Shown here one piece after another: positions 1-64,000 of a DNA stretch of 64,000 nt. This DNA comes from Acidobacteriaceae bacterium (GTDB lineage Bacteria; Acidobacteriota; Terriglobia; Terriglobales; Acidobacteriaceae). The position numbers and the translations under genes are program-made. Position 1 is the first letter of the stretch, and each line of letters begins with the position of its first letter. The notes beneath the pieces were generated by a model. The model was not told the origin of the DNA, did not search any database, and was given only the letters and a program-made list of their open reading frames with translations. The stretch spans positions 1 through 64,000 of the forward strand of contig JASHQH010000198.1 in assembly GCA_030037635.1 (NCBI GenBank), in the 5' to 3' direction.

Positions 1-260
1 ACGATGCCGCAGATGAGGACGTGGAAGAAGACGGTGAAGGCGCTGGTCTCGACGGTCGAAAAGAAACCGGTTCCTTGCGGCAAGCCGAGCTGAAAGACGC
101 TGGCCCAAAGAGCGACGGTCGTTCCCAGGGCCGCAACCCAGCCGAGCGGACGGCGAGGCCACGGCGCAGGAAACGTAGCGTCGAGAAGCATAACGGCCAC
201 GCCCGTGAGGGTGAGAACAACCTCAGGAAGAATGCGAAGGATGTCGGGAACGGAGGTCAT
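1..260 (-). CDS. nuoN: NADH-quinone oxidoreductase subunit N, N-terminal part
   Basis: Partial gene that runs off the left edge. The reverse complement starts ATG at 260 and reads MTSVPDILRILPEVVLTLTG, a hydrophobic N-terminus typical of the antiporter-like subunit NuoN. About 86 codons are visible and contain two likely membrane segments. The start overlaps the nuoM stop in an ATGA arrangement (257-260), which implies translational coupling. NuoN is one of three Mrp-antiporter-like proton-pumping subunits in the membrane arm of complex I, and following nuoM is its canonical place. The identification rests on position and hydrophobicity, since most of the protein lies outside the window. Confidence 0.85.
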   Translation of the reverse strand, partial: MTSVPDILRILPEVVLTLTGVAVMLLDATFPAPWPRRPLGWVAALGTTVALWASVFQLGLPQGTGFFSTVETSAFTVFFHVLICGI

Positions 261-1867
261 GGCTGGGCCTCCGGAGATGACTGCGTGGCCGGGGCTGCTG
301 TCGCAGGAACAACAACAGGTCCTTCGCTTCGCCCGGACCCAGAAGGTGCTCCGGCGGGCGCACTCACGATGACAGCGCGCTGCGTTGCTGGCGCCGTTCG
401 TGGTGGTGGATGAACTCCGGCCTCGATGGAGTTGAGCCAGAGCGACGGGGCCAGGCCCATCACCAGCATGAGAACAACGAGTGGGGTGAGGATGGCGAGT
501 TCGCCGGAGCGCAGATCGAGACTGGAGGGCGATTTGGAGGCGGCAAGCGCGCTTTCGGGGCCATAAAACAGGCGCTGCACGAGCGAAAGCATGTAAGCCG
601 CGCCCAGAATCACGGTGAACGAGGCGGCTACCGCCCAGCCGCGCCCAACCAGCGTGAAGGTCGAGGAGAGAATGATGAATTCGCCGATAAAGCCGCTCAG
701 CATCGGCAGGCCGATCATGGCTAGCGTGGCGATGACGAAATAAGAGGCCGTGCGCGGCAGTCTGGCAGCCAGGCCGCCGTAGGAGGGAATGATACTCGTC
801 CTGAACCGGTTTTCGAGCGCGCCCAGAAGCAAAAAGAGCGTGCCTTCCACCACGCCGGCCGAAAGGATCTGGTAAACGGCACCGGTCCAGCCGAGAAATG
901 TGAGCCCATAAATACCGAGGACGATGAGGCTGAAATGGCTGAGCGCGGCAAAGGCCATCAGGCGGAAGAAATCGCGTTGCACAAGGGCGAGACACGCTCC
1001 ATAGAGAATTCCGATGACAGCGAGAACCATGAGCAGCGGCGCCAGGGTGCGAGCCTGCGCGGCAAAGAGGCCCACATGGAAACGCAGCAGCGAATAGAGG
1101 CCGAGCTTGCCGGCAACCACCATGGCCAGCGCAACGGGAGCTTCGTTGTAGGTATCGGCGATCCAGCCATGGAGCGGAAAGACCGGGACTTTAACCGCGA
1201 AGGCAACCAGAAATGCCAGGGCAACCCAGTAAAGCGCTCCGGCGGGCAGCACGCCGCTGGCCACCTGGTATTGCAGGTCAGCGAAGTTGAAGGTATGGGT
1301 GCGCGCGTAGAGCCACAGGATCGCCACGAGTAGCGGCGCCGATGGGATAAAAGTGAAGAGGAAGAATTTGAGCGCGGCCTGGGGTCCTTCTTTGCGCCCG
1401 TACATGGCGATCAGGATGGCCATGGGCACGAGCGAAAGCTCCCAGAACCCGTAATAGAGCATCAGGTCGAGCGCCACGAAGACCCCGAACATCGCGGTCT
1501 GCTGCACCAGAAACAGCGAGTAAAAAATCTTGCGGCGCGTCTGGATGGTGTTCCAGCTGGCTACGACGCCGACGGGCGCCAGCAGGCCGACCAGCACCAC
1601 AAGCCACAGGCTGAGGCCGTCGACGCCCACGTGGTAAAAAATCGCCGGGTTCGCGATCCAGGGGACGTTGACTTCAAACTGAAAGCCCGGCTGGCCTGTA
1701 GCAAAATGCGCCGGAAGATGCAGCGTGAGGGCGAAAGTTGCCAGCGTGGTGATGAGGGCCGTCCAGTTGGGCAGCTTGAAGCGGTCGGGCAGGAGCGCGA
1801 TGAGTATTGCGCCGGCCAGCGGAACCAGCAGGATCAGGTCGAGAATGATGGGATCGAGTGCGCTCAT
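257..1867 (-). CDS. nuoM: NADH-quinone oxidoreductase subunit M
   Basis: Antiporter-like proton-translocating subunit of the complex I membrane arm, 536 residues. The protein is hydrophobic almost throughout, with about 14 expected membrane helices. It shows family landmarks such as FWELSLVPMAILI (the conserved membrane glutamate), AFAVKVPVFPLHGWIADTY (the conserved lysine region) and LPMLSGFIGEF near residue 395. The last 50 or so residues form an Ala/Pro/Ser-rich tail that looks like low complexity and goes beyond the usual end of NuoM. It starts 1 bp after the nuoL stop and ends in an ATGA overlap with nuoN. Confidence 0.97.
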   Translation of the reverse strand: MSALDPIILDLILLVPLAGAILIALLPDRFKLPNWTALITTLATFALTLHLPAHFATGQPGFQFEVNVPWIANPAIFYHVGVDGLSLWLVVLVGLLAPVGVVASWNTIQTRRKIFYSLFLVQQTAMFGVFVALDLMLYYGFWELSLVPMAILIAMYGRKEGPQAALKFFLFTFIPSAPLLVAILWLYARTHTFNFADLQYQVASGVLPAGALYWVALAFLVAFAVKVPVFPLHGWIADTYNEAPVALAMVVAGKLGLYSLLRFHVGLFAAQARTLAPLLMVLAVIGILYGACLALVQRDFFRLMAFAALSHFSLIVLGIYGLTFLGWTGAVYQILSAGVVEGTLFLLLGALENRFRTSIIPSYGGLAARLPRTASYFVIATLAMIGLPMLSGFIGEFIILSSTFTLVGRGWAVAASFTVILGAAYMLSLVQRLFYGPESALAASKSPSSLDLRSGELAILTPLVVLMLVMGLAPSLWLNSIEAGVHPPPRTAPATQRAVIVSAPAGAPSGSGRSEGPVVVPATAAPATQSSPEAQP

Positions 1868-1868
1868 C

Positions 1869-3889
<2,021 letters not shown>

Positions 3890-3893
<4 letters not shown>

Positions 3894-4210
3894 AGCTTCA
3901 TAAGGTCGATGCGGTCGACAGCCAGCGTTGCCCTGACGCGGAAGACGGCAATAATGATGGCGAGGCCGACGGCCGCTTCGGCGGCGGCAACCATCATGAC
4001 GAAAAAGACAAAGATCTGCCCGCGCACCTGGTGCCATTGGTAAGCGAAAGCGACAAAAGAGAGATTGACGGCGTTGAGCATGAGCTCAATGGACATGAAA
4101 ACGGTGATGAGATTGCGCTTGATCAGGAAACCGACGACGCCGAGTGAGAAAAGCGCGGCGCTTAATAGCAAATACCAGGCAATGGGGACGTCGTGCTGAA
4201 GCAAGCTCAC
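3890..4210 (-). CDS. nuoK: NADH-quinone oxidoreductase subunit K
   Basis: Small three-helix membrane subunit of complex I (MrpC-like), 106 residues, the usual size. The family core [18 protein letters not shown] carries the conserved membrane glutamate. It overlaps nuoJ upstream and nuoL downstream by 4 bp each (ATGA junctions), so the J-K-L genes are translationally chained. NuoK sits with NuoJ and NuoA in the region that links quinone reduction to proton pumping. Confidence 0.96.
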
Positions 4211-4737
4211 TTTTCGGCCGTCCTTTCCTCATCGTCGCGCCGTGCGAGCGCAACCGCGCCGAGGATCGCGACGAGAATCAGCACTGAGGTGACCTCAAAG
4301 GGCAGGAGCAGCTCGTGGAAGAGCACCTGGCTCAGGACGACAAGATTCGAGCTGCCATGCGAGTTCGTCAGGCCCTCGCCCAGATGCACCGCGCCCAGGC
4401 CCTGAGCGCGAAGAATCACGGTGGCGAGGACGGCGAGAATGGCGACGACGGCGGGAAATCCGATGCGCGCTGCGGCATGGCTGCCCAGGGTGCGCTCTTC
4501 GCGGCCGGCATTGAGAAGCATGACAACAAAGGTGAACAGCACCATGACTGCGCCCGCGTAGACGATGATCTGGGCAATGGCCAGGAACTCCGCGCCCAGC
4601 AACAGGTAGAGCACGGCCAGCGAGGTCATGACGACGATCAGCGACAAGGCGCTGTTGATGGGATGGCTCTGCAGCAGGAGATTGATGGCTCCGGCGAGGC
4701 AGAGTCCGGCAAAAAGGAAAAAGAGAATCAGGTGCAT
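4207..4737 (-). CDS. nuoJ: NADH-quinone oxidoreductase subunit J
   Basis: Five-helix membrane subunit of complex I, 176 residues. The landmark [20 protein letters not shown] is the conserved third-helix motif of NuoJ. Its stop overlaps the nuoK start by 4 bp. Upstream, where nuoI normally lies between nuoH and nuoJ, there is only a 257-bp noncoding gap with a dispersed repeat, so nuoJ may need its own initiation signal or read-through across the gap. The end of the protein is polar ([11 protein letters not shown]), as often seen in this family. Confidence 0.95.
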
Positions 4738-4895
4738 TTATTCCGCCGCGTGCAGGCTGCTGCCAGGTGAATCAACCCGGCGAGTTTACGGAGATATCGA
4801 GAGTGCAGGCGAACCTGAGCCCTCGCCAAAATCCATTCCGATTGTAAATGACAGAGTTCTTTGCCACTTTTAAGGGGCGCGGCCGATTGATTGAG

Positions 4896-4978
4896 TTTTT
4901 GAAAGGGCACGCATTTACTCGTGCCGCAAAATTGCGGAATAGAGGCGGACTTTAGCCTCTGAGGGACGGCGTCTCTCA
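4896..4978. repeat. dispersed palindromic repeat, family A, between nuoH and nuoJ
   Basis: This lies in the 257-bp gap 4738-4994, which holds no convincing gene. It shares the layout of copies near 27640, 33876, 36561, 41161, 50171 and 56105: a TTTGAAAGGGCACG arm, a CGTGCCGCAA return arm, a short spacer, then CTTTAGCCTCTGAGGGA. The palindromic halves could fold as RNA or DNA hairpins. It occupies exactly the place where nuoI would be expected. The rest of the gap shows no clear signal. A transposition or recombination role is inferred only from its dispersal. Confidence 0.7.
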
Positions 4979-4994
4979 AGCTCGTCCACATGCT

Positions 4995-6041
4995 TCAGCG
5001 ATAGGCGAGCAAGAGGCTGGTTCCGATGATGTTGAGGATGGCGAGGGGAAGCAGAACACGCCAACCGAAGTTCATCAGCTGGTCATAGCGAAAGCGCGGC
5101 AGGGTTCCCCGCACCCAGACGTAGAGGCATAGAAAACAGAAAACCTTGAGCACGAACCAGAAAAGGGAAAGCGCTGCGTTAAAGAACACGTTATCGGAGG
5201 GTGGGATCAGGTTTTCGAAGGGACCCGTCCAGCCGCCGAGAAAGAGCAGCGTCGCCACGCAGCCCACGTTGATCATGTTGCCGTATTCGGCCATGAAGAA
5301 CATGGCGAATTTCATCGAACTGTATTCGGTGTGGTAACCGCCAGTGAGCTCGCTTTCGGCTTCCGGCAGGTCGAAGGGAGAACGATTGGTCTCGGCAAAG
5401 GCAGCGGCAAGGTAAATAAGAAAGCCGAGAAATTGAAGCCCGCCGAAGATATTCCATGTGGCGAAGCCGGCCGTGGCCTGCTGTTCAACAATGGCGCGAA
5501 GATTGAGCGTGCCGGCGCGGAGGACCACGCCCACCAGCGAGAGGCCGAGTGCCAGCTCATAGCTGATCATCTGCGCCGACGAGCGCAGCGAACCGAGCAG
5601 GGAGTACTTGTTGTTCGAAGACCAGCCGGCCAGGGCGACGCCGTAAACGCCCATGGAAGTGATGCCGAGGATGACGAGCAGTCCGACGTTGATGTTGGAG
5701 ATTTCAAACAAATCGAAACCGTGAGGGCCGATGTCGGGCTCGCCGAAGGGAATGACGGCGATGGATATAAGCGCGCAGCCCAACGCGATGATGGGCGCGA
5801 GCAGATAGACGGGGCGATAAACAGCGGCGGGAATGAGATCTTCCTTGAGGAACGACTTGATGCCGTCAACCAGCGGTTGCAAAAGGCCGAAAGGGCCAAC
5901 GCGGCTGGGACCCCAGCGGTTCTGGATGCGGCCCACCAGCTTGCGCTCGAGCAACACGGTGTATGCGATGCCCATCAGCAGCACCACCGTGACGACAACA
6001 ACTTTCGCGAAGCTCCAGAGAACAAATGCGAGGATGGTCAC
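4995..6041 (-). CDS. nuoH: NADH-quinone oxidoreductase subunit H
   Basis: Membrane subunit that forms much of the quinone-binding cavity with NuoB and NuoD, 348 residues and eight or so membrane helices. Conserved features include AYTVLLERKLVGRIQNRWGP near residue 30, the polar loop containing ETNRSPFDLPEAESEL, and GGYHTEYSSMKFAMFF. Length and ends are normal. It lies 71 bp after nuoG. The expected downstream neighbour nuoI (the two-[4Fe-4S] subunit) is not present. Confidence 0.97.
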   Translation of the reverse strand: MTILAFVLWSFAKVVVVTVVLLMGIAYTVLLERKLVGRIQNRWGPSRVGPFGLLQPLVDGIKSFLKEDLIPAAVYRPVYLLAPIIALGCALISIAVIPFGEPDIGPHGFDLFEISNINVGLLVILGITSMGVYGVALAGWSSNNKYSLLGSLRSSAQMISYELALGLSLVGVVLRAGTLNLRAIVEQQATAGFATWNIFGGLQFLGFLIYLAAAFAETNRSPFDLPEAESELTGGYHTEYSSMKFAMFFMAEYGNMINVGCVATLLFLGGWTGPFENLIPPSDNVFFNAALSLFWFVLKVFCFLCLYVWVRGTLPRFRYDQLMNFGWRVLLPLAILNIIGTSLLLAYR

Positions 6042-6112
6042 GTGCCTTCAACAAAGCAGCAAATTAGCCCCGCTGCGCGGGATAGCAAGTTAGCGCCGGC
6101 TATGTGCGTTCT

Positions 6113-8431
6113 TCAGTCGGCCGCGGTTTCTACCAGTTCCTTGGCTTGATGCTGCGCGAGCTGCTTGAGCGCTTCGCTCCAGCGCCCCAATCTGCCTGAC
6201 GTAAACAGAGTATCGTGCGCCGGCGCGATAAGCCCGGAACCGGCAAGCTCGGCGACGGGGACATATCCGGGTGAGGAAAGCTTGGTATGCACATCGTTGC
6301 CTGCAAAAAGATTGATGCGGTCGAGTGGGTAGCCGGGAACGAGCCGCTCGATTTCGTCCAGGATGGCAAGGGGATCGAAGGGGCTGAGTTTTGGTTCGAG
6401 GCCGTTGGCTTCAAGCCAGATGGCATGACGATCGGCTTCGCCGGCCTGCGCGCCGCGCGACTGGCCGAGATCGCCGGTGACTCCCCGCTGCCCGAAAGGA
6501 ACCAGCGTCTTGATGTCATCGATGATGCCGCCGGCAAGGCGCACCAGGATTTCAAAGTCCGGCTTGACGCCGGCGCGGTCGGCGCCTTTGCGAAGCAGTT
6601 GCAGATCGCCGAAAGTATTCGTCACGGTGCCGGATTTTTCGTACAGGCTGGCAGCAGGAAAAACCACGTCGGCAAGCGCCGCGGTCTCTGTCAAAAACAG
6701 GTCCTGCACCACGAGAAAAGTGCTGTTGAAGAGAGTGGGGTCGAGCTTTCTGGTCGCAACCGGATCGGCGCCGACGACAAGCAGAGCGCCCAGCTCGCCT
6801 TTGCCTGCGGCTTCGATCATCTGGGGCAGAGATTTGCCCGGCGTGGCGGGAAGGTTGGGGTATTCGCTGAAAGCGCCGGGCGCCGCGACGGGAACGTAGC
6901 CGGGGAGCAAATCAGGGAGCAGGCCCATATCGGCGGCGCCGCGGGAATTGGAGTGGTCGCCGAGGCAGGCGAACCGGACATTTCCGCGCTTGACGCCCCA
7001 TGCCACCAGTTTTTCCACCGCCTCGCCACGCATCTCCTCGCCGAAGATCACAAGCAGCGATCCTTCCGCGCGAATGGCTTTGGCGAATGCGGATCTCCCC
7101 GCGTCGAGGCTGGCGGGAAGATCGTTGTAGTCGCCGGATTTGATCTTCAGCGCGTCTTTGGCCTGGCGAGTGAGCTTAATCGGCTTGGCGTTGGCAATGT
7201 AGAGGCGGGCACGGTTAAGGCGCACATTGGTGCGTAGCAGCCAGGCAAGAAGCGGGTGCTCGTCGGTCGGGTTACCGCCGATAAGGAGGATGGCGCACGC
7301 GCTCGCGATGTCGCGGAGGCTGGCCGTCTTACCCGATTGGCCGGCGAGGGCGCGCGCCAAGGCCGCGTAGTCGGTGCTGCGCTCGTGATCGATGTTGTTG
7401 GTGTGCAGCACGGTGCGCGCGAACTTCTGCAGCAGGTAATTCTCTTCGTTGGTCGTGCGGTTTGAGCCGATGACGCCGATGGCCGCGCCGCCGCGGGTAT
7501 CGCGAATTTCTTTCAGCTTCGAAGCCGCGAGGCGAATGGCGTGCTCCCAGCTTGCCGGTTCGAGCCTGCCGTTGCTGCGGACCAGCGGCTGCCTGAGGCG
7601 GTCGGGGCTCTCGACGAAGTCGAAGCCGAAGCGCCCCTTGGCGCACAGAAAATCGCCGTTGATGCCGTTCTTGTCGCGGTTGTCGGCGCGCACAATTTCC
7701 GACCCGTCGCTGGTCTGGCGTACGCCGAGCGTGACTGTGCAGCCGTCGGCGCAGTGCGTGCAGACGGTGGAGACGTGGGTCATTTCCCAGGGTCGCGTCT
7801 TGTAACGATAACTGCCGCTGGTGAGTGCGCCTACGGGGCACACATCGATGCACATGCCGCATTGCTCGCAGTCGAGCTGGTTGGGCTGGTTGGGAACGAT
7901 TAAGGAGTCCGCGCCACGGCCCGAAACGCCCAACGCCCACACATCCATACCTTCGCCGCACATGCGCACGCAGCGATAGCAGAGAATGCAGCGCGGGCGG
8001 TCGTAGAAAACTGCTGGCGACCACTGCTGCTCGTCGCGATGGTGCTTGGCCTCGGCATAGAGGCTTTCGCCGGCGCCGTATTTGAAGGTCATGTCCTGCA
8101 ATTCGCACTCGCCGCCGGCATCGCAAACCGGACAGTCGAGTGGGTGGTTGCCCAGCAGCAATTGGATGGTGGCCTTGCGGGCCTGCGCGATTTCGGGCGA
8201 CTCGGTGATAAACACCTGGCCCTCGGCGACGGTGGTGGTGCAGGCGGTTTGCAGTTTGGGCACCTTTTCCTGGCGCACCACGCACATGCGGCACGCAGCC
8301 TGCAGCGAGAGCCCCGGATAGTAGCAAAAGGCCGGAATCTCGATGCCCGCCTTGCGGCAAGCGTCAATCAGCAGCGTTCCCGCAGGAGCTCTGAGCTTCT
8401 TTCCATCGACAGTGAAGGTGACCTCAGGCAT
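6113..8431 (-). CDS. nuoG: NADH-quinone oxidoreductase subunit G
   Basis: Iron-sulfur subunit of the NADH-oxidising arm, 772 residues from ATG at 8431, which has an AGGGGAAAA purine tract just upstream. An N-terminal ferredoxin fold carries C36, C47, C50 and C64 for a [2Fe-2S] cluster. Then come the His/Cys region ending CPVCDAGGECELQD, the dicluster motifs CILCYRCVRMC and CEQCGMCIDVCPVGAL, and CTHCADGC opening the molybdopterin-oxidoreductase-like half. This is the long bacterial form that keeps the C-terminal domain. The frame stays open 42 codons further upstream, but that part lies in a dispersed repeat. It follows nuoF after 158 bp. Confidence 0.96.
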   Translation of the reverse strand: MPEVTFTVDGKKLRAPAGTLLIDACRKAGIEIPAFCYYPGLSLQAACRMCVVRQEKVPKLQTACTTTVAEGQVFITESPEIAQARKATIQLLLGNHPLDCPVCDAGGECELQDMTFKYGAGESLYAEAKHHRDEQQWSPAVFYDRPRCILCYRCVRMCGEGMDVWALGVSGRGADSLIVPNQPNQLDCEQCGMCIDVCPVGALTSGSYRYKTRPWEMTHVSTVCTHCADGCTVTLGVRQTSDGSEIVRADNRDKNGINGDFLCAKGRFGFDFVESPDRLRQPLVRSNGRLEPASWEHAIRLAASKLKEIRDTRGGAAIGVIGSNRTTNEENYLLQKFARTVLHTNNIDHERSTDYAALARALAGQSGKTASLRDIASACAILLIGGNPTDEHPLLAWLLRTNVRLNRARLYIANAKPIKLTRQAKDALKIKSGDYNDLPASLDAGRSAFAKAIRAEGSLLVIFGEEMRGEAVEKLVAWGVKRGNVRFACLGDHSNSRGAADMGLLPDLLPGYVPVAAPGAFSEYPNLPATPGKSLPQMIEAAGKGELGALLVVGADPVATRKLDPTLFNSTFLVVQDLFLTETAALADVVFPAASLYEKSGTVTNTFGDLQLLRKGADRAGVKPDFEILVRLAGGIIDDIKTLVPFGQRGVTGDLGQSRGAQAGEADRHAIWLEANGLEPKLSPFDPLAILDEIERLVPGYPLDRINLFAGNDVHTKLSSPGYVPVAELAGSGLIAPAHDTLFTSGRLGRWSEALKQLAQHQAKELVETAAD

Positions 8432-8498
8432 TTTCCCCTGTTTCCATTTTCTCGCAATCGCCAAATGTGTTCGGGTTCTGGGCGAAGTCAAACGCAAC

Positions 8499-8576
8499 CG
8501 CAGATCCTTCGCTCTGCTTACCCCGCAAGCGCTTCGCATTTGTGGGGCCCCGAGCACGCTTCGCTCAGGGTGACAA
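8499..8576. repeat. dispersed repeat, family C, between nuoF and nuoG
   Basis: The stretch contains GCAGATCCTTCGCTCTGCTT and, further on, CTTCGCTCAGGGTGACAA. These are arms of a repeat also seen at 39056-39092 and 62806-62862, where the other orientation reads CATCCTGAACGAAGCGGAGG or TCATCCTGAGCGAAG. It fills most of the 158-bp gap inside the nuo operon. It looks like a noncoding dispersed element; no function can be read from it. Confidence 0.6.
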
Positions 8577-8589
8577 CGTAATGTTTCAA

Positions 8590-9903
8590 CTACACCACCG
8601 TCAGCTGCGGCACGCCCTCCCGTGCGTAGGGACAGGGCTTGCCGTTCAAATGATCTTCAAACTCCTTGCGAAATTTCTTCACGAATGCGATGGTGGGCAT
8701 GGCGGCGGCGTCCCCGAGGGGGCAGAACGTGCGGCCCAACATGTTTTCAGCCAGGTACTGGATGTTATCAATGTCGCTTAAGCTGCCGAAGCCGGCGTGA
8801 AAGCGGGTGAGCGATTTCTTAAGCCAGTCGGTGCCTTCGCGGCAGGGAATGCACCAGCCGCAGCTTTCATGCGCATAAAAACTGATGATGCGCAGCGCGA
8901 ATTCGACCATGCAGGTGTGATCGTCGATGACGACCACGCCTCCTGAGCCCAGCATGGAACCGGCTTTGCCTACCTGGTCGAAGTCCATGCCGATATCAAT
9001 CTCTTCCGGAAGCAGAACCGGCGTGGATGAGCCGCCGGGGACAACGGCTTTGAGCTTGTGCCCATCGGGAATGCCTCCGGCGACCTCGTAGATCATCTTC
9101 TTGAGGTTGTAGCCCAGGGGCAGTTCGTAGACGCCGGGACGCTCCACATGGCCGCTAATGCAAAACAGGCGCGTGCCGCCGTTGCGCGGTGTGCCCAGGG
9201 CAGCGTAAGCTGCAGCGCCCATGGCGATAATATGAGGAACGGTCGCGATGGTCTCCGCATTGTTGATGACGGTGGGTCCGCCATAGAGGCCGACCACGGC
9301 AGGAAACGGCGGCTTGATGCGCGGAATGCCGCGCTTGCCTTCCAGAGACTCCATCAGCGCCGATTCTTCGCCGACTTCGTAGGCGCCGGCGCCGGTCTGG
9401 GTGACAATTTGGAACTCGGCTTCGGAGCCGAAGATTTTGCTGCCCAGAAATCCGCGCTCGTAGGCGTCGGCCACAGCGCGCTCCATGATCTCAAGCAGGT
9501 AGCGGTACTCGCCGCGGAGATAGATGAAGCCCATCTTTGCGCCCACAGCCAGGCCGGCAATGATGGTGCCCTCAATTACGGCGTGGGGATCGTGGAGAAA
9601 GATGAGATGGTCCTTGCAGGTCCCCGGCTCGCTTTCGTCGCCGTTGACCAGGATGTACTTGGGTTTGGCGGATTGCTTGGGAACGAACGACCACTTCATG
9701 CCTGTTGAAAAGCCGGCGCCGCCGCGGCCGCGCAGGCCGCTGGCTTTGATCTCCTCGATAATCCACTCCGGGCCTTGAGCAAGGCACTTCTTCACCGGCT
9801 CATAGCCACCGAGCTCGAGATAACGGTCAATGCTCGTGGCTCCCATGCCGAAGCGGCGCGAGACGATTTTCACTTCGTCGGGATGGGAGACGAGCCTAGG
9901 CAT
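8590..9903 (-). CDS. nuoF: NADH-quinone oxidoreductase subunit F
   Basis: NADH- and FMN-binding subunit of complex I, 437 residues. The glycine-rich loop GLRGRGGAGFSTGMKW near residue 55 is the NADH/FMN site. ESALMESLEGKRG and GPTVINNAET are family motifs. SCGWCIPCREGTDW near residue 350, plus a later cysteine (TFCPLGDAA), ligate the N3 [4Fe-4S] cluster. Its start overlaps the end of nuoE by 8 bp, as expected for the E-F pair that works as one module with NuoG. Confidence 0.97.
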   Translation of the reverse strand: MPRLVSHPDEVKIVSRRFGMGATSIDRYLELGGYEPVKKCLAQGPEWIIEEIKASGLRGRGGAGFSTGMKWSFVPKQSAKPKYILVNGDESEPGTCKDHLIFLHDPHAVIEGTIIAGLAVGAKMGFIYLRGEYRYLLEIMERAVADAYERGFLGSKIFGSEAEFQIVTQTGAGAYEVGEESALMESLEGKRGIPRIKPPFPAVVGLYGGPTVINNAETIATVPHIIAMGAAAYAALGTPRNGGTRLFCISGHVERPGVYELPLGYNLKKMIYEVAGGIPDGHKLKAVVPGGSSTPVLLPEEIDIGMDFDQVGKAGSMLGSGGVVVIDDHTCMVEFALRIISFYAHESCGWCIPCREGTDWLKKSLTRFHAGFGSLSDIDNIQYLAENMLGRTFCPLGDAAAMPTIAFVKKFRKEFEDHLNGKPCPYAREGVPQLTVV

Positions 9904-10468
9904 GAGGAGGAGTGCCTTTCGCCGGTTCCTTCGCCGGATCTTTTTCTGCGGGCCTTATCTTGCCGCGATAACCGCTCAGGATGCCGAGCACGTGATCGGG
10001 GCGAATTTCGTCGTGGAAGTCGTAATTAACCTGAACGGCCGGGGCCCAGCAACAGGCGCCGATGCACTCAACCTCTTCAAGCGAGAAAAGGCCATCGGGA
10101 GTCACCCCCTGGGGGCCGATGCCGAGCTCCTCCTGGAAGCGCTCGGAAACTTCGTAGGCTCCGCGCAACATGCAGCTGATGTTGGTGCAGACCTGGATGT
10201 TGTATCTGCCCGCCGGCTTGAAGCGCAGCATGGAGTAGTAACTGGCCACATCGCGCACCTCAAGCTCGGTGATGCCAATGCGCCGGGCCACTTCGGCCAC
10301 CACGGCATCGGAAAGGTAGCCGGCTTCGTCCTGCGCGTAGAGCAGCATGGGAATCAGCGCGGAGCGCTTGACCGGATATTTTTCGACCAGCGCATCGAAG
10401 CGCGCAGCCAGCTCCGCTGAGAAGACCGGCGCGGACTTCGATTTTTCTTTTTTGCTCTTGGGACTCAA
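9896..10468 (-). CDS. nuoE: NADH-quinone oxidoreductase subunit E
   Basis: Thioredoxin-fold subunit carrying the N1a [2Fe-2S] cluster; the first cysteine pair lies in QVCTNISCMLRG and the second in CIGACCWAP. I chose TTG at 10468 because GGAG lies 8 nt upstream and the codon overlaps the previous stop as TTGA, the same junction style used in this operon. This gives 190 residues. A GTG at 10501 in the same frame would add 11 residues but has no ribosome binding site. The C-terminal tail is Lys/Pro/Glu-rich and probably disordered. Confidence 0.95.
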   Translation of the reverse strand: MSPKSKKEKSKSAPVFSAELAARFDALVEKYPVKRSALIPMLLYAQDEAGYLSDAVVAEVARRIGITELEVRDVASYYSMLRFKPAGRYNIQVCTNISCMLRGAYEVSERFQEELGIGPQGVTPDGLFSLEEVECIGACCWAPAVQVNYDFHDEIRPDHVLGILSGYRGKIRPAEKDPAKEPAKGTPPHA

Positions 10469-10842
10469 GAATTCGACTCCAGCATCAGTTCGCGCGCCCA
10501 CGATTCGGCGGCCAGATCCATTTCTTCCTCGCCCGCTCCGGTAGAAGCAAGGCGGCCGTGTTTCGTCAGCTCGAACACTCCACTCTTACCATTTTCTCGC
10601 TTCCAGGCGATGATTGCGTCCGTGCGCTCGAGGTCGAGCCACTTTTCGCCGTAACGAACCGTGATTCTCGCTTCGCCCAGCTCAACTGTAGCCTGGCGAT
10701 TGCCGTTGAGCCCGTGCGCCGCAGTGTAGCTGCGGAGCAGGGAAGCGAGCGACGTCCAGAGTTCAGTGAATAAACGGGCATTCCGGCCTTCCGGAGGGGC
10801 TTCACCCCCGGATTCGCTGCTGTTGCCGGGTTGTGGCGTCAA
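10465..10842 (-). CDS. uncharacterised protein inside the nuo operon (125 aa)
   Basis: I do not recognise this family. It is a soluble, acidic protein with no membrane segment, signal peptide or cysteine motif. A disordered N-terminus precedes a helical segment (LFTELWTSLASLLRSY) and a beta-rich part (ATVELGEARITVRYGEKWLD). It overlaps the preceding ORF by 4 bp (ATGA) and nuoE by 4 bp, so it is probably co-translated with complex I genes. It may be an assembly factor or accessory subunit, but this is inference from position only. Confidence 0.7.
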   Translation of the reverse strand: MTPQPGNSSESGGEAPPEGRNARLFTELWTSLASLLRSYTAAHGLNGNRQATVELGEARITVRYGEKWLDLERTDAIIAWKRENGKSGVFELTKHGRLASTGAGEEEMDLAAESWARELMLESNS

Positions 10843-11282
10843 GCGAACTCCCTGGTCAGAAGCGCCGAAACAATTTCAACGGCGACCTGTTCAGGGCTGT
10901 AGCCCGCGGACGTTCTCGTGCCTGCTCTGGGAGCGGCATGCGCGTCAGGCGCCCTGCCTACGAAATATTCCTTTCTGGCGATTTCGATACGATTCGGAGG
11001 GCCGAAGATAACGGCAATAATTTTCCCCGGGTCCTCCTGCACTTCGACAGTACAAAGCAGTTCCGAGTCAAAGGTCAGGCAATGCTTTCCGTGAAATGAG
11101 GGCAGAAACACCCGCTCGATGATGCCGAGCCGCCGCTTGCGGAGTTCCACATTCGCTTTTTCAATTTCCCTGGTCAGGTGCGCATTGACGCTCTCGAAAA
11201 ACACAACGGGATGCGTCGTCTGTTGCTGCGCCGGGGTTCGCAGGTTCTTCAAATGGTCCGCCAACTTGCCGTAGTCCGTCAC
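10839..11282 (-). CDS. uncharacterised protein inside the nuo operon (147 aa)
   Basis: Unrecognised soluble protein starting 8 bp after the nuoD stop and overlapping the next small ORF by 4 bp. The first half is predicted helical with many charged residues (LTREIEKANVELRKRRLGII). The second half looks like beta strands, including HCLTFDSELLCTVEVQEDPG. No cofactor motif is visible; the two cysteines are not arranged like a metal site. Its place between nuoD and nuoE, where standard operons have no gene, suggests a lineage-specific complex I partner. Alternatively it is an unrelated passenger. Confidence 0.7.
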   Translation of the reverse strand: MTDYGKLADHLKNLRTPAQQQTTHPVVFFESVNAHLTREIEKANVELRKRRLGIIERVFLPSFHGKHCLTFDSELLCTVEVQEDPGKIIAVIFGPPNRIEIARKEYFVGRAPDAHAAPRAGTRTSAGYSPEQVAVEIVSALLTREFA

Positions 11283-11290
11283 AGATCCCC

Positions 11291-12511
11291 CTATCGGTCA
11301 ATTTCTCCCAAGACGATATCGATGGAGCCGACGACGGCGACGAGGTCGGCAATCAAACGGCCCTTGCACATGGTTTCGAGGGCCTGCAACGTGGCGAACG
11401 ACGGATAGCGCATATGAACACGGTAAGGTTTGGCAGTGCCGTCCGAGACCACGTGATAGCCCATGATTCCGTGGCCGCATTCAATACCCTGATACACCTC
11501 GCCCGCCGGGACATCGAAGCCCTCGGTGACGATTTTAAAGTGATGAATGAGGGCCTCCATCTGGGTCTTCATCTTCTCCCGGTCGGGCAGCACGATTTTG
11601 GGCGCGTCGGCCTTGATGGGGCCATCCGGCATGCCCTCCAGAGCCTGCTGCACGATCTTCGTGCTCTCGCGCATCTCCACCAGCCGCACCTCGTACCGCG
11701 CCCATGTGTCGCCCTCGGTCGAGGTGGGCACCTGAAATTGAAACTTCTCATAGCTGGAGTACGGCATATCGCGGCGCAGGTCGATATCGACGCCCGAAGC
11801 ACGCAGGGGCGGACCGCTGACGCCAAGAGCAACGGCATCCTCTGCCGAGAGATAGCCCACACCCTTCAAGCGATTGATGAAGATGGGATTGCCTGTAAGC
11901 AGGTTGGAATATTCGTCGATCTTTTCAGGAAAAGCGCGGACGAAAGCCGCTACCCGGTCCAGCCAATCGAGCGGCGGTTCCATGGCCAGGCCGCCGATAC
12001 GAAAGTAGCTGGTCATCATCCGCTGACCCGACACGGCCTCAAAGAGGCGCAGAATATCTTCGCGCTCGCGAAAGGTGTAGAGAAAAACGGTGAGGGCGCC
12101 AATGTCCATGGCGTGCGTGCCCAGCCAGATCAGGTGGGAGTTCAGTCGGCTGAGCTCGGTGAGCAGGACGCGGATCCATTGTGCGCGCGCGGGGATTTCA
12201 AGGCCAAGCAGCTTTTCGACGGCGAGGCAATAACAGAGATTGTTGGACAGCGGATCGAGGTAGTTGATGCGGTCAGTGAGCGGGACCACCTGCTGGTAGA
12301 ACTTGGCTTCACACGTTTTTTCGATACCGGTATGCAGATAGCCCACGTCGGGCTTGACACTGACGATGACCTCGCCGTCGATCTCAACGATGAGGTGCAG
12401 CACGCCATGCATGGAGGGATGCTGCGGGCCCATATTCAGAATCATGCGGCGTGCGCCCGCACTCGCTGAGGCCGGGAGGTCGACGACGGTGGCGCCGGGA
12501 TTTGCACTCAT
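11291..12511 (-). CDS. nuoD: NADH-quinone oxidoreductase subunit D
   Basis: 49-kDa-type subunit at the quinone site, related to the large subunit of [NiFe] hydrogenases, 406 residues. The N-terminal motif NMGPQHPSMHGVLHLIVEID holds the histidine loop that contacts quinone. The C-terminus GSIDIVLGEIDR is the family signature. The start overlaps the nuoC stop by 1 bp (TGATG). Its usual partner NuoB, which holds cluster N2 next to it, is not encoded in this operon. Confidence 0.97.
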   Translation of the reverse strand: MSANPGATVVDLPASASAGARRMILNMGPQHPSMHGVLHLIVEIDGEVIVSVKPDVGYLHTGIEKTCEAKFYQQVVPLTDRINYLDPLSNNLCYCLAVEKLLGLEIPARAQWIRVLLTELSRLNSHLIWLGTHAMDIGALTVFLYTFREREDILRLFEAVSGQRMMTSYFRIGGLAMEPPLDWLDRVAAFVRAFPEKIDEYSNLLTGNPIFINRLKGVGYLSAEDAVALGVSGPPLRASGVDIDLRRDMPYSSYEKFQFQVPTSTEGDTWARYEVRLVEMRESTKIVQQALEGMPDGPIKADAPKIVLPDREKMKTQMEALIHHFKIVTEGFDVPAGEVYQGIECGHGIMGYHVVSDGTAKPYRVHMRYPSFATLQALETMCKGRLIADLVAVVGSIDIVLGEIDR

Positions 12512-13008
12512 CAGCGATATCCCTCCACCGGATAATCCTTACGCAGGGGATAGCCCTCCCAATCGTCGGGCATCATGATGCGGCGCAGGTCGGGATGTCC
12601 GCCGAAGCGAATGCCAAACAGATCGAAGACCTCGCGCTCAAAATAGTTGGCGCCCGGCCAGACCGGCGTGATGGAATCGATCTCCGGATCGCTATCCTCG
12701 ACCATGACGCGCAGCCGGATACGCTCTTTGAAGGCGAACGAAAGAAGGTGATAGCTGAGCTGAAAACGGGGCGAGAGGGGCAGCCAGTCGACTGCGGTCA
12801 TGTCTTCAAAAAAGTTGTAGCCTGCAGACCGGAGGGTGGAACAGGCGGCGCGAATCTCTTCGGAATCAATGGTGAGCGTGAGCTCGCCGAATTCGAATTT
12901 GGCGTCGGCAAGCGCCTCCCGTTTCCAGGCCAGAAGGGCCTTGATGGCCGGGTGGTCCGGTATCGCCTGGAGCACAGCTTGTTTGCCTGATAAAGTTTGG
13001 CTCGTCAT
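12511..13008 (-). CDS. nuoC: NADH-quinone oxidoreductase subunit C
   Basis: 30-kDa-type peripheral subunit, 165 residues. The diagnostic segment WPGANYFEREVFDLFGIRF is followed by DLRRIMMPDDWEGYPLRKDY, the family's C-terminal block. It begins 1 bp after the nuoA stop, with no room for nuoB, which lies between nuoA and nuoC in most bacteria. NuoC packs against NuoD and NuoB in the connecting part of the complex. Confidence 0.96.
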   Translation of the reverse strand: MTSQTLSGKQAVLQAIPDHPAIKALLAWKREALADAKFEFGELTLTIDSEEIRAACSTLRSAGYNFFEDMTAVDWLPLSPRFQLSYHLLSFAFKERIRLRVMVEDSDPEIDSITPVWPGANYFEREVFDLFGIRFGGHPDLRRIMMPDDWEGYPLRKDYPVEGYR

Positions 13009-13009
13009 G

Positions 13010-13414
13010 TCAAAGATCCGCTTTGTCCTGGCTCCAGTTCAGGATACCTTTGCGGACGATGTAATAGAGACCAACGGCAACAAAACCCAGGTAAACGAGC
13101 ATCTCCCAGAAGCCGAAGAAGCGGGAGCCGGTGAGCGCAGGGAGACGCCGGTAAGTCACCGCCCACGGCATCATGAAGACCACTTCGACGTCGAAGAGGA
13201 TGAAAAGAACGGCAACCAGATAGAAGCGAACGCTGAAACGGCCGCGGGCGTCGCCGGTGGCCGGGATGCCGCACTCGTAGGCATCGAGTTTGACCTTGCT
13301 ATTGCGATGGCGGCCAACGAACCAGGAAGCCGTCACCATGCCGACTCCGAGCAACAGTGCGACAAGGACTTGCATCAGTAGCGGGAGGTACTGCCAGTCG
13401 TAGGGGGTAGTCAT
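13010..13414 (-). CDS. nuoA: NADH-quinone oxidoreductase subunit A
   Basis: Three-helix membrane subunit, 134 residues from ATG at 13414. Landmarks are the loop KLDAYECGIPATGDARGRFS, whose cysteine lies by the quinone channel, and AVLFILFDVEVVFMMPWAV. The frame is open 24 codons further upstream, but that part is not hydrophobic and unlike the family. No strong Shine-Dalgarno precedes the chosen ATG. This is the first gene of the operon. Confidence 0.94.
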   Translation of the reverse strand: MTTPYDWQYLPLLMQVLVALLLGVGMVTASWFVGRHRNSKVKLDAYECGIPATGDARGRFSVRFYLVAVLFILFDVEVVFMMPWAVTYRRLPALTGSRFFGFWEMLVYLGFVAVGLYYIVRKGILNWSQDKADL

Positions 13415-13501
13415 TGCCGCTCGGACCGTTGAAATGGGTGAAGCAAAGGCCCCAACCTGCCGAGATAACGCGAACTCGGCCAACACGGTAGCCTTGGTTT
13501 G

Positions 13502-13530
13502 AGATTAGGTTTTCCTCCTTGTCCCGTCAA
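13502..13530 (-). promoter_or_regulatory. candidate sigma-70-type promoter for the nuo operon
   Basis: On the minus strand TTGACG (13530-13525) is followed after 17 bp by TAATCT (13507-13502), about 90 bp upstream of nuoA. The -35 box is good and the -10 box weak. An inverted repeat made of TCCCGTC and GACGGGA overlaps the -35 area. The rest of 13415-13748, the gap between nuoA and the next gene, shows no other recognisable feature. Confidence 0.3.
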
Positions 13531-13748
13531 GGCGAGGCGGGACGGGATGAAGCAAGGTACAGCATTGAATAAAGATATGGAGAGTTTTCTCCCGTCGCAG
13601 GGCCCGACGTCAAGTTGTTGACGAATGTTATGTGCGTTGGATCACTGGCATTCCCGATCCGATCCGTCAAGATCTCTATGGAAGCGGGTACATTTGTACT
13701 CTCTCGAAAGGTAGAAGAAGCGCCGAAATATCCGGCAGGACGGACTGC

Positions 13749-14072
13749 ATGAGCTCGTTTTCAGCAATGGGTGCTTTTCCATTTGCGGCATTGACGACTG
13801 AGGCGGACGCGCGCCGCCGCCGCGTTCGTCTGCGGCGCGTCACCCCGCAAGCTGGCCACGCTTTAGAGATCCTGGGCCACGCCATCGACTATTTGACCGA
13901 TGAGTTCATTCACGCGGGCGGATCGTTCTACGCCCGTGATGCGCAAGTTGAAGCGGTGCAGCTGCTGATGAGGATCAATCGGCAGATCTACTTTGAATGT
14001 CCTGAGGCGGCTACGCTGACGGAGCGGTTCCTGGCACTGTTGCACCTGCGAAAAGCAGCCTCCAGCCATTAA
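13749..14072 (+). CDS. small uncharacterised protein (107 aa)
   Basis: Short protein of unknown function. The start ATG at 13749 has CAGGACGG upstream and gives MSSFSAMGAFPFAALTTEAD; the frame is open further upstream without a better start. A very basic patch (RRRRVRLRRV) precedes a predicted helical part with GHALEILGHAIDYLTDEFIH and an Arg/Leu-rich end. No membrane segment is seen. It is transcribed divergently from nuo and converges on the next gene. Confidence that it is a real gene is moderate, based on its sensible amino-acid composition. Confidence 0.6.
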   Translation: MSSFSAMGAFPFAALTTEADARRRRVRLRRVTPQAGHALEILGHAIDYLTDEFIHAGGSFYARDAQVEAVQLLMRINRQIYFECPEAATLTERFLALLHLRKAASSH

Positions 14073-14120
14073 AAAGGCGATCCGCTGTTCACTCGTCGAT
14101 GACTCCCGCTCGACCATTTG

Positions 14121-14149
14121 CGGGCACATGCCCGTGGCCCCTTTGGGCC
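14121..14149. terminator. two adjacent short hairpins in a convergent gap
   Basis: CGGGCA-CA-TGCCCG (14121-14134) is followed directly by GGCCC-CTTT-GGGCC (14136-14149). They sit between two convergent genes that end at 14072 and 14212. There is no T-tract, so intrinsic termination is uncertain. Confidence 0.3.
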
Positions 14150-14211
14150 GGTTCCCGGATACACATTTCCTGACTCGCTCCCCGCGAGCACGTGGCCTCA
14201 GCTACTTATCG

Positions 14212-15492
14212 TTATTTGCAGCCGCCCACCAGCCTCGCTGCAGGCGCGGTCGATGACCCGTCGACGAACTTCGGAATGTCCGCAAGCAACACCGGCCCCG
14301 CCAGGTCGAAGACGGCGCCTGAGCACGCGATCTCCCCATTGAGGCGGAAGAGCGCGTAGGTTCCCACAGCCCCACCCGTGTAGTTGGTTTTGCTGCCCTT
14401 GATCATGTTGTCCGACGCCACTTCATCGCCGCCCGACTCCAGCGCCTTCACCCAAAGCACCGTCCACGGACTGTTAGCGCCGGCGCTGGGATTCGAGGTG
14501 TCGAAACCCATCTCCTGCGCCAGGCCGTCGGCGCGCATCACGGCATTCAAGTGCGAGAGGGACTGGCCCTGCGGCGCCAGCATCGCTTCGCGCTCCCGCT
14601 CCTCAGGCGGAGCGGTTGCCATCGCGGCAGGCACTGTCGTCACAGGCGCGGTCAGCGTATCCAGGTACGCATCGATCGCCACCGCGATTGCCCGCTTATC
14701 CTGGTCCGCAGCTGCCTGGTCCTGGTGATTGGCTTGAGCGGCGCCCGCTGCCGGCTTGGCCGCCTGCGTTGCTTCATCGCCCGGCCTCACCTCCACGCAT
14801 CCCCGCGCATTCATCAGCGCCAGAAACTTCGACAGGAACGGCGATTTGGTTTCGTTGATCGTCACGAGAGATTGCGGCATGTAGGTGTCAGGCACCACCA
14901 CCTGCACGCCCGCGGTTCGCAGGTGCCCCGCGACATCATTCATCAGCGTCTGATCCAGAATGTTTCCACCCAGCAGGGTGGTCACCGAAGTCGTGGTGAA
15001 AAGCGACTTTGCTACCGACAGCGCCTGGCCCACCGGGAAACCCGAAAGAGCTGACTCGAGGGTAGAGATCAGCCCGCGCTGGCCTTGCTGCGGGCAATAC
15101 TGATTGGCGCGGCGCGTCAAAATGTCCATCGTCGAAATGTCGCTGCGCCAAATCTGGAACTCGGTGAGCGCACTCGAATCTCCGGCCACGATCACCACGC
15201 CGGGAGCATTCGCCATCCCTTTGGGCGCGCACTTGTCGTCGGCAGCGCCCAGGTTCTGCGCGACGTTGCAGGCCATTGCCCTGCTGTCGGCGTCCATGGC
15301 GCTGTAGGTCAGCATCTCTGACTCAATGGCAAATCCATTGTTGCTTGGTATTCCGCCGTTGTTGGTCGTCTGCGGTGCTTGCTGGCCCTGCTGGTCCTGC
15401 TTCTGCGCAGCCGAGGGGGGCTGAACACCGATCGCAAGTACCGTCACAAAACCCCATACGCCTGCCCAGGCAAGGCGTCTCCATGCATTCAT
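14212..15492 (-). CDS. secreted uncharacterised protein (426 aa)
   Basis: An N-terminal Sec signal peptide is likely: MNAWRR, a hydrophobic core (LAWAGVWGFVTVLAIGV), then PPSAAQ. A Gln-rich low-complexity linker follows. The mature part has several widely spaced cysteines that could form disulfides and no catalytic motif I recognise. A central segment (LSVAKSLFTTTSVTTLLGG) is weakly hydrophobic and an Ala/Gln-rich stretch sits near residue 250. I do not recognise the family. Probably periplasmic or exported; expressed as a single gene. Confidence 0.75.
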   Translation of the reverse strand: MNAWRRLAWAGVWGFVTVLAIGVQPPSAAQKQDQQGQQAPQTTNNGGIPSNNGFAIESEMLTYSAMDADSRAMACNVAQNLGAADDKCAPKGMANAPGVVIVAGDSSALTEFQIWRSDISTMDILTRRANQYCPQQGQRGLISTLESALSGFPVGQALSVAKSLFTTTSVTTLLGGNILDQTLMNDVAGHLRTAGVQVVVPDTYMPQSLVTINETKSPFLSKFLALMNARGCVEVRPGDEATQAAKPAAGAAQANHQDQAAADQDKRAIAVAIDAYLDTLTAPVTTVPAAMATAPPEEREREAMLAPQGQSLSHLNAVMRADGLAQEMGFDTSNPSAGANSPWTVLWVKALESGGDEVASDNMIKGSKTNYTGGAVGTYALFRLNGEIACSGAVFDLAGPVLLADIPKFVDGSSTAPAARLVGGCK

Positions 15493-15603
15493 TGCGATTC
15501 TCCAATCTCAGATTTTTATCTGTGTCTCCGCAAAACACGCCCGAAAGGTAGGGGAACGGATGCCTGGGGGGAACCCTATTCTGGGCGTTTCGGGGGATTG
15601 CCA

Positions 15604-15630
15604 GTAATACTAGCACTCCTCGCCTGTAAA
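15604..15630 (-). promoter_or_regulatory. candidate promoter for the secreted hypothetical protein
   Basis: On the minus strand TTTACA (15630-15625) and TATTAC (15609-15604) are separated by 15 bp, slightly short, about 110 bp upstream of the start at 15492. Both boxes match the sigma-70 consensus fairly well. The gap 15493-15740 also holds a degenerate GGGGCTGGAAGCTGG tract around 15708-15740 and nothing else recognisable. Confidence 0.35.
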
Positions 15631-15740
15631 GAAGCAAGAAAGAAACGTATGTGAATAAACGGGAAACCGGCGATGGCGCTTGAGCGGCAACTGCGGGATG
15701 AAAAAAGCCAAGAGCTAGAGGACAGGGGCTGGAAGCTGGT

Positions 15741-16505
15741 TCATTGTCCGAGGACCAACACCCCAAACAGAACCAGCCAGGCGATGCCCATGGTATGCCA
15801 GAACCACGCCGTCGCGTCGACAGCGATCTGGCGCGATTCCACGCGCCGGAATCGGGCGACAACAAACAGGCACACGAGCAAAGCCGCGATCCCAATCACC
15901 AGATGGGCGGCGTGCAGCCCCGTAATGATGTAGAAGAAGTAGCTGGCAGGTGTGGCCCAGCGATCGAAGGCAAATCCCTGGGCGGATAGCTGCTTCCAGG
16001 CCAGGAGCTGGCCCGCGAGAAACAGAACTCCCAGGACCAGGGTGACGCCGACCCAGGGCAAACTGCGCCGCAAAGCCGGCCGCCCCAGACCGAGCCACTC
16101 TTCCAACACGTCGAATTCCCGAAAGATGTGGCGGCGAGCGCTTTCCATCGACAGGCTGCTGAGCAGCAGGACGGCGGTATTGAGAAAGAGGACGGGAGGA
16201 AGCAGAATAGGATGCCACACGCCGATCTGCTGCAGCGTGCTCAAGTCCATGTGCGTGCTGGCCTGGCGGGCGTAGAAAAGAGCGACCAGAACGACAAAGA
16301 ACATCATGTCGCCGGCCAGAGCGCAAAAAACAAAAGCCCGCATGCGATTGAGCTGCTCACGCGGGCCGCGGCGTGGATTTTTCCAATCGTCGTCGCCGCC
16401 TCCGCCGCCACCTCCCGTGGGCCGGCGGTCGACAGGGGGCTTGCCGCCTGTTCCGGGCGACTTGCGATCGATCTCCGCGGGGATGGGGGTAAATATGGAG
16501 GGCAT
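15741..16505 (-). CDS. cytochrome c oxidase subunit III-like protein
   Basis: Membrane subunit III of a haem-copper oxidase, 254 residues from ATG at 16505, which has AGGGA about 8 nt upstream. After a polar, Gly-rich N-terminus come five hydrophobic segments. FFYIITGLHAAHLVIGIAAL and TAWFWHTMGIAWLVLFGVLV are typical of subunit III. Subunits I and II are not adjacent, so this is an orphan copy. It could serve an aa3-, cbb3-alternative or NO-reductase-like oxidase encoded elsewhere. The fold assignment is strong; the partner enzyme is unknown. Confidence 0.85.
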   Translation of the reverse strand: MPSIFTPIPAEIDRKSPGTGGKPPVDRRPTGGGGGGGDDDWKNPRRGPREQLNRMRAFVFCALAGDMMFFVVLVALFYARQASTHMDLSTLQQIGVWHPILLPPVLFLNTAVLLLSSLSMESARRHIFREFDVLEEWLGLGRPALRRSLPWVGVTLVLGVLFLAGQLLAWKQLSAQGFAFDRWATPASYFFYIITGLHAAHLVIGIAALLVCLFVVARFRRVESRQIAVDATAWFWHTMGIAWLVLFGVLVLGQ

Positions 16506-16770
16506 CGCAATCCCTGTGAGGATGAGCTTACTCTCACAATCGGTTGGACGCATCAACAATAAGAAACGTGGTCTGTGGAGCGCCCAAATTGGAGAGGCTC
16601 CGTCCGATATCGAAAGCTGTCATCCCTACTGCTTTCCGTCGCTTGCAAGAAAACTCCACTGTCTCAGATGGTAAGAATGAGCACCAGCTTGCCCTCAGCC
16701 GGCTCGTCCTGTTGCAGTCTTTCAAGGCTGAGGCGCCTAGGCCGGCGCGAGCAAACCGCGAGCGTCCAGT

Positions 16771-17724
16771 TCACCAGCCGCGCGTTTGCAGTAGTTGCGA
16801 CTCTTCGAGCGCGGCGGCGGCCAGGCCTTTCATGGTGCCCGTCACCTTCTCGCTCACCTCGGCAACAATTTTGGGATCGTTGTAATGTGTGGTGGCGATG
16901 ACGATGGCCTTGGCGCGCGAAACCGCCTCCTCGCGCTCCTTGGGGTCCTTCTCCACATCGAGCGGGGTGGCGCGCTCCTTCATGAAAATTCCCGAGCCCA
17001 CGAAGATGGCCTCTGCGCCGAGCTGCATCATGAGAGCCGCGTCGGCTGGCGTGGCGATGCCGCCGGCAGAGAAGTTGGGTACGGGGAGCTTGCCGCTGTG
17101 CGCAACCATGTGCACCAGCTCATAGGGAGCTTGCAGATCCTTGGCGGCCGCGTACAGCTCCTGCTCGGTGAGCACAGTAAGGACGCGCATTTCGCGCGTG
17201 ATCTGGCGCATGTGCTGAACCGCGTGCACCACGTCCCCGGTGCCGGCTTCGCCCTTGGTCCGGATCATGGCCGCGCCTTCGGCGATGCGCCGCAGCGCCT
17301 CTCCGAGGTTGCGCGCACCACACACAAAGGGAGTAGTAAAAGCGTGCTTGTCGATGTGATGCGCCTCGTCGGCGGGGGTCAGCACTTCGCTTTCGTCGAT
17401 GAAGTCGACGCCCAGCTCCTGCAGAATCTGGGCCTCGGCGGTGTGGCCGATGCGGGCCTTGGCCATCACGGGGATGGAGACGGCCGCAATAGTCTCCTTG
17501 ATCAGCGCGGGCCGGGCCATGCGCGCCACTCCACCCTCGGCGCGAATCATCGCCGGGACGCGCTCCAGAGCCATCACCGAGGCCGCGCCGGCCTCTTCGG
17601 CGATGCGCGCCTGCTCCACGCTCATCACGTCCATGATGACGCCGCCCTTGAGCATCTCGGCCAGGCCTACTTTGAGGCGCAGGCTGGTTCCCGTAAAGCT
17701 CTTGTTTCCGTTTCCTTCCTGCAT
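16771..17724 (-). CDS. pdxS: pyridoxal 5'-phosphate synthase subunit PdxS
   Basis: Synthase subunit of the DXP-independent PLP pathway, which makes PLP from ribose 5-phosphate, glyceraldehyde 3-phosphate and ammonia. The ATG at 17724 follows a GAGG motif and gives 317 residues. The (beta/alpha)8 barrel is very well conserved: [20 protein letters not shown], the substrate lysine in VMAKARIGH, the second lysine in [17 protein letters not shown], and [20 protein letters not shown]. The glutaminase partner pdxT is not adjacent here. Divergent from the flagellar block. Confidence 0.97.
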
Positions 17725-17946
17725 GGCGCCGACCTCGAAGACTGTCCCCAATCGTAGCCGCTTCCACCCGCTCGCGTCCTGAATTGGACTAGGAAGCTGC
17801 CAACCTTCAGTGTAGCAGCGATGTTGTGCTCCAGGAGCAGGCCCGCCGAATTTCGAACGGATCCGATCCCGGCAATTGCGCCAACTTTAAATCCTTCCAA
17901 TCCCTTCATCCCTCCTCTGGTCATTTTGCTGCAGGGGTTTAAGCGG

Positions 17947-18306
17947 ATGGCGACAGCACAAGCAGTGCCGGCGGATGAACCGCGGCAGGCAGCGGCGCCG
18001 GTGACGGGAGCGGGCCAGGCAGAGAAGGTGCAGGCGCTGGTTCCGGCTCCGCGGCCGGCCGAGAGCGGCGACACGGGCGCATTCAGCGGGGCCGTGGCGC
18101 GCTTGCCCGTGGAGCTGGAGGTGGGCGTGCCGGTGCGGGATTTTCGCGTGCGCCATCTGCTGGTGCTGGCTCCCGGAGCGGTGATTGAGTCGCAATGGGG
18201 CCATGGCAACGACGTGCCTCTGGCGGCGGGCGCGGTGCGTCTGGCCTGGAGCGAGTTCGAAGTGGTGGAAACGCGCCTGGCGGTGCGCGTGACGCGGCTA
18301 GAGTGA
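17947..18306 (+). CDS. FliN-like SpoA-domain protein
   Basis: Short protein (119 aa) whose C-terminal 70 residues form a SpoA (FliN/FliM C-terminal) domain: LPVELEVGVPVRDFRVRHLL, then LAPGAVIESQ and VETRLAVRVTRL. The N-terminal 45 residues are Ala/Pro-rich and likely disordered. I chose ATG at 17947 (AGGGG 9 nt upstream); the frame is open earlier without a good start. It opens the flagellar block before fliO, while a separate fuller FliN lies at 25865. It may be a second C-ring or export-sorting SpoA subunit. Divergent from pdxS. Confidence 0.75.
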   Translation: MATAQAVPADEPRQAAAPVTGAGQAEKVQALVPAPRPAESGDTGAFSGAVARLPVELEVGVPVRDFRVRHLLVLAPGAVIESQWGHGNDVPLAAGAVRLAWSEFEVVETRLAVRVTRLE

Positions 18307-18358
18307 GAAAGACAGGGAACAGGGATTAGGGAACAGGGAAGAGAAAACCAGGGACCAA
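18307..18358. repeat. G-rich degenerate repeat, family B
   Basis: The gap between the FliN-like gene and fliO carries repeated units of the type ACAGGGAACAGGGATTAGGG. Similar tracts occur at 33781, 36528, 53486, 38990 and, reversed, 39095-39127. Regularly spaced GGG runs could allow G-quadruplex formation on the plus strand, but this is untested. No gene is seen in the tract. Confidence 0.6.
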
Positions 18359-18391
18359 GTGAAAAGGAACGAGCCAACAGGAAAGAGCGGT

Positions 18392-18661
18392 ATGACAAAC
18401 GGGTGGGGAGGATGGGCGGGCTGGGTGATGCAGAGGATGCGGGTTGCCAAAAGCGCGGAGCCCCGCCTTGCCATGGTGGAGAGGATCGCGCTGGCACCGC
18501 GGCAGTCGCTGGCGCTGGTCGAGGCCGAAGGCCGGCGCATTCTGGTGGCCACGTCGGCCGAAGGCGGACCGGCATTTTATCCGCTGGATGAAAGCAGGTG
18601 TTTGCCGCGGCGGGCTGTGCCGCGCGCGCCGGCGCATCGTGCGCGGAGGATCTCATGGTAG
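18392..18661 (+). CDS. fliO: FliO-like flagellar export protein, without membrane segment
   Basis: The core MVERIALAPRQSLALVEAEG followed by RRILVATSAEGG matches the conserved cytoplasmic part of FliO, an assembly helper for the FliP ring. I chose ATG at 18392 because it has an AGGAAAGAG binding site; an in-frame GTG at 18359 lies in a repeat. The product is only 89 residues and lacks the usual N-terminal membrane helix: the start is MTNGWGGWAGWVMQRM. The end overlaps fliP by 7 bp. Assignment rests on the core motif plus position just before fliP. Confidence 0.7.
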   Translation: MTNGWGGWAGWVMQRMRVAKSAEPRLAMVERIALAPRQSLALVEAEGRRILVATSAEGGPAFYPLDESRCLPRRAVPRAPAHRARRISW

Positions 18662-19365
18662 CCGCGTGGGCGGCGCGCATCGCGGCCGCGGCGCAGACCC
18701 AGGTGCCGCTGCTGCCCGATCTGAATGCGAAATTGCGCCCCTCCGACGCCACGCCGTGGACCATTCTGCTGGTTCTCACGCTGATTACGGTTTTGCCCGC
18801 CATCCTGATGGCCATGACCCCGCTGGTGCGGCTGCTGGTGGTCTTTCACTTTTTTCGCCAGGCGCTGGGCACCCAGAATGCCCCCTCCAATCCCACCCTG
18901 ATGGGGCTGGCGCTGATGATGGCCTGGTTCATCATGACGCCGGTCCTGAATCAGGTTGACCAGCAGGCCGTGGAGCCGTACCGCAATGGGCAGATCACGG
19001 GCATCGAAGCCATCGGCCGCGGCGCTGAGCCGGTGAAGCACTTTCTGCTGAAATACGCGCGCGAGAAAGATCTCGCTCTGTTTACCGCCGCCGGCCAGAT
19101 CCCGCGCCCCAACACGCCCGACGATCTGCCCATGCGGGTGGTGGTTCCCGCCTACATCTTGTCGGAGCTGAAGGCCGGCTTTGCCATCGGCGCGGTGCTG
19201 TTTCTCCCCTTTCTGCTCATCGATATGGTGACCGCGTCCATCACCACGTCCATCGGCATGTTCCAGCTGCCGCCCGTGGTGGTGTCGACACCTCTCAAGA
19301 TTCTGCTGTTTGTGATGGTGGACGGCTGGAACCTGCTGGCCAACTCGCTGCTGCGCAGCTTTTGA
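18655..19365 (+). CDS. fliP: flagellar export gate protein FliP
   Basis: Pore-forming subunit of the flagellar type III export gate, 236 residues from ATG at 18655, with GCGGAGGA upstream. The family core is intact: TPLVRLLVVFHFFRQALGTQ, SNPTLMGLALMMAWFIMTP and the C-terminal ILSELKAGFAIGAVLFLPFL. The N-terminus is moderately hydrophobic and may be a signal peptide, as is known for FliP. It overlaps fliO and leads the P-Q-R-FlhB-FlhA string in standard order. Confidence 0.96.
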   Translation: MVAAWAARIAAAAQTQVPLLPDLNAKLRPSDATPWTILLVLTLITVLPAILMAMTPLVRLLVVFHFFRQALGTQNAPSNPTLMGLALMMAWFIMTPVLNQVDQQAVEPYRNGQITGIEAIGRGAEPVKHFLLKYAREKDLALFTAAGQIPRPNTPDDLPMRVVVPAYILSELKAGFAIGAVLFLPFLLIDMVTASITTSIGMFQLPPVVVSTPLKILLFVMVDGWNLLANSLLRSF

Positions 19366-19416
19366 AAGAGGGCCATGATGCGCGGCGCCACGACCCAAAT
19401 TTCTGAAAGGAGACGC

Positions 19417-19461
19417 ATGACTCCCGGCGTGGTGGACGAATCTTCGAGAGGAGAACCATGA
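19417..19461 (+). other. 14-codon leader ORF made by a duplicated fliQ start region
   Basis: A mini-ORF (MTPGVVDESSRGEP) starts at 19417 behind AAAGGAGACGC and ends at a TGA that overlaps the fliQ ATG as ATGA. Its Shine-Dalgarno and first codons, GGAGACGCATGACTCCCGGC, closely copy the real fliQ start, GGAGAACCATGACTCCCGAC, 41 bp downstream. It looks like a local tandem duplication of the initiation region. The arrangement would let ribosomes ending the leader restart on fliQ. Confidence 0.5.
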
Positions 19462-19727
19462 CTCCCGACCTGGTGGCGGAGCTGATGCGCCAGTTGATGC
19501 GCGAAGCCATGATCGTGGCGGCGCCGGTTCTGATTGCGGCCGCGGCACTGAGTTTTGCGTTGAGCCTGATGCAGACCCTTACCAGCCTGCAGGAGCAGTC
19601 GCTGACCTCGGTGCCGCGACTGGCCCTCATCGCGCTCATCCTGCTGGCCGGCATGCCCTGGTTTTTGGAGCGGCTGGCCAGCTACACGCGGCTGCTGTTC
19701 GGCGACTTCCGGCGCTACCTGGGGTGA
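19458..19727 (+). CDS. fliQ: flagellar export gate protein FliQ
   Basis: Two-helix component of the export gate, 89 residues, the normal size. Both hydrophobic hairpin segments are clear: VAAPVLIAAAALSFALSLMQ and LALIALILLAGMPWFLERL, with the family loop TSLQEQSLTSVPR between them. A strong GAGAGGAG site lies 6 nt before the ATG. It follows the leader ORF with a 4-bp overlap and precedes fliR by about 100 bp. Confidence 0.95.
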   Translation: MTPDLVAELMRQLMREAMIVAAPVLIAAAALSFALSLMQTLTSLQEQSLTSVPRLALIALILLAGMPWFLERLASYTRLLFGDFRRYLG

Positions 19728-19828
19728 GCGGAGCGAGCCGGGTTGGCCGCGCTTGCGCGTGATAGCGGAGTCAGAAATCCCTAACTCCGCTCACATCGCA
19801 AACACCACGAACGCCGCTTGAGGCATCC

Positions 19829-20611
19829 ATGACCGATTGGCCGACATTCTTAAGCGCGCTGACGCTGGCCCTGGTGCGGGTGAGCGGGATGGTGGCCTTC
19901 GCACCGTTTTTCTCCTCTACGGCGCTGCCTGTTCGCACCAAAGCCGTCTTTGTGGGCGCGGTGGCGTTTCTGCTGGCGCCGCTGGTGGCCGCGTTGCCCA
20001 GCGCGCATGCCTCGATCACCTTTTCGGCCATGGTGGGCGAGCTCGCTGTGGGGCTTGTCTACGGGCTTTCGCTGGCGTTGCTGAACGAGATGCTGCTCTT
20101 TGCCGGGCAGATCGTGGGATTGCAGTTCAGCTTCTCGCTGGTGAATCTGATGGACCCGGCGTCGGCCATCCAGACGCCGCTTCTGGGCGATCTTTTTCAG
20201 CTCATGGGCACGCTGGTGGTCATCACCGCGGGCCTCGACCGGATTCTGCTGGCCTCCATGGTGCGCAGCTTTCGCGCCGTGCCGCTGGGCAGCTTCGCTC
20301 TCCTGCGTCCTTCGGCTCTGGCGCTGGTGCAGGCGGCATCCGGAGTGTTTCTGGCCGCGCTGGAGCTGGCCGCACCGGTGTTGGCAGCCACCATGCTGGT
20401 GGAAATTGCCGTGGCCCTGCTGGGCAAGTTGAGCCCGCAACTGCCGGTCATGATGCTCACCGTTCCCATGAAGACGCTCACCGGGTTCGTGATCCTGACC
20501 GGCTCGCTGGCGCTGTGGCCGCGCTTCATTGAGGCGCGCTTCGCCAGCCTGGTCGACATGGCCGGGCGCCTGATCGCCATACCGGCCGCCCCAACCGGAT
20601 TCGGAGGCTGA
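19829..20611 (+). CDS. fliR: flagellar export gate protein FliR
   Basis: Membrane protein of the export gate, 260 residues, with about six hydrophobic segments. Recognisable family stretches are ALTLALVRVSGMVAFAPFFS at the N-terminus, GQIVGLQFSFSLVNLMDPAS in the centre and PQLPVMMLTVPMKTLTGF towards the C-terminus. FliR completes the FliP5Q4R1 assembly and touches FlhB. It ends 3 bp before flhB. Confidence 0.96.
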   Translation: MTDWPTFLSALTLALVRVSGMVAFAPFFSSTALPVRTKAVFVGAVAFLLAPLVAALPSAHASITFSAMVGELAVGLVYGLSLALLNEMLLFAGQIVGLQFSFSLVNLMDPASAIQTPLLGDLFQLMGTLVVITAGLDRILLASMVRSFRAVPLGSFALLRPSALALVQAASGVFLAALELAAPVLAATMLVEIAVALLGKLSPQLPVMMLTVPMKTLTGFVILTGSLALWPRFIEARFASLVDMAGRLIAIPAAPTGFGG

Positions 20612-20614
20612 ACT

Positions 20615-21754
20615 GTGCCCGGCGAGCGCACCGAACAGGCCACCGAGCACCGGCGCGAAAAAGCGCGCAAGGAAGGCGACATCCTGCACAGCCGCGAGCT
20701 GACGGGGGCGGCGGGAACCCTGGCCGGCGTGATCGCACTGGGGCTTTTGGCCGGGCCAACCATGGCGGCGTGGCGCCAGGCGTTCGCCGGATTTCTCACC
20801 CTGGGCGCCTCCCCGCGCTGGGAGCCGCAGACGCTTGCCCCTACCCTCATTGCCATGCGCCGGCTGATGATCGGCGTTCTGGCTCCCATGGCCGCGGTGA
20901 TGGCCATGGTGGCCGTGGCGGCGCTGGGCGCAGCCATGGCGCAGACCGGAGGCGTGAGCGTGCACGGCGGCGCCGTCCAATTCAAGCTGGAGCGCATCAA
21001 CCCGGTGGCCAATCTGAAAAACCTGTTCTCGCTGCGCGCCGCGGCGCGGCTGGGCAAGTCGCTTATCCCGGCGGCATTTCTGGCCGTCTTCGCCGTCCAG
21101 CGCATCGCACGGCAACTGGAGATTCCGCCGTTCTCCTCCGCGCGCCTCGAGCAGCTGGGCCACGACATTTACGGGCTGCTGCTGGCCGCGGCGTGGCTGC
21201 TGTTTGCCTGGTCGGCCATCGACTACCTGGTGGAGTGGCAGAGCCGCGAGTCGCGGCTGAAGATGAGCCGCCAGGATCTGCGCGACGAGTTCAAGGAGAC
21301 CGAAGGCAGCCCGCAGATTCGCGGCCGCATTCGCGCTCTGCAGCGCCAGATGCGCCGCCGCCGGGTGAAGACCGACGTGGCCAAAGCGGCTGTGGTGGTC
21401 ACCAATCCCACCCACTACGCCGTGGCCCTGGGCTTTGACTTCGTCACCATGGAGGCGCCCAAAGTGCTGGCCAAGGGGCGCAATCTGCTGGCCGAAGAGA
21501 TCAAAGTGGAAGCGCGCTGGGCGGGCGTGCCCCTCGTCGAGAATCCGCCGCTGGCCCAGTCACTCTACCGCACCGTCGAGGTGGGCCAGGCCATTCCGGC
21601 CGAACTGTATGCCGCGGTGGCCGCCATTCTGGCCTATCTCTACCGCCAGCGCGTGGAAGCCGAGTTGCGCGAGCGAAAGATGCGCGAGGCCCGCTCCGCG
21701 GTCTCTGGTTTCGGGCGTTCCACGCCTTCAGGTTTTGGAGGAGATTTGTCATGA
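20615..21754 (+). CDS. flhB: flagellar export switch protein FlhB
   Basis: Substrate-specificity switch of the export apparatus, 379 residues starting at GTG. The N-terminus carries the typical EQATEHRREKARKEGDI segment before the first helix, and four membrane segments follow. The cytoplasmic domain has the autocleavage site NPTH at residues 264-267, within VVVTNPTHYAVALGF. Because the NPTH site is intact, normal autocleavage and hook-to-filament switching are expected. The stop overlaps the flhA start by 4 bp. Confidence 0.97.
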   Translation: MPGERTEQATEHRREKARKEGDILHSRELTGAAGTLAGVIALGLLAGPTMAAWRQAFAGFLTLGASPRWEPQTLAPTLIAMRRLMIGVLAPMAAVMAMVAVAALGAAMAQTGGVSVHGGAVQFKLERINPVANLKNLFSLRAAARLGKSLIPAAFLAVFAVQRIARQLEIPPFSSARLEQLGHDIYGLLLAAAWLLFAWSAIDYLVEWQSRESRLKMSRQDLRDEFKETEGSPQIRGRIRALQRQMRRRRVKTDVAKAAVVVTNPTHYAVALGFDFVTMEAPKVLAKGRNLLAEEIKVEARWAGVPLVENPPLAQSLYRTVEVGQAIPAELYAAVAAILAYLYRQRVEAELRERKMREARSAVSGFGRSTPSGFGGDLS

Positions 21755-23862
21755 GTGCGGCCACGTTGCCCGCAGCAACCATCCCGGCGCGAAACTCCAT
21801 CTGGCAGCGGCTGCGCGACTACATGCTACCGCTGGCGGCCATCGGCGTGATCTTCGTCATGCTGGTGCCGGTGCCCGCCGCGGGACTGGACCTGTTGCTG
21901 GCGCTCTCCATGGCGGCATCGGCCATCGTTTTTCTCTCCGCCGTGCAGATTCGCCGCGCCGTCGAGCTTTCCGTCTTTCCCACCCTGCTGCTTTTGCTCA
22001 CCCTCTTCCGGCTCTCGCTCAACATCGCGTCCAGCCGGCGCATTCTGCTCCACGGCCAGGAGGGAACGGCGGCGGCGGGCAAGGTGATTGAGGCCTTCGG
22101 CCAGTTTGTCGTGGGCGGCAACTACGTGGTCGGCTTCGTGCTGTTTCTGGCCCTGGTGGCGATCCAGTTTCTGGTGGTCTCGCACGGCGCCGTGCGCACC
22201 GCCGAAGTGACGGCGCGCTTCACCCTGGATGCGCTGCCCGGCAAGCAGATGGCCATCGACGCCGACCTCAATGCCGGCCTGATCGACGAGGCCGAGGCGC
22301 GGCGGCGCCGCCAGGCCATCGCGCGCGAAGCCGAGTTCTATGGCGCCATGGATGGAGCGGCACGCTTCAACCAGCGCGATGCTCTTGCCACCATCCTGAT
22401 TACCGCCATCAACATCATCGCCGGCCTGCTGATCGGCACGCTGCAGCAGGGCATCGAGCTCGCCGAAGCCGCGCGCACCTATACCGTGCTGACCGTGGGC
22501 GACGGCCTAGTCACCATCATTCCGTCGCTGCTGGTATCCGTTGCCGGAGGCATCACGCTCACCCGCGCCAACTCGGCCGCCATGCTGGGCGGCGAGATCC
22601 GGCAACAGCTTCTGGGCCGGCCGGCCACGCTCTACATGGCCAGTGCCGTGTCGGCATGCATGTGCCTCATCCCAGGGCTGCCCAAGATTGCGTTTCTGGC
22701 CGTGGCCGGAGGACTGTTCGCAGGTGCGCGGCGCATCGCCGCGCAGGCCGCGATCGCGCCGGCGGCGGAGTCGGCGCCCGCCGAGAAGCAAAAGGCCGCA
22801 GGCCCCGACATGGCGGCGTTGCTCCGCCTGGAAGACCTGACGCTCGAGATCGGATTCCAGCTGATTCCGCTGGTCGACAAGAAGCAGGGCGGGCAACTGC
22901 TGGGCCGCGTGCGCGCTCTGCGCCGGCACCTGGCCGGCGAGATGGGTTTTCTGGTGCCCGCAGTGCACATCTCCGACAACCTGCGTTTGAAGCCGCGGGA
23001 GTACGTGGTCTCGCTGCGCGGCATTGAGATCGGACGCTGGCAGACCGAGGGGCCGCACCTGCTGGCGGTTTCGGGCGAGCCGGGCCGCCGCGCTCTTTCG
23101 GGCAAAGAAACGCGCGAGCCGGCCTTCGGCGTTCCCGCCATCTGGATCGCGCCCGCGCTCGAGGAGCAGGCCATCGCCGCCGGCTACTCGGTGGTGGACG
23201 CGGTCACGGTGATCACCACGCATTTGGGCGAGCTCGTCCGCCAGCATGCATGGGAGCTCTTAGGACGTGCGGAGATCAAGCGCCTGCTCGACGCCCTCAA
23301 CGAATCGCATCCCAAGCTGCTGGAAGAGCTGGTGCCCAAGCTGCTGACGCTGGGCGAGGTGGCCCGGGTGCTGGAGCAGTTGCTGCGCGAGCGCGTCTCC
23401 ATCCGCGATCTGGGCACGATTCTGGAGGCGCTGCTCGAGACCGCTCCGGTGAACAAAACTCTCGTCGCGCTGGTGGAAGCGTCGCGCCAGGCGCTGGGCC
23501 GCCGGCTGGTACGGCCGCTGCTCGACGCCGACGGCCAGCTGCCGGTGCTGCTGCTCGACCCCGCTCTCGAAGAAGAAATCCTGGCCACCCTGTCGCCGGA
23601 AACCGGCCAGCGCCTGCTGGGGGCCGCGCCTTCCGCCACGCCGCTGCTGCGCCGCCTCGCCGATTCTGTGAGATCCCTTATCGGCTCAACCTCTTCTGCG
23701 GCCCCACCCGTGCTCCTGTGCCCCAGTCCGGCGCGCTACCACGTCAGGCGCTGGCTGGAGCCGGTGTTGCCGCGCCTGGCTGTGGTTGCGGCCAGCGAAT
23801 TGCCGCCCGAGATCCGGTTGCGCCCCGTGGGCACGGTCCGTTCCGAGAGCACGGTGCGCTGA
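21751..23862 (+). CDS. flhA: flagellar export gate protein FlhA
   Basis: Large export-gate protein, 703 residues, whose ring couples proton flow to export. The N-terminal half has eight membrane segments and the FHIPEP-family signature LFRLSLNIASSRRILL. The conserved cytoplasmic loop ARFTLDALPGKQMAIDADLN follows. The C-terminal docking domain is complete (GYSVVDAVTVITTHLGELVR, LTLGEVARVLEQLL). It overlaps flhB by 4 bp. The flhF and flhG genes that often follow flhA are absent; fliA comes next. Confidence 0.97.
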   Translation: MSAATLPAATIPARNSIWQRLRDYMLPLAAIGVIFVMLVPVPAAGLDLLLALSMAASAIVFLSAVQIRRAVELSVFPTLLLLLTLFRLSLNIASSRRILLHGQEGTAAAGKVIEAFGQFVVGGNYVVGFVLFLALVAIQFLVVSHGAVRTAEVTARFTLDALPGKQMAIDADLNAGLIDEAEARRRRQAIAREAEFYGAMDGAARFNQRDALATILITAINIIAGLLIGTLQQGIELAEAARTYTVLTVGDGLVTIIPSLLVSVAGGITLTRANSAAMLGGEIRQQLLGRPATLYMASAVSACMCLIPGLPKIAFLAVAGGLFAGARRIAAQAAIAPAAESAPAEKQKAAGPDMAALLRLEDLTLEIGFQLIPLVDKKQGGQLLGRVRALRRHLAGEMGFLVPAVHISDNLRLKPREYVVSLRGIEIGRWQTEGPHLLAVSGEPGRRALSGKETREPAFGVPAIWIAPALEEQAIAAGYSVVDAVTVITTHLGELVRQHAWELLGRAEIKRLLDALNESHPKLLEELVPKLLTLGEVARVLEQLLRERVSIRDLGTILEALLETAPVNKTLVALVEASRQALGRRLVRPLLDADGQLPVLLLDPALEEEILATLSPETGQRLLGAAPSATPLLRRLADSVRSLIGSTSSAAPPVLLCPSPARYHVRRWLEPVLPRLAVVAASELPPEIRLRPVGTVRSESTVR

Positions 23863-23884
23863 CCTCGGCCAGGCCTGGGGTGGG

Positions 23885-23925
23885 CCCGGGAGCGAGGGCG
23901 GCGGGAGCGAGGGCGGCGGGGCCTG
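23885..23925. repeat. short GC-rich tandem repeat before fliA
   Basis: A unit reading GGGAGCGAGGGCGGC is repeated about 2.5 times in tandem between flhA and fliA. A related GCGGGAGCGAGGCGGGG stretch lies between fliA and fliM (24835-24851). The two flank fliA, and no function is evident. Confidence 0.5.
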
Positions 23926-23980
23926 AAAGTTCGGCGGCTCGGCCGAGCGCCGGCGCGTGAGTTTGGGGAAAGGGAAAACC

Positions 23981-24814
23981 ATGGGAGTTGAAGCGGCGAC
24001 CGCAGCCAGAGCGCCACGGCCGGCGCGTCGCACGGCGGCCGGCGGGTATCCGCCACCGGCAGCCGCGGCGGCGGCCCTCACCAGCGAGCAGGAGCGGGTG
24101 TTGCTCGAGCATCTGCCCATCGTGCGATTTCTGGCCCGGCGCATTCACGAGCGTCTGCCCCAGCACGTCGACATCGAGGACCTGGTTTCGGCGGGCGTGG
24201 TGGGTTTGATGGACGCCTTTGCCAAATTCGATCCCGCTAAGAAGGTGCAGTTCCGCAGCTACGCGCAGTTCCGCATCCGCGGCGCCATTCTCGACAGCCT
24301 GCGCACGCTCGACTGGAGTCCGCGCGAGCTCAGGCGCAAAGGCCGCGCCGTGGAGGAAGCCATTCGCGTGCTGACCGCGCGCCTGGGCCGGGCGCCCGGA
24401 GAAAACGAAATTGCCGCCGAGATGGGCGTCGAGCTCGAGGAGTACCAGCAGCTGCTGGGCGACCTGAAGGGCCTGGAGATCGGCACCCTGCACGCGGAGC
24501 GCAACGAGAGCTCGGGAGAAGAAGAGATGGCCTATGTGCCGGGACGGCCGGAGGAGGATCCGCTCTTCCGCTGCCTGCGCAGCGAGCTCCAGGAGCGGCT
24601 GGCCGACGCCATCGCGCACCTGCCCGACCGCGAGCGCCTGGTGATGACGCTCAATTACTACGAAGAGATGACCATGCGCGAGATCGGCCTGGCGCTGGGT
24701 GTGGTGGAGTCGCGCGTGTCGCAGGTGCACGCCTCGGCGGTGGTGCATCTGCGCGCCGCCTTGCGCGACCTGGCCGGGCACGGCCTGCCGGAGGCCAAGG
24801 CGCGGAGGAAGTAG
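23981..24814 (+). CDS. fliA: flagellar sigma factor (sigma-28)
   Basis: Alternative sigma factor that directs late flagellar transcription, 277 residues from ATG at 23981, preceded by a GGGAAAGGGAAAA purine tract. Region 2 is clear: LPIVRFLARRIHERLP, DIEDLVSAGVVGLMDAFAKF and FRSYAQFRIRGAILDSLRTL. Region 3 includes WSPRELRRKGRAVEEAIRVL. Region 4 has the helix-turn-helix MTMREIGLALGVVESRVSQV. It sits downstream of flhA, a common place for fliA. Its anti-sigma factor FlgM is at 34388, and a near-consensus sigma-28 promoter lies in front of it. Confidence 0.95.
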   Translation: MGVEAATAARAPRPARRTAAGGYPPPAAAAAALTSEQERVLLEHLPIVRFLARRIHERLPQHVDIEDLVSAGVVGLMDAFAKFDPAKKVQFRSYAQFRIRGAILDSLRTLDWSPRELRRKGRAVEEAIRVLTARLGRAPGENEIAAEMGVELEEYQQLLGDLKGLEIGTLHAERNESSGEEEMAYVPGRPEEDPLFRCLRSELQERLADAIAHLPDRERLVMTLNYYEEMTMREIGLALGVVESRVSQVHASAVVHLRAALRDLAGHGLPEAKARRK

Positions 24815-24896
24815 CCGGGGGAAGAGATGACGCGCGGGAGCGAGGCGGGGACAGAAGCTGCCCGCGTTGGAGATGGACCGCGAAGGGGAACCAATC

Positions 24897-25868
24897 TTGA
24901 CCGAGAAAACCCTCAAGCAGGATGAAATCGACGCCCTCTTCGAGGCTGCGCGCTCGAGTGGACCGGATGCGGCCCAAAACGAGGTGCGCGCCAAGGTGCT
25001 GCCCTACAACTTCGCGTCGGCGGGGCAGATCTCTAACGAGCAGCTGCGCGCCATCAGCATGCTGAATGATCTGTTCGCGCGCAATCTTACCCACAACCTG
25101 GCCGCATGGCTGCGCACCCGCTTCCAGGTCAACCTGGTTTCGGCCGAGCAGATCCAGTTCAACGAGTTTCTGCTGCGCATTCCCGAGATCAGCTACGTGG
25201 CTTCGGTGCGGCTGGAGCCGCTGGGCGCCGCGGCGGTGCTGCAACTGGATCTGGGGCTGGCGCCGCCCATCATCGATCTGCTTCTGGGCGGCGGCGGCAA
25301 GGACGGCCCTTTGCGCGAAGTTACTGACATCGAGGAGTCGATTCTGGCCAGCGTGGCGGAGGTGGTGTGCCGCGAGCTGACGGTGGCCTGGCAGCCGGTG
25401 GGCCTCAGCTTCAACTTCGAGCGCCGCCAGATGCAGACCCAGGTGGGGCGCATCATCGCGGTCACCGAGAAGACGCTTTGTCTGAGCTTCGAAATCCGCA
25501 TGCCGCACAGCTCGGGATTGTTGAACCTGGCGTTTCCCGCGGTCGTGGCCAACACCATCCTGCGGCGGCTGACCACGGACTGGGGCCGGCGGCGCCGTCA
25601 CGCGCCGGATGCGCGGACGCACATGGAAACGCTGGCGCGGCGCATCCGTTTTGGCTGTTCGCTGCAACTGCCCAGAGTGCCTCTGGCAGCCGGCGCGCTG
25701 GAACAGCTGAAACCCGGTTATGTGCTGCGTTTCGATGTGGGCGCCGGCGTGCTCTCCGAGTGGCGCGTCGGAGGCCAGCCCCTCTCGCTGGCCCGCGCCA
25801 TGCGCCACGGCGTTCACCGCGCGGCATCGATCGAGCGCGCTCTGCCGCGAGCCGAGGGCCGGCCATGA
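24897..25868 (+). CDS. fliM: flagellar motor switch protein FliM
   Basis: C-ring protein that binds phosphorylated CheY, 323 residues from the chosen start. I prefer TTG at 24897 because AAGGGGA lies 7 nt upstream and the protein then begins with the CheY-binding peptide, LTEKTLKQDEIDALFEA, as in other FliM proteins. An ATG at 24873 has its GGAG directly adjacent, which is too close. The middle CheC-like domain includes the LLLGGGG loop region, and the SpoA C-terminus includes GYVLRFDVGAGV. The stop overlaps fliN (ATGA). Confidence 0.94.
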   Translation: MTEKTLKQDEIDALFEAARSSGPDAAQNEVRAKVLPYNFASAGQISNEQLRAISMLNDLFARNLTHNLAAWLRTRFQVNLVSAEQIQFNEFLLRIPEISYVASVRLEPLGAAAVLQLDLGLAPPIIDLLLGGGGKDGPLREVTDIEESILASVAEVVCRELTVAWQPVGLSFNFERRQMQTQVGRIIAVTEKTLCLSFEIRMPHSSGLLNLAFPAVVANTILRRLTTDWGRRRRHAPDARTHMETLARRIRFGCSLQLPRVPLAAGALEQLKPGYVLRFDVGAGVLSEWRVGGQPLSLARAMRHGVHRAASIERALPRAEGRP

Positions 25869-26626
25869 GAACCTACTGCGATGGCTGGGTCAGCGTAGCC
25901 TCGGCTTTGTTTGCGCAGGCCCTGGCCGGCGAGCCGGAGCTGGCAGAGGCGCTCGCGGCGCCTCTGCCGGCCGGAGCGTTTGGCTTTGCCGCCGATTTAG
26001 CGGGCGATGCCGAGGGCCGCTTTGCCGTGCTCGTCGAAGGTGCGGCTCTGGAGACGCCGCTGGTGGGCGAGGGGCAGGATCAGAAGAGCGGCTGGAAGGA
26101 GCTGCTGCGCGAGACCTTCGATGCCGCCTGCGGCGAGCTGCTCGCCCAGACCGGCAAAAAATGCCAGGTCGCCGCATGCGTGGAGATCACCGAGCTCAAG
26201 CAACCTACCCGCACGTTTCATCTGCGCGCGGGTGAGCGCACCTGGACTCTGCTGGTCGAGGACGAAGTGCGCCTGACGCAGGCAGTGGAGGCGGGCGCAA
26301 CGTGCGCTCCGCAACCCGCAGCCCGGCCGGCGGACGACACCGCGCCCCCCGCTTTGAGCTCCGGGCTCGAGTTGCTGCTGGACGTCGAGCTCGAAGCCAC
26401 GCTGCGTTTTGGCTCGCGCGAGATGCCTCTGGGCGAGATTCTCGAGCTGGGGCCGGGCGATGTGGTGGAGCTCGATCGTCATGTCTCCGATCCCGTGGAC
26501 CTGGTTGTGGGCGACAAGATTGTGGCGCGGGGCGACGTGGTGCTGGTCAACGGCAACTTCGGGCTGCGCGTGACCGAGGTAGCCGTGCCCCGCAAGCGGC
26601 TGGAGAGCATCCGATGCCTCTTCTGA
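25865..26626 (+). CDS. fliN: FliN with a long N-terminal extension
   Basis: C-ring component, 253 residues, against 100-140 for many FliN proteins. The C-terminal 75 residues are a clear SpoA domain: LLLDVELEATLRFGSREMPL, ILELGPGDVVELDRHVSDPV and NGNFGLRVTEV. The first 150 residues are unusual. The piece WKELLRETFDAACGELLAQT is vaguely like a CheC/CheX helix but lacks the E-x2-N catalytic pair, so it may be a degenerate phosphatase-like domain as in FliY. The start overlaps fliM by 4 bp and the end overlaps the next ORF by 13 bp. Confidence 0.88.
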   Translation: MRTYCDGWVSVASALFAQALAGEPELAEALAAPLPAGAFGFAADLAGDAEGRFAVLVEGAALETPLVGEGQDQKSGWKELLRETFDAACGELLAQTGKKCQVAACVEITELKQPTRTFHLRAGERTWTLLVEDEVRLTQAVEAGATCAPQPAARPADDTAPPALSSGLELLLDVELEATLRFGSREMPLGEILELGPGDVVELDRHVSDPVDLVVGDKIVARGDVVLVNGNFGLRVTEVAVPRKRLESIRCLF

Positions 26627-27564
26627 GGCGCTCTGCGGCAGCGGCGGCGAGCGGCACAGCCGGAACCCGAGCGGTGCGCGACAGGCAAAACCCTTCGGCT
26701 GCGCTCGCCTGGCCGGGCCGTACACCGGCCGGCCTTTGGGTGGGAATCTTTCGCACTTGCGCCAATCCCGCCTGCGGCTATGGATGGCTGCGCCCGTGGC
26801 GCAGTCATGCGGCGCCGGTTTTCGAGTCCGGGTGGTGCTGTTCCGAGGAGTGCACCAAAGCGCAGGTCGAAGCTGCCGTGCGCCGCGAAATGGATGCGGC
26901 GGCCCGGGCGCGGGATGGCTACCGCCACCGCATTCCCCTGGGCCTGGCCATGATGGAGCAGGGCTGGATTACGCAGAAGGATTTGCGCGCGGCCCTCGGC
27001 CGGCAGCGCGCGGCGGGATTTGGCAGGCTGGGAGAATGGCTGGTGCGCCTGGAAGCCGCCAGCGAAGAGCAGGTGACGCGGGCTTTGGGCCTGCAGTGGG
27101 GTTGCCCGGTGCTGGAAATCGAGTCCCAGCACCCCGAAGCACTCAGCGCGCTCTTGCCGCGGCTGCTGGTCGATGCCTATGGCGCGCTTCCCTTGCGCGT
27201 GGCCGCAGGAAAGATTCTTTACCTGGGCTTCGAGGATCGCATCGATCCGGCTCTGGCGCTGGCGGTGGAGCGGATCACGGGGCTGCGCGTCGAAGGCGCC
27301 CTGGTGAAGGAGTCGCGTTTCCGGTCGGCGCATGCGCGCATGCTCGAAGCGCGCTTTCCTGCTTTGGAGCTGATTGACGCCGCCTCCGATTCCATTCTGG
27401 CCGGCGCCTTGACCAGGATCCTGGAGCAGACGCGCCCTGTCGAGTCGCGTCTGGCGCGCGTGCACGATTGCCTGTGGCTGCGTTTGTGGCTGCGCCCGCA
27501 GCGCGGGCCCGTGCCGGAGCTGGGCTCGATTCGCGACGTGATTGGCTCGACCTGCATGCACTGA
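26614..27564 (+). CDS. MshEN/GspE-N-like domain protein in the C-ring operon
   Basis: 316 residues from ATG at 26614, with GGAG upstream. The N-terminus has a possible zinc motif: CANPACGYGW and, 20 residues on, WCCSEEC. Then come two motifs of the type found in the N-terminal domain of type II/IV secretion ATPases (MshEN): LGLAMMEQGWITQKDLRAAL and RLGEWLVRLEAASEEQVTRA. Some such domains bind cyclic-di-GMP. No ATPase domain follows, so it is a stand-alone module. It is translationally coupled to fliN. A c-di-GMP receptor that adjusts the motor is a reasonable but untested inference. Confidence 0.7.
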   Translation: MPLLRRSAAAAASGTAGTRAVRDRQNPSAALAWPGRTPAGLWVGIFRTCANPACGYGWLRPWRSHAAPVFESGWCCSEECTKAQVEAAVRREMDAAARARDGYRHRIPLGLAMMEQGWITQKDLRAALGRQRAAGFGRLGEWLVRLEAASEEQVTRALGLQWGCPVLEIESQHPEALSALLPRLLVDAYGALPLRVAAGKILYLGFEDRIDPALALAVERITGLRVEGALVKESRFRSAHARMLEARFPALELIDAASDSILAGALTRILEQTRPVESRLARVHDCLWLRLWLRPQRGPVPELGSIRDVIGSTCMH

Positions 27565-27618
27565 GCGGCGGACGGAGGCTTTTCCCGCGGGGCGCGCGGG
27601 CATGGAGAACCTAGAGCC

Positions 27619-27730
27619 GGTTGCATAAATCCGCTTTGAAGCGCACGACTTCAGTCGTGCCGCAAAAGGCCGCATAAACATTGGGGCTTTAGCCCTGAGA
27701 GATGTTTTTCACTCGCATCAGTATGCAACC
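27619..27730. mobile_element. family A repeat with MITE-like terminal inverted repeats
   Basis: The element is bounded by perfect 9-bp inverted repeats, GGTTGCATA (27619-27627) and TATGCAACC (27722-27730). Inside is the family A core with the palindrome GCACGACTTCAGTCGTGC and GGCTTTAGCCCTGAGAGATG. A 7-bp direct repeat, GAGCCGG, lies at 27614-27620 and 27738-27744 and could be part of the element or a target duplication. There is no coding capacity. Other family A copies lack one or both ends. Confidence 0.5.
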
Positions 27731-27746
27731 AGTCCTGGAGCCGGTC

Positions 27747-27773
27747 TCATGATTCCGGCGAAACCGCCGATAG
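27747..27773 (+). promoter_or_regulatory. candidate sigma-28 promoter before cheY
   Basis: TCATGATT and GCCGATAG are separated by 11 bp, against the enterobacterial consensus TAAAGTTT-N11-GCCGATAA. The -10 box matches in seven of eight positions; the -35 box is weaker. The implied leader before the cheY start at 27795 is short but includes an AAGGGAG binding site. Confidence 0.4.
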
Positions 27774-27794
27774 GTTTTTCAAGGGAGCTTGGGC

Positions 27795-28178
27795 ATGAGC
27801 GAAATTCGCGCCCTGATCGTTGACGATTCCTCGGTAATGCGCAAGATCGTCGAGCGTGCGCTGCGCCAGGCCGGCTTGGATCTCGAGGTGGTGCACGAGG
27901 CCGGCAACGGCAGTGAAGGACTGGAATTGTTGAGAGCCCAGCCGATCGATCTGATTCTTTCCGACATCAACATGCCGGTGATGGATGGGTTGGAGTTCCT
28001 GCGCCAGATTCGCGCGCAGAATCTGGCGTCGGGGGTTCCCGTGGTGATGATCACCACCGAATCGAGCGAGGAACACGTCAAGCAGGCCATCCAGGCGGGC
28101 GCGCGCGGGTACATTCGCAAGCCCTTCACCGCCGAGCAAATCAAGGAGCGGGTGCTGCCTCTGGTGCGGGCGGCTTGA
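27795..28178 (+). CDS. cheY: CheY-type single-domain response regulator
   Basis: Receiver-only protein, 127 residues, from ATG at 27795 behind AAGGGAG. All key positions are present: the acidic pair D10-D11 (LIVDDSSVMRKIVERAL), the phosphorylation site D57 in LILSDINMPVMDG, the conserved Thr in VVMITTESS and the Lys in YIRKPF. The SSVMRK segment is typical of chemotaxis CheY. It sits between the C-ring genes and cheX, so it most likely carries the signal to FliM. No cheA or receptor gene is in the window. Confidence 0.93.
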   Translation: MSEIRALIVDDSSVMRKIVERALRQAGLDLEVVHEAGNGSEGLELLRAQPIDLILSDINMPVMDGLEFLRQIRAQNLASGVPVVMITTESSEEHVKQAIQAGARGYIRKPFTAEQIKERVLPLVRAA

Positions 28179-28214
28179 ACACGCGAGTTGCTATGCCGCG
28201 CGCAGCAGGGCCTC

Positions 28215-28274
28215 GGCCGGCAGATGGGCGTCGGCGCGGGGCAGGGCATTGGCCGGCAGAAGGGCGTTGGCGCG
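28215..28274. repeat. 24-bp direct repeat upstream of cheX
   Basis: GGCCGGCAGATGGGCGTCGG at 28215 recurs at 28251 as GGCCGGCAGAAGGGCGTTGG; the full 24-bp units differ at two positions and lie 36 bp apart. They are in the noncoding 207 bp between cheY and cheX. A local duplication is the simplest explanation. Confidence 0.5.
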
Positions 28275-28385
28275 CGGTGGAGTTTCGTTGGGCTTTTGCG
28301 CAGAGGGGCACCCATGTGGTTGAACGGAGTGCGTGCGGCCGCCGTGGCCGGCAGGCGCGGCGGCGCAGAAGAAGGGGAGCGATCC

Positions 28386-28871
28386 ATGGCGGTATCGTTG
28401 CGTGAATCCGTGCAACGGGTCTCGGACCCGCGGAACCTGGATGCAAGCGTGGAAGAAGTCTTCCGGCTGATGCTGGGCATCGAGTGCGCAGGCCATACCG
28501 GGCCCGAGGTCAGAGATGAAGAGTCGGTGACCGCAGTGGTGGGCTTTGGCGGCCTGCTCAGCGGAGCCTGTGTTCTGCGCTCGGGAGCCGGGACGGCCAT
28601 GAAGATGGTGGCCCACATGACGGGCATGGAATTCAGCCAGGTCGACGATACCGTGAAAGACGGCCTGGGCGAGATCTGCAACATGCTGGCCGGGGCCTGG
28701 AAGGGCAAGGTACCGGAGCTTGCTGCCAACTGCGGCCTGTCGATCCCGGCGGTCATTACCGGCCGCGATTACAACCTACACGTGCAGGCTCCGGAGTTTC
28801 AGGTGCACCACGTCTACCGCTTCGGCGAAGAAACGTTCGGAGTCACCATCGTCTGCGACGGTTTGCAGTAG
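28386..28871 (+). CDS. cheX: CheX-like chemotaxis phosphatase
   Basis: 161 residues from ATG at 28386, with AAGGGGAG upstream. The E-x2-N helix that dephosphorylates CheY-P in CheC/CheX proteins is visible in VKDGLGEICNMLAGAWKG; only this one catalytic helix is seen, as in CheX. The remainder is a mixed alpha/beta domain including VVGFGGLLSGACVLRS. It follows cheY, its expected substrate. CheX is the best name, but a CheC-like or motor-associated role is possible. Confidence 0.82.
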   Translation: MAVSLRESVQRVSDPRNLDASVEEVFRLMLGIECAGHTGPEVRDEESVTAVVGFGGLLSGACVLRSGAGTAMKMVAHMTGMEFSQVDDTVKDGLGEICNMLAGAWKGKVPELAANCGLSIPAVITGRDYNLHVQAPEFQVHHVYRFGEETFGVTIVCDGLQ

Positions 28872-29086
28872 CTTCGCGGTGGCCGGAACACGCCTGCCCC
28901 GGCGCGAACAGGATCCAGGCGCTGCCGATCATCGGCATGGGAACCAGGTAGAGGAACCCGAACGCCGCCTCGCCGGTCACCCGCCGGTCGCGCGCCCCGC
29001 TAGCTCGCGAACGCGCGCCTCTGCGCACCCTGATCCGCCAAATCGCCAGGACAGCCTAAACTGGAATGCGCAGCCAAGGAGTGCGT

Positions 29087-29530
29087 ATGCCTTTTGAGGT
29101 CCGCAGCCTCTGTCCCTATTTCGAGGTCTACGACATGCCGGCCTCGCTGCGCTTCTACATCGATCAGCTCGGCTTCACGCTGGTGGACCACTCCCCGCAC
29201 CGCGGCGGCGACGATCCCTACCGCTTCCACTGGTGCTGGCTGCGCCTCGGCGGCGCCGATCTGATGCTGAACGACGTCTACGAATGCGACGACGAACGGC
29301 CCACGCGCGAGGAGCACCTGCTTGAGCGCGGGCATCGCGATACCTGCCTCTTCTTCGGCTGCTCCGACGTCGATCAAGCTTATGCGGAGCTGACCGCACG
29401 CGGCGTGGTCATCGACCGCCCTCCCAAGGTGGCGCCCTACGGCATGAAGCAGATGTATTTCCGGGACCCCGATGGCTTCGGCCTCTGCTTCCAGTGGAGA
29501 GCCGGTGAACGCAGCTCCAACATTCGTTGA
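29087..29530 (+). CDS. VOC-family (glyoxalase/bleomycin-resistance) protein
   Basis: Small metal-dependent or binding protein of the vicinal oxygen chelate superfamily, 147 residues from ATG at 29087 with AAGGAG 6 nt upstream. The N-terminal half has the beta-alpha-beta start (LCPYFEVYDMPASLRFYIDQ, then LGFTLV). The C-terminal half ends in the signature MKQMYFRDPDGFGLCFQW, whose Glu-equivalent metal position is not obvious. The substrate cannot be told. It interrupts the flagellar block between cheX and flgF with no evident link to motility, so it may be a later insertion. Confidence 0.85.
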   Translation: MPFEVRSLCPYFEVYDMPASLRFYIDQLGFTLVDHSPHRGGDDPYRFHWCWLRLGGADLMLNDVYECDDERPTREEHLLERGHRDTCLFFGCSDVDQAYAELTARGVVIDRPPKVAPYGMKQMYFRDPDGFGLCFQWRAGERSSNIR

Positions 29531-29652
29531 TGCGCCCGAGGTTCTTTACATTGTCTGAGGTGGGCGCGCTTTGGGCCTCGATTTCTTACGCTAATTCCTT
29601 CTAATCTTCCCCGCCTCCCTTCGGCACCCTTTCTGCAGCAACCTTCTCCGCG

Positions 29653-30390
29653 ATGGACAGCGGCTATTACGCGGCGATGACCGGACTGGTGGCGCGCACC
29701 CAGGCTCTGGACACGGCGGCGGCCAACCTGGCCAATGCGCAGACGCCGGGGTATCGCGCCGAGCGCGAGTTTTTCCGATCAGTACTGCTGGGGCCCGATG
29801 CGCTCGACTCCCAGCTGGGCCAGACGGTGAACAACTACGGCCTGCTGGGCGGCGACCGGCTGAGCATGGCGCAGGGCGCACTGGAACAGACCGGCGATCC
29901 GCTGGATATGGCCATTGAAGGCCAGGGCTTCTTCATGGTGCAGACGCCCAACGGCGTGCGCTATACGCGGGACGGCAGCTTTCACCGCGCCCAGGATGGG
30001 CGGCTGGTGACCGAGGCCGGCGAGCCGGTGCTGACCGCGGCCGGCCAGCCCATTCTGCTCCCGCCCGGCGACGTCGCGGTGGGCAGCGATGGATCGATCT
30101 CGGTGGCGGGCGGTGTGGTGGCCACGGTGGGAGTGGTGACATTCCCCGCGGGCACCGAGCTTACGCCGGAAGGCGCCAATCGCTACCTTGCGCCCCAGGG
30201 CGTGACCGCCGTGCCCGCCAAAGACGCTTCGGTGCACCAGGGAGCCGTGGAGGCAGCCAATCAGGACGTGGTGCAGGGTTCGCTCGATCTGGTGATGATG
30301 CAGCGCCAGGCGGAGATGATGCAGCGCGCGCTCACCGTCTTCCACACCGAGTTCAACAAGTTTGCCACCGAGGATCTGCCCAAAGTGTGA
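29653..30390 (+). CDS. flgF: flagellar basal-body rod protein FlgF
   Basis: Proximal rod protein, 245 residues. The N-terminal rod signature is present (ALDTAAANLANAQTPGYRAE), followed by DPLDMAIEGQGFFMVQTPNG, and the C-terminal coiled segment is DLVMMQRQAEMMQRALTVF. Its shortness and divergence from the FlgG behind it support FlgF. There is no obvious Shine-Dalgarno before ATG 29653, which is odd. It is the first gene of the flgF-G-A-H-I run. Confidence 0.92.
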   Translation: MDSGYYAAMTGLVARTQALDTAAANLANAQTPGYRAEREFFRSVLLGPDALDSQLGQTVNNYGLLGGDRLSMAQGALEQTGDPLDMAIEGQGFFMVQTPNGVRYTRDGSFHRAQDGRLVTEAGEPVLTAAGQPILLPPGDVAVGSDGSISVAGGVVATVGVVTFPAGTELTPEGANRYLAPQGVTAVPAKDASVHQGAVEAANQDVVQGSLDLVMMQRQAEMMQRALTVFHTEFNKFATEDLPKV

Positions 30391-30461
30391 GGGACGCAGA
30401 GAGTGAGGACTAGGGGCTGGGGATAAGGGACTGTCCTGCTCCCAGTACCGGAGGAGTCACG

Positions 30462-31250
30462 ATGATTCGAGCCTTATACACCGCCGCCAGCGGCATGAGC
30501 GCGCAGCAATTGAATCTCGACACCATTGCCAACAACCTGGCCAACTCGTCAACCACGGGGTTCCGGCAGTTGCGCTTGCAGTTCCAGGACATGGTGTACC
30601 AGAACCTGGTGACCCCCGGCGCGGCGCAGAGCCAGAACACGATCTCGGCAGGGCTGCAGATCGGGTTGGGGACTAAGCCGGCGGCGACCGAGGTCATCAA
30701 TACCCAGGGCGAGCTGAACGAGACCGACAATCCTCTCGATCTCGCCATCCAGGGAGCGGGCTTCTTTCAGATCCAGTTGCCCGACGGTAGCATTGCCTAC
30801 ACGCGCGCCGGCCAGTTTCAACTGAACAACCAGGGCACGATGGTGGATGCCAACGGCAATCCGTTGATTCCCACCATCACCATTCCCACCAATGCTACGG
30901 CCGTGACGATCACGCAATACGGGGTCGTGAACGCCACCCTGGCAGGCCAGCAGAACCCGTCGCAGCTGGGGCAGATTCAACTGGCCACTTTCCCCAATCC
31001 GGGCGGCCTCGAGAGCATGGGCAACAACCTGCTGCAGGCCACCTTGAACTCCGGCGATCCGGTTTTGGGAAATCCAGGCGGCTCAGAAGGGCTGGGCACG
31101 TTGCAGCAGGGCTATCTCGAAAACTCCAATGTGGATGTAGTGACGGAATTCGTGCAGATGGTGCTGGCCCAGCGGGCCTACGAATCGAACTCCAAGGTCA
31201 TCAAGGCCGCCGACGATATGTATTCGCAAGTCAACAACATGACGCATTGA
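30462..31250 (+). CDS. flgG: flagellar distal rod protein FlgG
   Basis: Distal rod subunit, 262 residues, the usual length. MIRALYTAASGMSAQQLNLD is the classical start of FlgG and TIANNLANSSTTGFR the rod signature. NPLDLAIQGAGFFQIQLPDG is the middle motif. The C-terminal helix includes VDVVTEFVQMVLAQRAYESN. A CCGGAGGAG site precedes the ATG. The gap from flgF contains a degenerate GGGGCTGGGGATAAGGGAC tract related to the family B repeats. Confidence 0.97.
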   Translation: MIRALYTAASGMSAQQLNLDTIANNLANSSTTGFRQLRLQFQDMVYQNLVTPGAAQSQNTISAGLQIGLGTKPAATEVINTQGELNETDNPLDLAIQGAGFFQIQLPDGSIAYTRAGQFQLNNQGTMVDANGNPLIPTITIPTNATAVTITQYGVVNATLAGQQNPSQLGQIQLATFPNPGGLESMGNNLLQATLNSGDPVLGNPGGSEGLGTLQQGYLENSNVDVVTEFVQMVLAQRAYESNSKVIKAADDMYSQVNNMTH

Positions 31251-31297
31251 TGTCGAGGAGTTGGTTGAAGAGTTGGTGCGGGGAAAAGGCGGCAACG

Positions 31298-31849
31298 ATG
31301 CCTTTCGGGATGGGCTCAACTCGCATCGCCGTAATGCTGCTGGCGGCATCGACGCCGGCCCTTGCGGCGCAGTCTTCGCGCACTCCCGCGCCCGTGCCCG
31401 ATGCCGCGCCCCATGCCGGCGCGCCGCCGGCTGTCTCGGCCGAGCCCAGGGGTGAGGTGGTCAGGGAAATCGACGATCCGTGCACGGGAGATCGCTGGCT
31501 CCTTCTCCGCGGCGCGGCCGATCGCGCAGGCCCGGGACGGCTGGTCCTGGCTGCGGGGCCGGGGCTGGGACGCAGTGCAACGGCCGAAAAGCCGCAAGCA
31601 GCAAGTCCGAGCTGGGATGCGCCCTCTTCGCGGCCGGTGATTCATGCCGGCGACGCACTGGTTGTGGAGGAGCACACCGCCGTAGTGGATGTGCGTTTGG
31701 AAGCCACCGCGCTGGGCCGCGCCGTGGTGGGAGCCCAGTTCCAGGCGCGTTTGAAGATTGGCGGCAAAGTGGTGCGCGTGGTGGCGGTCGGCGCCAGACG
31801 CGCGGTGTTTGCCCCGCAAATCGAAACCGGAAGCGAGGCCTGGCGATGA
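31298..31849 (+). CDS. flgA: flagellar P-ring assembly chaperone FlgA
   Basis: Periplasmic chaperone for the P-ring, 183 residues. I chose ATG at 31298 because GGGGAAAAGG lies upstream and it gives a clean signal peptide, MPFGMGSTRIAVMLLAASTP ending in ALA. An ATG at 31250 overlapping the flgG stop would add 16 residues but has no binding site. The C-terminal SAF-type domain is evident: RPVIHAGDALVVEEHTAVVD and LKIGGKVVRVVAVGARRAVF. The N-terminal domain is short and variable. Position between flgG and flgH supports the call. Confidence 0.82.
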   Translation: MPFGMGSTRIAVMLLAASTPALAAQSSRTPAPVPDAAPHAGAPPAVSAEPRGEVVREIDDPCTGDRWLLLRGAADRAGPGRLVLAAGPGLGRSATAEKPQAASPSWDAPSSRPVIHAGDALVVEEHTAVVDVRLEATALGRAVVGAQFQARLKIGGKVVRVVAVGARRAVFAPQIETGSEAWR

Positions 31850-32571
31850 GGATGAGTTTGCCTTGCCGCGCCCTTCTGCTGCTGTGCGCTGCCCTGGCGC
31901 CGGCAGCAGCGCTGGCCCGGAAACATGCTGCGGATGCGGCCGCCGGCAAAGCCACGCCGCCTGAAGAGGCTCTGCGGTCGTACATCGCCAAGGTGCAGGC
32001 CCAGCAGGCGGCCGAGGTGCGGACGCCGGGTTCGATCTGGAGCGCGCAGGGGCAGCTGGTGCGGCTAGGCACCGACGTCAAGGCCTTTCGCGTCCACGAC
32101 GTGGTGATGATCGTGGTGGGCGAAAGCCTGACCGCGTCGACCGATGGGCAGGTGAAAAACACGCGCGCTTCGAATGCCAATTCGGGGATCACCTCACTGT
32201 TTGGCGCGCTCAAGGCCTCCAACAGCATGCAGAACCTGCTCGGCGCCAGCGCCGCCTCGGGCCTCTCGGCGCAGGGCCAGAGCACCACCGACTCGAGTCT
32301 GGCCACTACGTTCGGCGCCGAGGTGATGGACGTGCTGCCCAACGGGATGCTGGTAGTGCAGGCCACGCGGCAGCTCACCTTCTCCCAGCAAACGCAACTG
32401 ATCACGCTGCGCGGTCTGGTGCGGCCGGAGGACGTGAGCAGTCAGAACCAGGTGCTGTCGACGGCCATGACCGATCTGGAGCTGGAGGTGACGGGAAAGG
32501 GAATCGTCAACGATTCCACCTACCGGCAGAATCCGCTGGTGCGGTGGCTGGAAAAGCTGGTGGTGTTCTGA
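31846..32571 (+). CDS. flgH: flagellar L-ring protein FlgH
   Basis: Outer-membrane ring subunit, 241 residues, overlapping flgA by 4 bp. The mature part holds the FlgH core: GSIWSAQGQLVRLGTDVKAF, VGESLTASTDG, then TTFGAEVMDVLPNGMLVVQA and ITLRGLVRPEDVSSQNQVLS. FlgH is normally a lipoprotein. Here the hydrophobic start MRMSLPCRALLLLCAALAPA has a cysteine preceded by Leu rather than Gly or Ala, which is a poor lipobox, so an ordinary signal peptide ending in ALA is more likely. Its presence implies a diderm envelope. Confidence 0.93.
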   Translation: MRMSLPCRALLLLCAALAPAAALARKHAADAAAGKATPPEEALRSYIAKVQAQQAAEVRTPGSIWSAQGQLVRLGTDVKAFRVHDVVMIVVGESLTASTDGQVKNTRASNANSGITSLFGALKASNSMQNLLGASAASGLSAQGQSTTDSSLATTFGAEVMDVLPNGMLVVQATRQLTFSQQTQLITLRGLVRPEDVSSQNQVLSTAMTDLELEVTGKGIVNDSTYRQNPLVRWLEKLVVF

Positions 32572-33779
32572 TGGGCGTCGCCGTGCAAGCCGCGGGCAAC
32601 CGGGTGCCGCAGGCGGCCGCGCCTCCGGAGCCTTGGAAGCACCGGCCGGACCGGACCTTCTGGTTTTACCTGGCGGTAGCCGTGCTCTGGCTGCTCGTCA
32701 TCGGCGAGTTTCGCCCTCAGGAGCCCGGGCGCCGGTCGCGCGTCAAGGATGTCGCGACCATCGAAGGCATTCGCGATAACCAGCTGGTCGGCTATGGGTT
32801 GGTGGTCGGACTGAAAGGTACGGGCGACAGCTCGCAGACCGTCTTTCCCGCGCAGACGCTGGTTTCGGCCCTGGAGCGGATGGGCATCACCGTGCCGCAA
32901 TCCGGATCGCAGAGCGCCAGCAACATGCAGGTGAAGAATATGGCGGCGGTTTTTGTTGTGGCGACGCTACCGCCTTTCAGCCCTCCCGGCTACAAGATGG
33001 ATGTGACGGTGTCGTCGGCCGGCGATGCGCGCTCCATTGAAGGCGGCATCCTGCTGATGACGCCCCTCTACGGCCCGGACGGCCAGATTTATGCTCAGGC
33101 GCAGGGTGCGTTGGTGCTGGGCGGATACACGGCCACTGCGGGAGGCAATGCCAAGCAAGTCAATCATCCCACCACGGCGCGCATCCCCGGCGGTGCGCTG
33201 GTGGAGCGCTCTGCAGCGCTTGACCTGAAGCTGATGCGTACCGTGAGCGTGGTGCTGAACGACGCCGATTTTCACACCGCGCAAGGAATGGCGGCCGCGA
33301 TCGACCAGGCGCTGGGCACCGCGCGGGCGCATGCCGTCGACAGCCGGCGCGTGGAGGTTACCGCCCAGCCCGGCCAGGACATGGCGGCATTGCTCGACAA
33401 AATTGAGGGCGTGGAGATCGAGGTCTATCCGCGGGCGCGCGTGGTGGTGAACGAGCGCACCGGGACGGTGGTCATCGGGGGCACGGTGCGGCTGGAACCG
33501 GTATCCATCCTCCACGGCGGACTGAGCGTGAATGTGATCTCGAAGGTGGAGGTCTCGCAGCCCGGCCCGCTCTCCTCGGGAACCACGCAGGTGGTCCAGC
33601 AGACCGAGGTCGAGGCGCAGGACAAGCCGGTGAACCGCATCGAGTTGAAGGAGGGCGCCACGGTGGAGGACCTGGTGCAGGAATTGCAGCGCACGGGCGC
33701 GGGAGCGCGGGACGTGATCTCCATTCTGCAGGCTATGAAAGCGGCCGGGGCGCTCGATGCCGACCTGGAAGTGCTGTAA
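32571..33779 (+). CDS. flgI: flagellar P-ring protein FlgI
   Basis: Periplasmic ring subunit, 402 residues, starting 1 bp inside the flgH stop (TGATG). Core motifs are intact: RVKDVATIEGIRDNQLVGYG, VGLKGTGDSSQT, NMQVKNMAAVFVVATLPPF, and VVVNERTGTVVIGGTVRLEP near the C-terminus. The N-terminus is odd: a polar stretch of about 38 residues precedes the hydrophobic core FWFYLAVAVLWLLVIG, longer than a normal n-region. No alternative start lies nearer the core. Confidence 0.95.
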   Translation: MGVAVQAAGNRVPQAAAPPEPWKHRPDRTFWFYLAVAVLWLLVIGEFRPQEPGRRSRVKDVATIEGIRDNQLVGYGLVVGLKGTGDSSQTVFPAQTLVSALERMGITVPQSGSQSASNMQVKNMAAVFVVATLPPFSPPGYKMDVTVSSAGDARSIEGGILLMTPLYGPDGQIYAQAQGALVLGGYTATAGGNAKQVNHPTTARIPGGALVERSAALDLKLMRTVSVVLNDADFHTAQGMAAAIDQALGTARAHAVDSRRVEVTAQPGQDMAALLDKIEGVEIEVYPRARVVVNERTGTVVIGGTVRLEPVSILHGGLSVNVISKVEVSQPGPLSSGTTQVVQQTEVEAQDKPVNRIELKEGATVEDLVQELQRTGAGARDVISILQAMKAAGALDADLEVL

Positions 33780-33780
33780 A

Positions 33781-33926
33781 GCAGGCAACAGGGAACAGGC
33801 AACGGGGAACAGAAAGCCAGGGAGCAAGGGGCCGAGAAACCGGGGGCGCGCTACGGAACAATCGGCGTTGAAGGCTGCTTTGAAAGGGCACGGCTTTCGC
33901 CGCCGAGGGATGCCTTTTCGAGGGCC
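33781..33926. repeat. family B tract followed by a partial family A copy
   Basis: The gap after flgI begins with GCAGGCAACAGGGAACAGGC and further GGGA units (family B). Then a shortened family A element (about 33876-33926) reads TTTGAAAGGGCACGGCTTTC, CGCCGAGGGATGCC. The two families often sit next to each other in this window. No gene is seen. Confidence 0.6.
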
Positions 33927-33977
33927 GTATTGAGGAGAATCGGAAAGGTTCAAGACCAGGGAGTGAGGGAACACGGC

Positions 33978-34337
33978 ATGCAGGTTGGGGCCATCGGAGC
34001 AGAGGCAAACGCGAGCCAGGCGGCTGCGCCGGCGACGCGGCTGGTGCGGGCGGCGCACGAATTTGAAGGGCAGATGATGAAAGAGCTGCTGAAGCCGATG
34101 ACCGATGGCGATGCGCTCACCGGGACTGAGGACGGCGACTCAGACCGAGGTGCGGGCTCGGGCGGAGCGCTCGCCGAGTTTGCCTCCGAGGCGCTGGGCC
34201 AGGCCTTGAGCCAGCGCGGAGGTTTCGGCATCGCTGACCGCATTGTCCAGGAACTCTCCCATTCCGGTAACCGGCACGCAAGCGGGAACGTAACCGGAAA
34301 TCCGCACCGGAATAACGGGATGAAAGCCTCTGAATGA
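33978..34337 (+). CDS. flgJ: FlgJ-type rod-binding protein (N-terminal domain only)
   Basis: Rod-capping scaffold protein, 119 residues from ATG at 33978. The rod-binding core is recognisable: LVRAAHEFEGQMMKELLKPM and later FASEALGQALSQRGGFGIAD with RIVQEL. The muramidase domain that makes FlgJ bifunctional in enterics is absent, as in many other phyla, so peptidoglycan opening must be done by another enzyme. The end is a polar tail. It lies between flgI and flgM. Confidence 0.85.
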   Translation: MQVGAIGAEANASQAAAPATRLVRAAHEFEGQMMKELLKPMTDGDALTGTEDGDSDRGAGSGGALAEFASEALGQALSQRGGFGIADRIVQELSHSGNRHASGNVTGNPHRNNGMKASE

Positions 34338-34338
34338 C

Positions 34339-34365
34339 TAAAGTGATGAGAGAGTCCGCCGATAA
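34339..34365 (+). promoter_or_regulatory. sigma-28 promoter of flgM-flgN-flgK-flgL
   Basis: TAAAGTGA (34339-34346), an 11-bp spacer and GCCGATAA (34358-34365). The consensus is TAAAGTTT-N11-GCCGATAA, so the -10 box is perfect and the -35 box is six of eight with TAAAG intact. It lies 22 bp before the flgM start, behind which the class-III-type genes flgN, flgK and flgL follow. Confidence 0.88.
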
Positions 34366-34387
34366 AACACTTTAAGGAGCAATGCGT

Positions 34388-34684
34388 ATGGATGTTCGCA
34401 ATAGCCTGGACGGGTTGAGTTCGCTGCTGGGGATCAATCAGCCGGCTCCCTCTACACCGCAAGGCAAGAGCAGCGCGACGGTGCAGACATCGAGCGCGCT
34501 GGACGGCGACAGCGCGACGCTGAGCAGTGCAGCCAACGAGATCTCACAATCGGCATCGAGCGAAGGGGTGCGCGCGGACAAGGTCGCGGCGGTGCAGGCG
34601 GCGCTGGCTGCCGGAACCTACAGTGTGCCGGCGTCGGCGGTGGCCTCTAAGGTCATCGATTCCATGCTGGGTGGCGCGCAGTAG
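34388..34684 (+). CDS. flgM: anti-sigma-28 factor FlgM
   Basis: Negative regulator that holds FliA until the hook is finished and is then exported. 98 residues from ATG at 34388, chosen because AAGGAG then sits 8 nt upstream; an ATG at 34382 is too close to it. The N-terminus is Ser/Thr/Ala-rich and disordered, as expected. The C-terminal sigma-binding helices read GVRADKVAAVQAALAAGTYS and VPASAVASKVIDSML, the family hallmark. The sigma-28 promoter in front implies autoregulation of the FliA-FlgM pair. Confidence 0.93.
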   Translation: MDVRNSLDGLSSLLGINQPAPSTPQGKSSATVQTSSALDGDSATLSSAANEISQSASSEGVRADKVAAVQAALAAGTYSVPASAVASKVIDSMLGGAQ

Positions 34685-34703
34685 CCGGCAGAGAAGGGCA
34701 GCC

Positions 34704-35060
34704 ATGGAGGCACAGGAACAGCGCCTCATCCATCCCGAGCTGAAGGCGCTGGTCGCCGATGCGTCGCGGGCTCTGGCGCGGCTGGATCGGGCGCGGCTGC
34801 AGGAGCTGGCGCTCTCCTGCCAGGCACTCAATCGGGATTTGCATCTCTTGACGCCCGACGATCGCAAGCAGCTGGCGTCTGAGGCTGAGGAAGCTCAAGC
34901 CGACATGGCCGTTTTTGCCCGGGTTCTAGACGCCACGCGGGCCAACTTGCGAGTGATGAACCGGCTGCGCGTGATGCGGGCCGGCCAGCTCGAATACAGC
35001 GAGCGCCAGGCGCGCGGCGGCGCGACCCCGGGGAGTGAGGGCGGTCATGGGGACCATTAA
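34704..35060 (+). CDS. flgN: FlgN-like export chaperone
   Basis: Small all-helical, highly charged protein of 118 residues, from ATG at 34704 with AAGGGC upstream. FlgN proteins escort FlgK and FlgL to the export gate, and this ORF lies exactly between flgM and flgK, overlapping flgK by 14 bp. A helix-rich central part (LALSCQALNRDLHLLTPDDR) and NLRVMNRLRVM near the C-terminus fit the family. Sequence conservation of FlgN is weak, so the call leans on position. Confidence 0.7.
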   Translation: MEAQEQRLIHPELKALVADASRALARLDRARLQELALSCQALNRDLHLLTPDDRKQLASEAEEAQADMAVFARVLDATRANLRVMNRLRVMRAGQLEYSERQARGGATPGSEGGHGDH

Positions 35061-36525
35061 CTCCGCTTTGAGCATCGCCACTGGCGCTCTCGACGCCGAC
35101 CAGGCGGCTTTGAATGTGGTGGCCAACAATGTGGCCAACGCCAATACCACGGGCTACACCGAGGAGGCGCCCGACTGGCAGGAGAATGCGGCGATCGACG
35201 TGGACGGAACCCAGGTAGGCGGCGGAGTGACGGAAACCGGCGCCACATCGCAACGCGACCTGGTGCTCGAGGCGCGGCTCGATCAGCAGCAGCAACTGGC
35301 GTCAGCCTCGAGCACGCGGCTTACGGCGCTCAACAACATTCAGGCCCTGTTTACGCCTGCTTCGGACTCGTCTTCGAGCTCGACAGCCGGCGACATCGGC
35401 AGCGATATCGCGAATTTTTTCGACTCGTTTTCGTCGCTCGAGAGCGATCCCACTGACAATTCGTTGCGCGAGCAGGTGCTCTCGTCGGCATCCACGCTGG
35501 CCGGCGACATCTCCAGCGCGGCCAACAGCCTCAATGCGCAGAGTGCATCCATCAACCAGGAAGCGTCGGGCGTTGCCACCCAGGTGAACTCGCTTACCAG
35601 CGCGATCGCGCAGCTCAATGTACAAATTCAATCCACTTCGCCGGACTCGGATGCGGGAACGCTCGAGGATCAGCGCCAGCAGGATATCAGCCAGCTTTCA
35701 CAGTTGATCGGCATCAACCAGGTCACGACGGAGAACAACGGTCTTTCCATCACCACCACTTCCGGCCAGTTGCTGGTCTCGGAAGGGCAGAGCTTCGAGT
35801 TAACCACCGGAACGGTCGGCGGGAATACGGATTTCTTTCTCGGCGGCACGGATATCACTTCGCAGCTGGCGTCGGGCGGCGGAGAGCTGGGCGGCTACCT
35901 GACGGCGCGCGACGTGGATATTCCCAGCGCCCTCAGCTCGCTCAATCAGCTCGCCTACAGCATTTCCACTTCAGTCAATGCGCAAAACAATTCCGGCACT
36001 GATCTGGACGGCAACACGGGTGCGGCGGTTCCGGGCTCAACCACCGGCGCGATGACGCTGGACATCTTTTCGCCGCCTCCCACCTACGCGGCCAATGAAG
36101 CGGATGCGGGATCGGATGTCACCGGCGCGGCGGCCGCCATGAGCGTGGTGATGACCGATCCCAACCAGATTGCCGCGGCCGGCGCCGCCGATGGCACGGG
36201 CGACAACTCAAATGCAGGCGCAATGGCCGGTTTGGCAGGCCAGGAGATTGTGGACGCGCAGACTCCGATTAACTACTACTCAAACTTTGTTTCCACGCTG
36301 GGCGCGACCGTTTCCGAGGTGCAGACCGAAAACACGGCGCAGAACGCATCGGTAACCCAGTTGCAGACGCAGAACAACGCGATCTCAGAAGTAAACCTGA
36401 ACGACGAGGCGGCGGCGATGTCGACGATGGAGAACAGCTATCAGGCTGCCTCGCAGGTCTTCACGCTGCTCAACACCATCATGGCCTCGGCGCTGAACCT
36501 GGGCGAGGAAACGGCGGTGTCGTAA
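35047..36525 (+). CDS. flgK: flagellar hook-filament junction protein FlgK
   Basis: Hook-associated protein 1, 492 residues from ATG at 35047 (GAGGG upstream). The N-terminal motif TGALDADQAALNVVANNVAN, then ANTTGYTEE, is the rod/hook-type D0 helix. The C-terminal D0 is also typical: EVNLNDEAAAMSTMENSYQA and SQVFTLLNTIMASALNLG. The central part is Ser/Thr/Ala/Gly-rich and variable. It belongs to the sigma-28-driven flgM operon. Confidence 0.95.
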   Translation: MGTINSALSIATGALDADQAALNVVANNVANANTTGYTEEAPDWQENAAIDVDGTQVGGGVTETGATSQRDLVLEARLDQQQQLASASSTRLTALNNIQALFTPASDSSSSSTAGDIGSDIANFFDSFSSLESDPTDNSLREQVLSSASTLAGDISSAANSLNAQSASINQEASGVATQVNSLTSAIAQLNVQIQSTSPDSDAGTLEDQRQQDISQLSQLIGINQVTTENNGLSITTTSGQLLVSEGQSFELTTGTVGGNTDFFLGGTDITSQLASGGGELGGYLTARDVDIPSALSSLNQLAYSISTSVNAQNNSGTDLDGNTGAAVPGSTTGAMTLDIFSPPPTYAANEADAGSDVTGAAAAMSVVMTDPNQIAAAGAADGTGDNSNAGAMAGLAGQEIVDAQTPINYYSNFVSTLGATVSEVQTENTAQNASVTQLQTQNNAISEVNLNDEAAAMSTMENSYQAASQVFTLLNTIMASALNLGEETAVS

Positions 36526-36596
36526 AAACCGGGAACAGGGATTAGGCAGCAGGGAGCAAACGGGCCTTCAGCCCCTGAGGGATGTTTTTGGCAAGC
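36526..36596. repeat. family B tract plus partial family A copy before flgL
   Basis: The 131-bp gap between flgK and flgL starts with ACCGGGAACAGGGATTAGGC (family B) and continues with CTTCAGCCCCTGAGGGATG (the right half of family A, 36567-36585). No promoter or gene is evident in the gap. Confidence 0.6.
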
Positions 36597-36656
36597 CTCC
36601 CGCGCCACGGCTCGGTGGGGCTGGAGGCGAAGAACGAGTAGCTGGGAGCGATTCTT

Positions 36657-37571
36657 ATGCGCGTCGATCCTTCGTACCTTACCAACCTCGTCAGCTCGCT
36701 CGATCAGACGCAGGCCAACGAGCAGCAGTTGAGCTCGGAGCTTTCCAGCGGCGCGAGCATTACCTCGCTGAGCCAGAATCCGGCGGGCGCCGGAGAGAAT
36801 GTTCTGCTGCTCAACCAGATTCAGCAGGACGACTCGTTCACGCAGAGCTCGAGCCTGGTGACCAGCCAGCTGCAGGTGGCCGACTCGGCGCTGGGCAGCG
36901 TGGTGAGCGAATTGACGCAAGCCGTCTCTCTGGCCACCAGCGCCAACAACGGCACCATGAGCGCCAGCGATGTGCAATCGGCGGGCTCGCAGATTGCCGG
37001 AATCCTCAACGAAGTGCAGTCACTGGCCAACACCAGCTATCAGGGCCAATACATTTTTGCCGGCGGACTGACCGGCACGGCGCCCTTTTCGACGTCGAAC
37101 ACCACCTCGCCCGGAGTCACGGCCTATAGCGGCGACGAGGATGTGAATTACCTCGAGCTGCCGAACGGGCAGAAAATTCAGCTCAACGTCCCCGGAGATC
37201 AGATTTTTTTGGGCAGCGGGACGAACAGCGTCTTTGGCGCACTCAACGCGCTGGTGGCCGACTATGCCTCCGGCACGGTCAACACCCAGCAGGCGGCGAG
37301 CGATACTGAAGCGCTGAGCACGGCGCTGAATTACGTTTCCCAGCAGCGCGTGACCATCGACAACTCCATCGACCAACTGAGCGCTGCGTCGACCGCTGCC
37401 ACCAACGAGCAAACCCAGTTGACTACCGCGCAGACCGATCTGATGCAGGCCGACATCCCCACGGTTTCGACCCAGCTTTCCCAGGCCGAATCGCAGCAGA
37501 CGGCGCTCGAGGACGTGATTGCCGATCTCGAATCGTCATCGAACAACCTGTTCAACAAGTTGCAGCCCTGA
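36657..37571 (+). CDS. flgL: flagellar hook-filament junction protein FlgL
   Basis: Hook-associated protein 3, 304 residues, related to flagellin. The N-terminal D0/D1 helix starts MRVDPSYLTNLVSSLDQTQA and carries SSELSSGASITSLSQNPAGA, equivalent to the flagellin-type N-terminal motif. SYQGQYIFAGGLTGTAPF is a well-known FlgL landmark. The C-terminal coiled coil includes TVSTQLSQAESQQTALEDVI. It ends the flgM-N-K-L run. Flagellin itself is not in the window. Confidence 0.95.
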   Translation: MRVDPSYLTNLVSSLDQTQANEQQLSSELSSGASITSLSQNPAGAGENVLLLNQIQQDDSFTQSSSLVTSQLQVADSALGSVVSELTQAVSLATSANNGTMSASDVQSAGSQIAGILNEVQSLANTSYQGQYIFAGGLTGTAPFSTSNTTSPGVTAYSGDEDVNYLELPNGQKIQLNVPGDQIFLGSGTNSVFGALNALVADYASGTVNTQQAASDTEALSTALNYVSQQRVTIDNSIDQLSAASTAATNEQTQLTTAQTDLMQADIPTVSTQLSQAESQQTALEDVIADLESSSNNLFNKLQP

Positions 37572-37638
37572 GGTTTTCCCCACCCGGCCGGCGCGCCACC
37601 TCAGGCCCATTCTCTATACTCATGGCGAGAGGGTTGTC

Positions 37639-37872
37639 ATGTTCTCAGCGTTTCGCTTCATCTGGAATGCCACGCGCGGATACCGGCTCAGGCCATGGCG
37701 CAGCCCCTATCTGCGCTGGCGTGTTGAAACCTATTCGGGGATGCACGCCGAGACGCTGACCGCGCGAGCGGTTCTGGGCTTTTTGTGGTCCACGCGCTGG
37801 GAGGTTCTGCGCTTTTTGTCCTGGACGGGGCAAGTGCAGCGTCTGGCGAAGAAGGCAGGCAGCAGCCAATAG
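37639..37872 (+). CDS. small conserved protein beside the VWFA gene (77 aa)
   Basis: Short basic, aromatic-rich protein: MFSAFRFIWNATRGYRLRPW, then RSPYLRWRVETYSGMHAE and WEVLRFLSWTGQVQRLAKKA. GAGAGGG lies about 6 nt before the ATG, supporting translation. I recall proteins of this look from acidobacterial genomes, but their role is unknown. No signal peptide; one weak amphipathic helix. It precedes the VWFA gene by about 80 bp in the same direction and may be co-transcribed with it. Confidence 0.72.
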   Translation: MFSAFRFIWNATRGYRLRPWRSPYLRWRVETYSGMHAETLTARAVLGFLWSTRWEVLRFLSWTGQVQRLAKKAGSSQ

Positions 37873-37955
37873 GGACAGCCAGCAAGTCAGCGGGTCGGCA
37901 GGTCAGCGAAAGTTTTGCGCGGGTGACAAATTCCCCCAATGCGATTCCAAGCCGT

Positions 37956-38990
37956 ATGAGGACGTGGGGGCTTCTCTTCATTGTGGCGACGGCGCTGCTG
38001 CAGACAGCCTTGCCGGCTTTTGCGCAGCAGTTGCCGCCGGCCGAGCCTCCCAAACCGTTGCCCGCCCCGCAAGGCGAAGCGCCGAATCTGCGTGTTACCA
38101 CGACAGAGGTCCTGGTGCCGACGCTGGTGGAAAAAAAGGGCGGCGGCATTCTGTATGGCCTCAAGCCCGGCGATTTTGTGCTCGAAGACAACGGTGTGCC
38201 GCAGAAGATCCGCGTCCAGGAGGAGATGGATACGGCGCCGGTGGCGCTGGTGGTGGCCGTGGAAGAGGGCGGCGCCAGCGTGCTTGAGTTTGACAAGCTG
38301 GCCAGGCTGGGACCGCTGCTCGATATGTTTCTGGGCGACCCGCGCAGCCAGGTGGCGCTGGTGGGCTTCGATTCCGTGCCGCATCTTATCCAGGACTACA
38401 CACACGCCGGCGACGAAGTGAACCAAAAGCTGCAGCAATTGCAGCCGGGCGATGGCGGCGCAGCCATTCTGGACACGATCAATTACGCGGTAACGCTGCT
38501 GGAGACGCAGCCCAAGGAATTTCGCCGCGTTTTGCTCCTGATCAGCGAGGAGCGCGATCACGGCAGCAGGCACACCAAGCCGGTGCAGCTGATCCGGCAG
38601 ATTGGCCAGTCCGATGTGCTGATACTGAGCGTCTCGTTTTCGCCGGCGCTGGCCGAGCTGGGTCACGATGTCAAGGACTCCTCGCCCGACGAAGCCACCA
38701 TGAACATGGTTTCGGCGCTGGTTGCGGTGGTCAACGCTTTCAAGAAAAACGTGACCAAAGAGATTGCCGTGATGAGCGGAGGCGAGTACACAACCTTCGT
38801 CGGCGACAAGCGGTTTGAGGCGCGCGTGATGGGCGCGGCGCGCGATGCGCGCAACCGTTACCTGATTACGTTCAGCCCATCCGATCCCACGCCGGGCCTG
38901 CATACCATCCGCGTACGCACCAGGCAGGATTACGGCGCGCGCATTGTGGCAAGAGCAGATTATTGGGCAGTGGGGCAGGGAAGCCCGTGA
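37956..38990 (+). CDS. secreted VWFA-related protein, acidobacterial type
   Basis: 344 residues with a signal peptide, MRTWGLLFIVATALLQTALP ending in AFAQQ. The domain begins LRVTTTEVLVPTLVEKKGGG, then GLKPGDFVLEDNGVPQKIRV, the typical opening of the acidobacterial VWFA-related family. The middle resembles a von Willebrand A fold (VALVVAVEEGGAS and VLLLISEERDHGS), but the MIDAS DxSxS is replaced by VEEGGAS, so metal binding may be lost. The C-terminal segment RYLITFSPSDPTPGLHTIRV is also typical. Function unknown; extracytoplasmic adhesion or scaffolding is a guess. Confidence 0.9.
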   Translation: MRTWGLLFIVATALLQTALPAFAQQLPPAEPPKPLPAPQGEAPNLRVTTTEVLVPTLVEKKGGGILYGLKPGDFVLEDNGVPQKIRVQEEMDTAPVALVVAVEEGGASVLEFDKLARLGPLLDMFLGDPRSQVALVGFDSVPHLIQDYTHAGDEVNQKLQQLQPGDGGAAILDTINYAVTLLETQPKEFRRVLLLISEERDHGSRHTKPVQLIRQIGQSDVLILSVSFSPALAELGHDVKDSSPDEATMNMVSALVAVVNAFKKNVTKEIAVMSGGEYTTFVGDKRFEARVMGAARDARNRYLITFSPSDPTPGLHTIRVRTRQDYGARIVARADYWAVGQGSP

Positions 38991-39127
38991 GACAGGGAGT
39001 AGCCAATAGGGAGTCGAAAGACGGTCACCCCGGAGAATGACACCTTGATCTTTAGGTCTGCCATCCTGAACGAAGCGGAGGATCTGCAGTTGTCTTTCCC
39101 TGACTCCTGATCCCTGTTCTCTGCTCT
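38991..39127. repeat. family B and C repeats in a convergent gap
   Basis: Between the VWFA gene and the convergent oxidoreductase gene there is GACAGGGAGTAGCCAATAGG, a family C arm (TGCCATCCTGAACGAAGCGG at 39059-39078, continuing AGGATCTGCAGTTG), and a reversed family B tract (TGACTCCTGATCCCTGTTCT). No intrinsic terminator is visible. Confidence 0.6.
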
Positions 39128-39133
39128 CCGCCC

Positions 39134-40534
39134 TCACGCCAGCTTGTACGGCGCCCGATACGGCCGCGAGAGCAGCGCGCTCGCCTCCGGATCGTTGAGA
39201 ATCTCTTCGCTGGCCACATCCCAGTGGATCTTGCGCCCCACCAGCATCGAAATCAGTCCCAGGTGGCCCGGAATCGTGGAATGGTGCGCGGTTTGGACCG
39301 GCGTGATGGTGGGTTTGCGCGAGCGCACGCTGTCGAGGAAGTTGCGGCGATGCTCCGGAGATACATAGAGCGAGACTTTGCGCTGCGACTCGGGAATGGA
39401 ATCCATCTTCGCCCACTTCGGATTCGACGCGTCGAAGCCGCTGCGGTCCACCCACACCCAGCCGTCCGAGCCGATCCATTTCGTTCCCATATTGACGGCG
39501 GGGCTGCCGCCCGCAATGGTCATGTGCACATCGTTCGCGTAGCCGGTCACTTCCTTGCGATACAGACACTCGATGGTGTACTTGGTCGCGGTGTTCCAGA
39601 CGGCATGCGCGGGCGGGAATTCGCCATAGCCTTCAACCTCGGACGGGCCCCTCGAATCGAAGCCGAGGCCCCAGTGCGCGATGTCGCCGTGGTGGCCGAT
39701 CCAATCCATCAGCTGCCCGCCGCCGGTGTTGTAATTCCAGCGCCAGTTTTGGAAAACGCGCACATCGATGTACGGCTCCATGCGCGAAGGCCCGATCCAG
39801 GTCTCGTAATCGAGCGTCGCCGGAGGGTCGGTGACGGCGAGATTCCACGCCGGCGTGCCGGGAACGATCGCCGCCGGGTCGGTCTCGTCTTTGGGGAGCG
39901 AAGACAGCCGCGCCAGAAACGCGGGCAGCGTGTGCGGGAAGTCGTGATGGCCGCCGGGCAGGCCGACCTCCACGTGTGTCACGTCGCCGATCATGCCGTT
40001 GCGCACGATCTCCGCCGCCTTCCAGAACGTCGGCAGCGACCGCTGCCACGAGCCAGTCTGCCAGATCACGTTGTTCTGCTCCACGGCGTGCACGATGGCC
40101 TGCTGCTCGCGGACTGTGCGCGCCAGCGGCTTCTCGCCGTAGATGTCTTTCTTGCGCGCGGCAGCTTCCGTCGCGATGATGGCGTGCCAGTGATCCGGAA
40201 CCGCGATCATCACGGCATCGATGTCATTGCGCGCCAGCAACTCGCGGTAGTCGTGATACGACGCGCAGTCTTTATTCCCGTATTTGGTGTTCACGGTGTC
40301 GAGCGCCATCTGCAGGCGGTTCTTGTCGATGTCGCAGGCGGCCACTACCTGGCAGTCAGGGTAGCTCAGGAAGTTTATGGTGTTCTCCGGGCCGATCATG
40401 CCCCAGCCAATAATTCCAATCGTGATGCGATCGGAGGCAGCCGTGCGCGCTGCGCGCAGACGCGCACTCGATGCGATCGCAAGCGTTGCGCCCGCGGCGG
40501 CGAGAAACTGACGGCGTGAAATGGTGAGAAACAT
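39134..40534 (-). CDS. Tat-exported Gfo/Idh/MocA-family oxidoreductase
   Basis: 466 residues with a twin-arginine signal: SRRQFLAAAGATLAIASSA. The nucleotide-binding Rossmann segment follows (ITIGIIGWGMIGPENTINFL), with an acidic strand end in VVAACDIDKNR, and the family EKP motif appears in DIYGEKPLARTV. The C-terminal domain includes GGQLMDWIGHHGDIAHWGLG with likely catalytic histidines. Such exported members act on sugars or sugar alcohols, with a tightly bound NAD(P) that folds in the cytoplasm. The exact substrate is unknown. Single gene, convergent with VWFA. Confidence 0.9.
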   Translation of the reverse strand: MFLTISRRQFLAAAGATLAIASSARLRAARTAASDRITIGIIGWGMIGPENTINFLSYPDCQVVAACDIDKNRLQMALDTVNTKYGNKDCASYHDYRELLARNDIDAVMIAVPDHWHAIIATEAAARKKDIYGEKPLARTVREQQAIVHAVEQNNVIWQTGSWQRSLPTFWKAAEIVRNGMIGDVTHVEVGLPGGHHDFPHTLPAFLARLSSLPKDETDPAAIVPGTPAWNLAVTDPPATLDYETWIGPSRMEPYIDVRVFQNWRWNYNTGGGQLMDWIGHHGDIAHWGLGFDSRGPSEVEGYGEFPPAHAVWNTATKYTIECLYRKEVTGYANDVHMTIAGGSPAVNMGTKWIGSDGWVWVDRSGFDASNPKWAKMDSIPESQRKVSLYVSPEHRRNFLDSVRSRKPTITPVQTAHHSTIPGHLGLISMLVGRKIHWDVASEEILNDPEASALLSRPYRAPYKLA

Positions 40535-40753
40535 TGCGGCCTTTTCATGGCGATCCCCGATGATTGCTCAGCGCCTCGAAATGCGGGCGCAGCCTGGCAA
40601 AGGAATTGTAATCAATGCGGGCGGATGGCAAGGGGGATTCCCGTTACAGCTTCCTTTGCCCTAAGGGAACTTTGCGCCAGAGGCCCTCCATGTTACTCTT
40701 TCAATAGACACTGAAGAGTGGATACGAGAGAAGAGTGAGGAGTTATCGACGCC

Positions 40754-41020
40754 GTGCTGGCGACTCAAAAGAAAACTGACCTGATCAAACGCTTCCGCAC
40801 CCACGAAACGGACACAGGGTCGCCGGAAGTCCAGATCGCGATTCTGAGCGAGCGGATCAGCGACCTGACCGAGCACTTCAAAACCCACAAGAAAGATCAT
40901 GCTTCCCGCCGTGGGTTGTTGATGCTGGTCAGCAAGCGCCGCCGCCTGCTGGATTACCTGAAGACGCACGACACAGATCGCTACCGCGATGTGATCGGCA
41001 AACTCGGAATCCGCAAGTAA
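40754..41020 (+). CDS. rpsO: 30S ribosomal protein S15
   Basis: Primary 16S rRNA-binding protein, 88 residues, full length. [20 protein letters not shown] followed by [20 protein letters not shown] is the family signature. The start is GTG at 40754, with AGGAG about 11 nt upstream, slightly far; no other start gives the conserved N-terminus. The rpsO-pnp pair is a classical gene order. The leader 40535-40753 shows no clear autoregulatory fold I can identify. Confidence 0.98.
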
Positions 41021-41160
41021 TCAAAGAAAGTACCCGTTGAACCGGAAGCATCAAGACCGGACACTGGTCACGGTCACCATCCGAACAGGAACACCGGACC
41101 AAAACGCACGCGGCAGCCTGCCCATGGCAGCGCACGATGCGCCGAAGTGTCGGCAGATTG

Positions 41161-41250
41161 CGAAAGGGCTTCCCCCGGGGGCTAAAGCCTATCCATTTCT
41201 CGCGGCCCGTTATGGCACGACTGAAGCCGTGCCCTTTCAAGACGACGCAC
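41161..41250. repeat. family A repeat, reversed, between rpsO and pnp
   Basis: On the plus strand it reads CGGGGGCTAAAGCC, spacer, GGCACGACTGAAGCCGTGCC and CTTTCAAG, the inverse of the other copies. The palindromic arm GGCACGACTGAAGCCGTGCC can form a hairpin. It occupies much of the 294-bp rpsO-pnp gap and so will be in any joint transcript; in other bacteria this gap carries RNase III processing hairpins. Confidence 0.65.
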
Positions 41251-41314
41251 ATGTACGGGCGCGCGTTCCCCATCCAAATTTCCCAAGCGAAAAATACGAA
41301 TCGAGGACAATATT

Positions 41315-43756
41315 ATGTCAACCAAGCATGAAGTAACCGTCGAGTTAACCGGCGGCAAGCAACTGACTTTTGAGACCGGACGCATGGCCAAGCAGGCCTC
41401 TGGCGCGGCCCTAGTGAGTACAGGCGAAACCGTGGTGCTGGCCACTGCCGTTGCCTCCCCTGACCCGCGGGAGGGAATTGACTTCTTCCCCTTAACCGTG
41501 GATTACCGCGAGTACACCTACGCCGGCGGGCGCATACCCGGCGGCTTCATCAAGCGCGAAGGGCGGCCCAGCGAGAAAGAAATCCTCACCGCGCGCATGA
41601 TCGACCGTCCCATCCGTCCGTTGTTTCCCGACGGCTTCCGCAATGAAACCCAGGTCATCGCTCTGGTTTTTTCGGCGGATAAGGAGAACGATCCCGATGT
41701 GGTGGCCATCAACGCGGCAGCCGCCGCCGTTGCGCTCTCTGACATCCCATTTGGAGCCACAGTGGCGGCCGTGCGCGTGGGGCGCGTGAACGGCGAGTTC
41801 GTGGTAAATCCCACCTACGCTGAGCGCGCGTTGACCACCGTAAACGTCATGGTGGTCGGGCACAGCGACGGCATCGTGATGATCGAGTCGGGCGCCAAGG
41901 AGGAGACAGAAGACGTCATCCTGGCCGCCATCGAGTTTGCGCACGAGCAGATCAAAAAGATTGTGGCTGCCATCGGCGACCTGGTGGCGAAGGCAGGCAA
42001 AACCAAGCGGACGTTCACGCCTCCGGAGTTCGATGAGGCATACTACAACGAGCTGAAGGGCAAGATCGGCGAGCGGCTGACGGATGCGCTCGATACCAAG
42101 GCGCACGGCAAGACGGAAAGCTATGCGCTCATCAAGCAGCTCCAAGATGAGCTGACGGCCGAGATTCCCGCCGAGGATGCGGCAGCAAAGAAAAGGCTGG
42201 CGCACTATTACGAATTGCTGCGCGAACGGCTCTTCCGCGAACAGGTAACGAAGGAGAAAATCCGGCCCGACCGGCGTGCGTTCGACGAGATTCGCCCCAT
42301 CAGCATCGAGACCGGAGTGCTGCCGCGCACCCACGGTTCGGCGCTGTTCACGCGTGGTGAAACCCAGGCGCTGGTCACGGCGACCCTGGGCACCATGGAA
42401 GACAGCCAGAGGCTGGAGTCGTACGAAGGCGAGCAGAGAAAATCTTTCATGCTTCACTACAACTTTCCGCCCTTCAGCGTTGGCGAAACAGGACGTATGA
42501 CCGGCGTGGGGCGGCGCGAGGTGGGACACGGAGCTCTGGCGGAGCGCGCCATTTCTGCCGTCTTGCCCAGTGCAGACGAGTCACCGTACTCGATCCGCAT
42601 CGTCAGCGACATCCTGGAGTCGAACGGCTCTTCGTCGATGGCGTCAGTCTGCGGCGCCAGTCTGGCGCTGTTCGACGCGGGCATCGCACTGAAAGGCGCG
42701 GTGGCAGGCGTAGCCATGGGCCTGGTGAAGGAGGGCGATGACTATGCCATCCTCACCGACATTGCCGGCGCGGAAGACCACTACGGCGATATGGATTTCA
42801 AAGTAGCTGGAACCCGCAAGGGAATTACCGCGCTGCAGATGGACATCAAGATCAGCGGCTTGACCCGTGAAATCCTTCAGCAGGCCATGGAGCAGGCGCG
42901 GCGCGGGCGGCTTTTCCTTTTGGACAAGATGGACGCTGAATTAGACGGCCCGCGCGTCGAGCGGTCGAAGTATGCGCCGCGCATCGAGACGGTGCAGATT
43001 CCCACCGACAAGATTCGCGACCTGATCGGCAAGGGCGGGGCCACCATTCGCGGGATCGTGGAGCAAACCGGCGCCAAGATCGATGTGGACGACACCGGCA
43101 AGGTGAGCGTGGCATCGAGCGATGCCGAGGGCCTGAAGAAGGCTCTGGCCATGATCAGCGATCTGACCGCGGTTCCCGAGGTGGGCAAGACCTACCTGGG
43201 CAAGGTAGTGCGCATCGCCGAGTTTGGGGCGTTTGTCGAGCTGTTCCCGGGAACCGACGGCTTGCTGCACATCTCTGAGATCGCTGAGCACCGCGTGAAA
43301 GAAGTGAAGGACGAGCTGCGCGAAGGCGACCAGGTGATGGTGAAAGTGCTGGCCATCGAGGGCAATCGCATCAAGCTGAGCCGTAAGGCTCTCATTCGCG
43401 AGCAGAAGGCGAAGCTGGCGCAGACCTCGCAGGCTGAGCCAGGAGAATTTGTGCCCGCCGCGCCGGTTCCGTCTGCAGCGCCCGCGCCGCCGGCGCGGCC
43501 GCGCCACGAATACGACGATCGCCAGCCAAACTCGAACCAGAGCACCATCCTGATCGAAGGCGGCGAGGAATTTGAAGGGGAAGCCGGCGCCGAGTTCGAC
43601 GAGGAGAACGAGCCCAACTTTAACCGTGCGGATGGCGCTCCAGTCCACGCCGGACAGTCGCATAGCGGCGGCGGCGGAGGCCGGACTCCCGGCGGCGCCA
43701 ACCGGCGCAGGCGGCGGCGTCGCGGCGGACGCGGACCCGGCGGCGGGCGCTCCTGA
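41315..43756 (+). CDS. pnp: polyribonucleotide nucleotidyltransferase
   Basis: Phosphorolytic 3'-5' exoribonuclease of the degradosome, 813 residues. Two RNase PH domains are evident: the first starts GGKQLTFETGRMAKQASGAA and includes GGFIKREGRPSEKEILTARM; the second includes RTHGSALFTRGETQALVTAT and the catalytic AGVAMGLVKEGDDYAILTDI. A KH domain follows, with its GxxG loop IGKGGATI at residues 571-578, then an S1 domain (YLGKVVRIAEFGAFVELFPG). The tail is long and acidic, then ends in an Arg/Gly-rich run likely to bind RNA or partners. A strong terminator follows. Confidence 0.98.
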   Translation: MSTKHEVTVELTGGKQLTFETGRMAKQASGAALVSTGETVVLATAVASPDPREGIDFFPLTVDYREYTYAGGRIPGGFIKREGRPSEKEILTARMIDRPIRPLFPDGFRNETQVIALVFSADKENDPDVVAINAAAAAVALSDIPFGATVAAVRVGRVNGEFVVNPTYAERALTTVNVMVVGHSDGIVMIESGAKEETEDVILAAIEFAHEQIKKIVAAIGDLVAKAGKTKRTFTPPEFDEAYYNELKGKIGERLTDALDTKAHGKTESYALIKQLQDELTAEIPAEDAAAKKRLAHYYELLRERLFREQVTKEKIRPDRRAFDEIRPISIETGVLPRTHGSALFTRGETQALVTATLGTMEDSQRLESYEGEQRKSFMLHYNFPPFSVGETGRMTGVGRREVGHGALAERAISAVLPSADESPYSIRIVSDILESNGSSSMASVCGASLALFDAGIALKGAVAGVAMGLVKEGDDYAILTDIAGAEDHYGDMDFKVAGTRKGITALQMDIKISGLTREILQQAMEQARRGRLFLLDKMDAELDGPRVERSKYAPRIETVQIPTDKIRDLIGKGGATIRGIVEQTGAKIDVDDTGKVSVASSDAEGLKKALAMISDLTAVPEVGKTYLGKVVRIAEFGAFVELFPGTDGLLHISEIAEHRVKEVKDELREGDQVMVKVLAIEGNRIKLSRKALIREQKAKLAQTSQAEPGEFVPAAPVPSAAPAPPARPRHEYDDRQPNSNQSTILIEGGEEFEGEAGAEFDEENEPNFNRADGAPVHAGQSHSGGGGGRTPGGANRRRRRRRGGRGPGGGRS

Positions 43757-43765
43757 GACCAACGT

Positions 43766-43800
43766 AAAGACCCGGACGAGATCGTCCGGGTCTTTTGTCT
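43766..43800 (+). terminator. intrinsic terminator of pnp
   Basis: A perfect 14-bp stem, AAAGACCCGGACGA pairing with TCGTCCGGGTCTTT, with two intervening bases and followed by TGTCTTT. It starts 9 bp after the pnp stop. The stem is flanked by A and T runs, so it may also work for the convergent diguanylate cyclase gene. Confidence 0.92.
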
Positions 43801-43846
43801 TTGGGCTGAGTCGCCCTGAAGAAATATCCGCGGAATGTTCGCCCCA

Positions 43847-45175
43847 CTATGCTTCGGTGGCGGAAAGCGGATGATGCGATATCGGGCGAGGCAGCATGGA
43901 CGCCGCCGTCATTCTCGAAGCATGTTTGCCTGCGTACATGCGCCGATCAGCGGCAATGCATAGAGCCTCGGCATCCGTAGCGTCTTCAGGGAAGACAGCA
44001 ATCCCGATGCTGGCGCCGATTTGCACCATGCGACCCTCAAGTTCGAGAGGATTGTCGAGCAGTTCGGTCAGGCTGCGGCTTACACGCATGGCGTGGGCGC
44101 GACTCACAGGCTCTTCCAGAATCACCGCAAATTCATCGCCTCCGGTGCGCGCCACGGTGTCGGAGCGTCGTATGCGCCCCATGAAAAGCTGACTCACGTG
44201 CTTCAGGAGCACGTCGCCAATGTGATGTCCTTCCGTGTCATTCACCTGCTTGAAGTGATCCAGGTCGACCAGCAGCAGCGCTGCTTTTGATCCGGTGCGT
44301 CGAGCCCGCTCCAGAGCGCTGGCCAGGCGGTCCTGAAACAGGCGGCGGTTGGGCAGCCCGGTCAACTCGTCGTGCAAGGCCAGGTATTTGTTGTGCTCAA
44401 TCTGGTCCTCGAGCAGCAGGAGGATCATGCCCACCGCAACCACGTATTTGGGCAAATTCCAAACTTCGTTCTCCAGATGAAAATTCGGCAGGTAAGCTTC
44501 CATGAGCGGCGCAATGGTGAAGACATTGGCCCAGGCAAAAAAGCCCACAATGGTGATCAGCGCGCCTGAAGTCGCGCGCCTGTAGGCGTACCAGAAATGA
44601 AGGCCGCAGCCGAAATACACGGTGAAAAGGACCCCGTTCATCGCCAGGTCGGAGCCGTTGCCGGGCCGGCTCTCCACCGCCAGCAGGAAAACGGAAAGCG
44701 CAGCGTAAAGAACAACCAGCGTCCAGCGCAGCGGATCGGTAAAGCTGCGCAGATCCTGAAGAGCAATCGCCAGCGGCAGGGCCCCAAAAAGCAGGGCTGC
44801 GGGAACCAGCAGCCAATGCCCGGCGGGAGCAATGGTGTTGAGGCCGATGTAGAAGGTATTGGTGGCGAATAGCACCAGCAGCATCAAGCGGCTGGACAAC
44901 TGAGTGCGATAAGGGACCGACGCCCACATGAAAAGGATGCCGGCCCAGATGAGCGCGGAGAGGCCAAGAAACGAAGCTGCGAGTCCGATCCAGCCCGGGG
45001 CGGGAAGAAACATGAACGCCGCAAAGTGCAGGACGATCATCAGCCAGCCGGTCAGCCAGATGCCGGAGGAAGGGCTTCGACCGTGGCGTGCCAACGACGC
45101 AAAAGCCGTGGTAAGTAATGCCACGGCACCAACATCCGGAATTTTGCTCCAATCCACCAGGGCAACCTCAGTCAT
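43847..45175 (-). CDS. membrane diguanylate cyclase (GGDEF)
   Basis: 442 residues. The first 255 or so form about eight membrane segments, probably a sensory unit with extracytoplasmic loops. A short linker (EDQIEHNKYLALHDELTGLP) leads into a full GGDEF domain that makes cyclic-di-GMP from GTP. The active-site loop GGDEF is at 345-349 and an inhibitory I-site RRSD (336-339) lies five residues before it, so product inhibition is expected. VDLDHFKQVNDTEGHHIGDV is also canonical. Convergent with pnp; divergent from the second cyclase gene. No EAL domain. Confidence 0.95.
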   Translation of the reverse strand: MTEVALVDWSKIPDVGAVALLTTAFASLARHGRSPSSGIWLTGWLMIVLHFAAFMFLPAPGWIGLAASFLGLSALIWAGILFMWASVPYRTQLSSRLMLLVLFATNTFYIGLNTIAPAGHWLLVPAALLFGALPLAIALQDLRSFTDPLRWTLVVLYAALSVFLLAVESRPGNGSDLAMNGVLFTVYFGCGLHFWYAYRRATSGALITIVGFFAWANVFTIAPLMEAYLPNFHLENEVWNLPKYVVAVGMILLLLEDQIEHNKYLALHDELTGLPNRRLFQDRLASALERARRTGSKAALLLVDLDHFKQVNDTEGHHIGDVLLKHVSQLFMGRIRRSDTVARTGGDEFAVILEEPVSRAHAMRVSRSLTELLDNPLELEGRMVQIGASIGIAVFPEDATDAEALCIAADRRMYAGKHASRMTAASMLPRPISHHPLSATEA

Positions 45176-45538
45176 AAGTCATACAGGTACGTAAACAGCG
45201 CTGCGACATCGACTCAAAATTGAGCAACTTCGATCATTTAAAGATAGAATCGATGATTTTCCGGAAACTTCGATAGCGCTTTGTAGTTACTATAACCGAC
45301 TTTGGTGTACACAAAAGTAACCTTGTCCTGATTCTGTCTCACAGACTGAATCCGTTGTGGAAAAATTCCCGCCGTCGAGGCCCTTCGCGGCCCCCGCCTT
45401 TGAGCCTTCACTTTTTGCTTCTCTGCGTGCCAAATGACGGCTTTTCAACCAGACTGAAGCGAATTGCGCGGTTTGCCGATAGAGATTCGTGCTTCGCCCC
45501 GCACGGGATAGCCGTGCGCAGCAGTTGCGAGGGGAGCA
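45176..45538. other. divergent regulatory gap between two diguanylate cyclase genes
   Basis: This 363-bp gap has no gene. It is AT-richer than its surroundings in the first 130 bp (for example GTAGTTACTATAACC), which suits divergent promoters. It contains the candidate sigma-28 promoter at 45455-45482 and a small hairpin, GCACGG-GATAG-CCGTGC, at 45501-45517 just upstream of the second gene. I looked for a GEMM-type c-di-GMP riboswitch and did not find its conserved core. Confidence 0.5.
45455..45482 (+). promoter_or_regulatory. candidate sigma-28 promoter of the soluble diguanylate cyclase
   Basis: TGAAGCGA and GCCGATAG are separated by 12 bp, against TAAAGTTT-N11-GCCGATAA. The -10 box matches seven of eight; the -35 box keeps T-x-A-A-G; the spacer is one base long. 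It lies 56 bp upstream of the ATG at 45539. Confidence 0.42.
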
Positions 45539-46591
45539 ATGATTTCTCTCAAGAGATACCTTGATTCGGCCCCAACGGATGCCGCTTCGGACCCCGGGAA
45601 ACCCGGGTTGTTGGCGATGGTTTTCGATGCCTATGGTTCCGCGCTGCTCGAAATGGGCGGCTGCAGCCTGCATGCCTGCCCGGGAGTCGGAGATGGTCTC
45701 AAGCGGGACCTGGTCGAAATCCAGAGCGGCTTATCCAGCGGCATGAGCCCCGCAGCATTAGCGGCGGCCGATGGCAGCGTGCGCGAGCGTTTGCGCGGCT
45801 GGGGCCACGACGCGGCCCGGCACTACCAGCAAAAAGCCTGCGAAGTGAAAGGGATGCTGCTGGCCATGGCGCGAACCGCCGAATCGGTCGGGGCGCGCGA
45901 TCAACGCTGCGCGGGGCAGATGACCGACGTGACGGAACGGCTCAAGGCCATCGCCAGCCTGGAAGACCTCACCGAGATTCGAGCCTCGATTGAAAAGAGC
46001 GCGGCGGAGCTGAAATCGTCGATCGACCGCATGACCGCGGAGGGCAAGGCGGTGCTCGATCAGCTCCGTCAGCAGGTGGCGGATTATCAAGCAAAGCTGG
46101 AGGAGGCCGAAGAGATTGCCTCACGCGACGCCCTGACGGGCCTCAGCAGCAGGCTCTACGTGGAAGGGCAGATCGAGAAGAGAATGGAGTCGGGCCAACC
46201 CTTCTGCGTAGCTCTGGTCGATATCGACCACTTCAAGAAGGTCAACGACGAATACGGCCATCTGGTGGGCGACGAGCTGCTCAAGCAATTTGGGGCCGAG
46301 CTCAGGTCGGCATGCCGCGCCAAGGATGTCATCGGGCGCTGGGGCGGCGACGAGTTTCTTCTCCTGTTCGACGCCACGCTGGCCGAGTCCGAAGCCCAGA
46401 CCGAACGCCTGCGCAAATGGGTTTGCGGCGACTACACGGTGCAGGGAAAAGCCGGCGCGGTGAAGGTGCGTGTGGATGCGTCGATCGGGCTGGCCATGCG
46501 CGAACCCGGAGAAGCCCTGAAGGAGCTTGTGGATCGCGCCGACGCCGCCATGTACGAGCAAAAGGCAGGATCCCGGGCGCAAGTGGTTTGA
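45539..46591 (+). CDS. soluble diguanylate cyclase (GGDEF)
   Basis: 350 residues, no membrane segment. The N-terminal 90 residues are unlike any domain I know and contain a few cysteines (MGGCSLHACPGVGDGL). A helical, coiled-coil-like linker follows (about 135-195). The GGDEF domain is complete: LVDIDHFKKVNDEYGHLVGD, GGDEF at 269-273 and an I-site RAKD (260-263). It should make cyclic-di-GMP with product inhibition. A GAGGGGAG site lies a few nt before the ATG. The possible sigma-28 promoter and flanking flagellar blocks suggest a motility role. Confidence 0.93.
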   Translation: MISLKRYLDSAPTDAASDPGKPGLLAMVFDAYGSALLEMGGCSLHACPGVGDGLKRDLVEIQSGLSSGMSPAALAAADGSVRERLRGWGHDAARHYQQKACEVKGMLLAMARTAESVGARDQRCAGQMTDVTERLKAIASLEDLTEIRASIEKSAAELKSSIDRMTAEGKAVLDQLRQQVADYQAKLEEAEEIASRDALTGLSSRLYVEGQIEKRMESGQPFCVALVDIDHFKKVNDEYGHLVGDELLKQFGAELRSACRAKDVIGRWGGDEFLLLFDATLAESEAQTERLRKWVCGDYTVQGKAGAVKVRVDASIGLAMREPGEALKELVDRADAAMYEQKAGSRAQVV

Positions 46592-46894
46592 GGTCAGCGC
46601 GTCTGCGCGCGCAATGGCGGCCAGAGCCGCGCACGCACCGCAGAAAACTCCACCCCTGCGGCGATTTTCTGTGCCCTTCGTCACAGAGCAAAGGCCTTTC
46701 GTTTTTTTCGCTCCCCCGGTGACCGCAAAACCCGTTTCCGGAACGCCTTCCCGATTTTTGCCCCGCTTGACCTTGAGTTTCTTTCTCCAGCGCGGAAACT
46801 TGGAGGTGGACCTGCCTCAGCGCTGCGCTTGGGGAGACGGCCTCTGCGGAGGCCGTAAATGCAGCCGGGGTCCACGAGGTCAAGAGGGGGCCGC
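46592..46894. other. noncoding gap with a perfect hairpin before the response regulator
   Basis: About 300 bp without a convincing gene. At 46837-46856 a perfect 8-bp stem, ACGGCCTC, loop TGCG, GAGGCCGT, would form in the leader of the downstream gene, 38 bp before its start. There is no T-tract, so it looks more like an RNA stability or regulatory element than a terminator. A CGTTTTTTTCG stretch lies at 46698-46708. Confidence 0.4.
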
Positions 46895-47635
46895 ATGAGG
46901 TTGCTCATTGCCGAAGACGATAAGGCGCTGGGAATGTTTTTGAGCCGCGGGCTGGAAGCCGACGGGCACCGCGTTCATCTGGCGTGTGACGGTGCGGCTG
47001 CGGTGGAGGCGTTTCGCCAGGAGTTGCCCGATCTGACCATCCTCGACCTGAACATGCCGGTGAAGGACGGCGAGCAGGTCCTCCAGGAGGTGCGTTCGCT
47101 GGATGCTGAATTGCCGGTGCTGGTGCTCACCGGCCGGCAAGAAGTTGACACGCGCGTGCGCTGTCTCGATCGCGGCGCCGACGACCTGATGACCAAGCCG
47201 TTCAGCCTGCATGAGCTGCGCGCGCGCTGCCGGGCGCTGTTGCGCCGCAAGCGCGAAACGCGGCTGCAGCTGCGCGCCGGCGACCTAGAGCTGGACCGGC
47301 TGGACCATAGCGCCCGGCGCGGCGGCCGCCGCATTGTGCTCACCAACAAGGAATTTGCTTTGCTCGAGCATCTGCTGCTGAATCGCGGCGAATGCGTGTC
47401 GCGGACCGAACTGCTGGACTCGGTGTGGAACATGGAGCCGGCGCAAACCACCAACATTGTGGATGTATACATCAATTACCTTCGCCGCAAGCTGATCGAT
47501 CCGCCGCCCGGACACCTGATACGCACCGTGCGCGGGCGGGGCTACATGGTCCCCGCCGAGGCTGAGCCGGCCGTGAAACTCCGGACCGAACCCGGCCGTG
47601 TTCCCGCTGCCGCTGCAGGCGCGGCCGCGTCATGA
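46895..47635 (+). CDS. OmpR/PhoB-family response regulator
   Basis: 246 residues from ATG at 46895, with GAGGGGG upstream. The receiver domain has the acidic patch E7-D8-D9 (LLIAEDDKALGMFL), phosphorylation site D51 in LTILDLNMPVKDG, the Thr in VLVLTGRQ and the Lys in MTKPFS. The winged-helix DNA-binding domain is typical (IVLTNKEFALLEHLLLNRGE, then TNIVDVYINYLRRKL and IRTVRGRGYMV). An Ala/Pro-rich tail ends the protein. No sensor kinase is adjacent, so it is an orphan. Its place before the sigma-54 activator hints at flagellar or biofilm control. Confidence 0.93.
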   Translation: MRLLIAEDDKALGMFLSRGLEADGHRVHLACDGAAAVEAFRQELPDLTILDLNMPVKDGEQVLQEVRSLDAELPVLVLTGRQEVDTRVRCLDRGADDLMTKPFSLHELRARCRALLRRKRETRLQLRAGDLELDRLDHSARRGGRRIVLTNKEFALLEHLLLNRGECVSRTELLDSVWNMEPAQTTNIVDVYINYLRRKLIDPPPGHLIRTVRGRGYMVPAEAEPAVKLRTEPGRVPAAAAGAAAS

Positions 47636-47688
47636 AGCGCCGGCCCTCTACCGCAAAACCAATTTGACTCACCAGGAGGAAATGATTC

Positions 47689-48993
47689 ATGTCTGCCGTT
47701 GCTGCCCCCGTCATTCCCGCTCATTCACGCGTCCGGCCCCGCACCGCGCTGGTGGCCAGCGCCGATCGCAGCTTCAGACAGCGGCTCACGCAAACGCTCA
47801 CCGGTCTGCGCTGGCAAGTGCGCGAGGCCGAAGGGGGCGCGCAGGCCTGGGCCGAAGCCGAAGCCGCGCCGCCTGAGGCCGTCATCGTCGATTCCTGGCT
47901 GCCCGATCTCGATCTGGGCGAATTCCTGAGCGACTTCAGGGGAAGCTTTCCCGACGTCGATCTGCTCACCACGGCAGGCTCCATGCCGCAGGAGAGCCCG
48001 CGCGGCCCCTACCGCCAGGAGCTGCTCTACGCATTGCGGCGAAGCCAGGAAACCGATACGGCGGCCTGGAACCACGCCCCCGCGGCGCGCAGCGCCGGCA
48101 CCCAGGAAAAACCCCAATCCAAGCCCCAGCCGGCAAGCTGCGCGGCCGCCAGCGCTCCCGCACCGGCGCAGGCCTATGCGCCGATTCCTTCGGCCGCAGC
48201 GCCGGCCGCGGGCACCCTGGCCGATACCAGCGATCGCCTTCCCGAGTTGATCGGCAACGCCCCCTGCATGCTCGAGATCAGCCGCCGCGTGCGCCTGGTC
48301 GCCCCGCGCATGACTCCGGTGCTGATCGAGGGCCCCACCGGATCGGGCAAGGAACTGGTAGCCGAGGCCTTGCACCGGCTCTCTTCACGCAGCCGCAAGC
48401 CATTCGTTCCCATCAATTGTGCCGCCATTCCTGAACCTTTACTTGAAGCCGAGCTTTTCGGGCACACGCGCGGCGCCTTTACCGGCGCCGTACAGGGCCG
48501 CACCGGGCGCATCGAGGCCGCCGATGGGGGAACGCTGTTTCTGGACGAGATTGGCGAGATGCCGCTGGGTCTGCAATCCAAGCTGCTGCGCTTTGTGGAG
48601 TGCGGCGAACTGCAGCGCGTGGGCGAGAATGAAACCGTGAAAGTGGACGTGCGCATCGTCGCCGCCACCCACCGGCCTCTGGCCGAGTATGCGCAGAACG
48701 GCGGCTTCCGCTCCGACTTGTATTACCGGCTGGCGGTCTTTCTCATTCGCACTCCCTCGCTGGCCGAGCACGGCCAGGATCTGCCCCTGCTCGTCGACCA
48801 CTTTTTGCAGAAACTGGGCCGGGAAGCACCCGTCAAGCGCCTCGACGATGCGGCTCTGGCCAAGCTGGCCGCGCACCATTGGCCGGGCAGTGTGCGCGAA
48901 TTGGAACATGTGCTGGAGCGCGCCGTGATTCTGGCCGGCGAGAGCCCGGTGCTCACCGCTCGGGAGATCGACTTCGATCTGCGCGCGGCGTGA
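47689..48993 (+). CDS. sigma-54-dependent activator without a DNA-binding domain
   Basis: 434 residues. The N-terminal 100 residues look like a truncated receiver: the aspartate position survives (AVIVDSWLPDLDLGEFLSDF), but the acidic pocket reads ASADRS and no conserved Lys follows. A Pro/Ala/Gln linker leads to an AAA+ domain with Walker A GPTGSGKE (215-222), the sigma-54-contacting GAFTGA loop (262-267) and Walker B LFLDE (283-287). The protein stops just after EIDFDLRAA, where a Fis-type helix-turn-helix would begin. It lies 67 bp upstream of flgB, so it probably activates early flagellar genes. Confidence 0.92.
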   Translation: MSAVAAPVIPAHSRVRPRTALVASADRSFRQRLTQTLTGLRWQVREAEGGAQAWAEAEAAPPEAVIVDSWLPDLDLGEFLSDFRGSFPDVDLLTTAGSMPQESPRGPYRQELLYALRRSQETDTAAWNHAPAARSAGTQEKPQSKPQPASCAAASAPAPAQAYAPIPSAAAPAAGTLADTSDRLPELIGNAPCMLEISRRVRLVAPRMTPVLIEGPTGSGKELVAEALHRLSSRSRKPFVPINCAAIPEPLLEAELFGHTRGAFTGAVQGRTGRIEAADGGTLFLDEIGEMPLGLQSKLLRFVECGELQRVGENETVKVDVRIVAATHRPLAEYAQNGGFRSDLYYRLAVFLIRTPSLAEHGQDLPLLVDHFLQKLGREAPVKRLDDAALAKLAAHHWPGSVRELEHVLERAVILAGESPVLTAREIDFDLRAA

Positions 48994-49060
48994 GATTGCT
49001 GCCATGGCGGCCATTCGGCTTCGAGTTTTGCCGCTGGGCTGATAGGCCCGAAGGAGCACG

Positions 49061-49432
49061 ATGAGCATGGAAATCGAAACCGGGCTGAGCGATCAGATCG
49101 CCCGCTACCTGGATCTGGCCGCGGCCGAAGCCAAGTTGACAGCCGTCAACATGGCCAACGTGGACACGCCCGGCTACCGCACCGTAGGCATGGACTTCGA
49201 GGCCGAGATGCGGGGAGCGATCGACGATGTCGACCACGGGCGCCCGGCGCGCAAGGTGTGCGTCGTCGAAGTGGACGGGTTAATCGCGCGGCCGGATGGG
49301 AACAACGTCTCCATCGACCGCGAAAGCCTGAACCTGGCCGAGGCGCAGCTGAAATTCAGAACCGGCGTGGCTCTGTTGCGGCAGGAGTACCAGCGCGTGA
49401 TGGACGCTATCCACGCCGACAACGGCAAGTGA
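49061..49432 (+). CDS. flgB: flagellar basal-body rod protein FlgB
   Basis: Proximal rod subunit, 123 residues. The rod signature AKLTAVNMANVDTPGYRTVG sits near residue 30, and the C-terminal helix LKFRTGVALLRQEYQRVMDA is typical. GAAGGAGCACG precedes the ATG. It opens the second flagellar block; flgC follows after a 214-bp gap, longer than usual, in which only a doubtful 65-codon frame (49436-49633) is open. Confidence 0.94.
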   Translation: MSMEIETGLSDQIARYLDLAAAEAKLTAVNMANVDTPGYRTVGMDFEAEMRGAIDDVDHGRPARKVCVVEVDGLIARPDGNNVSIDRESLNLAEAQLKFRTGVALLRQEYQRVMDAIHADNGK

Positions 49433-49646
49433 AAGATGAGACGCTTCCTCAACGCCGGCGCGCGCCCCCCTCCCTGCGATGCCCGAGTCGCTCTACACCG
49501 GGGCCCCCGCCTGGATGGGAGCCAATCAGGCCCCCGGAGAGCGCGCCCGCGCACCGGCGCAGGGAACATCCGAGAGCCGCCGGGGGCCAAGAGCGATCTC
49601 CTGGATTCGCAGGCTATGGGTTCGCAGCCGTAAGGAGGTTTAAGCG

Positions 49647-50132
49647 ATGAACCTGTTCGCAATGATGGACGCTTCGGGCGAGGCCATGGAGGCGGAGCGG
49701 ATGCGCGCCGAAGTCGTGGCCGCCAACATGGCCAATGCGGAAACCACCCGCACCGCCGCTGGAGGGCCGTATCGCCGCCAGGAGGTGGTCTTTGCCGCCG
49801 ACCGCGGCGATCCGGGGTTTCTCGATTCCATGACCGCGGCAACGGGCAGCGCCAGCGCGGCCCAAGCCGGCTTCGCGTTGCCCGGATCTTCGGGCGTGGC
49901 TCCGGGCGTGCATATCGCCCAGGTTGTCGAAGACCCTTCGCCTCCGCTCAAGCGCTACGACCCCGGTCATCCCGACGCGGGACCGGACGGCTATGTCGCC
50001 TATCCCGACATTAACCCGCTTACAGAAATGGTGGACCTGATGGGGGCGACGCGTGCATATGGCCTCAACGGGTCTGCGGTGCAGGCCGAGAAGAGCATGA
50101 TCACCTCCGCGCTGGAAATTGCGAAAAGCTAG
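49647..50132 (+). CDS. flgC: flagellar basal-body rod protein FlgC
   Basis: Rod subunit, 161 residues, with a strong TAAGGAGG site. The rod signature is MRAEVVAANMANAETTRTAA. The C-terminal part DGYVAYPDINPLTEMVDLMG is a recognised FlgC motif, followed by ATRAYGLNGSAVQAEKSMIT. Its place between flgB and fliE is standard. Confidence 0.95.
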   Translation: MNLFAMMDASGEAMEAERMRAEVVAANMANAETTRTAAGGPYRRQEVVFAADRGDPGFLDSMTAATGSASAAQAGFALPGSSGVAPGVHIAQVVEDPSPPLKRYDPGHPDAGPDGYVAYPDINPLTEMVDLMGATRAYGLNGSAVQAEKSMITSALEIAKS

Positions 50133-50150
50133 GGGGCAGGGGACCAGGGC

Positions 50151-50252
50151 CGGTTGCATGAATGCGGTTTTGAAAGGGCACGAGTTCAGTCGTGCCGCAA
50201 ATTGCCGGAAAGAAAAGAGAGGGCTTTAGCCCCTGAGGGATGGTTCCTGAGC
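50151..50252. repeat. family A repeat between flgC and fliE
   Basis: It starts with GGTTGCATGAATGC, like the left end of the element at 27619, then TTTTGAAAGGGCACGAGTTC, CGTGCCGCAAATTGCCGG, and GGGCTTTAGCCCCTGAGGGA. This is the most complete family A core in the window. A clear right-end inverted repeat is lacking. It lies inside a flagellar operon without breaking a gene. Confidence 0.7.
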
Positions 50253-50311
50253 CCGCAGCGGTGTGGATGCATTCAGTTTTTTAAGCCCGGAATGGCAGAG
50301 GATGCGATGAG

Positions 50312-50635
50312 ATGAGTTCTGCAATCAATTCCGTGATCGCTCCATCGCCTGCCGGAAGCTTGGCAGCCGGCACGGCGGCTCTCTCGCCGGCGGGGGGCCA
50401 GGCGGCGAGTTCGCCCGCGCCCTTCGCCGACCTGATCACCGACGCGGTGGGCGAGGTGGACCAGCTTGACGAGCAGGCGGCTGCAGCGGTGCGCGGGCTG
50501 ATGGACGGAAGCGGCGTGGATGTGCACCAGGCCACGATCGCTGCCGAGAAAGCCAGCATGGCCTTCGAGCTGGCACTGGCCGTGCGCAACAAGGCCGTCC
50601 AGGCGTACCAGGCCGTGATGGGAATGCAGTTTTAA
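50312..50635 (+). CDS. fliE: flagellar hook-basal body protein FliE
   Basis: Small adaptor between the MS ring and rod, 107 residues. The C-terminal half is the family core: FADLITDAVGEVDQLDEQAA, VDVHQATIAAEKASMAFELA and VRNKAVQAYQAVMGMQF, ending as FliE proteins do. The N-terminus is Ala/Ser/Pro-rich. It precedes fliF, its usual neighbour. Confidence 0.95.
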   Translation: MSSAINSVIAPSPAGSLAAGTAALSPAGGQAASSPAPFADLITDAVGEVDQLDEQAAAAVRGLMDGSGVDVHQATIAAEKASMAFELALAVRNKAVQAYQAVMGMQF

Positions 50636-50637
50636 GG

Positions 50638-50746
50638 ACAGCTTCTAGCTTCCAGCCTTTAGCTCCCGGCCTCATCACCGAGCCACAAGGCCCGCGCAAC
50701 GGGAAAGAGAAAGCTGGAAGCCAGGAGCTGGCAGCTAGTAGCTAAA
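50638..50746. repeat. GCTGGAAGC-type inverted repeat before fliF
   Basis: AGCTTCTAGCTTCCAGCC and, about 60 bp on, AAGCTGGAAGCCAGGAGCTG are partly complementary, and the units are themselves degenerate repeats of AGCTGGAAGC. A similar tract lies at 15708-15740. It fills the fliE-fliF gap with no gene; the two halves could form a long imperfect hairpin in the mRNA. Confidence 0.5.
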
Positions 50747-50749
50747 TTC

Positions 50750-52390
50750 ATGGCCACGGGATCACAGTTGACGAAGAGCCCGGCGGCAATGCCGGGAAAA
50801 CTGCAGCCGGGCGGGCGGTGGTCAGGGCTCTTCGCATTGGCGCGCTTGCGTTGGGCGCAAATGGCTCCCTCGCAGCGGGGCTGGGCTGCGTTTGCGGCGC
50901 TGCTGGTCGCAGGGCTCCTCGCGGGGCTGACCTGGTACGCGCTGCGCCCTGACTGGCGCGCGCTTTACCTGGATCTCGATCCCGACGACGCGCGCCAGAT
51001 CAGCCAGATCCTGGCGCAGGCGCAGATTCCCTTTGAGCCCTCGCCGGACGGCGCTGGCATCCTGGTTCCGGCGGCGCAACTGGACAAGGCCAGGCTCGCC
51101 ACCGCGGCCAAGGGCGGCGTGAAGAGCGGGCGGCTGGGCTTTGAGATCTTCGACAAGCCCAACTGGGTGGGTTCGGAGTTCGACGAGCAGGTGAACTATC
51201 AGCGCGCGCTCGAGGGCGAGCTGGAACACACCGTAGGCACGCTCTCCGACATCGAGTCGGCGCGCGTGCATCTGGTCCTGCCGCACGATTCGCTGTTTCG
51301 CGATGAAGAGCGCCCCGCCAAAGCATCCGTGGTCTTGAAGCTCCGCCATCGCGCGCTGGCCGATGGCGAGCCGGAAGCCATCCGCAACCTGGTGGCCTCG
51401 GCGGTCGACGGTCTCACCCCCGATCATGTTGTGCTGGTCGACGCCTCCGGCAATCTGCCTCTGGGGCCGAAGACGCCCGATGTCCTGCGTCTGAGCGCCG
51501 AGCAGGCCCTGGAAGACAAGCTGGTGGCCACGCTGGAGCCGGTGACCGGTGCCGGCAACGTGCGCGCCTCGGTGACCCTCGATTACGACGCCACGGCCAC
51601 CGATGAGACGCAGGAGATCTACGATCCCGACAAGACGGTCACGCTCTCCATGCAGCGCTCCGATCAGAGCACTGGGGCGCAGCCGGTGGCCGCCGGCGTT
51701 CCCGGCGCGGCTTCGAATGCACCCAATACGCAGGCCCTGCCGGTATATCCGCACGAGACCTCTGCGCCCGAAACGGCCAAAACCGAATCGGCAACCTATG
51801 CTGCGTCCAAGACGGTGCGTCACACCGTGGAAAATCCGGGAAGAGTGCGGCGGCTGACCGCGGCCATTGTGGTCAACGACCGTCTGCTCGCGCCCGCAAC
51901 CAGGGACCATGCCGCGGTGTGGCAGCCGCGCTCGGCCGACGAGTTGCGCAACCTGAACGCATTGGCCCAGGCGGCGGTGGGATTCGACTCCTCGCGCGGC
52001 GATGTGGTCACGGTGCAGGACCTGGCCTTCGACGGCAATCGCCCCCAGCCGGCCGCTGCCGTTCCCGAGCGCGTCTTAGATGCGGTCGACAGCTCGCCCA
52101 TGCTCATCAAGTATGTGGCGCTGTTCGCGGGGCTGCTGGTGGTGGTCGCCTTCGGGGTGCGGCCGGCCATTCGCCACGCCGGCGCCGCGCTGGCGGTTCG
52201 CCTTCCGGCCAAGGCTGCCGGCCGCGAGCTGCCATCGGCCTCGCCTGATCCATTGAGCTCTCCTCAGCCGGCTCCCGTCGATGCCGAGCGGCAGCGGGCA
52301 CAGGAGATCTTCGAGCAGGTGACAACCCATGTGAAGCGCGAGCCCACGCAGAGCTCGCGGCTGCTGCAAAGCTGGATTCACTCCGACTAG
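50750..52390 (+). CDS. fliF: flagellar MS-ring protein FliF
   Basis: Membrane ring on which the flagellum is built, 546 residues. A first membrane segment (FAALLVAGLLAGLTWYALRP) is followed by the ring-building motifs: YLDLDPDDARQISQILAQAQ, IPFEPSPDGAGILVPAAQLD and NYQRALEGELEHTVGTLSDI. A second membrane segment lies near residue 455 (YVALFAGLLVVVAFGV). The FliG-binding tail ends SSRLLQSWIHSD, as expected. fliG follows after 40 bp. Confidence 0.96.
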   Translation: MATGSQLTKSPAAMPGKLQPGGRWSGLFALARLRWAQMAPSQRGWAAFAALLVAGLLAGLTWYALRPDWRALYLDLDPDDARQISQILAQAQIPFEPSPDGAGILVPAAQLDKARLATAAKGGVKSGRLGFEIFDKPNWVGSEFDEQVNYQRALEGELEHTVGTLSDIESARVHLVLPHDSLFRDEERPAKASVVLKLRHRALADGEPEAIRNLVASAVDGLTPDHVVLVDASGNLPLGPKTPDVLRLSAEQALEDKLVATLEPVTGAGNVRASVTLDYDATATDETQEIYDPDKTVTLSMQRSDQSTGAQPVAAGVPGAASNAPNTQALPVYPHETSAPETAKTESATYAASKTVRHTVENPGRVRRLTAAIVVNDRLLAPATRDHAAVWQPRSADELRNLNALAQAAVGFDSSRGDVVTVQDLAFDGNRPQPAAAVPERVLDAVDSSPMLIKYVALFAGLLVVVAFGVRPAIRHAGAALAVRLPAKAAGRELPSASPDPLSSPQPAPVDAERQRAQEIFEQVTTHVKREPTQSSRLLQSWIHSD

Positions 52391-52429
52391 AACCTTGCTG
52401 AACGTCGGAGCCAACGGGGAGACAGCGTC

Positions 52430-53482
52430 TTGGCGGAGCAGGAATCTGAAAGCGGGGCAGCGCGGCGCCGGCATACGGCCAACCTTTCCGGTGTGCGCAA
52501 AGCCGCCATTCTCCTGGTCGCGGTGGGCGAGGAGCTGGCCAAAGAGGTTCTGCGTGCCCTGCCTGAAGCCGACGTCGAACGCATTACCGAGGAGCTTTCC
52601 GATCTGCGCGGGGTCACGCCCGAGCTCTCCGCCGAGGTCCTGGAGGAGTTTTGGGAGCTGCTCGACACCCAGAACTTTATGGTTCATGGCGGGCTGGACT
52701 ACGCCAACCGCCTGCTCGTGGATGCCTTCGGCAAGCAGCGCGCCGACGACCTGATGCAGCTGATGCGGCGCTCACAGGAAGCGGCGCAGGGCAATCTGGC
52801 CAAGCTGCAGCGCACTGACCCGCAGCAATTAGGCAAGCTGCTCGACTCCGAGCATCCCCAGACCATCGCGCTGGTGCTGGCGCACCTTGATCCGCGGCGG
52901 GCTTCCACGGTTTTTGAAAACCTCAGCGAAGAACACCGCGTGGTGACCATTCAGCGCCTGGCCGAGATGCGGCAGTTCTCGCCGGAGATGGCGCAAAAGG
53001 TAGCCCTGATCCTGCACCGCCGGCTGGAGAACGTGGGCGACGCGGCGCGGCGCAGTTACTCCGGTTTCAAGGCCGTCGCCGACCTGCTCAACCGGCTGAA
53101 TGCCGAAGAGTCGAAGAAGATTCTCGAGGCCGTCGAAGAACAGCAGCCGGAGCTGGCCTTGAGCATCCGCAATCTGATGTTCACTTTTGAGGATCTGATC
53201 ACGGTGCCACCGGCAACCATCCGCGAAATCGTGTCTGGGGTAGACAAGCGGCAACTGGCGCTGGCTCTGCGCGGCGCCAACGAGGAGCTGCGCGCGCAGA
53301 TCTTCAAATCCATGAGCTCGCGCGCCGTGGAAATGCTCAAAGAGGACATGGAAGTGCTCGGTCCCGTGCGCGCGCGCGAAGTGGCGCAGGCCCAGCAGGA
53401 GATTTTGAACCTGGCGCGGCGCCTCGAAGCCGAGGGCAAGGTGATTCTGAAGCTCGAAACCGGCGACGAGATGCTGGCGTGA
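52430..53482 (+). CDS. fliG: flagellar motor switch protein FliG
   Basis: C-ring torque protein, 350 residues, starting at TTG with GGGGAG upstream. The N-terminal domain has SGVRKAAILLVAVGEELAKE, and the middle domain has EHPQTIALVLAHLDPRRAST with the conserved hydrophobic patch. The C-terminal torque helix carries the charged residues (RAVEMLKEDMEVLGPVRARE) that meet the stator. Full length. The stator genes motA and motB are not in the window. Confidence 0.96.
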   Translation: MAEQESESGAARRRHTANLSGVRKAAILLVAVGEELAKEVLRALPEADVERITEELSDLRGVTPELSAEVLEEFWELLDTQNFMVHGGLDYANRLLVDAFGKQRADDLMQLMRRSQEAAQGNLAKLQRTDPQQLGKLLDSEHPQTIALVLAHLDPRRASTVFENLSEEHRVVTIQRLAEMRQFSPEMAQKVALILHRRLENVGDAARRSYSGFKAVADLLNRLNAEESKKILEAVEEQQPELALSIRNLMFTFEDLITVPPATIREIVSGVDKRQLALALRGANEELRAQIFKSMSSRAVEMLKEDMEVLGPVRAREVAQAQQEILNLARRLEAEGKVILKLETGDEMLA

Positions 53483-53532
53483 GAAAAGCAGGGAACAGGG
53501 AACAGAAAGCAGTGGAGCAGATCCGCACCGAA

Positions 53533-54318
53533 ATGGAGAATGCACAGCAGACTGCGCCCGCCCCCGCGGGCCGCGGCTTCGAGACGCTCGAGTATCCAGC
53601 CTGCCCTGGCGATCCGCCAATGCCCGAATGGAACGGCTGGATCGAAGCGGAATCCGGCAGCGCAGCTCCGCCGCAGGAGCAGCCCCAAGGCGCCCGAAAA
53701 ACTGCGGCAAGCGGCGAGCGGCTCGGCGAAGGCACTTCGTTCGAGGCGGGGCGTGAGCGCGGCCGGATCGAGGGCCGCCAGGCCGAGCGCGACGCCCAGG
53801 CTGCGCATGCAGCCGAAGAAGAAAAACGCCGCCGGCAGCAGCTGACTCAGCTGGTCGCGCGCATTGCCCAGGAGCGCAACCGGTTGTTCGAGGCCGCAGA
53901 GCAGGAAGTGGTCAAGCTGGCGCTGGCCATCGCCGCGCGCATTCTGCGCCGTGAAGCGCAGATGGATCCGCTGCTCCTCACTGGAGCGGTGCGCGTGGCG
54001 CTGGGACAGATAGCGGGAGCGAGTGAGGTGCGGCTGCTGGTTCCGGCTGCAGAAGCTGACCTGTGGGCTGAAACCGTGGCTCTGCTTCCCCATCTCGCCT
54101 CCAAGCCTCTGGTGGTGGCGGCGCAGGGCATGCATGTAGGCGACTGCATGATCGAGAGCAAGGTCGGCACCGTCGATCTCGGCCTGCGCTCGCAACTGGG
54201 CGAAATCGAGCGCGGCTTCTTCGATCGTCCCGCCAGCGCAGCTCCAGCCGGAGCCCAGCAGCGCCTGCCCGCAGAGGATGCAGCACAGGATACCGCTTTG
54301 GATGCAGAGCCGGCATGA
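53533..54318 (+). CDS. fliH: flagellar export regulator FliH
   Basis: Negative regulator and stator-like partner of the FliI ATPase, 261 residues from ATG at 53533. The frame opens at a GTG overlapping the fliG stop (53479), but the intervening codons are a family B repeat (GCAGGGAACAGGGAACAGAA), so the later ATG is more believable although its binding site is weak. A long charged coiled coil (about 75-120) precedes the conserved end: VVKLALAIAARILRREAQMD and HVGDCMIESKVGTVDLGLRS. The stop overlaps fliI by 4 bp. Confidence 0.88.
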   Translation: MENAQQTAPAPAGRGFETLEYPACPGDPPMPEWNGWIEAESGSAAPPQEQPQGARKTAASGERLGEGTSFEAGRERGRIEGRQAERDAQAAHAAEEEKRRRQQLTQLVARIAQERNRLFEAAEQEVVKLALAIAARILRREAQMDPLLLTGAVRVALGQIAGASEVRLLVPAAEADLWAETVALLPHLASKPLVVAAQGMHVGDCMIESKVGTVDLGLRSQLGEIERGFFDRPASAAPAGAQQRLPAEDAAQDTALDAEPA

Positions 54319-55628
54319 CAAAACTGCTTGATCGCTATGTTGCGCGCCTCGAGCGTGGCCAGCCGTGGCGCTGGCGCGGCCGCGTCGTCGAGTCGGTTGC
54401 GCAAACCATCGAGTCGGCCGGACCTCCGGTCTCAGTTGGAGAGTGTTGCGAGATTGAGGATCAGACTGGCCGCGCGCACCGCGCTGAAGTGATCGGATTT
54501 CGCGGCGCAAATGTGCTCTCGATGCCCATTGAATCCACCGAGGGCATTCGCTTTGGCGATCCGGTGTGGTCGCTGGGCGTCAAGCCGGAGATCGAAGTGG
54601 GCCAGGACTTGATGGGCCGCGTGCTCGACGCGCTGGGCACGCCGATCGACAATGGCCGCGCGCCCCGGGTGACCGCGTCGCTGCCCCTGGAGGGAACCGT
54701 GCGTCCGGCGCTCGACCGCGTGCCCATTTGCGAAGCGCTGGGCACGGGTATCCGCGCCATCGACGGCCTGCTGACCGTGGGCCGCGGGCAGCGTGTGGGA
54801 ATCTTCGGCGGCTCGGGCGTGGGCAAGAGCACGCTGATTGGCATGATGACGCGCAACACCGAAGCCGAGGTGACGGTCGTTGGCCTGGTGGGCGAGCGCG
54901 GCCGCGAAGTCGGCGAGTTTCTGCGCGATTCGCTCGGCGCCAAAGGCATGGCCCGCGCCGTGGTGGTGGTTTCCACCTCCGACGAGTCGCCGCTCAAGCG
55001 CATCCGCGCTGCTCTCACAGCGGTCACGGTCGCCGAGTACTTCGCTGCGCAGGGCAAGCACGTCTTGCTGGTCCTCGACTCGTTGACGCGTTTCGCCATG
55101 GCGGCGCGCGAGGTGGGCCTGGCCGCGGGCGAGCCGCCCACCGCGAAAGGCTATACGCCTTCGGTCTTTGCCCGGCTGGCGCGGCTGGCAGAGCGGGCCG
55201 GATGCTTTCGCTCCGGCTCGATCACCGGGTTCTATACCGTGCTGATGGAGGGTGACGATCAACAGGATCCGCTGGTGGATGCCGTCCGCTCGCTGCTCGA
55301 CGGGCACGTAGTCCTGTCGCGCGCACTGGCCAGCGAAGGATGGTATCCGCCCATCGCGGTTCTCGATTCGATCAGCCGCCTGATGCCTGCCGTGGCCGCC
55401 GGAGAGCACCGTCAACAGGCCGCGCTGGTGCGCAAGCTGCTGGCCATCCACGCGCGCTCTGAGGATCTGGTGCGCATTGGGGCTTACAAGGAAGGCGCTG
55501 ATCCCGACCTGGACCGCGCCCTGAGCGCCCGCGAAGCCATGCGACGGTTTCTCACCCAGGAAGCGCACGAGCGCGTGAGCTTTGCCGACGGGCTCCAACG
55601 GCTGGCCGCGTTGGCCGCGGAGATATGA
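54315..55628 (+). CDS. fliI: flagellar export ATPase FliI
   Basis: Hexameric ATPase of the export apparatus, related to F1 beta, 437 residues. Walker A is GGSGVGKST at 165-173. LLVLDSLTRFAMAAREVGLA is the family's Walker B region, and GSITGFYTVLMEGDDQQDPL with RSLLDGHVVLSRALAS is characteristic of type III ATPases. It overlaps fliH and lies 3 bp before fliJ, giving the H-I-J set in order. Confidence 0.97.
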   Translation: MTKLLDRYVARLERGQPWRWRGRVVESVAQTIESAGPPVSVGECCEIEDQTGRAHRAEVIGFRGANVLSMPIESTEGIRFGDPVWSLGVKPEIEVGQDLMGRVLDALGTPIDNGRAPRVTASLPLEGTVRPALDRVPICEALGTGIRAIDGLLTVGRGQRVGIFGGSGVGKSTLIGMMTRNTEAEVTVVGLVGERGREVGEFLRDSLGAKGMARAVVVVSTSDESPLKRIRAALTAVTVAEYFAAQGKHVLLVLDSLTRFAMAAREVGLAAGEPPTAKGYTPSVFARLARLAERAGCFRSGSITGFYTVLMEGDDQQDPLVDAVRSLLDGHVVLSRALASEGWYPPIAVLDSISRLMPAVAAGEHRQQAALVRKLLAIHARSEDLVRIGAYKEGADPDLDRALSAREAMRRFLTQEAHERVSFADGLQRLAALAAEI

Positions 55629-55631
55629 GCC

Positions 55632-56093
55632 ATGGCCGTTTCGCGCGGCATGCGGAGCCTGCTGCGGGTTCGCGCAATCCAGGAAGAGCAAAGCCAGGCT
55701 GCGCTCGATGAAGCCTTGGGCGAGCTCAACCGTTTGGAAGTTGCGCTTAAGCTGGCGCGCCGGCGCGAGCACGCAGGCAGGCGTCTCGTGGCGGCCAGTG
55801 CGGCGACGGGAAACTTGACCGACCGCATGGCCGGCCTCGAAGAAACGCGCACCGCCCAGCGTTTTGCCTCGGCCCTGAAGCCCAGGATCGCAGAGGCGCA
55901 GGAAGCGGTGCGCGAGCGGCGCAGCCAATTTTTGGAGAAGCGCATCGAACGACGTCAAGCCGAGACGATGATCCAACAGAGAGAGCGCAGTGACGAGCTC
56001 GAGGCCGCGCGCCGCGCGCAACGTGGCGTCGACGACTGGTTCCTCGGCCGGTTGCGCCGCAGCCGCGACGCCGGGCGCAACAACCAATCCTAG
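55632..56093 (+). CDS. fliJ: FliJ-like export protein
   Basis: Charged helical hairpin protein, 153 residues, that should sit in the centre of the FliI ring like the gamma stalk of F1. It is almost entirely coiled coil (LNRLEVALKLARRREHAGRR, AEAQEAVRERRSQFLEKRIE). FliJ sequences diverge widely, so the call depends mostly on length, composition and location directly behind fliI. Confidence 0.8.
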   Translation: MAVSRGMRSLLRVRAIQEEQSQAALDEALGELNRLEVALKLARRREHAGRRLVAASAATGNLTDRMAGLEETRTAQRFASALKPRIAEAQEAVRERRSQFLEKRIERRQAETMIQQRERSDELEAARRAQRGVDDWFLGRLRRSRDAGRNNQS

Positions 56094-56094
56094 G

Positions 56095-56200
56095 GTGCGT
56101 TCCGCTTTGAAAGGGCACGGCTTTCGGCGTGCCAAAGTGCAGCAAGTCAACACGGCTTTAGCCACCGAGGGGCGGGGTTCGCTGATTTCTCAAGCCCCGC
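56095..56200. repeat. family A repeat between fliJ and fliK
   Basis: It reads TCCGCTTTGAAAGGGCACGG, CTTTCGGCGTGCC, spacer, ACGGCTTTAGCCACCGAGGG and later TTTCTCAAGCC. The palindrome is less perfect than in the 50151 copy. The rest of the gap to fliK shows nothing else. Confidence 0.65.
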
Positions 56201-56342
56201 CACAGACTGCCGAGAGAAAACCTGAGTGAGGATCTGCTCATATCGGGGGTGTCTTTCCTTAGCCGGGAATGTCGTCCCATCCCTGACAATCCTCTAACGC
56301 CCTCCAGCGCTCTTTGGTATCGCATCTGCTTTTCTTCTGGGC

Positions 56343-58592
56343 ATGACCGCCGCCGTAGGCATGGAGCCGGGTGCAGAAATCGGGGCAGGAGGGCGCGCCA
56401 GTCCGGGCGCCCCGCTGGGTCTGAATTCGGTAGCCGGCTCGGTGGGCAGCAAGACGCTCGCTGCAAACGGGCAGGATGCCCTCGGCAGCCGGGGACTGTC
56501 TGCATCTGTGGAAAGTGCGCCCAGCTTTCGAGCCAGTTGGCAAGCGATGCTGCATTCGGCCAACACCGGCGCCGCCAGCAACGCATCGCCTCAACAAACA
56601 GCAACCGTGCCGTCCAAATCATCGGCCGCGCGTGCCGGCGCGACACGGTCGAGCGCGAAGAGCGCGCCGGCCGGCAACACGAAAGCGAGCGCTCCGGCAA
56701 CGGTGGCCGGACAGACACTGAGCCAGACAGGAACAGAGCCGAAGAGAAGCGGCGCGGCTTCGCAGGCGCACGCCGAGGGAGATGCGCAAACTAACGGTTC
56801 GGCTCGGCCGGACACGCAGTCCTCCGCGGCCAGGAAAGCTCTCCCTGCAGTGCAAGTTTCCGGAACCCCAGCCTCCGAAAGCGGTGAAAAAAGCGAAAGC
56901 TCATCGGGGAAAAATCATGGGGAGCCGCGCATGGCAGACGACCCCAGTCAGTTGCCTGCGTCGCCCACCCCTATGTCCGAAAATCTGCTCGCGCTGGCGA
57001 TCCCGATAGAGATTCCTCCAGTGGCGGCGAATTCTGCCGCGCACATCGATCGCAATTTTTCTCAGCCGTCGCCTGGCGCAGCCGCGGGGCCTCAGAGCAG
57101 CGCAGGCGGTGCGAGAACGAGTTCCGGTCTCTCTCGAACACCCGGAGCGGCTGCGAGCTCCCAGGCATCCTCTCCGCAGGCCGGCCGCACCTGGCCGGAG
57201 GCTGGAACTGCGGCCGCAACCACGCCGGACACTGAGCAGAAGCGCGAAGCGGGCCTGGTCGAGACGGCCGGCACAGAAGCGGCAGCAATCACCGCGCCCG
57301 CCGCCGCAGCGCTTGCCGGCGCTGCGCCGCCAGCGCAGGCGGCGCAACAGCAAACATCGGCAGCGCCAAACCTGCGAACGCCGGCCGGGGTCCATTCTCT
57401 CGCCGCGCCGGATCAGAACCCCGCAGAAATCAACTCCGCAAACAACGAAAGCGATCGAGGCAGTGCAGTTTATGCGCCGCTCGCAGCGCCAGCCGCTAAC
57501 GCAAACCAGCTTGATTTCATCTCAGAAGCTCCGAGCAGCGCAAAACAGGCCGCACCAGCCATGGCGCGGGCGATGTCTCCGAATGCTGCGAGCGGGAAGC
57601 ACGAAGCGGTTCCTGTCACAGCGGGCGGCTCAGGCGCAACAACATCCAGCGCGCGCAACCAATCCATCGCCGTGCCGCAAGCTCAGGCAGGGCCGGCACA
57701 GGAACGGCAGGCATCGGCAGCGCCAAACGTGCGCTCATCAGGCGATAGGGCCGAACTCGCGAATCCGGAACAGGCGCGCGCAGAAACCAACTCCGCGCCC
57801 CGCGAATCCAGCTCCAGCGCTCCCGTCCATCCGGCCGCTGTTGCCGGCGCGCAGCGTCTGAGCGGGGCGGCCAGCGTTGCGGCAACGCCGGACAGCCCGC
57901 AGCCTGAGCCGGCCGCAGGGCGGGGGGCATCGCACCTCGAGGCTTCTGAAGTCAGCCCGCCTCAAATCGACGCCGCTGGGTCGCAACCGTCCGGCCAGGG
58001 AATTGCCGCCGCGGCATTCTTGCGCGGCGCGGAAAACGCACAGGCCTTCGCGAGTCCGGCATCCGCTCATTTGAGCAGCACGACTGCGGCATCGCCGAGT
58101 AACGGCCCACAAGAAACCTTCGCCGCGCTCGACAGCGACTCCGCCATGAGCACTCCCACCTGGATTCATGCGGGAGCGCGGCGCGCCGAAGCGGGATTTC
58201 AGGATCCTGCGCTGGGATGGGTGGGCGTGCAGGCAAATCTGAACGGGGGCAACGTGCATGCCGCATTGATGCCCGAATCAGCCGAGGCAGCGAATGTACT
58301 CAGCGGGCATCTCGCCGGACTCAGCGCCTTCCTCGCGGAGCAGCACGCGCTGGTGGCGACGCTGACGCTTGCCCCCTCGACTGGACAGGGCGTTGAAGAT
58401 GGCGCCCAGCAGCAAGGCTCGAGCCAGAATGCAGGGCAGCGGGCGCCTCAGGAGCCGTCAAGCAGCTTGTCATCCAGCGGGCTCACGACCGCGGCTGTTA
58501 CGGTCCAGGGAGTTTCGGGAGAGGGAAGGGAATTCAATGCTGTCCTGTGGCCGTCAGAAGGGCGCGGCACACGCATCTCTGTGATGGCCTGA
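56343..58592 (+). CDS. fliK: flagellar hook-length control protein FliK
   Basis: Molecular ruler that sets hook length and triggers the FlhB switch, 749 residues. Most of the protein is an Ala/Ser/Pro/Gln-rich, probably extended region. The compact C-terminal domain is recognisable from VHAALMPESAEAANVLSGHL followed by AGLSAFLAEQHALVATLTLA. It is longer than the 400-residue E. coli protein; ruler lengths vary between species. Position ahead of flgD and flgE supports the call. Confidence 0.85.
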   Translation: MTAAVGMEPGAEIGAGGRASPGAPLGLNSVAGSVGSKTLAANGQDALGSRGLSASVESAPSFRASWQAMLHSANTGAASNASPQQTATVPSKSSAARAGATRSSAKSAPAGNTKASAPATVAGQTLSQTGTEPKRSGAASQAHAEGDAQTNGSARPDTQSSAARKALPAVQVSGTPASESGEKSESSSGKNHGEPRMADDPSQLPASPTPMSENLLALAIPIEIPPVAANSAAHIDRNFSQPSPGAAAGPQSSAGGARTSSGLSRTPGAAASSQASSPQAGRTWPEAGTAAATTPDTEQKREAGLVETAGTEAAAITAPAAAALAGAAPPAQAAQQQTSAAPNLRTPAGVHSLAAPDQNPAEINSANNESDRGSAVYAPLAAPAANANQLDFISEAPSSAKQAAPAMARAMSPNAASGKHEAVPVTAGGSGATTSSARNQSIAVPQAQAGPAQERQASAAPNVRSSGDRAELANPEQARAETNSAPRESSSSAPVHPAAVAGAQRLSGAASVAATPDSPQPEPAAGRGASHLEASEVSPPQIDAAGSQPSGQGIAAAAFLRGAENAQAFASPASAHLSSTTAASPSNGPQETFAALDSDSAMSTPTWIHAGARRAEAGFQDPALGWVGVQANLNGGNVHAALMPESAEAANVLSGHLAGLSAFLAEQHALVATLTLAPSTGQGVEDGAQQQGSSQNAGQRAPQEPSSSLSSSGLTTAAVTVQGVSGEGREFNAVLWPSEGRGTRISVMA

Positions 58593-58618
58593 ATGGCCGG
58601 GCAAGTTGGGCGGGCAAA

Positions 58619-58670
58619 GGGCGCGAGAACGGGCAGAGGCGCGAGAACCGGCCCAAAGGTGCGAGAAGAG
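58619..58670 (+). repeat. three direct repeats upstream of flgD
   Basis: GGCGCGAGAACGGG (58619), GGCGCGAGAACCGG (58637) and GGTGCGAGAAGAGG (58657) are spaced 18 and 20 bp apart, about two helical turns each. They lie 70-120 bp before the flgD start, in a 145-bp noncoding gap. The spacing would suit an operator for a regulator, but this is inference. Confidence 0.45.
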
Positions 58671-58737
58671 GAATAGACGGCGCAAAACCTGTGAACGAGC
58701 AGAGCTTCGGCGGCGCACAGGCAAAGGGAGGACGAAC

Positions 58738-59364
58738 ATGGGGTCAACAGCGGGACTGATCCATCACGCGATGACGGCAGGGCAGGCGCTCAGCGGTGCG
58801 GCGCTGACACCAAAGAGCAGCTCTACAACGGATACCAGCGGAACCAGCGGATCGAGCACGTCGAGCAGCGCAGACACCGACTCCACAACCATCACGGCCA
58901 ACGATTTTCTCACCCTGCTGGTCACCGAAATGCAGAACCAGGATCCGACCGCAGACACCGACCCCAACGAGTACATTGACCAGCTCGTGGAGGTGAACAG
59001 CCTGGAGCAGCTGATTGACATCAACCAGACGCTGAGCACGGATCTTGGCAGCTCCTCGACCAGCTCCACCAGTGGTGACGTGACGCCGGCTGCGGGGCAG
59101 GCTGCCGGCACGCCGGCCAGCCCCAGCGCTGCGAACGCGATCGCGGCTCCGCAGACCGCGGCCCACGCGGCAAAATCCCATTCTTCGCCCGCAACCGTCA
59201 GCGCCGCAGCCAGCGCGCCGGCCGCACAGACTTCAGCGGCCACGCCCACGTCGAGCAGTTCGGGCGCGTCTCGCTTGAGTGCCGCGGCCGAGCGTGTAGC
59301 GCACGCTCTCCATGGCCAAGCCCGGGCGCGGCCGGCTCGAGGAGGCTCTCCCGCGACGCGATGA
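58738..59364 (+). CDS. flgD: flagellar hook-cap protein FlgD
   Basis: Scaffold that helps hook subunits polymerise, 208 residues from ATG at 58738 with a GGGAGG site. The conserved N-terminal region is clear: NDFLTLLVTEMQNQDPTADT and DPNEYIDQLVEVNSLEQLID. The rest is an Ala/Ser/Thr-rich low-complexity tail ending with Arg/Pro; the tudor and Fn3-like domains seen in some FlgD proteins are missing, so it is a minimal form. flgE follows after 67 bp. Confidence 0.9.
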   Translation: MGSTAGLIHHAMTAGQALSGAALTPKSSSTTDTSGTSGSSTSSSADTDSTTITANDFLTLLVTEMQNQDPTADTDPNEYIDQLVEVNSLEQLIDINQTLSTDLGSSSTSSTSGDVTPAAGQAAGTPASPSAANAIAAPQTAAHAAKSHSSPATVSAAASAPAAQTSAATPTSSSSGASRLSAAAERVAHALHGQARARPARGGSPATR

Positions 59365-59431
59365 AGCTTGTTTCAACTCCCGGCCACGATGGGCCGCACA
59401 ACTGCTGGGAACTCAAAAGAGGAGACAAACC

Positions 59432-60718
59432 ATGGCAAGTTTTTCGATTCCGCTGACTGGGCTTGAAGCCGATTCCACTGCCTTGAATACGATTGCCAAC
59501 GATCTATCCAACATGAACACGACGGCCTTCAAGGCGGCGACGACGAATTTCTCCGACCTGTTTTATCAGCAGGTCGGCACCACCGGCTCCGGCGATCCCG
59601 TCCAGGTGGGAGCGGGCGTGAAGGTGGCGTCGAACGAGACCGACTTTACGCAGGGCTCCATCAGTTCCACCGGCAACTCCACCGATGTGGCTTTGGACGG
59701 AAACGGATTCTTTGTCTTGAGCAACGGCAATGGCGGCTATGAATACACCCGCGCCGGCGATTTCACGCTCGACTCCGATGGCGCCCTGGTGACTTCGAAT
59801 GGACTGAATGTGATGGGCTATCCGGCAGCGAACGGAGTTGTGAACACCAACGCGGCGCTCACCGCCGTCACCGTTCCCGTGGGACAGGTGCAGCAGCCGC
59901 AAGCCACAACTTCATTCAACCTGACGGCGAACCTCGATTCCACCACGGCATCGGGGACCTCATATCCCGCGCAGATCACCGTTTACGACTCGTTGGGTGA
60001 GCCGCAAGTGGTGACCATCAACTTTACGGCCACTGCCAACCCGAACGTGTGGGACTATTCCGCGTCGCTGCCTGCGTCGGCCTACGCCGGTGCAGCCCCG
60101 GCGGCACAGACCGGAACCATGACCTTCGATCCGGACGGAAATCTCTTTGAGGTGCAGCCGTCTACTGCCGCCGGCGAAGAGACAGTAGGAACCGCAGCCG
60201 CCGACGTGCAATCCATTGGGCTCAATTTCAACAACCTTGCCGATGGAGCCAACAATCTCGTCATCAACTGGAACTTGCTTGGCGCGGGCAACACGCCCAC
60301 CATCAGCCAGGTCGACACGACTTCAGCCGTGTCGGCAACCACGCAGAACGGCTATGCCAGCGGCCAATATCAAAGCTTCTCTATCGGCTCCGACGGCACG
60401 GTGAGCGCCACCTACTCCAATGGACAGACGCAGAACGTAGGGCAGCTCGCCCTGGCGAACGTGACCAATCTGCAAGGGCTCAACCTGCTGGGCGATGGCG
60501 ACTACGCCACGACGCTGGCCAGCGGGGACGCGGTGGTGGGAACTTCGGGCACCGCCGGGCTGGCCACTATGGAGGGTGACTCACTGGAAGCCTCCAACGT
60601 CAACATCTCCACCGAGTTCTCCGATCTGATCGTTGCGCAGCGCGCCTTCGAAGCCAACGCCAAATCGGTAACCACGTTCGACACGGTCACGCAGGACACC
60701 ATCAACATGGTGCATTGA
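59432..60718 (+). CDS. flgE: flagellar hook protein FlgE
   Basis: Hook subunit, 428 residues from ATG at 59432 with GAGGAG about 9 nt upstream. N-terminus: PLTGLEADSTALNTIANDLS, then NMNTTAFKAA, the hook/rod D0 motif. The middle contains VALDGNGFFVLSNGNGGYEY and DSLGEPQVVTINFTATANP. The C-terminal D0 helix includes NVNISTEFSDLIVAQRAFEA and NAKSVTTFDTVTQDTINMV. It ends the second flagellar block and is followed by a strong terminator. Confidence 0.96.
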   Translation: MASFSIPLTGLEADSTALNTIANDLSNMNTTAFKAATTNFSDLFYQQVGTTGSGDPVQVGAGVKVASNETDFTQGSISSTGNSTDVALDGNGFFVLSNGNGGYEYTRAGDFTLDSDGALVTSNGLNVMGYPAANGVVNTNAALTAVTVPVGQVQQPQATTSFNLTANLDSTTASGTSYPAQITVYDSLGEPQVVTINFTATANPNVWDYSASLPASAYAGAAPAAQTGTMTFDPDGNLFEVQPSTAAGEETVGTAAADVQSIGLNFNNLADGANNLVINWNLLGAGNTPTISQVDTTSAVSATTQNGYASGQYQSFSIGSDGTVSATYSNGQTQNVGQLALANVTNLQGLNLLGDGDYATTLASGDAVVGTSGTAGLATMEGDSLEASNVNISTEFSDLIVAQRAFEANAKSVTTFDTVTQDTINMVH

Positions 60719-60756
60719 TCTCTCGCATCGGCGCGATCGGTGTGTGTGGGAAATTC

Positions 60757-60787
60757 GAGGGTAGCTCTCGGGCTACCCTCATTTTTT
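60757..60787 (+). terminator. intrinsic terminator of the flgB-flgE block
   Basis: A 9-bp stem, GAGGGTAGC with GCTACCCTC, a TCTCGG loop, and an ATTTTTT tail, 38 bp after flgE. The stop codon of the convergent thioesterase gene lies inside the right arm, so the hairpin overlaps its 3' end; on the minus strand there is no T-run. Confidence 0.92.
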
Positions 60788-61219
60788 GGCATTCTTGCCA
60801 ATCTCGAGAAACAATCCCCTGGCCTCCGCCAGCAGTTTTCCCTCTGCGTCGAGAATTGCCGCCTCCACCCAGTGTTTTCGCCCGTCGTTGCGAACCACGC
60901 GGCCTTCGAGGCGCAGCGGCGCGCTGCTGGGTACCGGCCGCAGATACTCGACTTCCATTTTTCGCGTCATCGACGGAGGGCCCAATGCGCGCACCGCTTT
61001 GCTCATGGCCTCGTCGAGCAGCGTGGCGATGACACCGCCGTGGAGAAACCCTGGATGGCCCTCGAATGGATCGCCAACCGTGGGAAGGCTGATCACCGAG
61101 CCATCGGGCGCGAGGAAAAACTCCAATCGCAATCCGGTCTCGTTAGCCGGGCCGCAGCCGAAGCAGCGACTGCTGGCGGAGTGCGCAAGGGGCTTGAGGT
61201 TTTCGTGGTGTTCGGTCAT
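60779..61219 (-). CDS. PaaI-type hotdog-fold thioesterase
   Basis: 146 residues. The family pattern is visible: CFGCGPANETGLRLEFFLAP, then HPGFLHGGVIATLLDEAMSK, where HGG and the Asp-Glu pair belong to the hotdog active site. The substrate (aromatic or fatty acyl-CoA) cannot be told. The start overlaps the end of the upstream dehydratase-like gene by 4 bp, so the two are probably co-expressed. Confidence 0.88.
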   Translation of the reverse strand: MTEHHENLKPLAHSASSRCFGCGPANETGLRLEFFLAPDGSVISLPTVGDPFEGHPGFLHGGVIATLLDEAMSKAVRALGPPSMTRKMEVEYLRPVPSSAPLRLEGRVVRNDGRKHWVEAAILDAEGKLLAEARGLFLEIGKNAKK

Positions 61220-62199
61220 GCCCGCCTCACTGCGTGCGTCGCAGCCTCAAGCACTGCCGCAAACATTTCGCGATCCACGTTGCCGCCCGTCAGAAGGATG
61301 CCGGCGCGTTTGCCGGCGAGCCCGCGTTTCTCCTGGAGCGCGCCTGCCAGGGCAATGGCTCCTGCGCCCTCGGCCAGGTTGTGTGTGTCCTCGTAGTAAA
61401 CCTGCATGGCCTCGGCAATCTCCTCATCGGGCACCTCGACGATGCGCGCAACATGCCTCCAGATGATTTCCATGGCTTCAAGGCTTGGTTTTCGGCAGGC
61501 CACTCCGTCGGCGATCTGCGTACGCGCCGGAGCCTCCACAATCTTGTGCTCATGAAAACTCAGCGCCGTGGCCCGGCATTCCCACGCGGTGACGCCGACA
61601 ATCTCAAACTTGAGCTGGAGTGCATTCCGCGCCGCGGCCATGCCGCAGATCGACGAGCCCATGCCGATGGGGGCGTACACCACGTCGAGATGGGGTACAG
61701 CCTCCAGCAGTTCCAGGGCATAGGTGGCTGTCCCCAGAACAAGACGCTCATGGAACGACTCGATCATCACGAAGCCGCGCTCAGCCGCCAGGGTTCGGGC
61801 GAATTCGAGAGACTCCTGAAAGTCGTGCCCGTGCTCCACCAGCTCCGCACCCTGCGCCCGCATGGCCCGATTCTTCTCCACGCTGTTGCCATGCGGAACC
61901 ACGATGACCGGCTTCATTCCCAGCAGGCGCGCGGCCATCCCAACACCTTGGCCAAAGTTGCCGCGCGTGGCCGCCACCACGCCCTCCAGTCCAGGCTGAG
62001 TCTGTTTGAGCCAGGTTGCATACACCAGGGCGCCCCGTAATTTGAAAGCTCCAACCGGACTGTGATTCTCGTGCTTGATCCAGGCCTCCGCACCGAGGCG
62101 CTGGTTAATGAGCGGCCAACTGTACTGCGGCGTCGGCGGCATGTACCCATAAACTAGGTTTTGCGCTTCGTGAATCTGTTCGAGAGAGGGAAGCATCAT
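61216..62199 (-). CDS. threonine dehydratase-like PLP enzyme
   Basis: 327 residues, fold type II PLP enzyme. The PLP-lysine motif SPVGAFKLRGALVYATWLKQ is near residue 47, the threonine-dehydratase signature. The phosphate-binding glycine loop and GVVAATRGNFGQGVGMAARL follow. The C-terminal ACT domain of biosynthetic IlvA is missing, so it resembles catabolic or racemase-type members. It likely deaminates threonine or serine. Overlaps the thioesterase gene by 4 bp. Confidence 0.88.
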   Translation of the reverse strand: MMLPSLEQIHEAQNLVYGYMPPTPQYSWPLINQRLGAEAWIKHENHSPVGAFKLRGALVYATWLKQTQPGLEGVVAATRGNFGQGVGMAARLLGMKPVIVVPHGNSVEKNRAMRAQGAELVEHGHDFQESLEFARTLAAERGFVMIESFHERLVLGTATYALELLEAVPHLDVVYAPIGMGSSICGMAAARNALQLKFEIVGVTAWECRATALSFHEHKIVEAPARTQIADGVACRKPSLEAMEIIWRHVARIVEVPDEEIAEAMQVYYEDTHNLAEGAGAIALAGALQEKRGLAGKRAGILLTGGNVDREMFAAVLEAATHAVRRA

Positions 62200-62272
62200 G
62201 AAGTCAGCATATCGAACCCTGTGATACCATCCCTTCGTAAACGAAACCAGTCACCCCTGAGGAGGCTTCCCG

Positions 62273-62785
62273 ATGCGTATTCTCCCAGCCGCGTTTCTGG
62301 CATTTGCCGTTGTTGCCACCCCTGCCGTCGCTCAATCCGCTCACGCCGACATCGTCAACGCCCAGGGTGCCACCATCGGCCACGCCAGGTTTTCTACTGT
62401 TCCCAACGGCGTCAAGATCTCCGTCAGCGTCTCGCAGCTTCCTCCCGGCGAACACGGCATCCACATCCACAACGTTGGCAAATGCGATGGCCCTGCCTTC
62501 ACCACCGCCGGAGGCCACTTCAATCCCACCGGCGCTCACCACGGCATCCACAACGCCCAGGACCCGCATCCACACCTCGGCGACTTGCCGAACCTCGTGG
62601 TCTCAGACAAGGGAACCGGAAAACTCACTTTCACCGTGGCAGGCGCCACCATCAGCGCCGGCCCTGATTCTCTTTTCCACGATGGCGGCACGTCGCTCGT
62701 GATTCATGCCAAACCAGACGACCTCATGAGCGATCCCTCCGGAAATTCCGGCGACCGCATCGCCTGCGGCGTGATTGTTCAGTAG
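62273..62785 (+). CDS. sodC: periplasmic Cu/Zn superoxide dismutase
   Basis: 170 residues with a signal peptide, MRILPAAFLAFAVVATPAVA. The copper ligands and motif HGIHIHNVGKC are present, with further metal-binding histidines in GGHFNPTGAHHGIHN and PHPHLGDL, and LVIHAKPDDLMSDPSGNSGD at the C-terminal side. Two cysteines (HNVGKC and RIACGV) would make the conserved disulfide. It converts extracytoplasmic superoxide to peroxide and oxygen. Divergent from the dehydratase-like gene. Confidence 0.95.
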   Translation: MRILPAAFLAFAVVATPAVAQSAHADIVNAQGATIGHARFSTVPNGVKISVSVSQLPPGEHGIHIHNVGKCDGPAFTTAGGHFNPTGAHHGIHNAQDPHPHLGDLPNLVVSDKGTGKLTFTVAGATISAGPDSLFHDGGTSLVIHAKPDDLMSDPSGNSGDRIACGVIVQ

Positions 62786-62805
62786 TCGCGAATCAACCTA
62801 ACTCG

Positions 62806-62862
62806 ATGTCATCCTGAGCGAAGTCGCGCGTCAGCGGGACGGGGTCGAAGGACCTGCATTTG
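62806..62862. repeat. dispersed repeat, family C, after sodC
   Basis: It contains GATGTCATCCTGAGCGAAGT and then GGGGTCGAAGGACCTGCATT, the arms of the repeat at 8499-8576 and 39056-39092. The gap between sodC and the cytochrome gene shows nothing else clear. Confidence 0.6.
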
Positions 62863-62938
62863 GGGAGTTTCGATCTTCGCTACGGCTCCTGGAACACCAC
62901 GCTCGCTCCGGCTCATGCCAACGTGCCATGCTTGAGGA

Positions 62939-63319
62939 GTGCAATCACCGACTCCTTCGGCCGTTTCCGCTTGCGCCATTCTGCTCTTACCCTGCGCTCT
63001 CATGATTCTCGCCGGCTGTCACAGCCAGCCCGCGCTCACACCGCAGCAGGCTGAAGGCAAGCATCTCTACGACGTGGGCTGTGCTCATTGCCACGAAGAA
63101 AACGACCTGCGCCTCAAGACCGTTCCACCCAACCTGCACGGCCTTTTCGACCACAAAACCATGCCCGATGGAGCTCCGGCGACCGACGCCGAAGTCGAGC
63201 GCGTCATCCTGCATGGCAAGGGATTGATGCCGTCCTTCGCGTACCAGATATCGCAATCGCAATTGGAGGCATTGATTGCGTACCTGCACACGGGCCTGGC
63301 CGGCGAAAACAACCAATAG
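62939..63319 (+). CDS. lipoprotein c-type cytochrome
   Basis: 126 residues, with a single haem site CAHCH near residue 48 and a distal methionine candidate in GKGLMPSFAYQI. The N-terminus ends in the lipobox LAGCHSQ, so it is likely a membrane-attached, periplasmic electron carrier. The GTG start at 62939 is uncertain because its purine tract (GAGGA) is very close; a shorter ATG at 62999 would leave little signal peptide. The oxidase it serves is unknown. Confidence 0.83.
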   Translation: MQSPTPSAVSACAILLLPCALMILAGCHSQPALTPQQAEGKHLYDVGCAHCHEENDLRLKTVPPNLHGLFDHKTMPDGAPATDAEVERVILHGKGLMPSFAYQISQSQLEALIAYLHTGLAGENNQ

Positions 63320-63343
63320 CGTCGCATGGCATCAATCGGAGGG

Positions 63344-63364
63344 AGCAGCCTCCTTCAGGCTGCT
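63344..63364 (+). terminator. possible terminator after the cytochrome gene
   Basis: AGCAGCCT and AGGCTGCT form an 8-bp stem with a CCTTC loop, 25 bp after the stop. Only AATTT follows, so it is a weak intrinsic terminator at best. Confidence 0.4.
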
Positions 63365-63474
63365 GAATTTCCGTCCAAGTTGCTCTATCAATGACGAAAG
63401 CTACGGCGCGGCCTAACTCCGCTAACCCCACCAACTCCGCATTTTCAAATGGCCGTATACTACTCAAGAGGTCT

Positions 63475-64000
63475 ATGGCAACCGACAAAACATTCTACCT
63501 GGAGACGTTCGGCTGCCAGATGAACGCCCATGACTCCGAAAAGGTGATAGGCACCCTGCGCCAGCAGGGCTATCGCCAGGTGGAGTCGGAAGAAGACGCG
63601 GGCCTGATCCTTTACAACACTTGTTCCATCCGCGACAAAGCCGAGCAAAAAGTCTTTCACCGTCTCAACGACTACAAGCGCCTGCACAAGGAAGGGAAGC
63701 GCTTCGGCGTGCTGGGCTGCGTGGCGCAGCAGGAAGGCGAAAAAATCTTCGAGCGCGCGCCCTACGTCTCGCTGGTCTCGGGATCAGCCAGCTACCGCAA
63801 GCTGCCTGAAATGCTCATGCGGCTTGAGGCGGGCGAAAACCGCATCACCGGTCTCGACGACCGCCAGACCGACGAGACCTTCGAAACCGAGTTCACTGCG
63901 CGCCAGAATCCCTATCGCGGCTACATCACCATCATCGAGGGCTGCGACAAGTTCTGCTCGTTCTGCATCGTGCCCTACACGCGCGGCAAAGAGCGGAGCC
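63475..64000 (+). CDS. miaB: tRNA-2-methylthio-N6-dimethylallyladenosine synthase, N-terminal part
   Basis: Partial gene cut by the right edge; 175 codons are visible. Radical-SAM methylthiotransferase that modifies A37 of tRNAs reading UNN codons. The N-terminal domain begins KTFYLETFGCQMNAHDSEKV and has the cysteines of the first cluster (also YNTCSIRDKAEQKV and LGCVAQQ). The radical-SAM motif CDKFCSFC follows, with VPYTRGKE right after. The ATG at 63475 has an AAGAGG site. The TRAM domain lies outside. Confidence 0.96.
   Translation, partial: MATDKTFYLETFGCQMNAHDSEKVIGTLRQQGYRQVESEEDAGLILYNTCSIRDKAEQKVFHRLNDYKRLHKEGKRFGVLGCVAQQEGEKIFERAPYVSLVSGSASYRKLPEMLMRLEAGENRITGLDDRQTDETFETEFTARQNPYRGYITIIEGCDKFCSFCIVPYTRGKERS

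Follow-up and report, generated by a model that had tools for sequence, protein, structure and literature searches.

The dispersed repeat that we term family A is a small and probably mobile element in acidobacteria. It is probably a chimera, in which a core of two hairpins of the type found beside RAYT genes has become enclosed by IS5-type transposon ends; in related genomes other ends appear to take their place. The core bridges REPs and MITEs, usually treated as separate classes with separate enzymes, and it accounts for a repeat seen in many Acidobacteriaceae genomes.

Copies in the window, the genome and the phylum

The window, by which we mean the whole stretch of DNA analysed (64,000 nt), lies on contig C275 of a genome of 4.77 Mb in 352 contigs (G000). 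A preliminary description had proposed a family of dispersed palindromes here, one copy of it MITE-like. That family is real, and both motifs named for it lie far above chance. TTTGAAAGGGCACG occurs with up to two mismatches at five sites in the window, four of them exact, where 0.42 would be expected, and GGCTTTAGCCCCTGAGGGATG with up to three mismatches at five sites, against an expected 0.01.

A covariance model of the core (R1) finds full copies at 50167, 27633, 41169 (reverse strand), 4896 and 56104, with scores of 57-76 bits. Its training set comprised 83 cores, of which 79 came from other genomes and four from the window (4896, 27633, 50167 and 56104), so that the scores of these four are not independent; the copies at 41169 and 33877 lie outside the training set. 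Of 83 non-identical cores gathered at first, the alignment omitted four (L070, L146, L162 and one core from L139). The features of the window are as follows, with T1 denoting the first of the end types treated below.

4896 to 4968, + strand: core copy, 62.5 bits; T1 end absent within 8 mismatches
27611 to 27738, + strand: flagged copy, a decayed T1-type miniature element with IS5-like ends around the two-hairpin core, assigned by end matching
27611 to 27630, + strand: left terminal inverted repeat of the flagged copy, 2 mismatches to CTAGAACTGGTTGCATAAAT; CTAG is the presumed target duplication
27633 to 27704, + strand: core of the flagged copy, covariance model match of 64.5 bits
27643 to 27660, + strand: hairpin 1 of the flagged core, GCACGACT TC AGTCGTGC, from the sequence and the structure on 83 copies
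27683 to 27704, + strand: hairpin 2 of the flagged core with its GAGAGATG tail, from the model range and alignment
27719 to 27738, − strand: right terminal inverted repeat of the flagged copy, decayed, 5 mismatches; CTGG instead of the expected CTAG
33877 to 33927, + strand: internally deleted core, hairpin 1 joined to the tail of hairpin 2, 29.2 bits
36564 to 36584, + strand: half copy, hairpin 2 only, 2 mismatches to a 21-mer; model score 13.9 bits, E 0.23
41169 to 41243, − strand: core copy, 62.8 bits; T1 end absent within 8 mismatches
50144 to 50282, + strand: probable T1-type copy, core 50167-50242, 76 bits; left end with 5 mismatches
56104 to 56174, + strand: core copy, 57.1 bits; T1 end absent within 8 mismatches

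In all, the window has five complete copies, a sixth that has lost an internal stretch and a seventh reduced to half. At least seven copies or fragments had been counted earlier; the one at 33877 is the deleted copy, and the one placed at 36561 is a second hairpin only, with an E value of 0.23. In the flagged copy the perfect 9-bp terminal repeat previously noted at 27619 is confirmed (GGTTGCATA at 27619-27627 and TATGCAACC at 27722-27730), but it is the inner part of a repeat that is really 20 bp per side and imperfect, with two mismatches on the left and five on the right. The stem of hairpin 2 in this copy is one base under the consensus length. The right end of the 50144 copy has eight mismatches, which is chance level, being matched by ~8% of random 170-base stretches.

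All of the window copies are intergenic, as had been claimed, judged by the ORF coordinates and the Pfam names of nearby ORFs (12 of the 18 ORFs scanned gave a match). For example, the 4896 copy lies between an Oxidored_q3 (nuoJ-like) gene and a gene for an NADH dehydrogenase subunit. Degenerate GGGAACAGGGAGCAGGG-type repeats at window positions 33780-33835, 36527-36562 and 50130-50149 adjoin three family A copies, and are also found beside copies outside the window (L010, L016 and L092).

Within the genome there are at least 63 R1 matches with E of 0.01 or better, a lower bound because 150 of 2379 candidates were scored. The copies extend across the genome and into its relatives; they are confined neither to the window nor to the species. 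The density of one copy per 9 kb does not extend to the whole genome, where at least 63 matches in 4.77 Mb correspond to one per 76 kb. With six of these copies, the window is rich in them. The short motif with up to two mismatches lies at 80 places in the genome, compared with 28 for the reversed control.

In a collection with one genome per species, an exact pattern of hairpin 1 plus head occurs on at least 115 contigs, all with titles from Acidobacteriota among the matches listed. Angelobacter, Sulfotelmatobacter and Occallatibacter were checked as Acidobacteriota, and we take the remaining genus names among the 115 titles to belong to the same phylum. The hairpin GGGCACGRCTTYAGYCGTGCC is present in 11 of 149 genomes of the phylum, comprising ten of the 15 from the bacterial family to which the window belongs (its own genome included) and one elsewhere; the other 133 Acidobacteriota genomes have none, and the reversed pattern is absent from all 149. 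When genomes of the same genus were searched with one T1 locus, some gave matches to the whole element (~1478-1613 of the query) and others to the core alone (~1502-1577). A plasmid collection searched with the flagged copy gave one weak match, from Rhodococcus.

The two-hairpin core and its relation to RAYT loci

The core is ~75 nt long, and comprises the head TTTGAAAG, hairpin 1, ~23 nt, hairpin 2 and TGAGGGATG. A search expression recognises hairpin 2 in 85 of 127 copies, and copies with GTATC and GTAACA heads are also present in the own genome. The two hairpins are unlike in sequence and length, with TTYA loops mostly in both. The preliminary description had proposed an analysis of RNA structure; on the 83 aligned cores this gives two hairpins, with 94.4% of cells paired. 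Five of the eight pairs of hairpin 1 are invariant across these cores. Double changes occur in 51 cells, compared with 14.3 on shuffling, and are confined to one pair per hairpin; the number of pairs bearing two-sided changes, two, is not above that in the shuffles (1.9).

When single-stranded DNA is folded, the ends of a fresh T1 copy come together in one stem, with the hairpins as two arms (z = -7.1); the ends of L159, a T3 element, close in the same way (z = -6.3). An out-of-register stretch over the T2 element L083 gives z = -3.6 and the bare core at 4896 gives -2.0. The flagged copy (z = -2.6) and the 50150 copy (z = -0.5) fold less well than the fresh T1 copy.

Doublets resembling the core are found at RAYT genes. 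The own genome has four Y1_Tnp genes. At one of them (L004) R1 finds flanking core-like doublets, although RAYT-locus sequences were absent from the training of the model. We sampled 93 RAYT-like loci (91 distinct), made up of these four, 29 from a search and 60 chosen by hand. R1 matches of at least 24 bits lie within 500 bp of 18 of the 93, while the other 75 lack a doublet at that score and distance. Sixteen of the 18 have doublets to either side of the gene, and at these loci the closest doublets invariably direct their heads outward (16 of 16); more distant doublets in some arrays take either orientation. Among 47 control loci lacking RAYTs (130 kb, related genomes) there is one R1 match. 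Six RAYT-like loci inspected outside the 18 are bracketed by different inverted repeats. The proteins of three bracketed loci (L250, L283 and L208) score above the NCBIfam REP_Tyr_transpos cut-off.

The heads of these doublets are TTTGTATCAGGGC in L269, L278 and L208, TTCGTATCAGGGC in L283, L253, L273 and L196, AGAAAGGGCACG in L250, and GGTAG in, for example, L004 and L271. TTTGTATCAGGGC or AGAAAGGGCACG takes the position that TTTGAAAGGGCACG occupies in family A. TTTGAAAGGGCACG itself, containing the TTTGAAA head of the flagged copy, was found with up to two mismatches at none of the 93 RAYT-like loci. On the evidence of sequence and position, the family A core shares descent with the hairpin doublets that flank some RAYT genes of Acidobacteriaceae.

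Two of these loci have further features. In L004 (G000:C180:1-2237) the RAYT-like gene is flanked by the core-like doublets and also by arrays in which a GGCCGGG(G)TCTGACC-type unit of 18-19 bp is repeated in tandem. L196 (G025:C7:23981-27304) has a tandem pair of Y1_Tnp genes, and between them two core doublets face each other.

Terminal repeats of several kinds around the core

The intact T1 element, as seen in near-identical fresh copies in the genome, runs from CTAG through AG(T/C)TGGTTGCATAAAT, the core, ~20 nt and the inverted repeat to a second CTAG. It measures ~137 bp from CTAG to CTAG and carries no transposase gene, and copies of this length at other genome sites are 96-99% identical. 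Of the seven two-ended T1 copies in the own genome, all have CTAG outside the left end and five have it outside the right; CTAG is possibly part of the end itself. Related genomes were searched for the C217 site without its T1 copy, and no empty site was found, with synteny ending ~70 bp before the insertion.

The same genome contains a ~0.9-kb element with T1 ends (G000:C5:12259-13144). One of its frames matches DUF4096 and another matches both DDE_Tnp_1 and NCBIfam transpos_IS5_3, above the cut-off. The halves of the transposase lie in different frames, so that frameshifting or a broken gene is possible, and the contig terminates just past the right end of the element. This IS5-family element may be inactive. 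A search for a transposase with matching ends had been proposed earlier, with a RAYT as the example; there is indeed a RAYT link for the inner hairpins, but the transposase that shares the ends belongs to the IS5 family. Judged by these matches, the flagged copy belongs to the T1 type and is old and decayed, with IS5-type ends like those of the resident element.

Further ends are found around the same core. Among 118 non-identical copies with two flanks, 37 have inverted repeats scoring at least 11, compared with 3.6 when flanks are swapped between copies; this control is conservative because copies of the same end type can pair. Typing likewise gives 37 of the 118 with both ends of one type, in nine types, and 0.3% with base-shuffled right flanks, which are a lenient control. 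The nine types are provisional, having been drawn by eye from the copies to which they were afterwards applied, and the assignments of L099, L103 and L092 are loose, with 5-6 mismatches per end. There are six two-ended copies of T1, five each of T2, T3, T4, T5 and T8, three of T6, two of T7 and one of T9. Identity between types in the best register is 33-67%, except for T1/T2 (70%) and T3/T8 (78%). These two pairs may be relatives, and we therefore count at least seven kinds of ends.

T2, T3 and T4 copies coexist in one MAG (bog_321, contigs PMGP01). T3 ends bound two transposase elements of 1.5 kb, L395 with one mismatch and L396 with four, and also a core-bearing element, L397. For the L396 transposase the closest match is IS1182 (168.8 bits, below the cut-off of 270), and DUF772 and DDE_Tnp_1 of Pfam score above their cut-offs. 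For T2 there are four elements with two ends and a core (L384, L385, L386 and L389) and two with one end and a core (L387 and L388). The search for an autonomous T2 partner found none; it gave short core-bearing elements in G046 and, in G000, a single end. Four T4 elements have cores (L402, L403, L404 and L406), and in L404 the head is of the GTATC type; the same T4 ends thus surround different core variants. One further T4 end is cut by a contig edge, and the first codons there presumably resemble those of IS5-type transposases. A T5 end with one mismatch (L345) adjoins a transposase ORF that runs off its contig. The L345 protein has a weak resemblance to IS1182/IS5 (69.8 bits against a cut-off of 270) and matches to Pfam DUF772 and DDE_Tnp_1 above their cut-offs, and is therefore a candidate T5 partner only.

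Two end types can be traced to autonomous elements, which belong to different insertion-sequence families (IS5 and IS1182-like), and for a third type, T5, a partner is assigned tentatively. No complete partner emerged for T2 or for T4-T9 in the fragmented MAGs, where absence is weak evidence. At 42 PF01609/PF13340 transposase loci in eight genomes there was no pair of T1-T9 ends, and single ends with 1-4 mismatches were seen at ten.

The position of the core between its ends is nearly constant, in figures that depend on end strings chosen by eye. The distance from the inner edge of the repeat to TTTGAAA is 4-5 nt for T1, T2, T3, T4, T6 and T7 (25 of 26 copies) and 14-16 nt for T5 and T8 (nine of ten copies). 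The exceptions are a T4 copy with 24 nt (L158) and a T8 copy with 5 nt (L097), and the sole T9 copy has 20 nt. End-to-end length is 134-137 nt in 17 of 21 T1-T4 copies.

In a subfamily of the own genome the left ends are CAGCTTGCTGAAAAACTC-like and are followed by TTTGTAACAAGGGCACG-like heads (C119, C99, C258, C8, C190, C265, C157 and C49). At C24:23474 and C50:3837 a T7-like end, GGGTCAGTTTGAA, runs directly into the core, so that its final bases are those of the TTTGAA head. This overlap is possibly microhomology at a fusion.

Origin of the family

We propose that RAYT enzymes carry and probably spread doublets of this kind, in keeping with homology and position at RAYT loci. Insertion-sequence ends would then enclose a doublet, a step that is supported for T1 and T3 only, and a matching DDE transposase could therefore move the doublet in trans. 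For T1 the resident IS5-family transposase could mobilise the ~137-bp MITE in this way. Each end type would represent one fusion, afterwards copied. As the same core lies between other ends in related species, enclosure would have happened repeatedly. The near-constant spacing suggests one of two routes for this: entry of a doublet into a small palindromic precursor where stem and loop meet, or exchange of ends on a common scaffold.

A more far-reaching reading, which we offer tentatively and hold with clearly less confidence than the chimera itself, is that the doublet serves as a common chassis. Unrelated DDE ends would have been placed on it repeatedly at a near-fixed and possibly helical spacing (~5 or ~15 nt), so that it would be spread by both HUH and DDE transposases and its ends would be exchangeable. 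If the near-fixed spacing holds, it provides a handle on the origin of MITEs and on the geometry needed by a very short transposon.

Two conventional explanations each account for part of the data, and we regard both as unlikely. The repeat might be an ordinary IS5-derived MITE family with an inner sequence of its own, its similar cores resulting from spread of the same MITE, through descent or transfer, and its varied ends from decay. The T1 ends, CTAG and the IS5-family partner in the same genome are all consistent with this, as are full T1 copies in further genomes of the genus. However, one MAG has the same core within T2, T3 and T4 ends, inverted repeats that are clearly distinct, and the core adjoins RAYT genes with its heads directed outward. 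The T3 copies with their IS1182-like partner strain the explanation further. We find it equally improbable that this is an ordinary REP/BIME family moved by RAYTs alone, with terminal repeats that arose by chance or through later insertions. The RAYT association and hairpin architecture fit well, and 81 of the 118 copies could not be assigned a type at both ends. Yet inverted ends are about tenfold more frequent than in the swapped-flank controls and near-constant in spacing, and two of the end types match elements that carry transposases.

A structured RNA or terminator maintained at gene ends by its function is a still weaker candidate. Pairing is kept in both hairpins, with compensatory change at one pair in each, but the window has no Rfam match at gathering score, the neighbouring genes are unrelated, and the ~137-bp copies are 96-99% identical elsewhere in the genome. 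Chance palindromes, for which a GC content of 0.63 and nothing further speaks, are refuted by the motif counts against expectation, the genome matches and the reversed control at zero in 149 genomes, and their probability is negligible.

The preferred reading, a RAYT-type doublet within transposon ends, places family A close to several known systems. Like REPINs or REP doublets with their RAYTs, as these are described in the parts of PMC3116915 and PMC3733652 consulted, it consists of short extragenic palindrome doublets; related doublets with outward heads bracket the RAYT gene at 16 loci, where the exact TTTGAAA head was seen at none of the 93 sampled, and its intergenic copy number is high (at least 63 in the genome), as for REPs. 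Unlike REPINs, its hairpins differ from each other and are not two inverted copies of one REP, the head of the flagged copy is TTTGAAA and not GTAG, and many copies are enclosed by transposon ends. The GTAG super-family of REPs differs likewise, in that the family A head is TTTGAAAG, without GTAG; GGTAG occurs at some related doublets of RAYT loci. T1 resembles IS5-family MITEs in being ~137 bp long and noncoding, with terminal repeats and CTAG as in the resident IS5-family element. In contrast to such MITEs, its interior is no insertion-sequence remnant; the doublet there also occurs at RAYT loci and in miniature elements that have other ends.

Combinations of this general kind have precedents. 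In Pseudomonas, degenerated GTAG units are joined to unrelated stem-loops, a precedent for the fusion of REPs to unrelated stem-loops, and acidobacterial tyrosine transposases flanked by inverted repeats are known as TIRYT genes and TIRtrons (PMC3733652, in the sections available to us). By the text description in those sections, enclosing DDE-transposon ends and exchange of end types are not reported for the TIRYT/TIRtron systems. Class 3 TnpA enzymes, from Acidobacteria and others, are HUH enzymes with high-copy flanking structures, like the RAYTs here, with ~600 associated structures in Solibacter; a point of difference is their foot, CnGA (PMC6006769, from the portion available). A RAYT-type core within transposon ends was not found described in the literature searched, which left subscription papers mostly outside its scope.

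A second dispersed palindrome (~GGGGTCCCCAGCGACAGGTCTTCGTCGCTGGGGTGG) lies within the hairpin 1 loop of the own-genome copies C311:25456, C192:2926 and C332:597 and of L006, with a variant in L032. By eye, it is flanked on both sides by CTT(G)-like bases. Its position may be a weak hint of insertion into the loop. Palindromes of the same type also stand alone, at L149, L150, L170 and L371.
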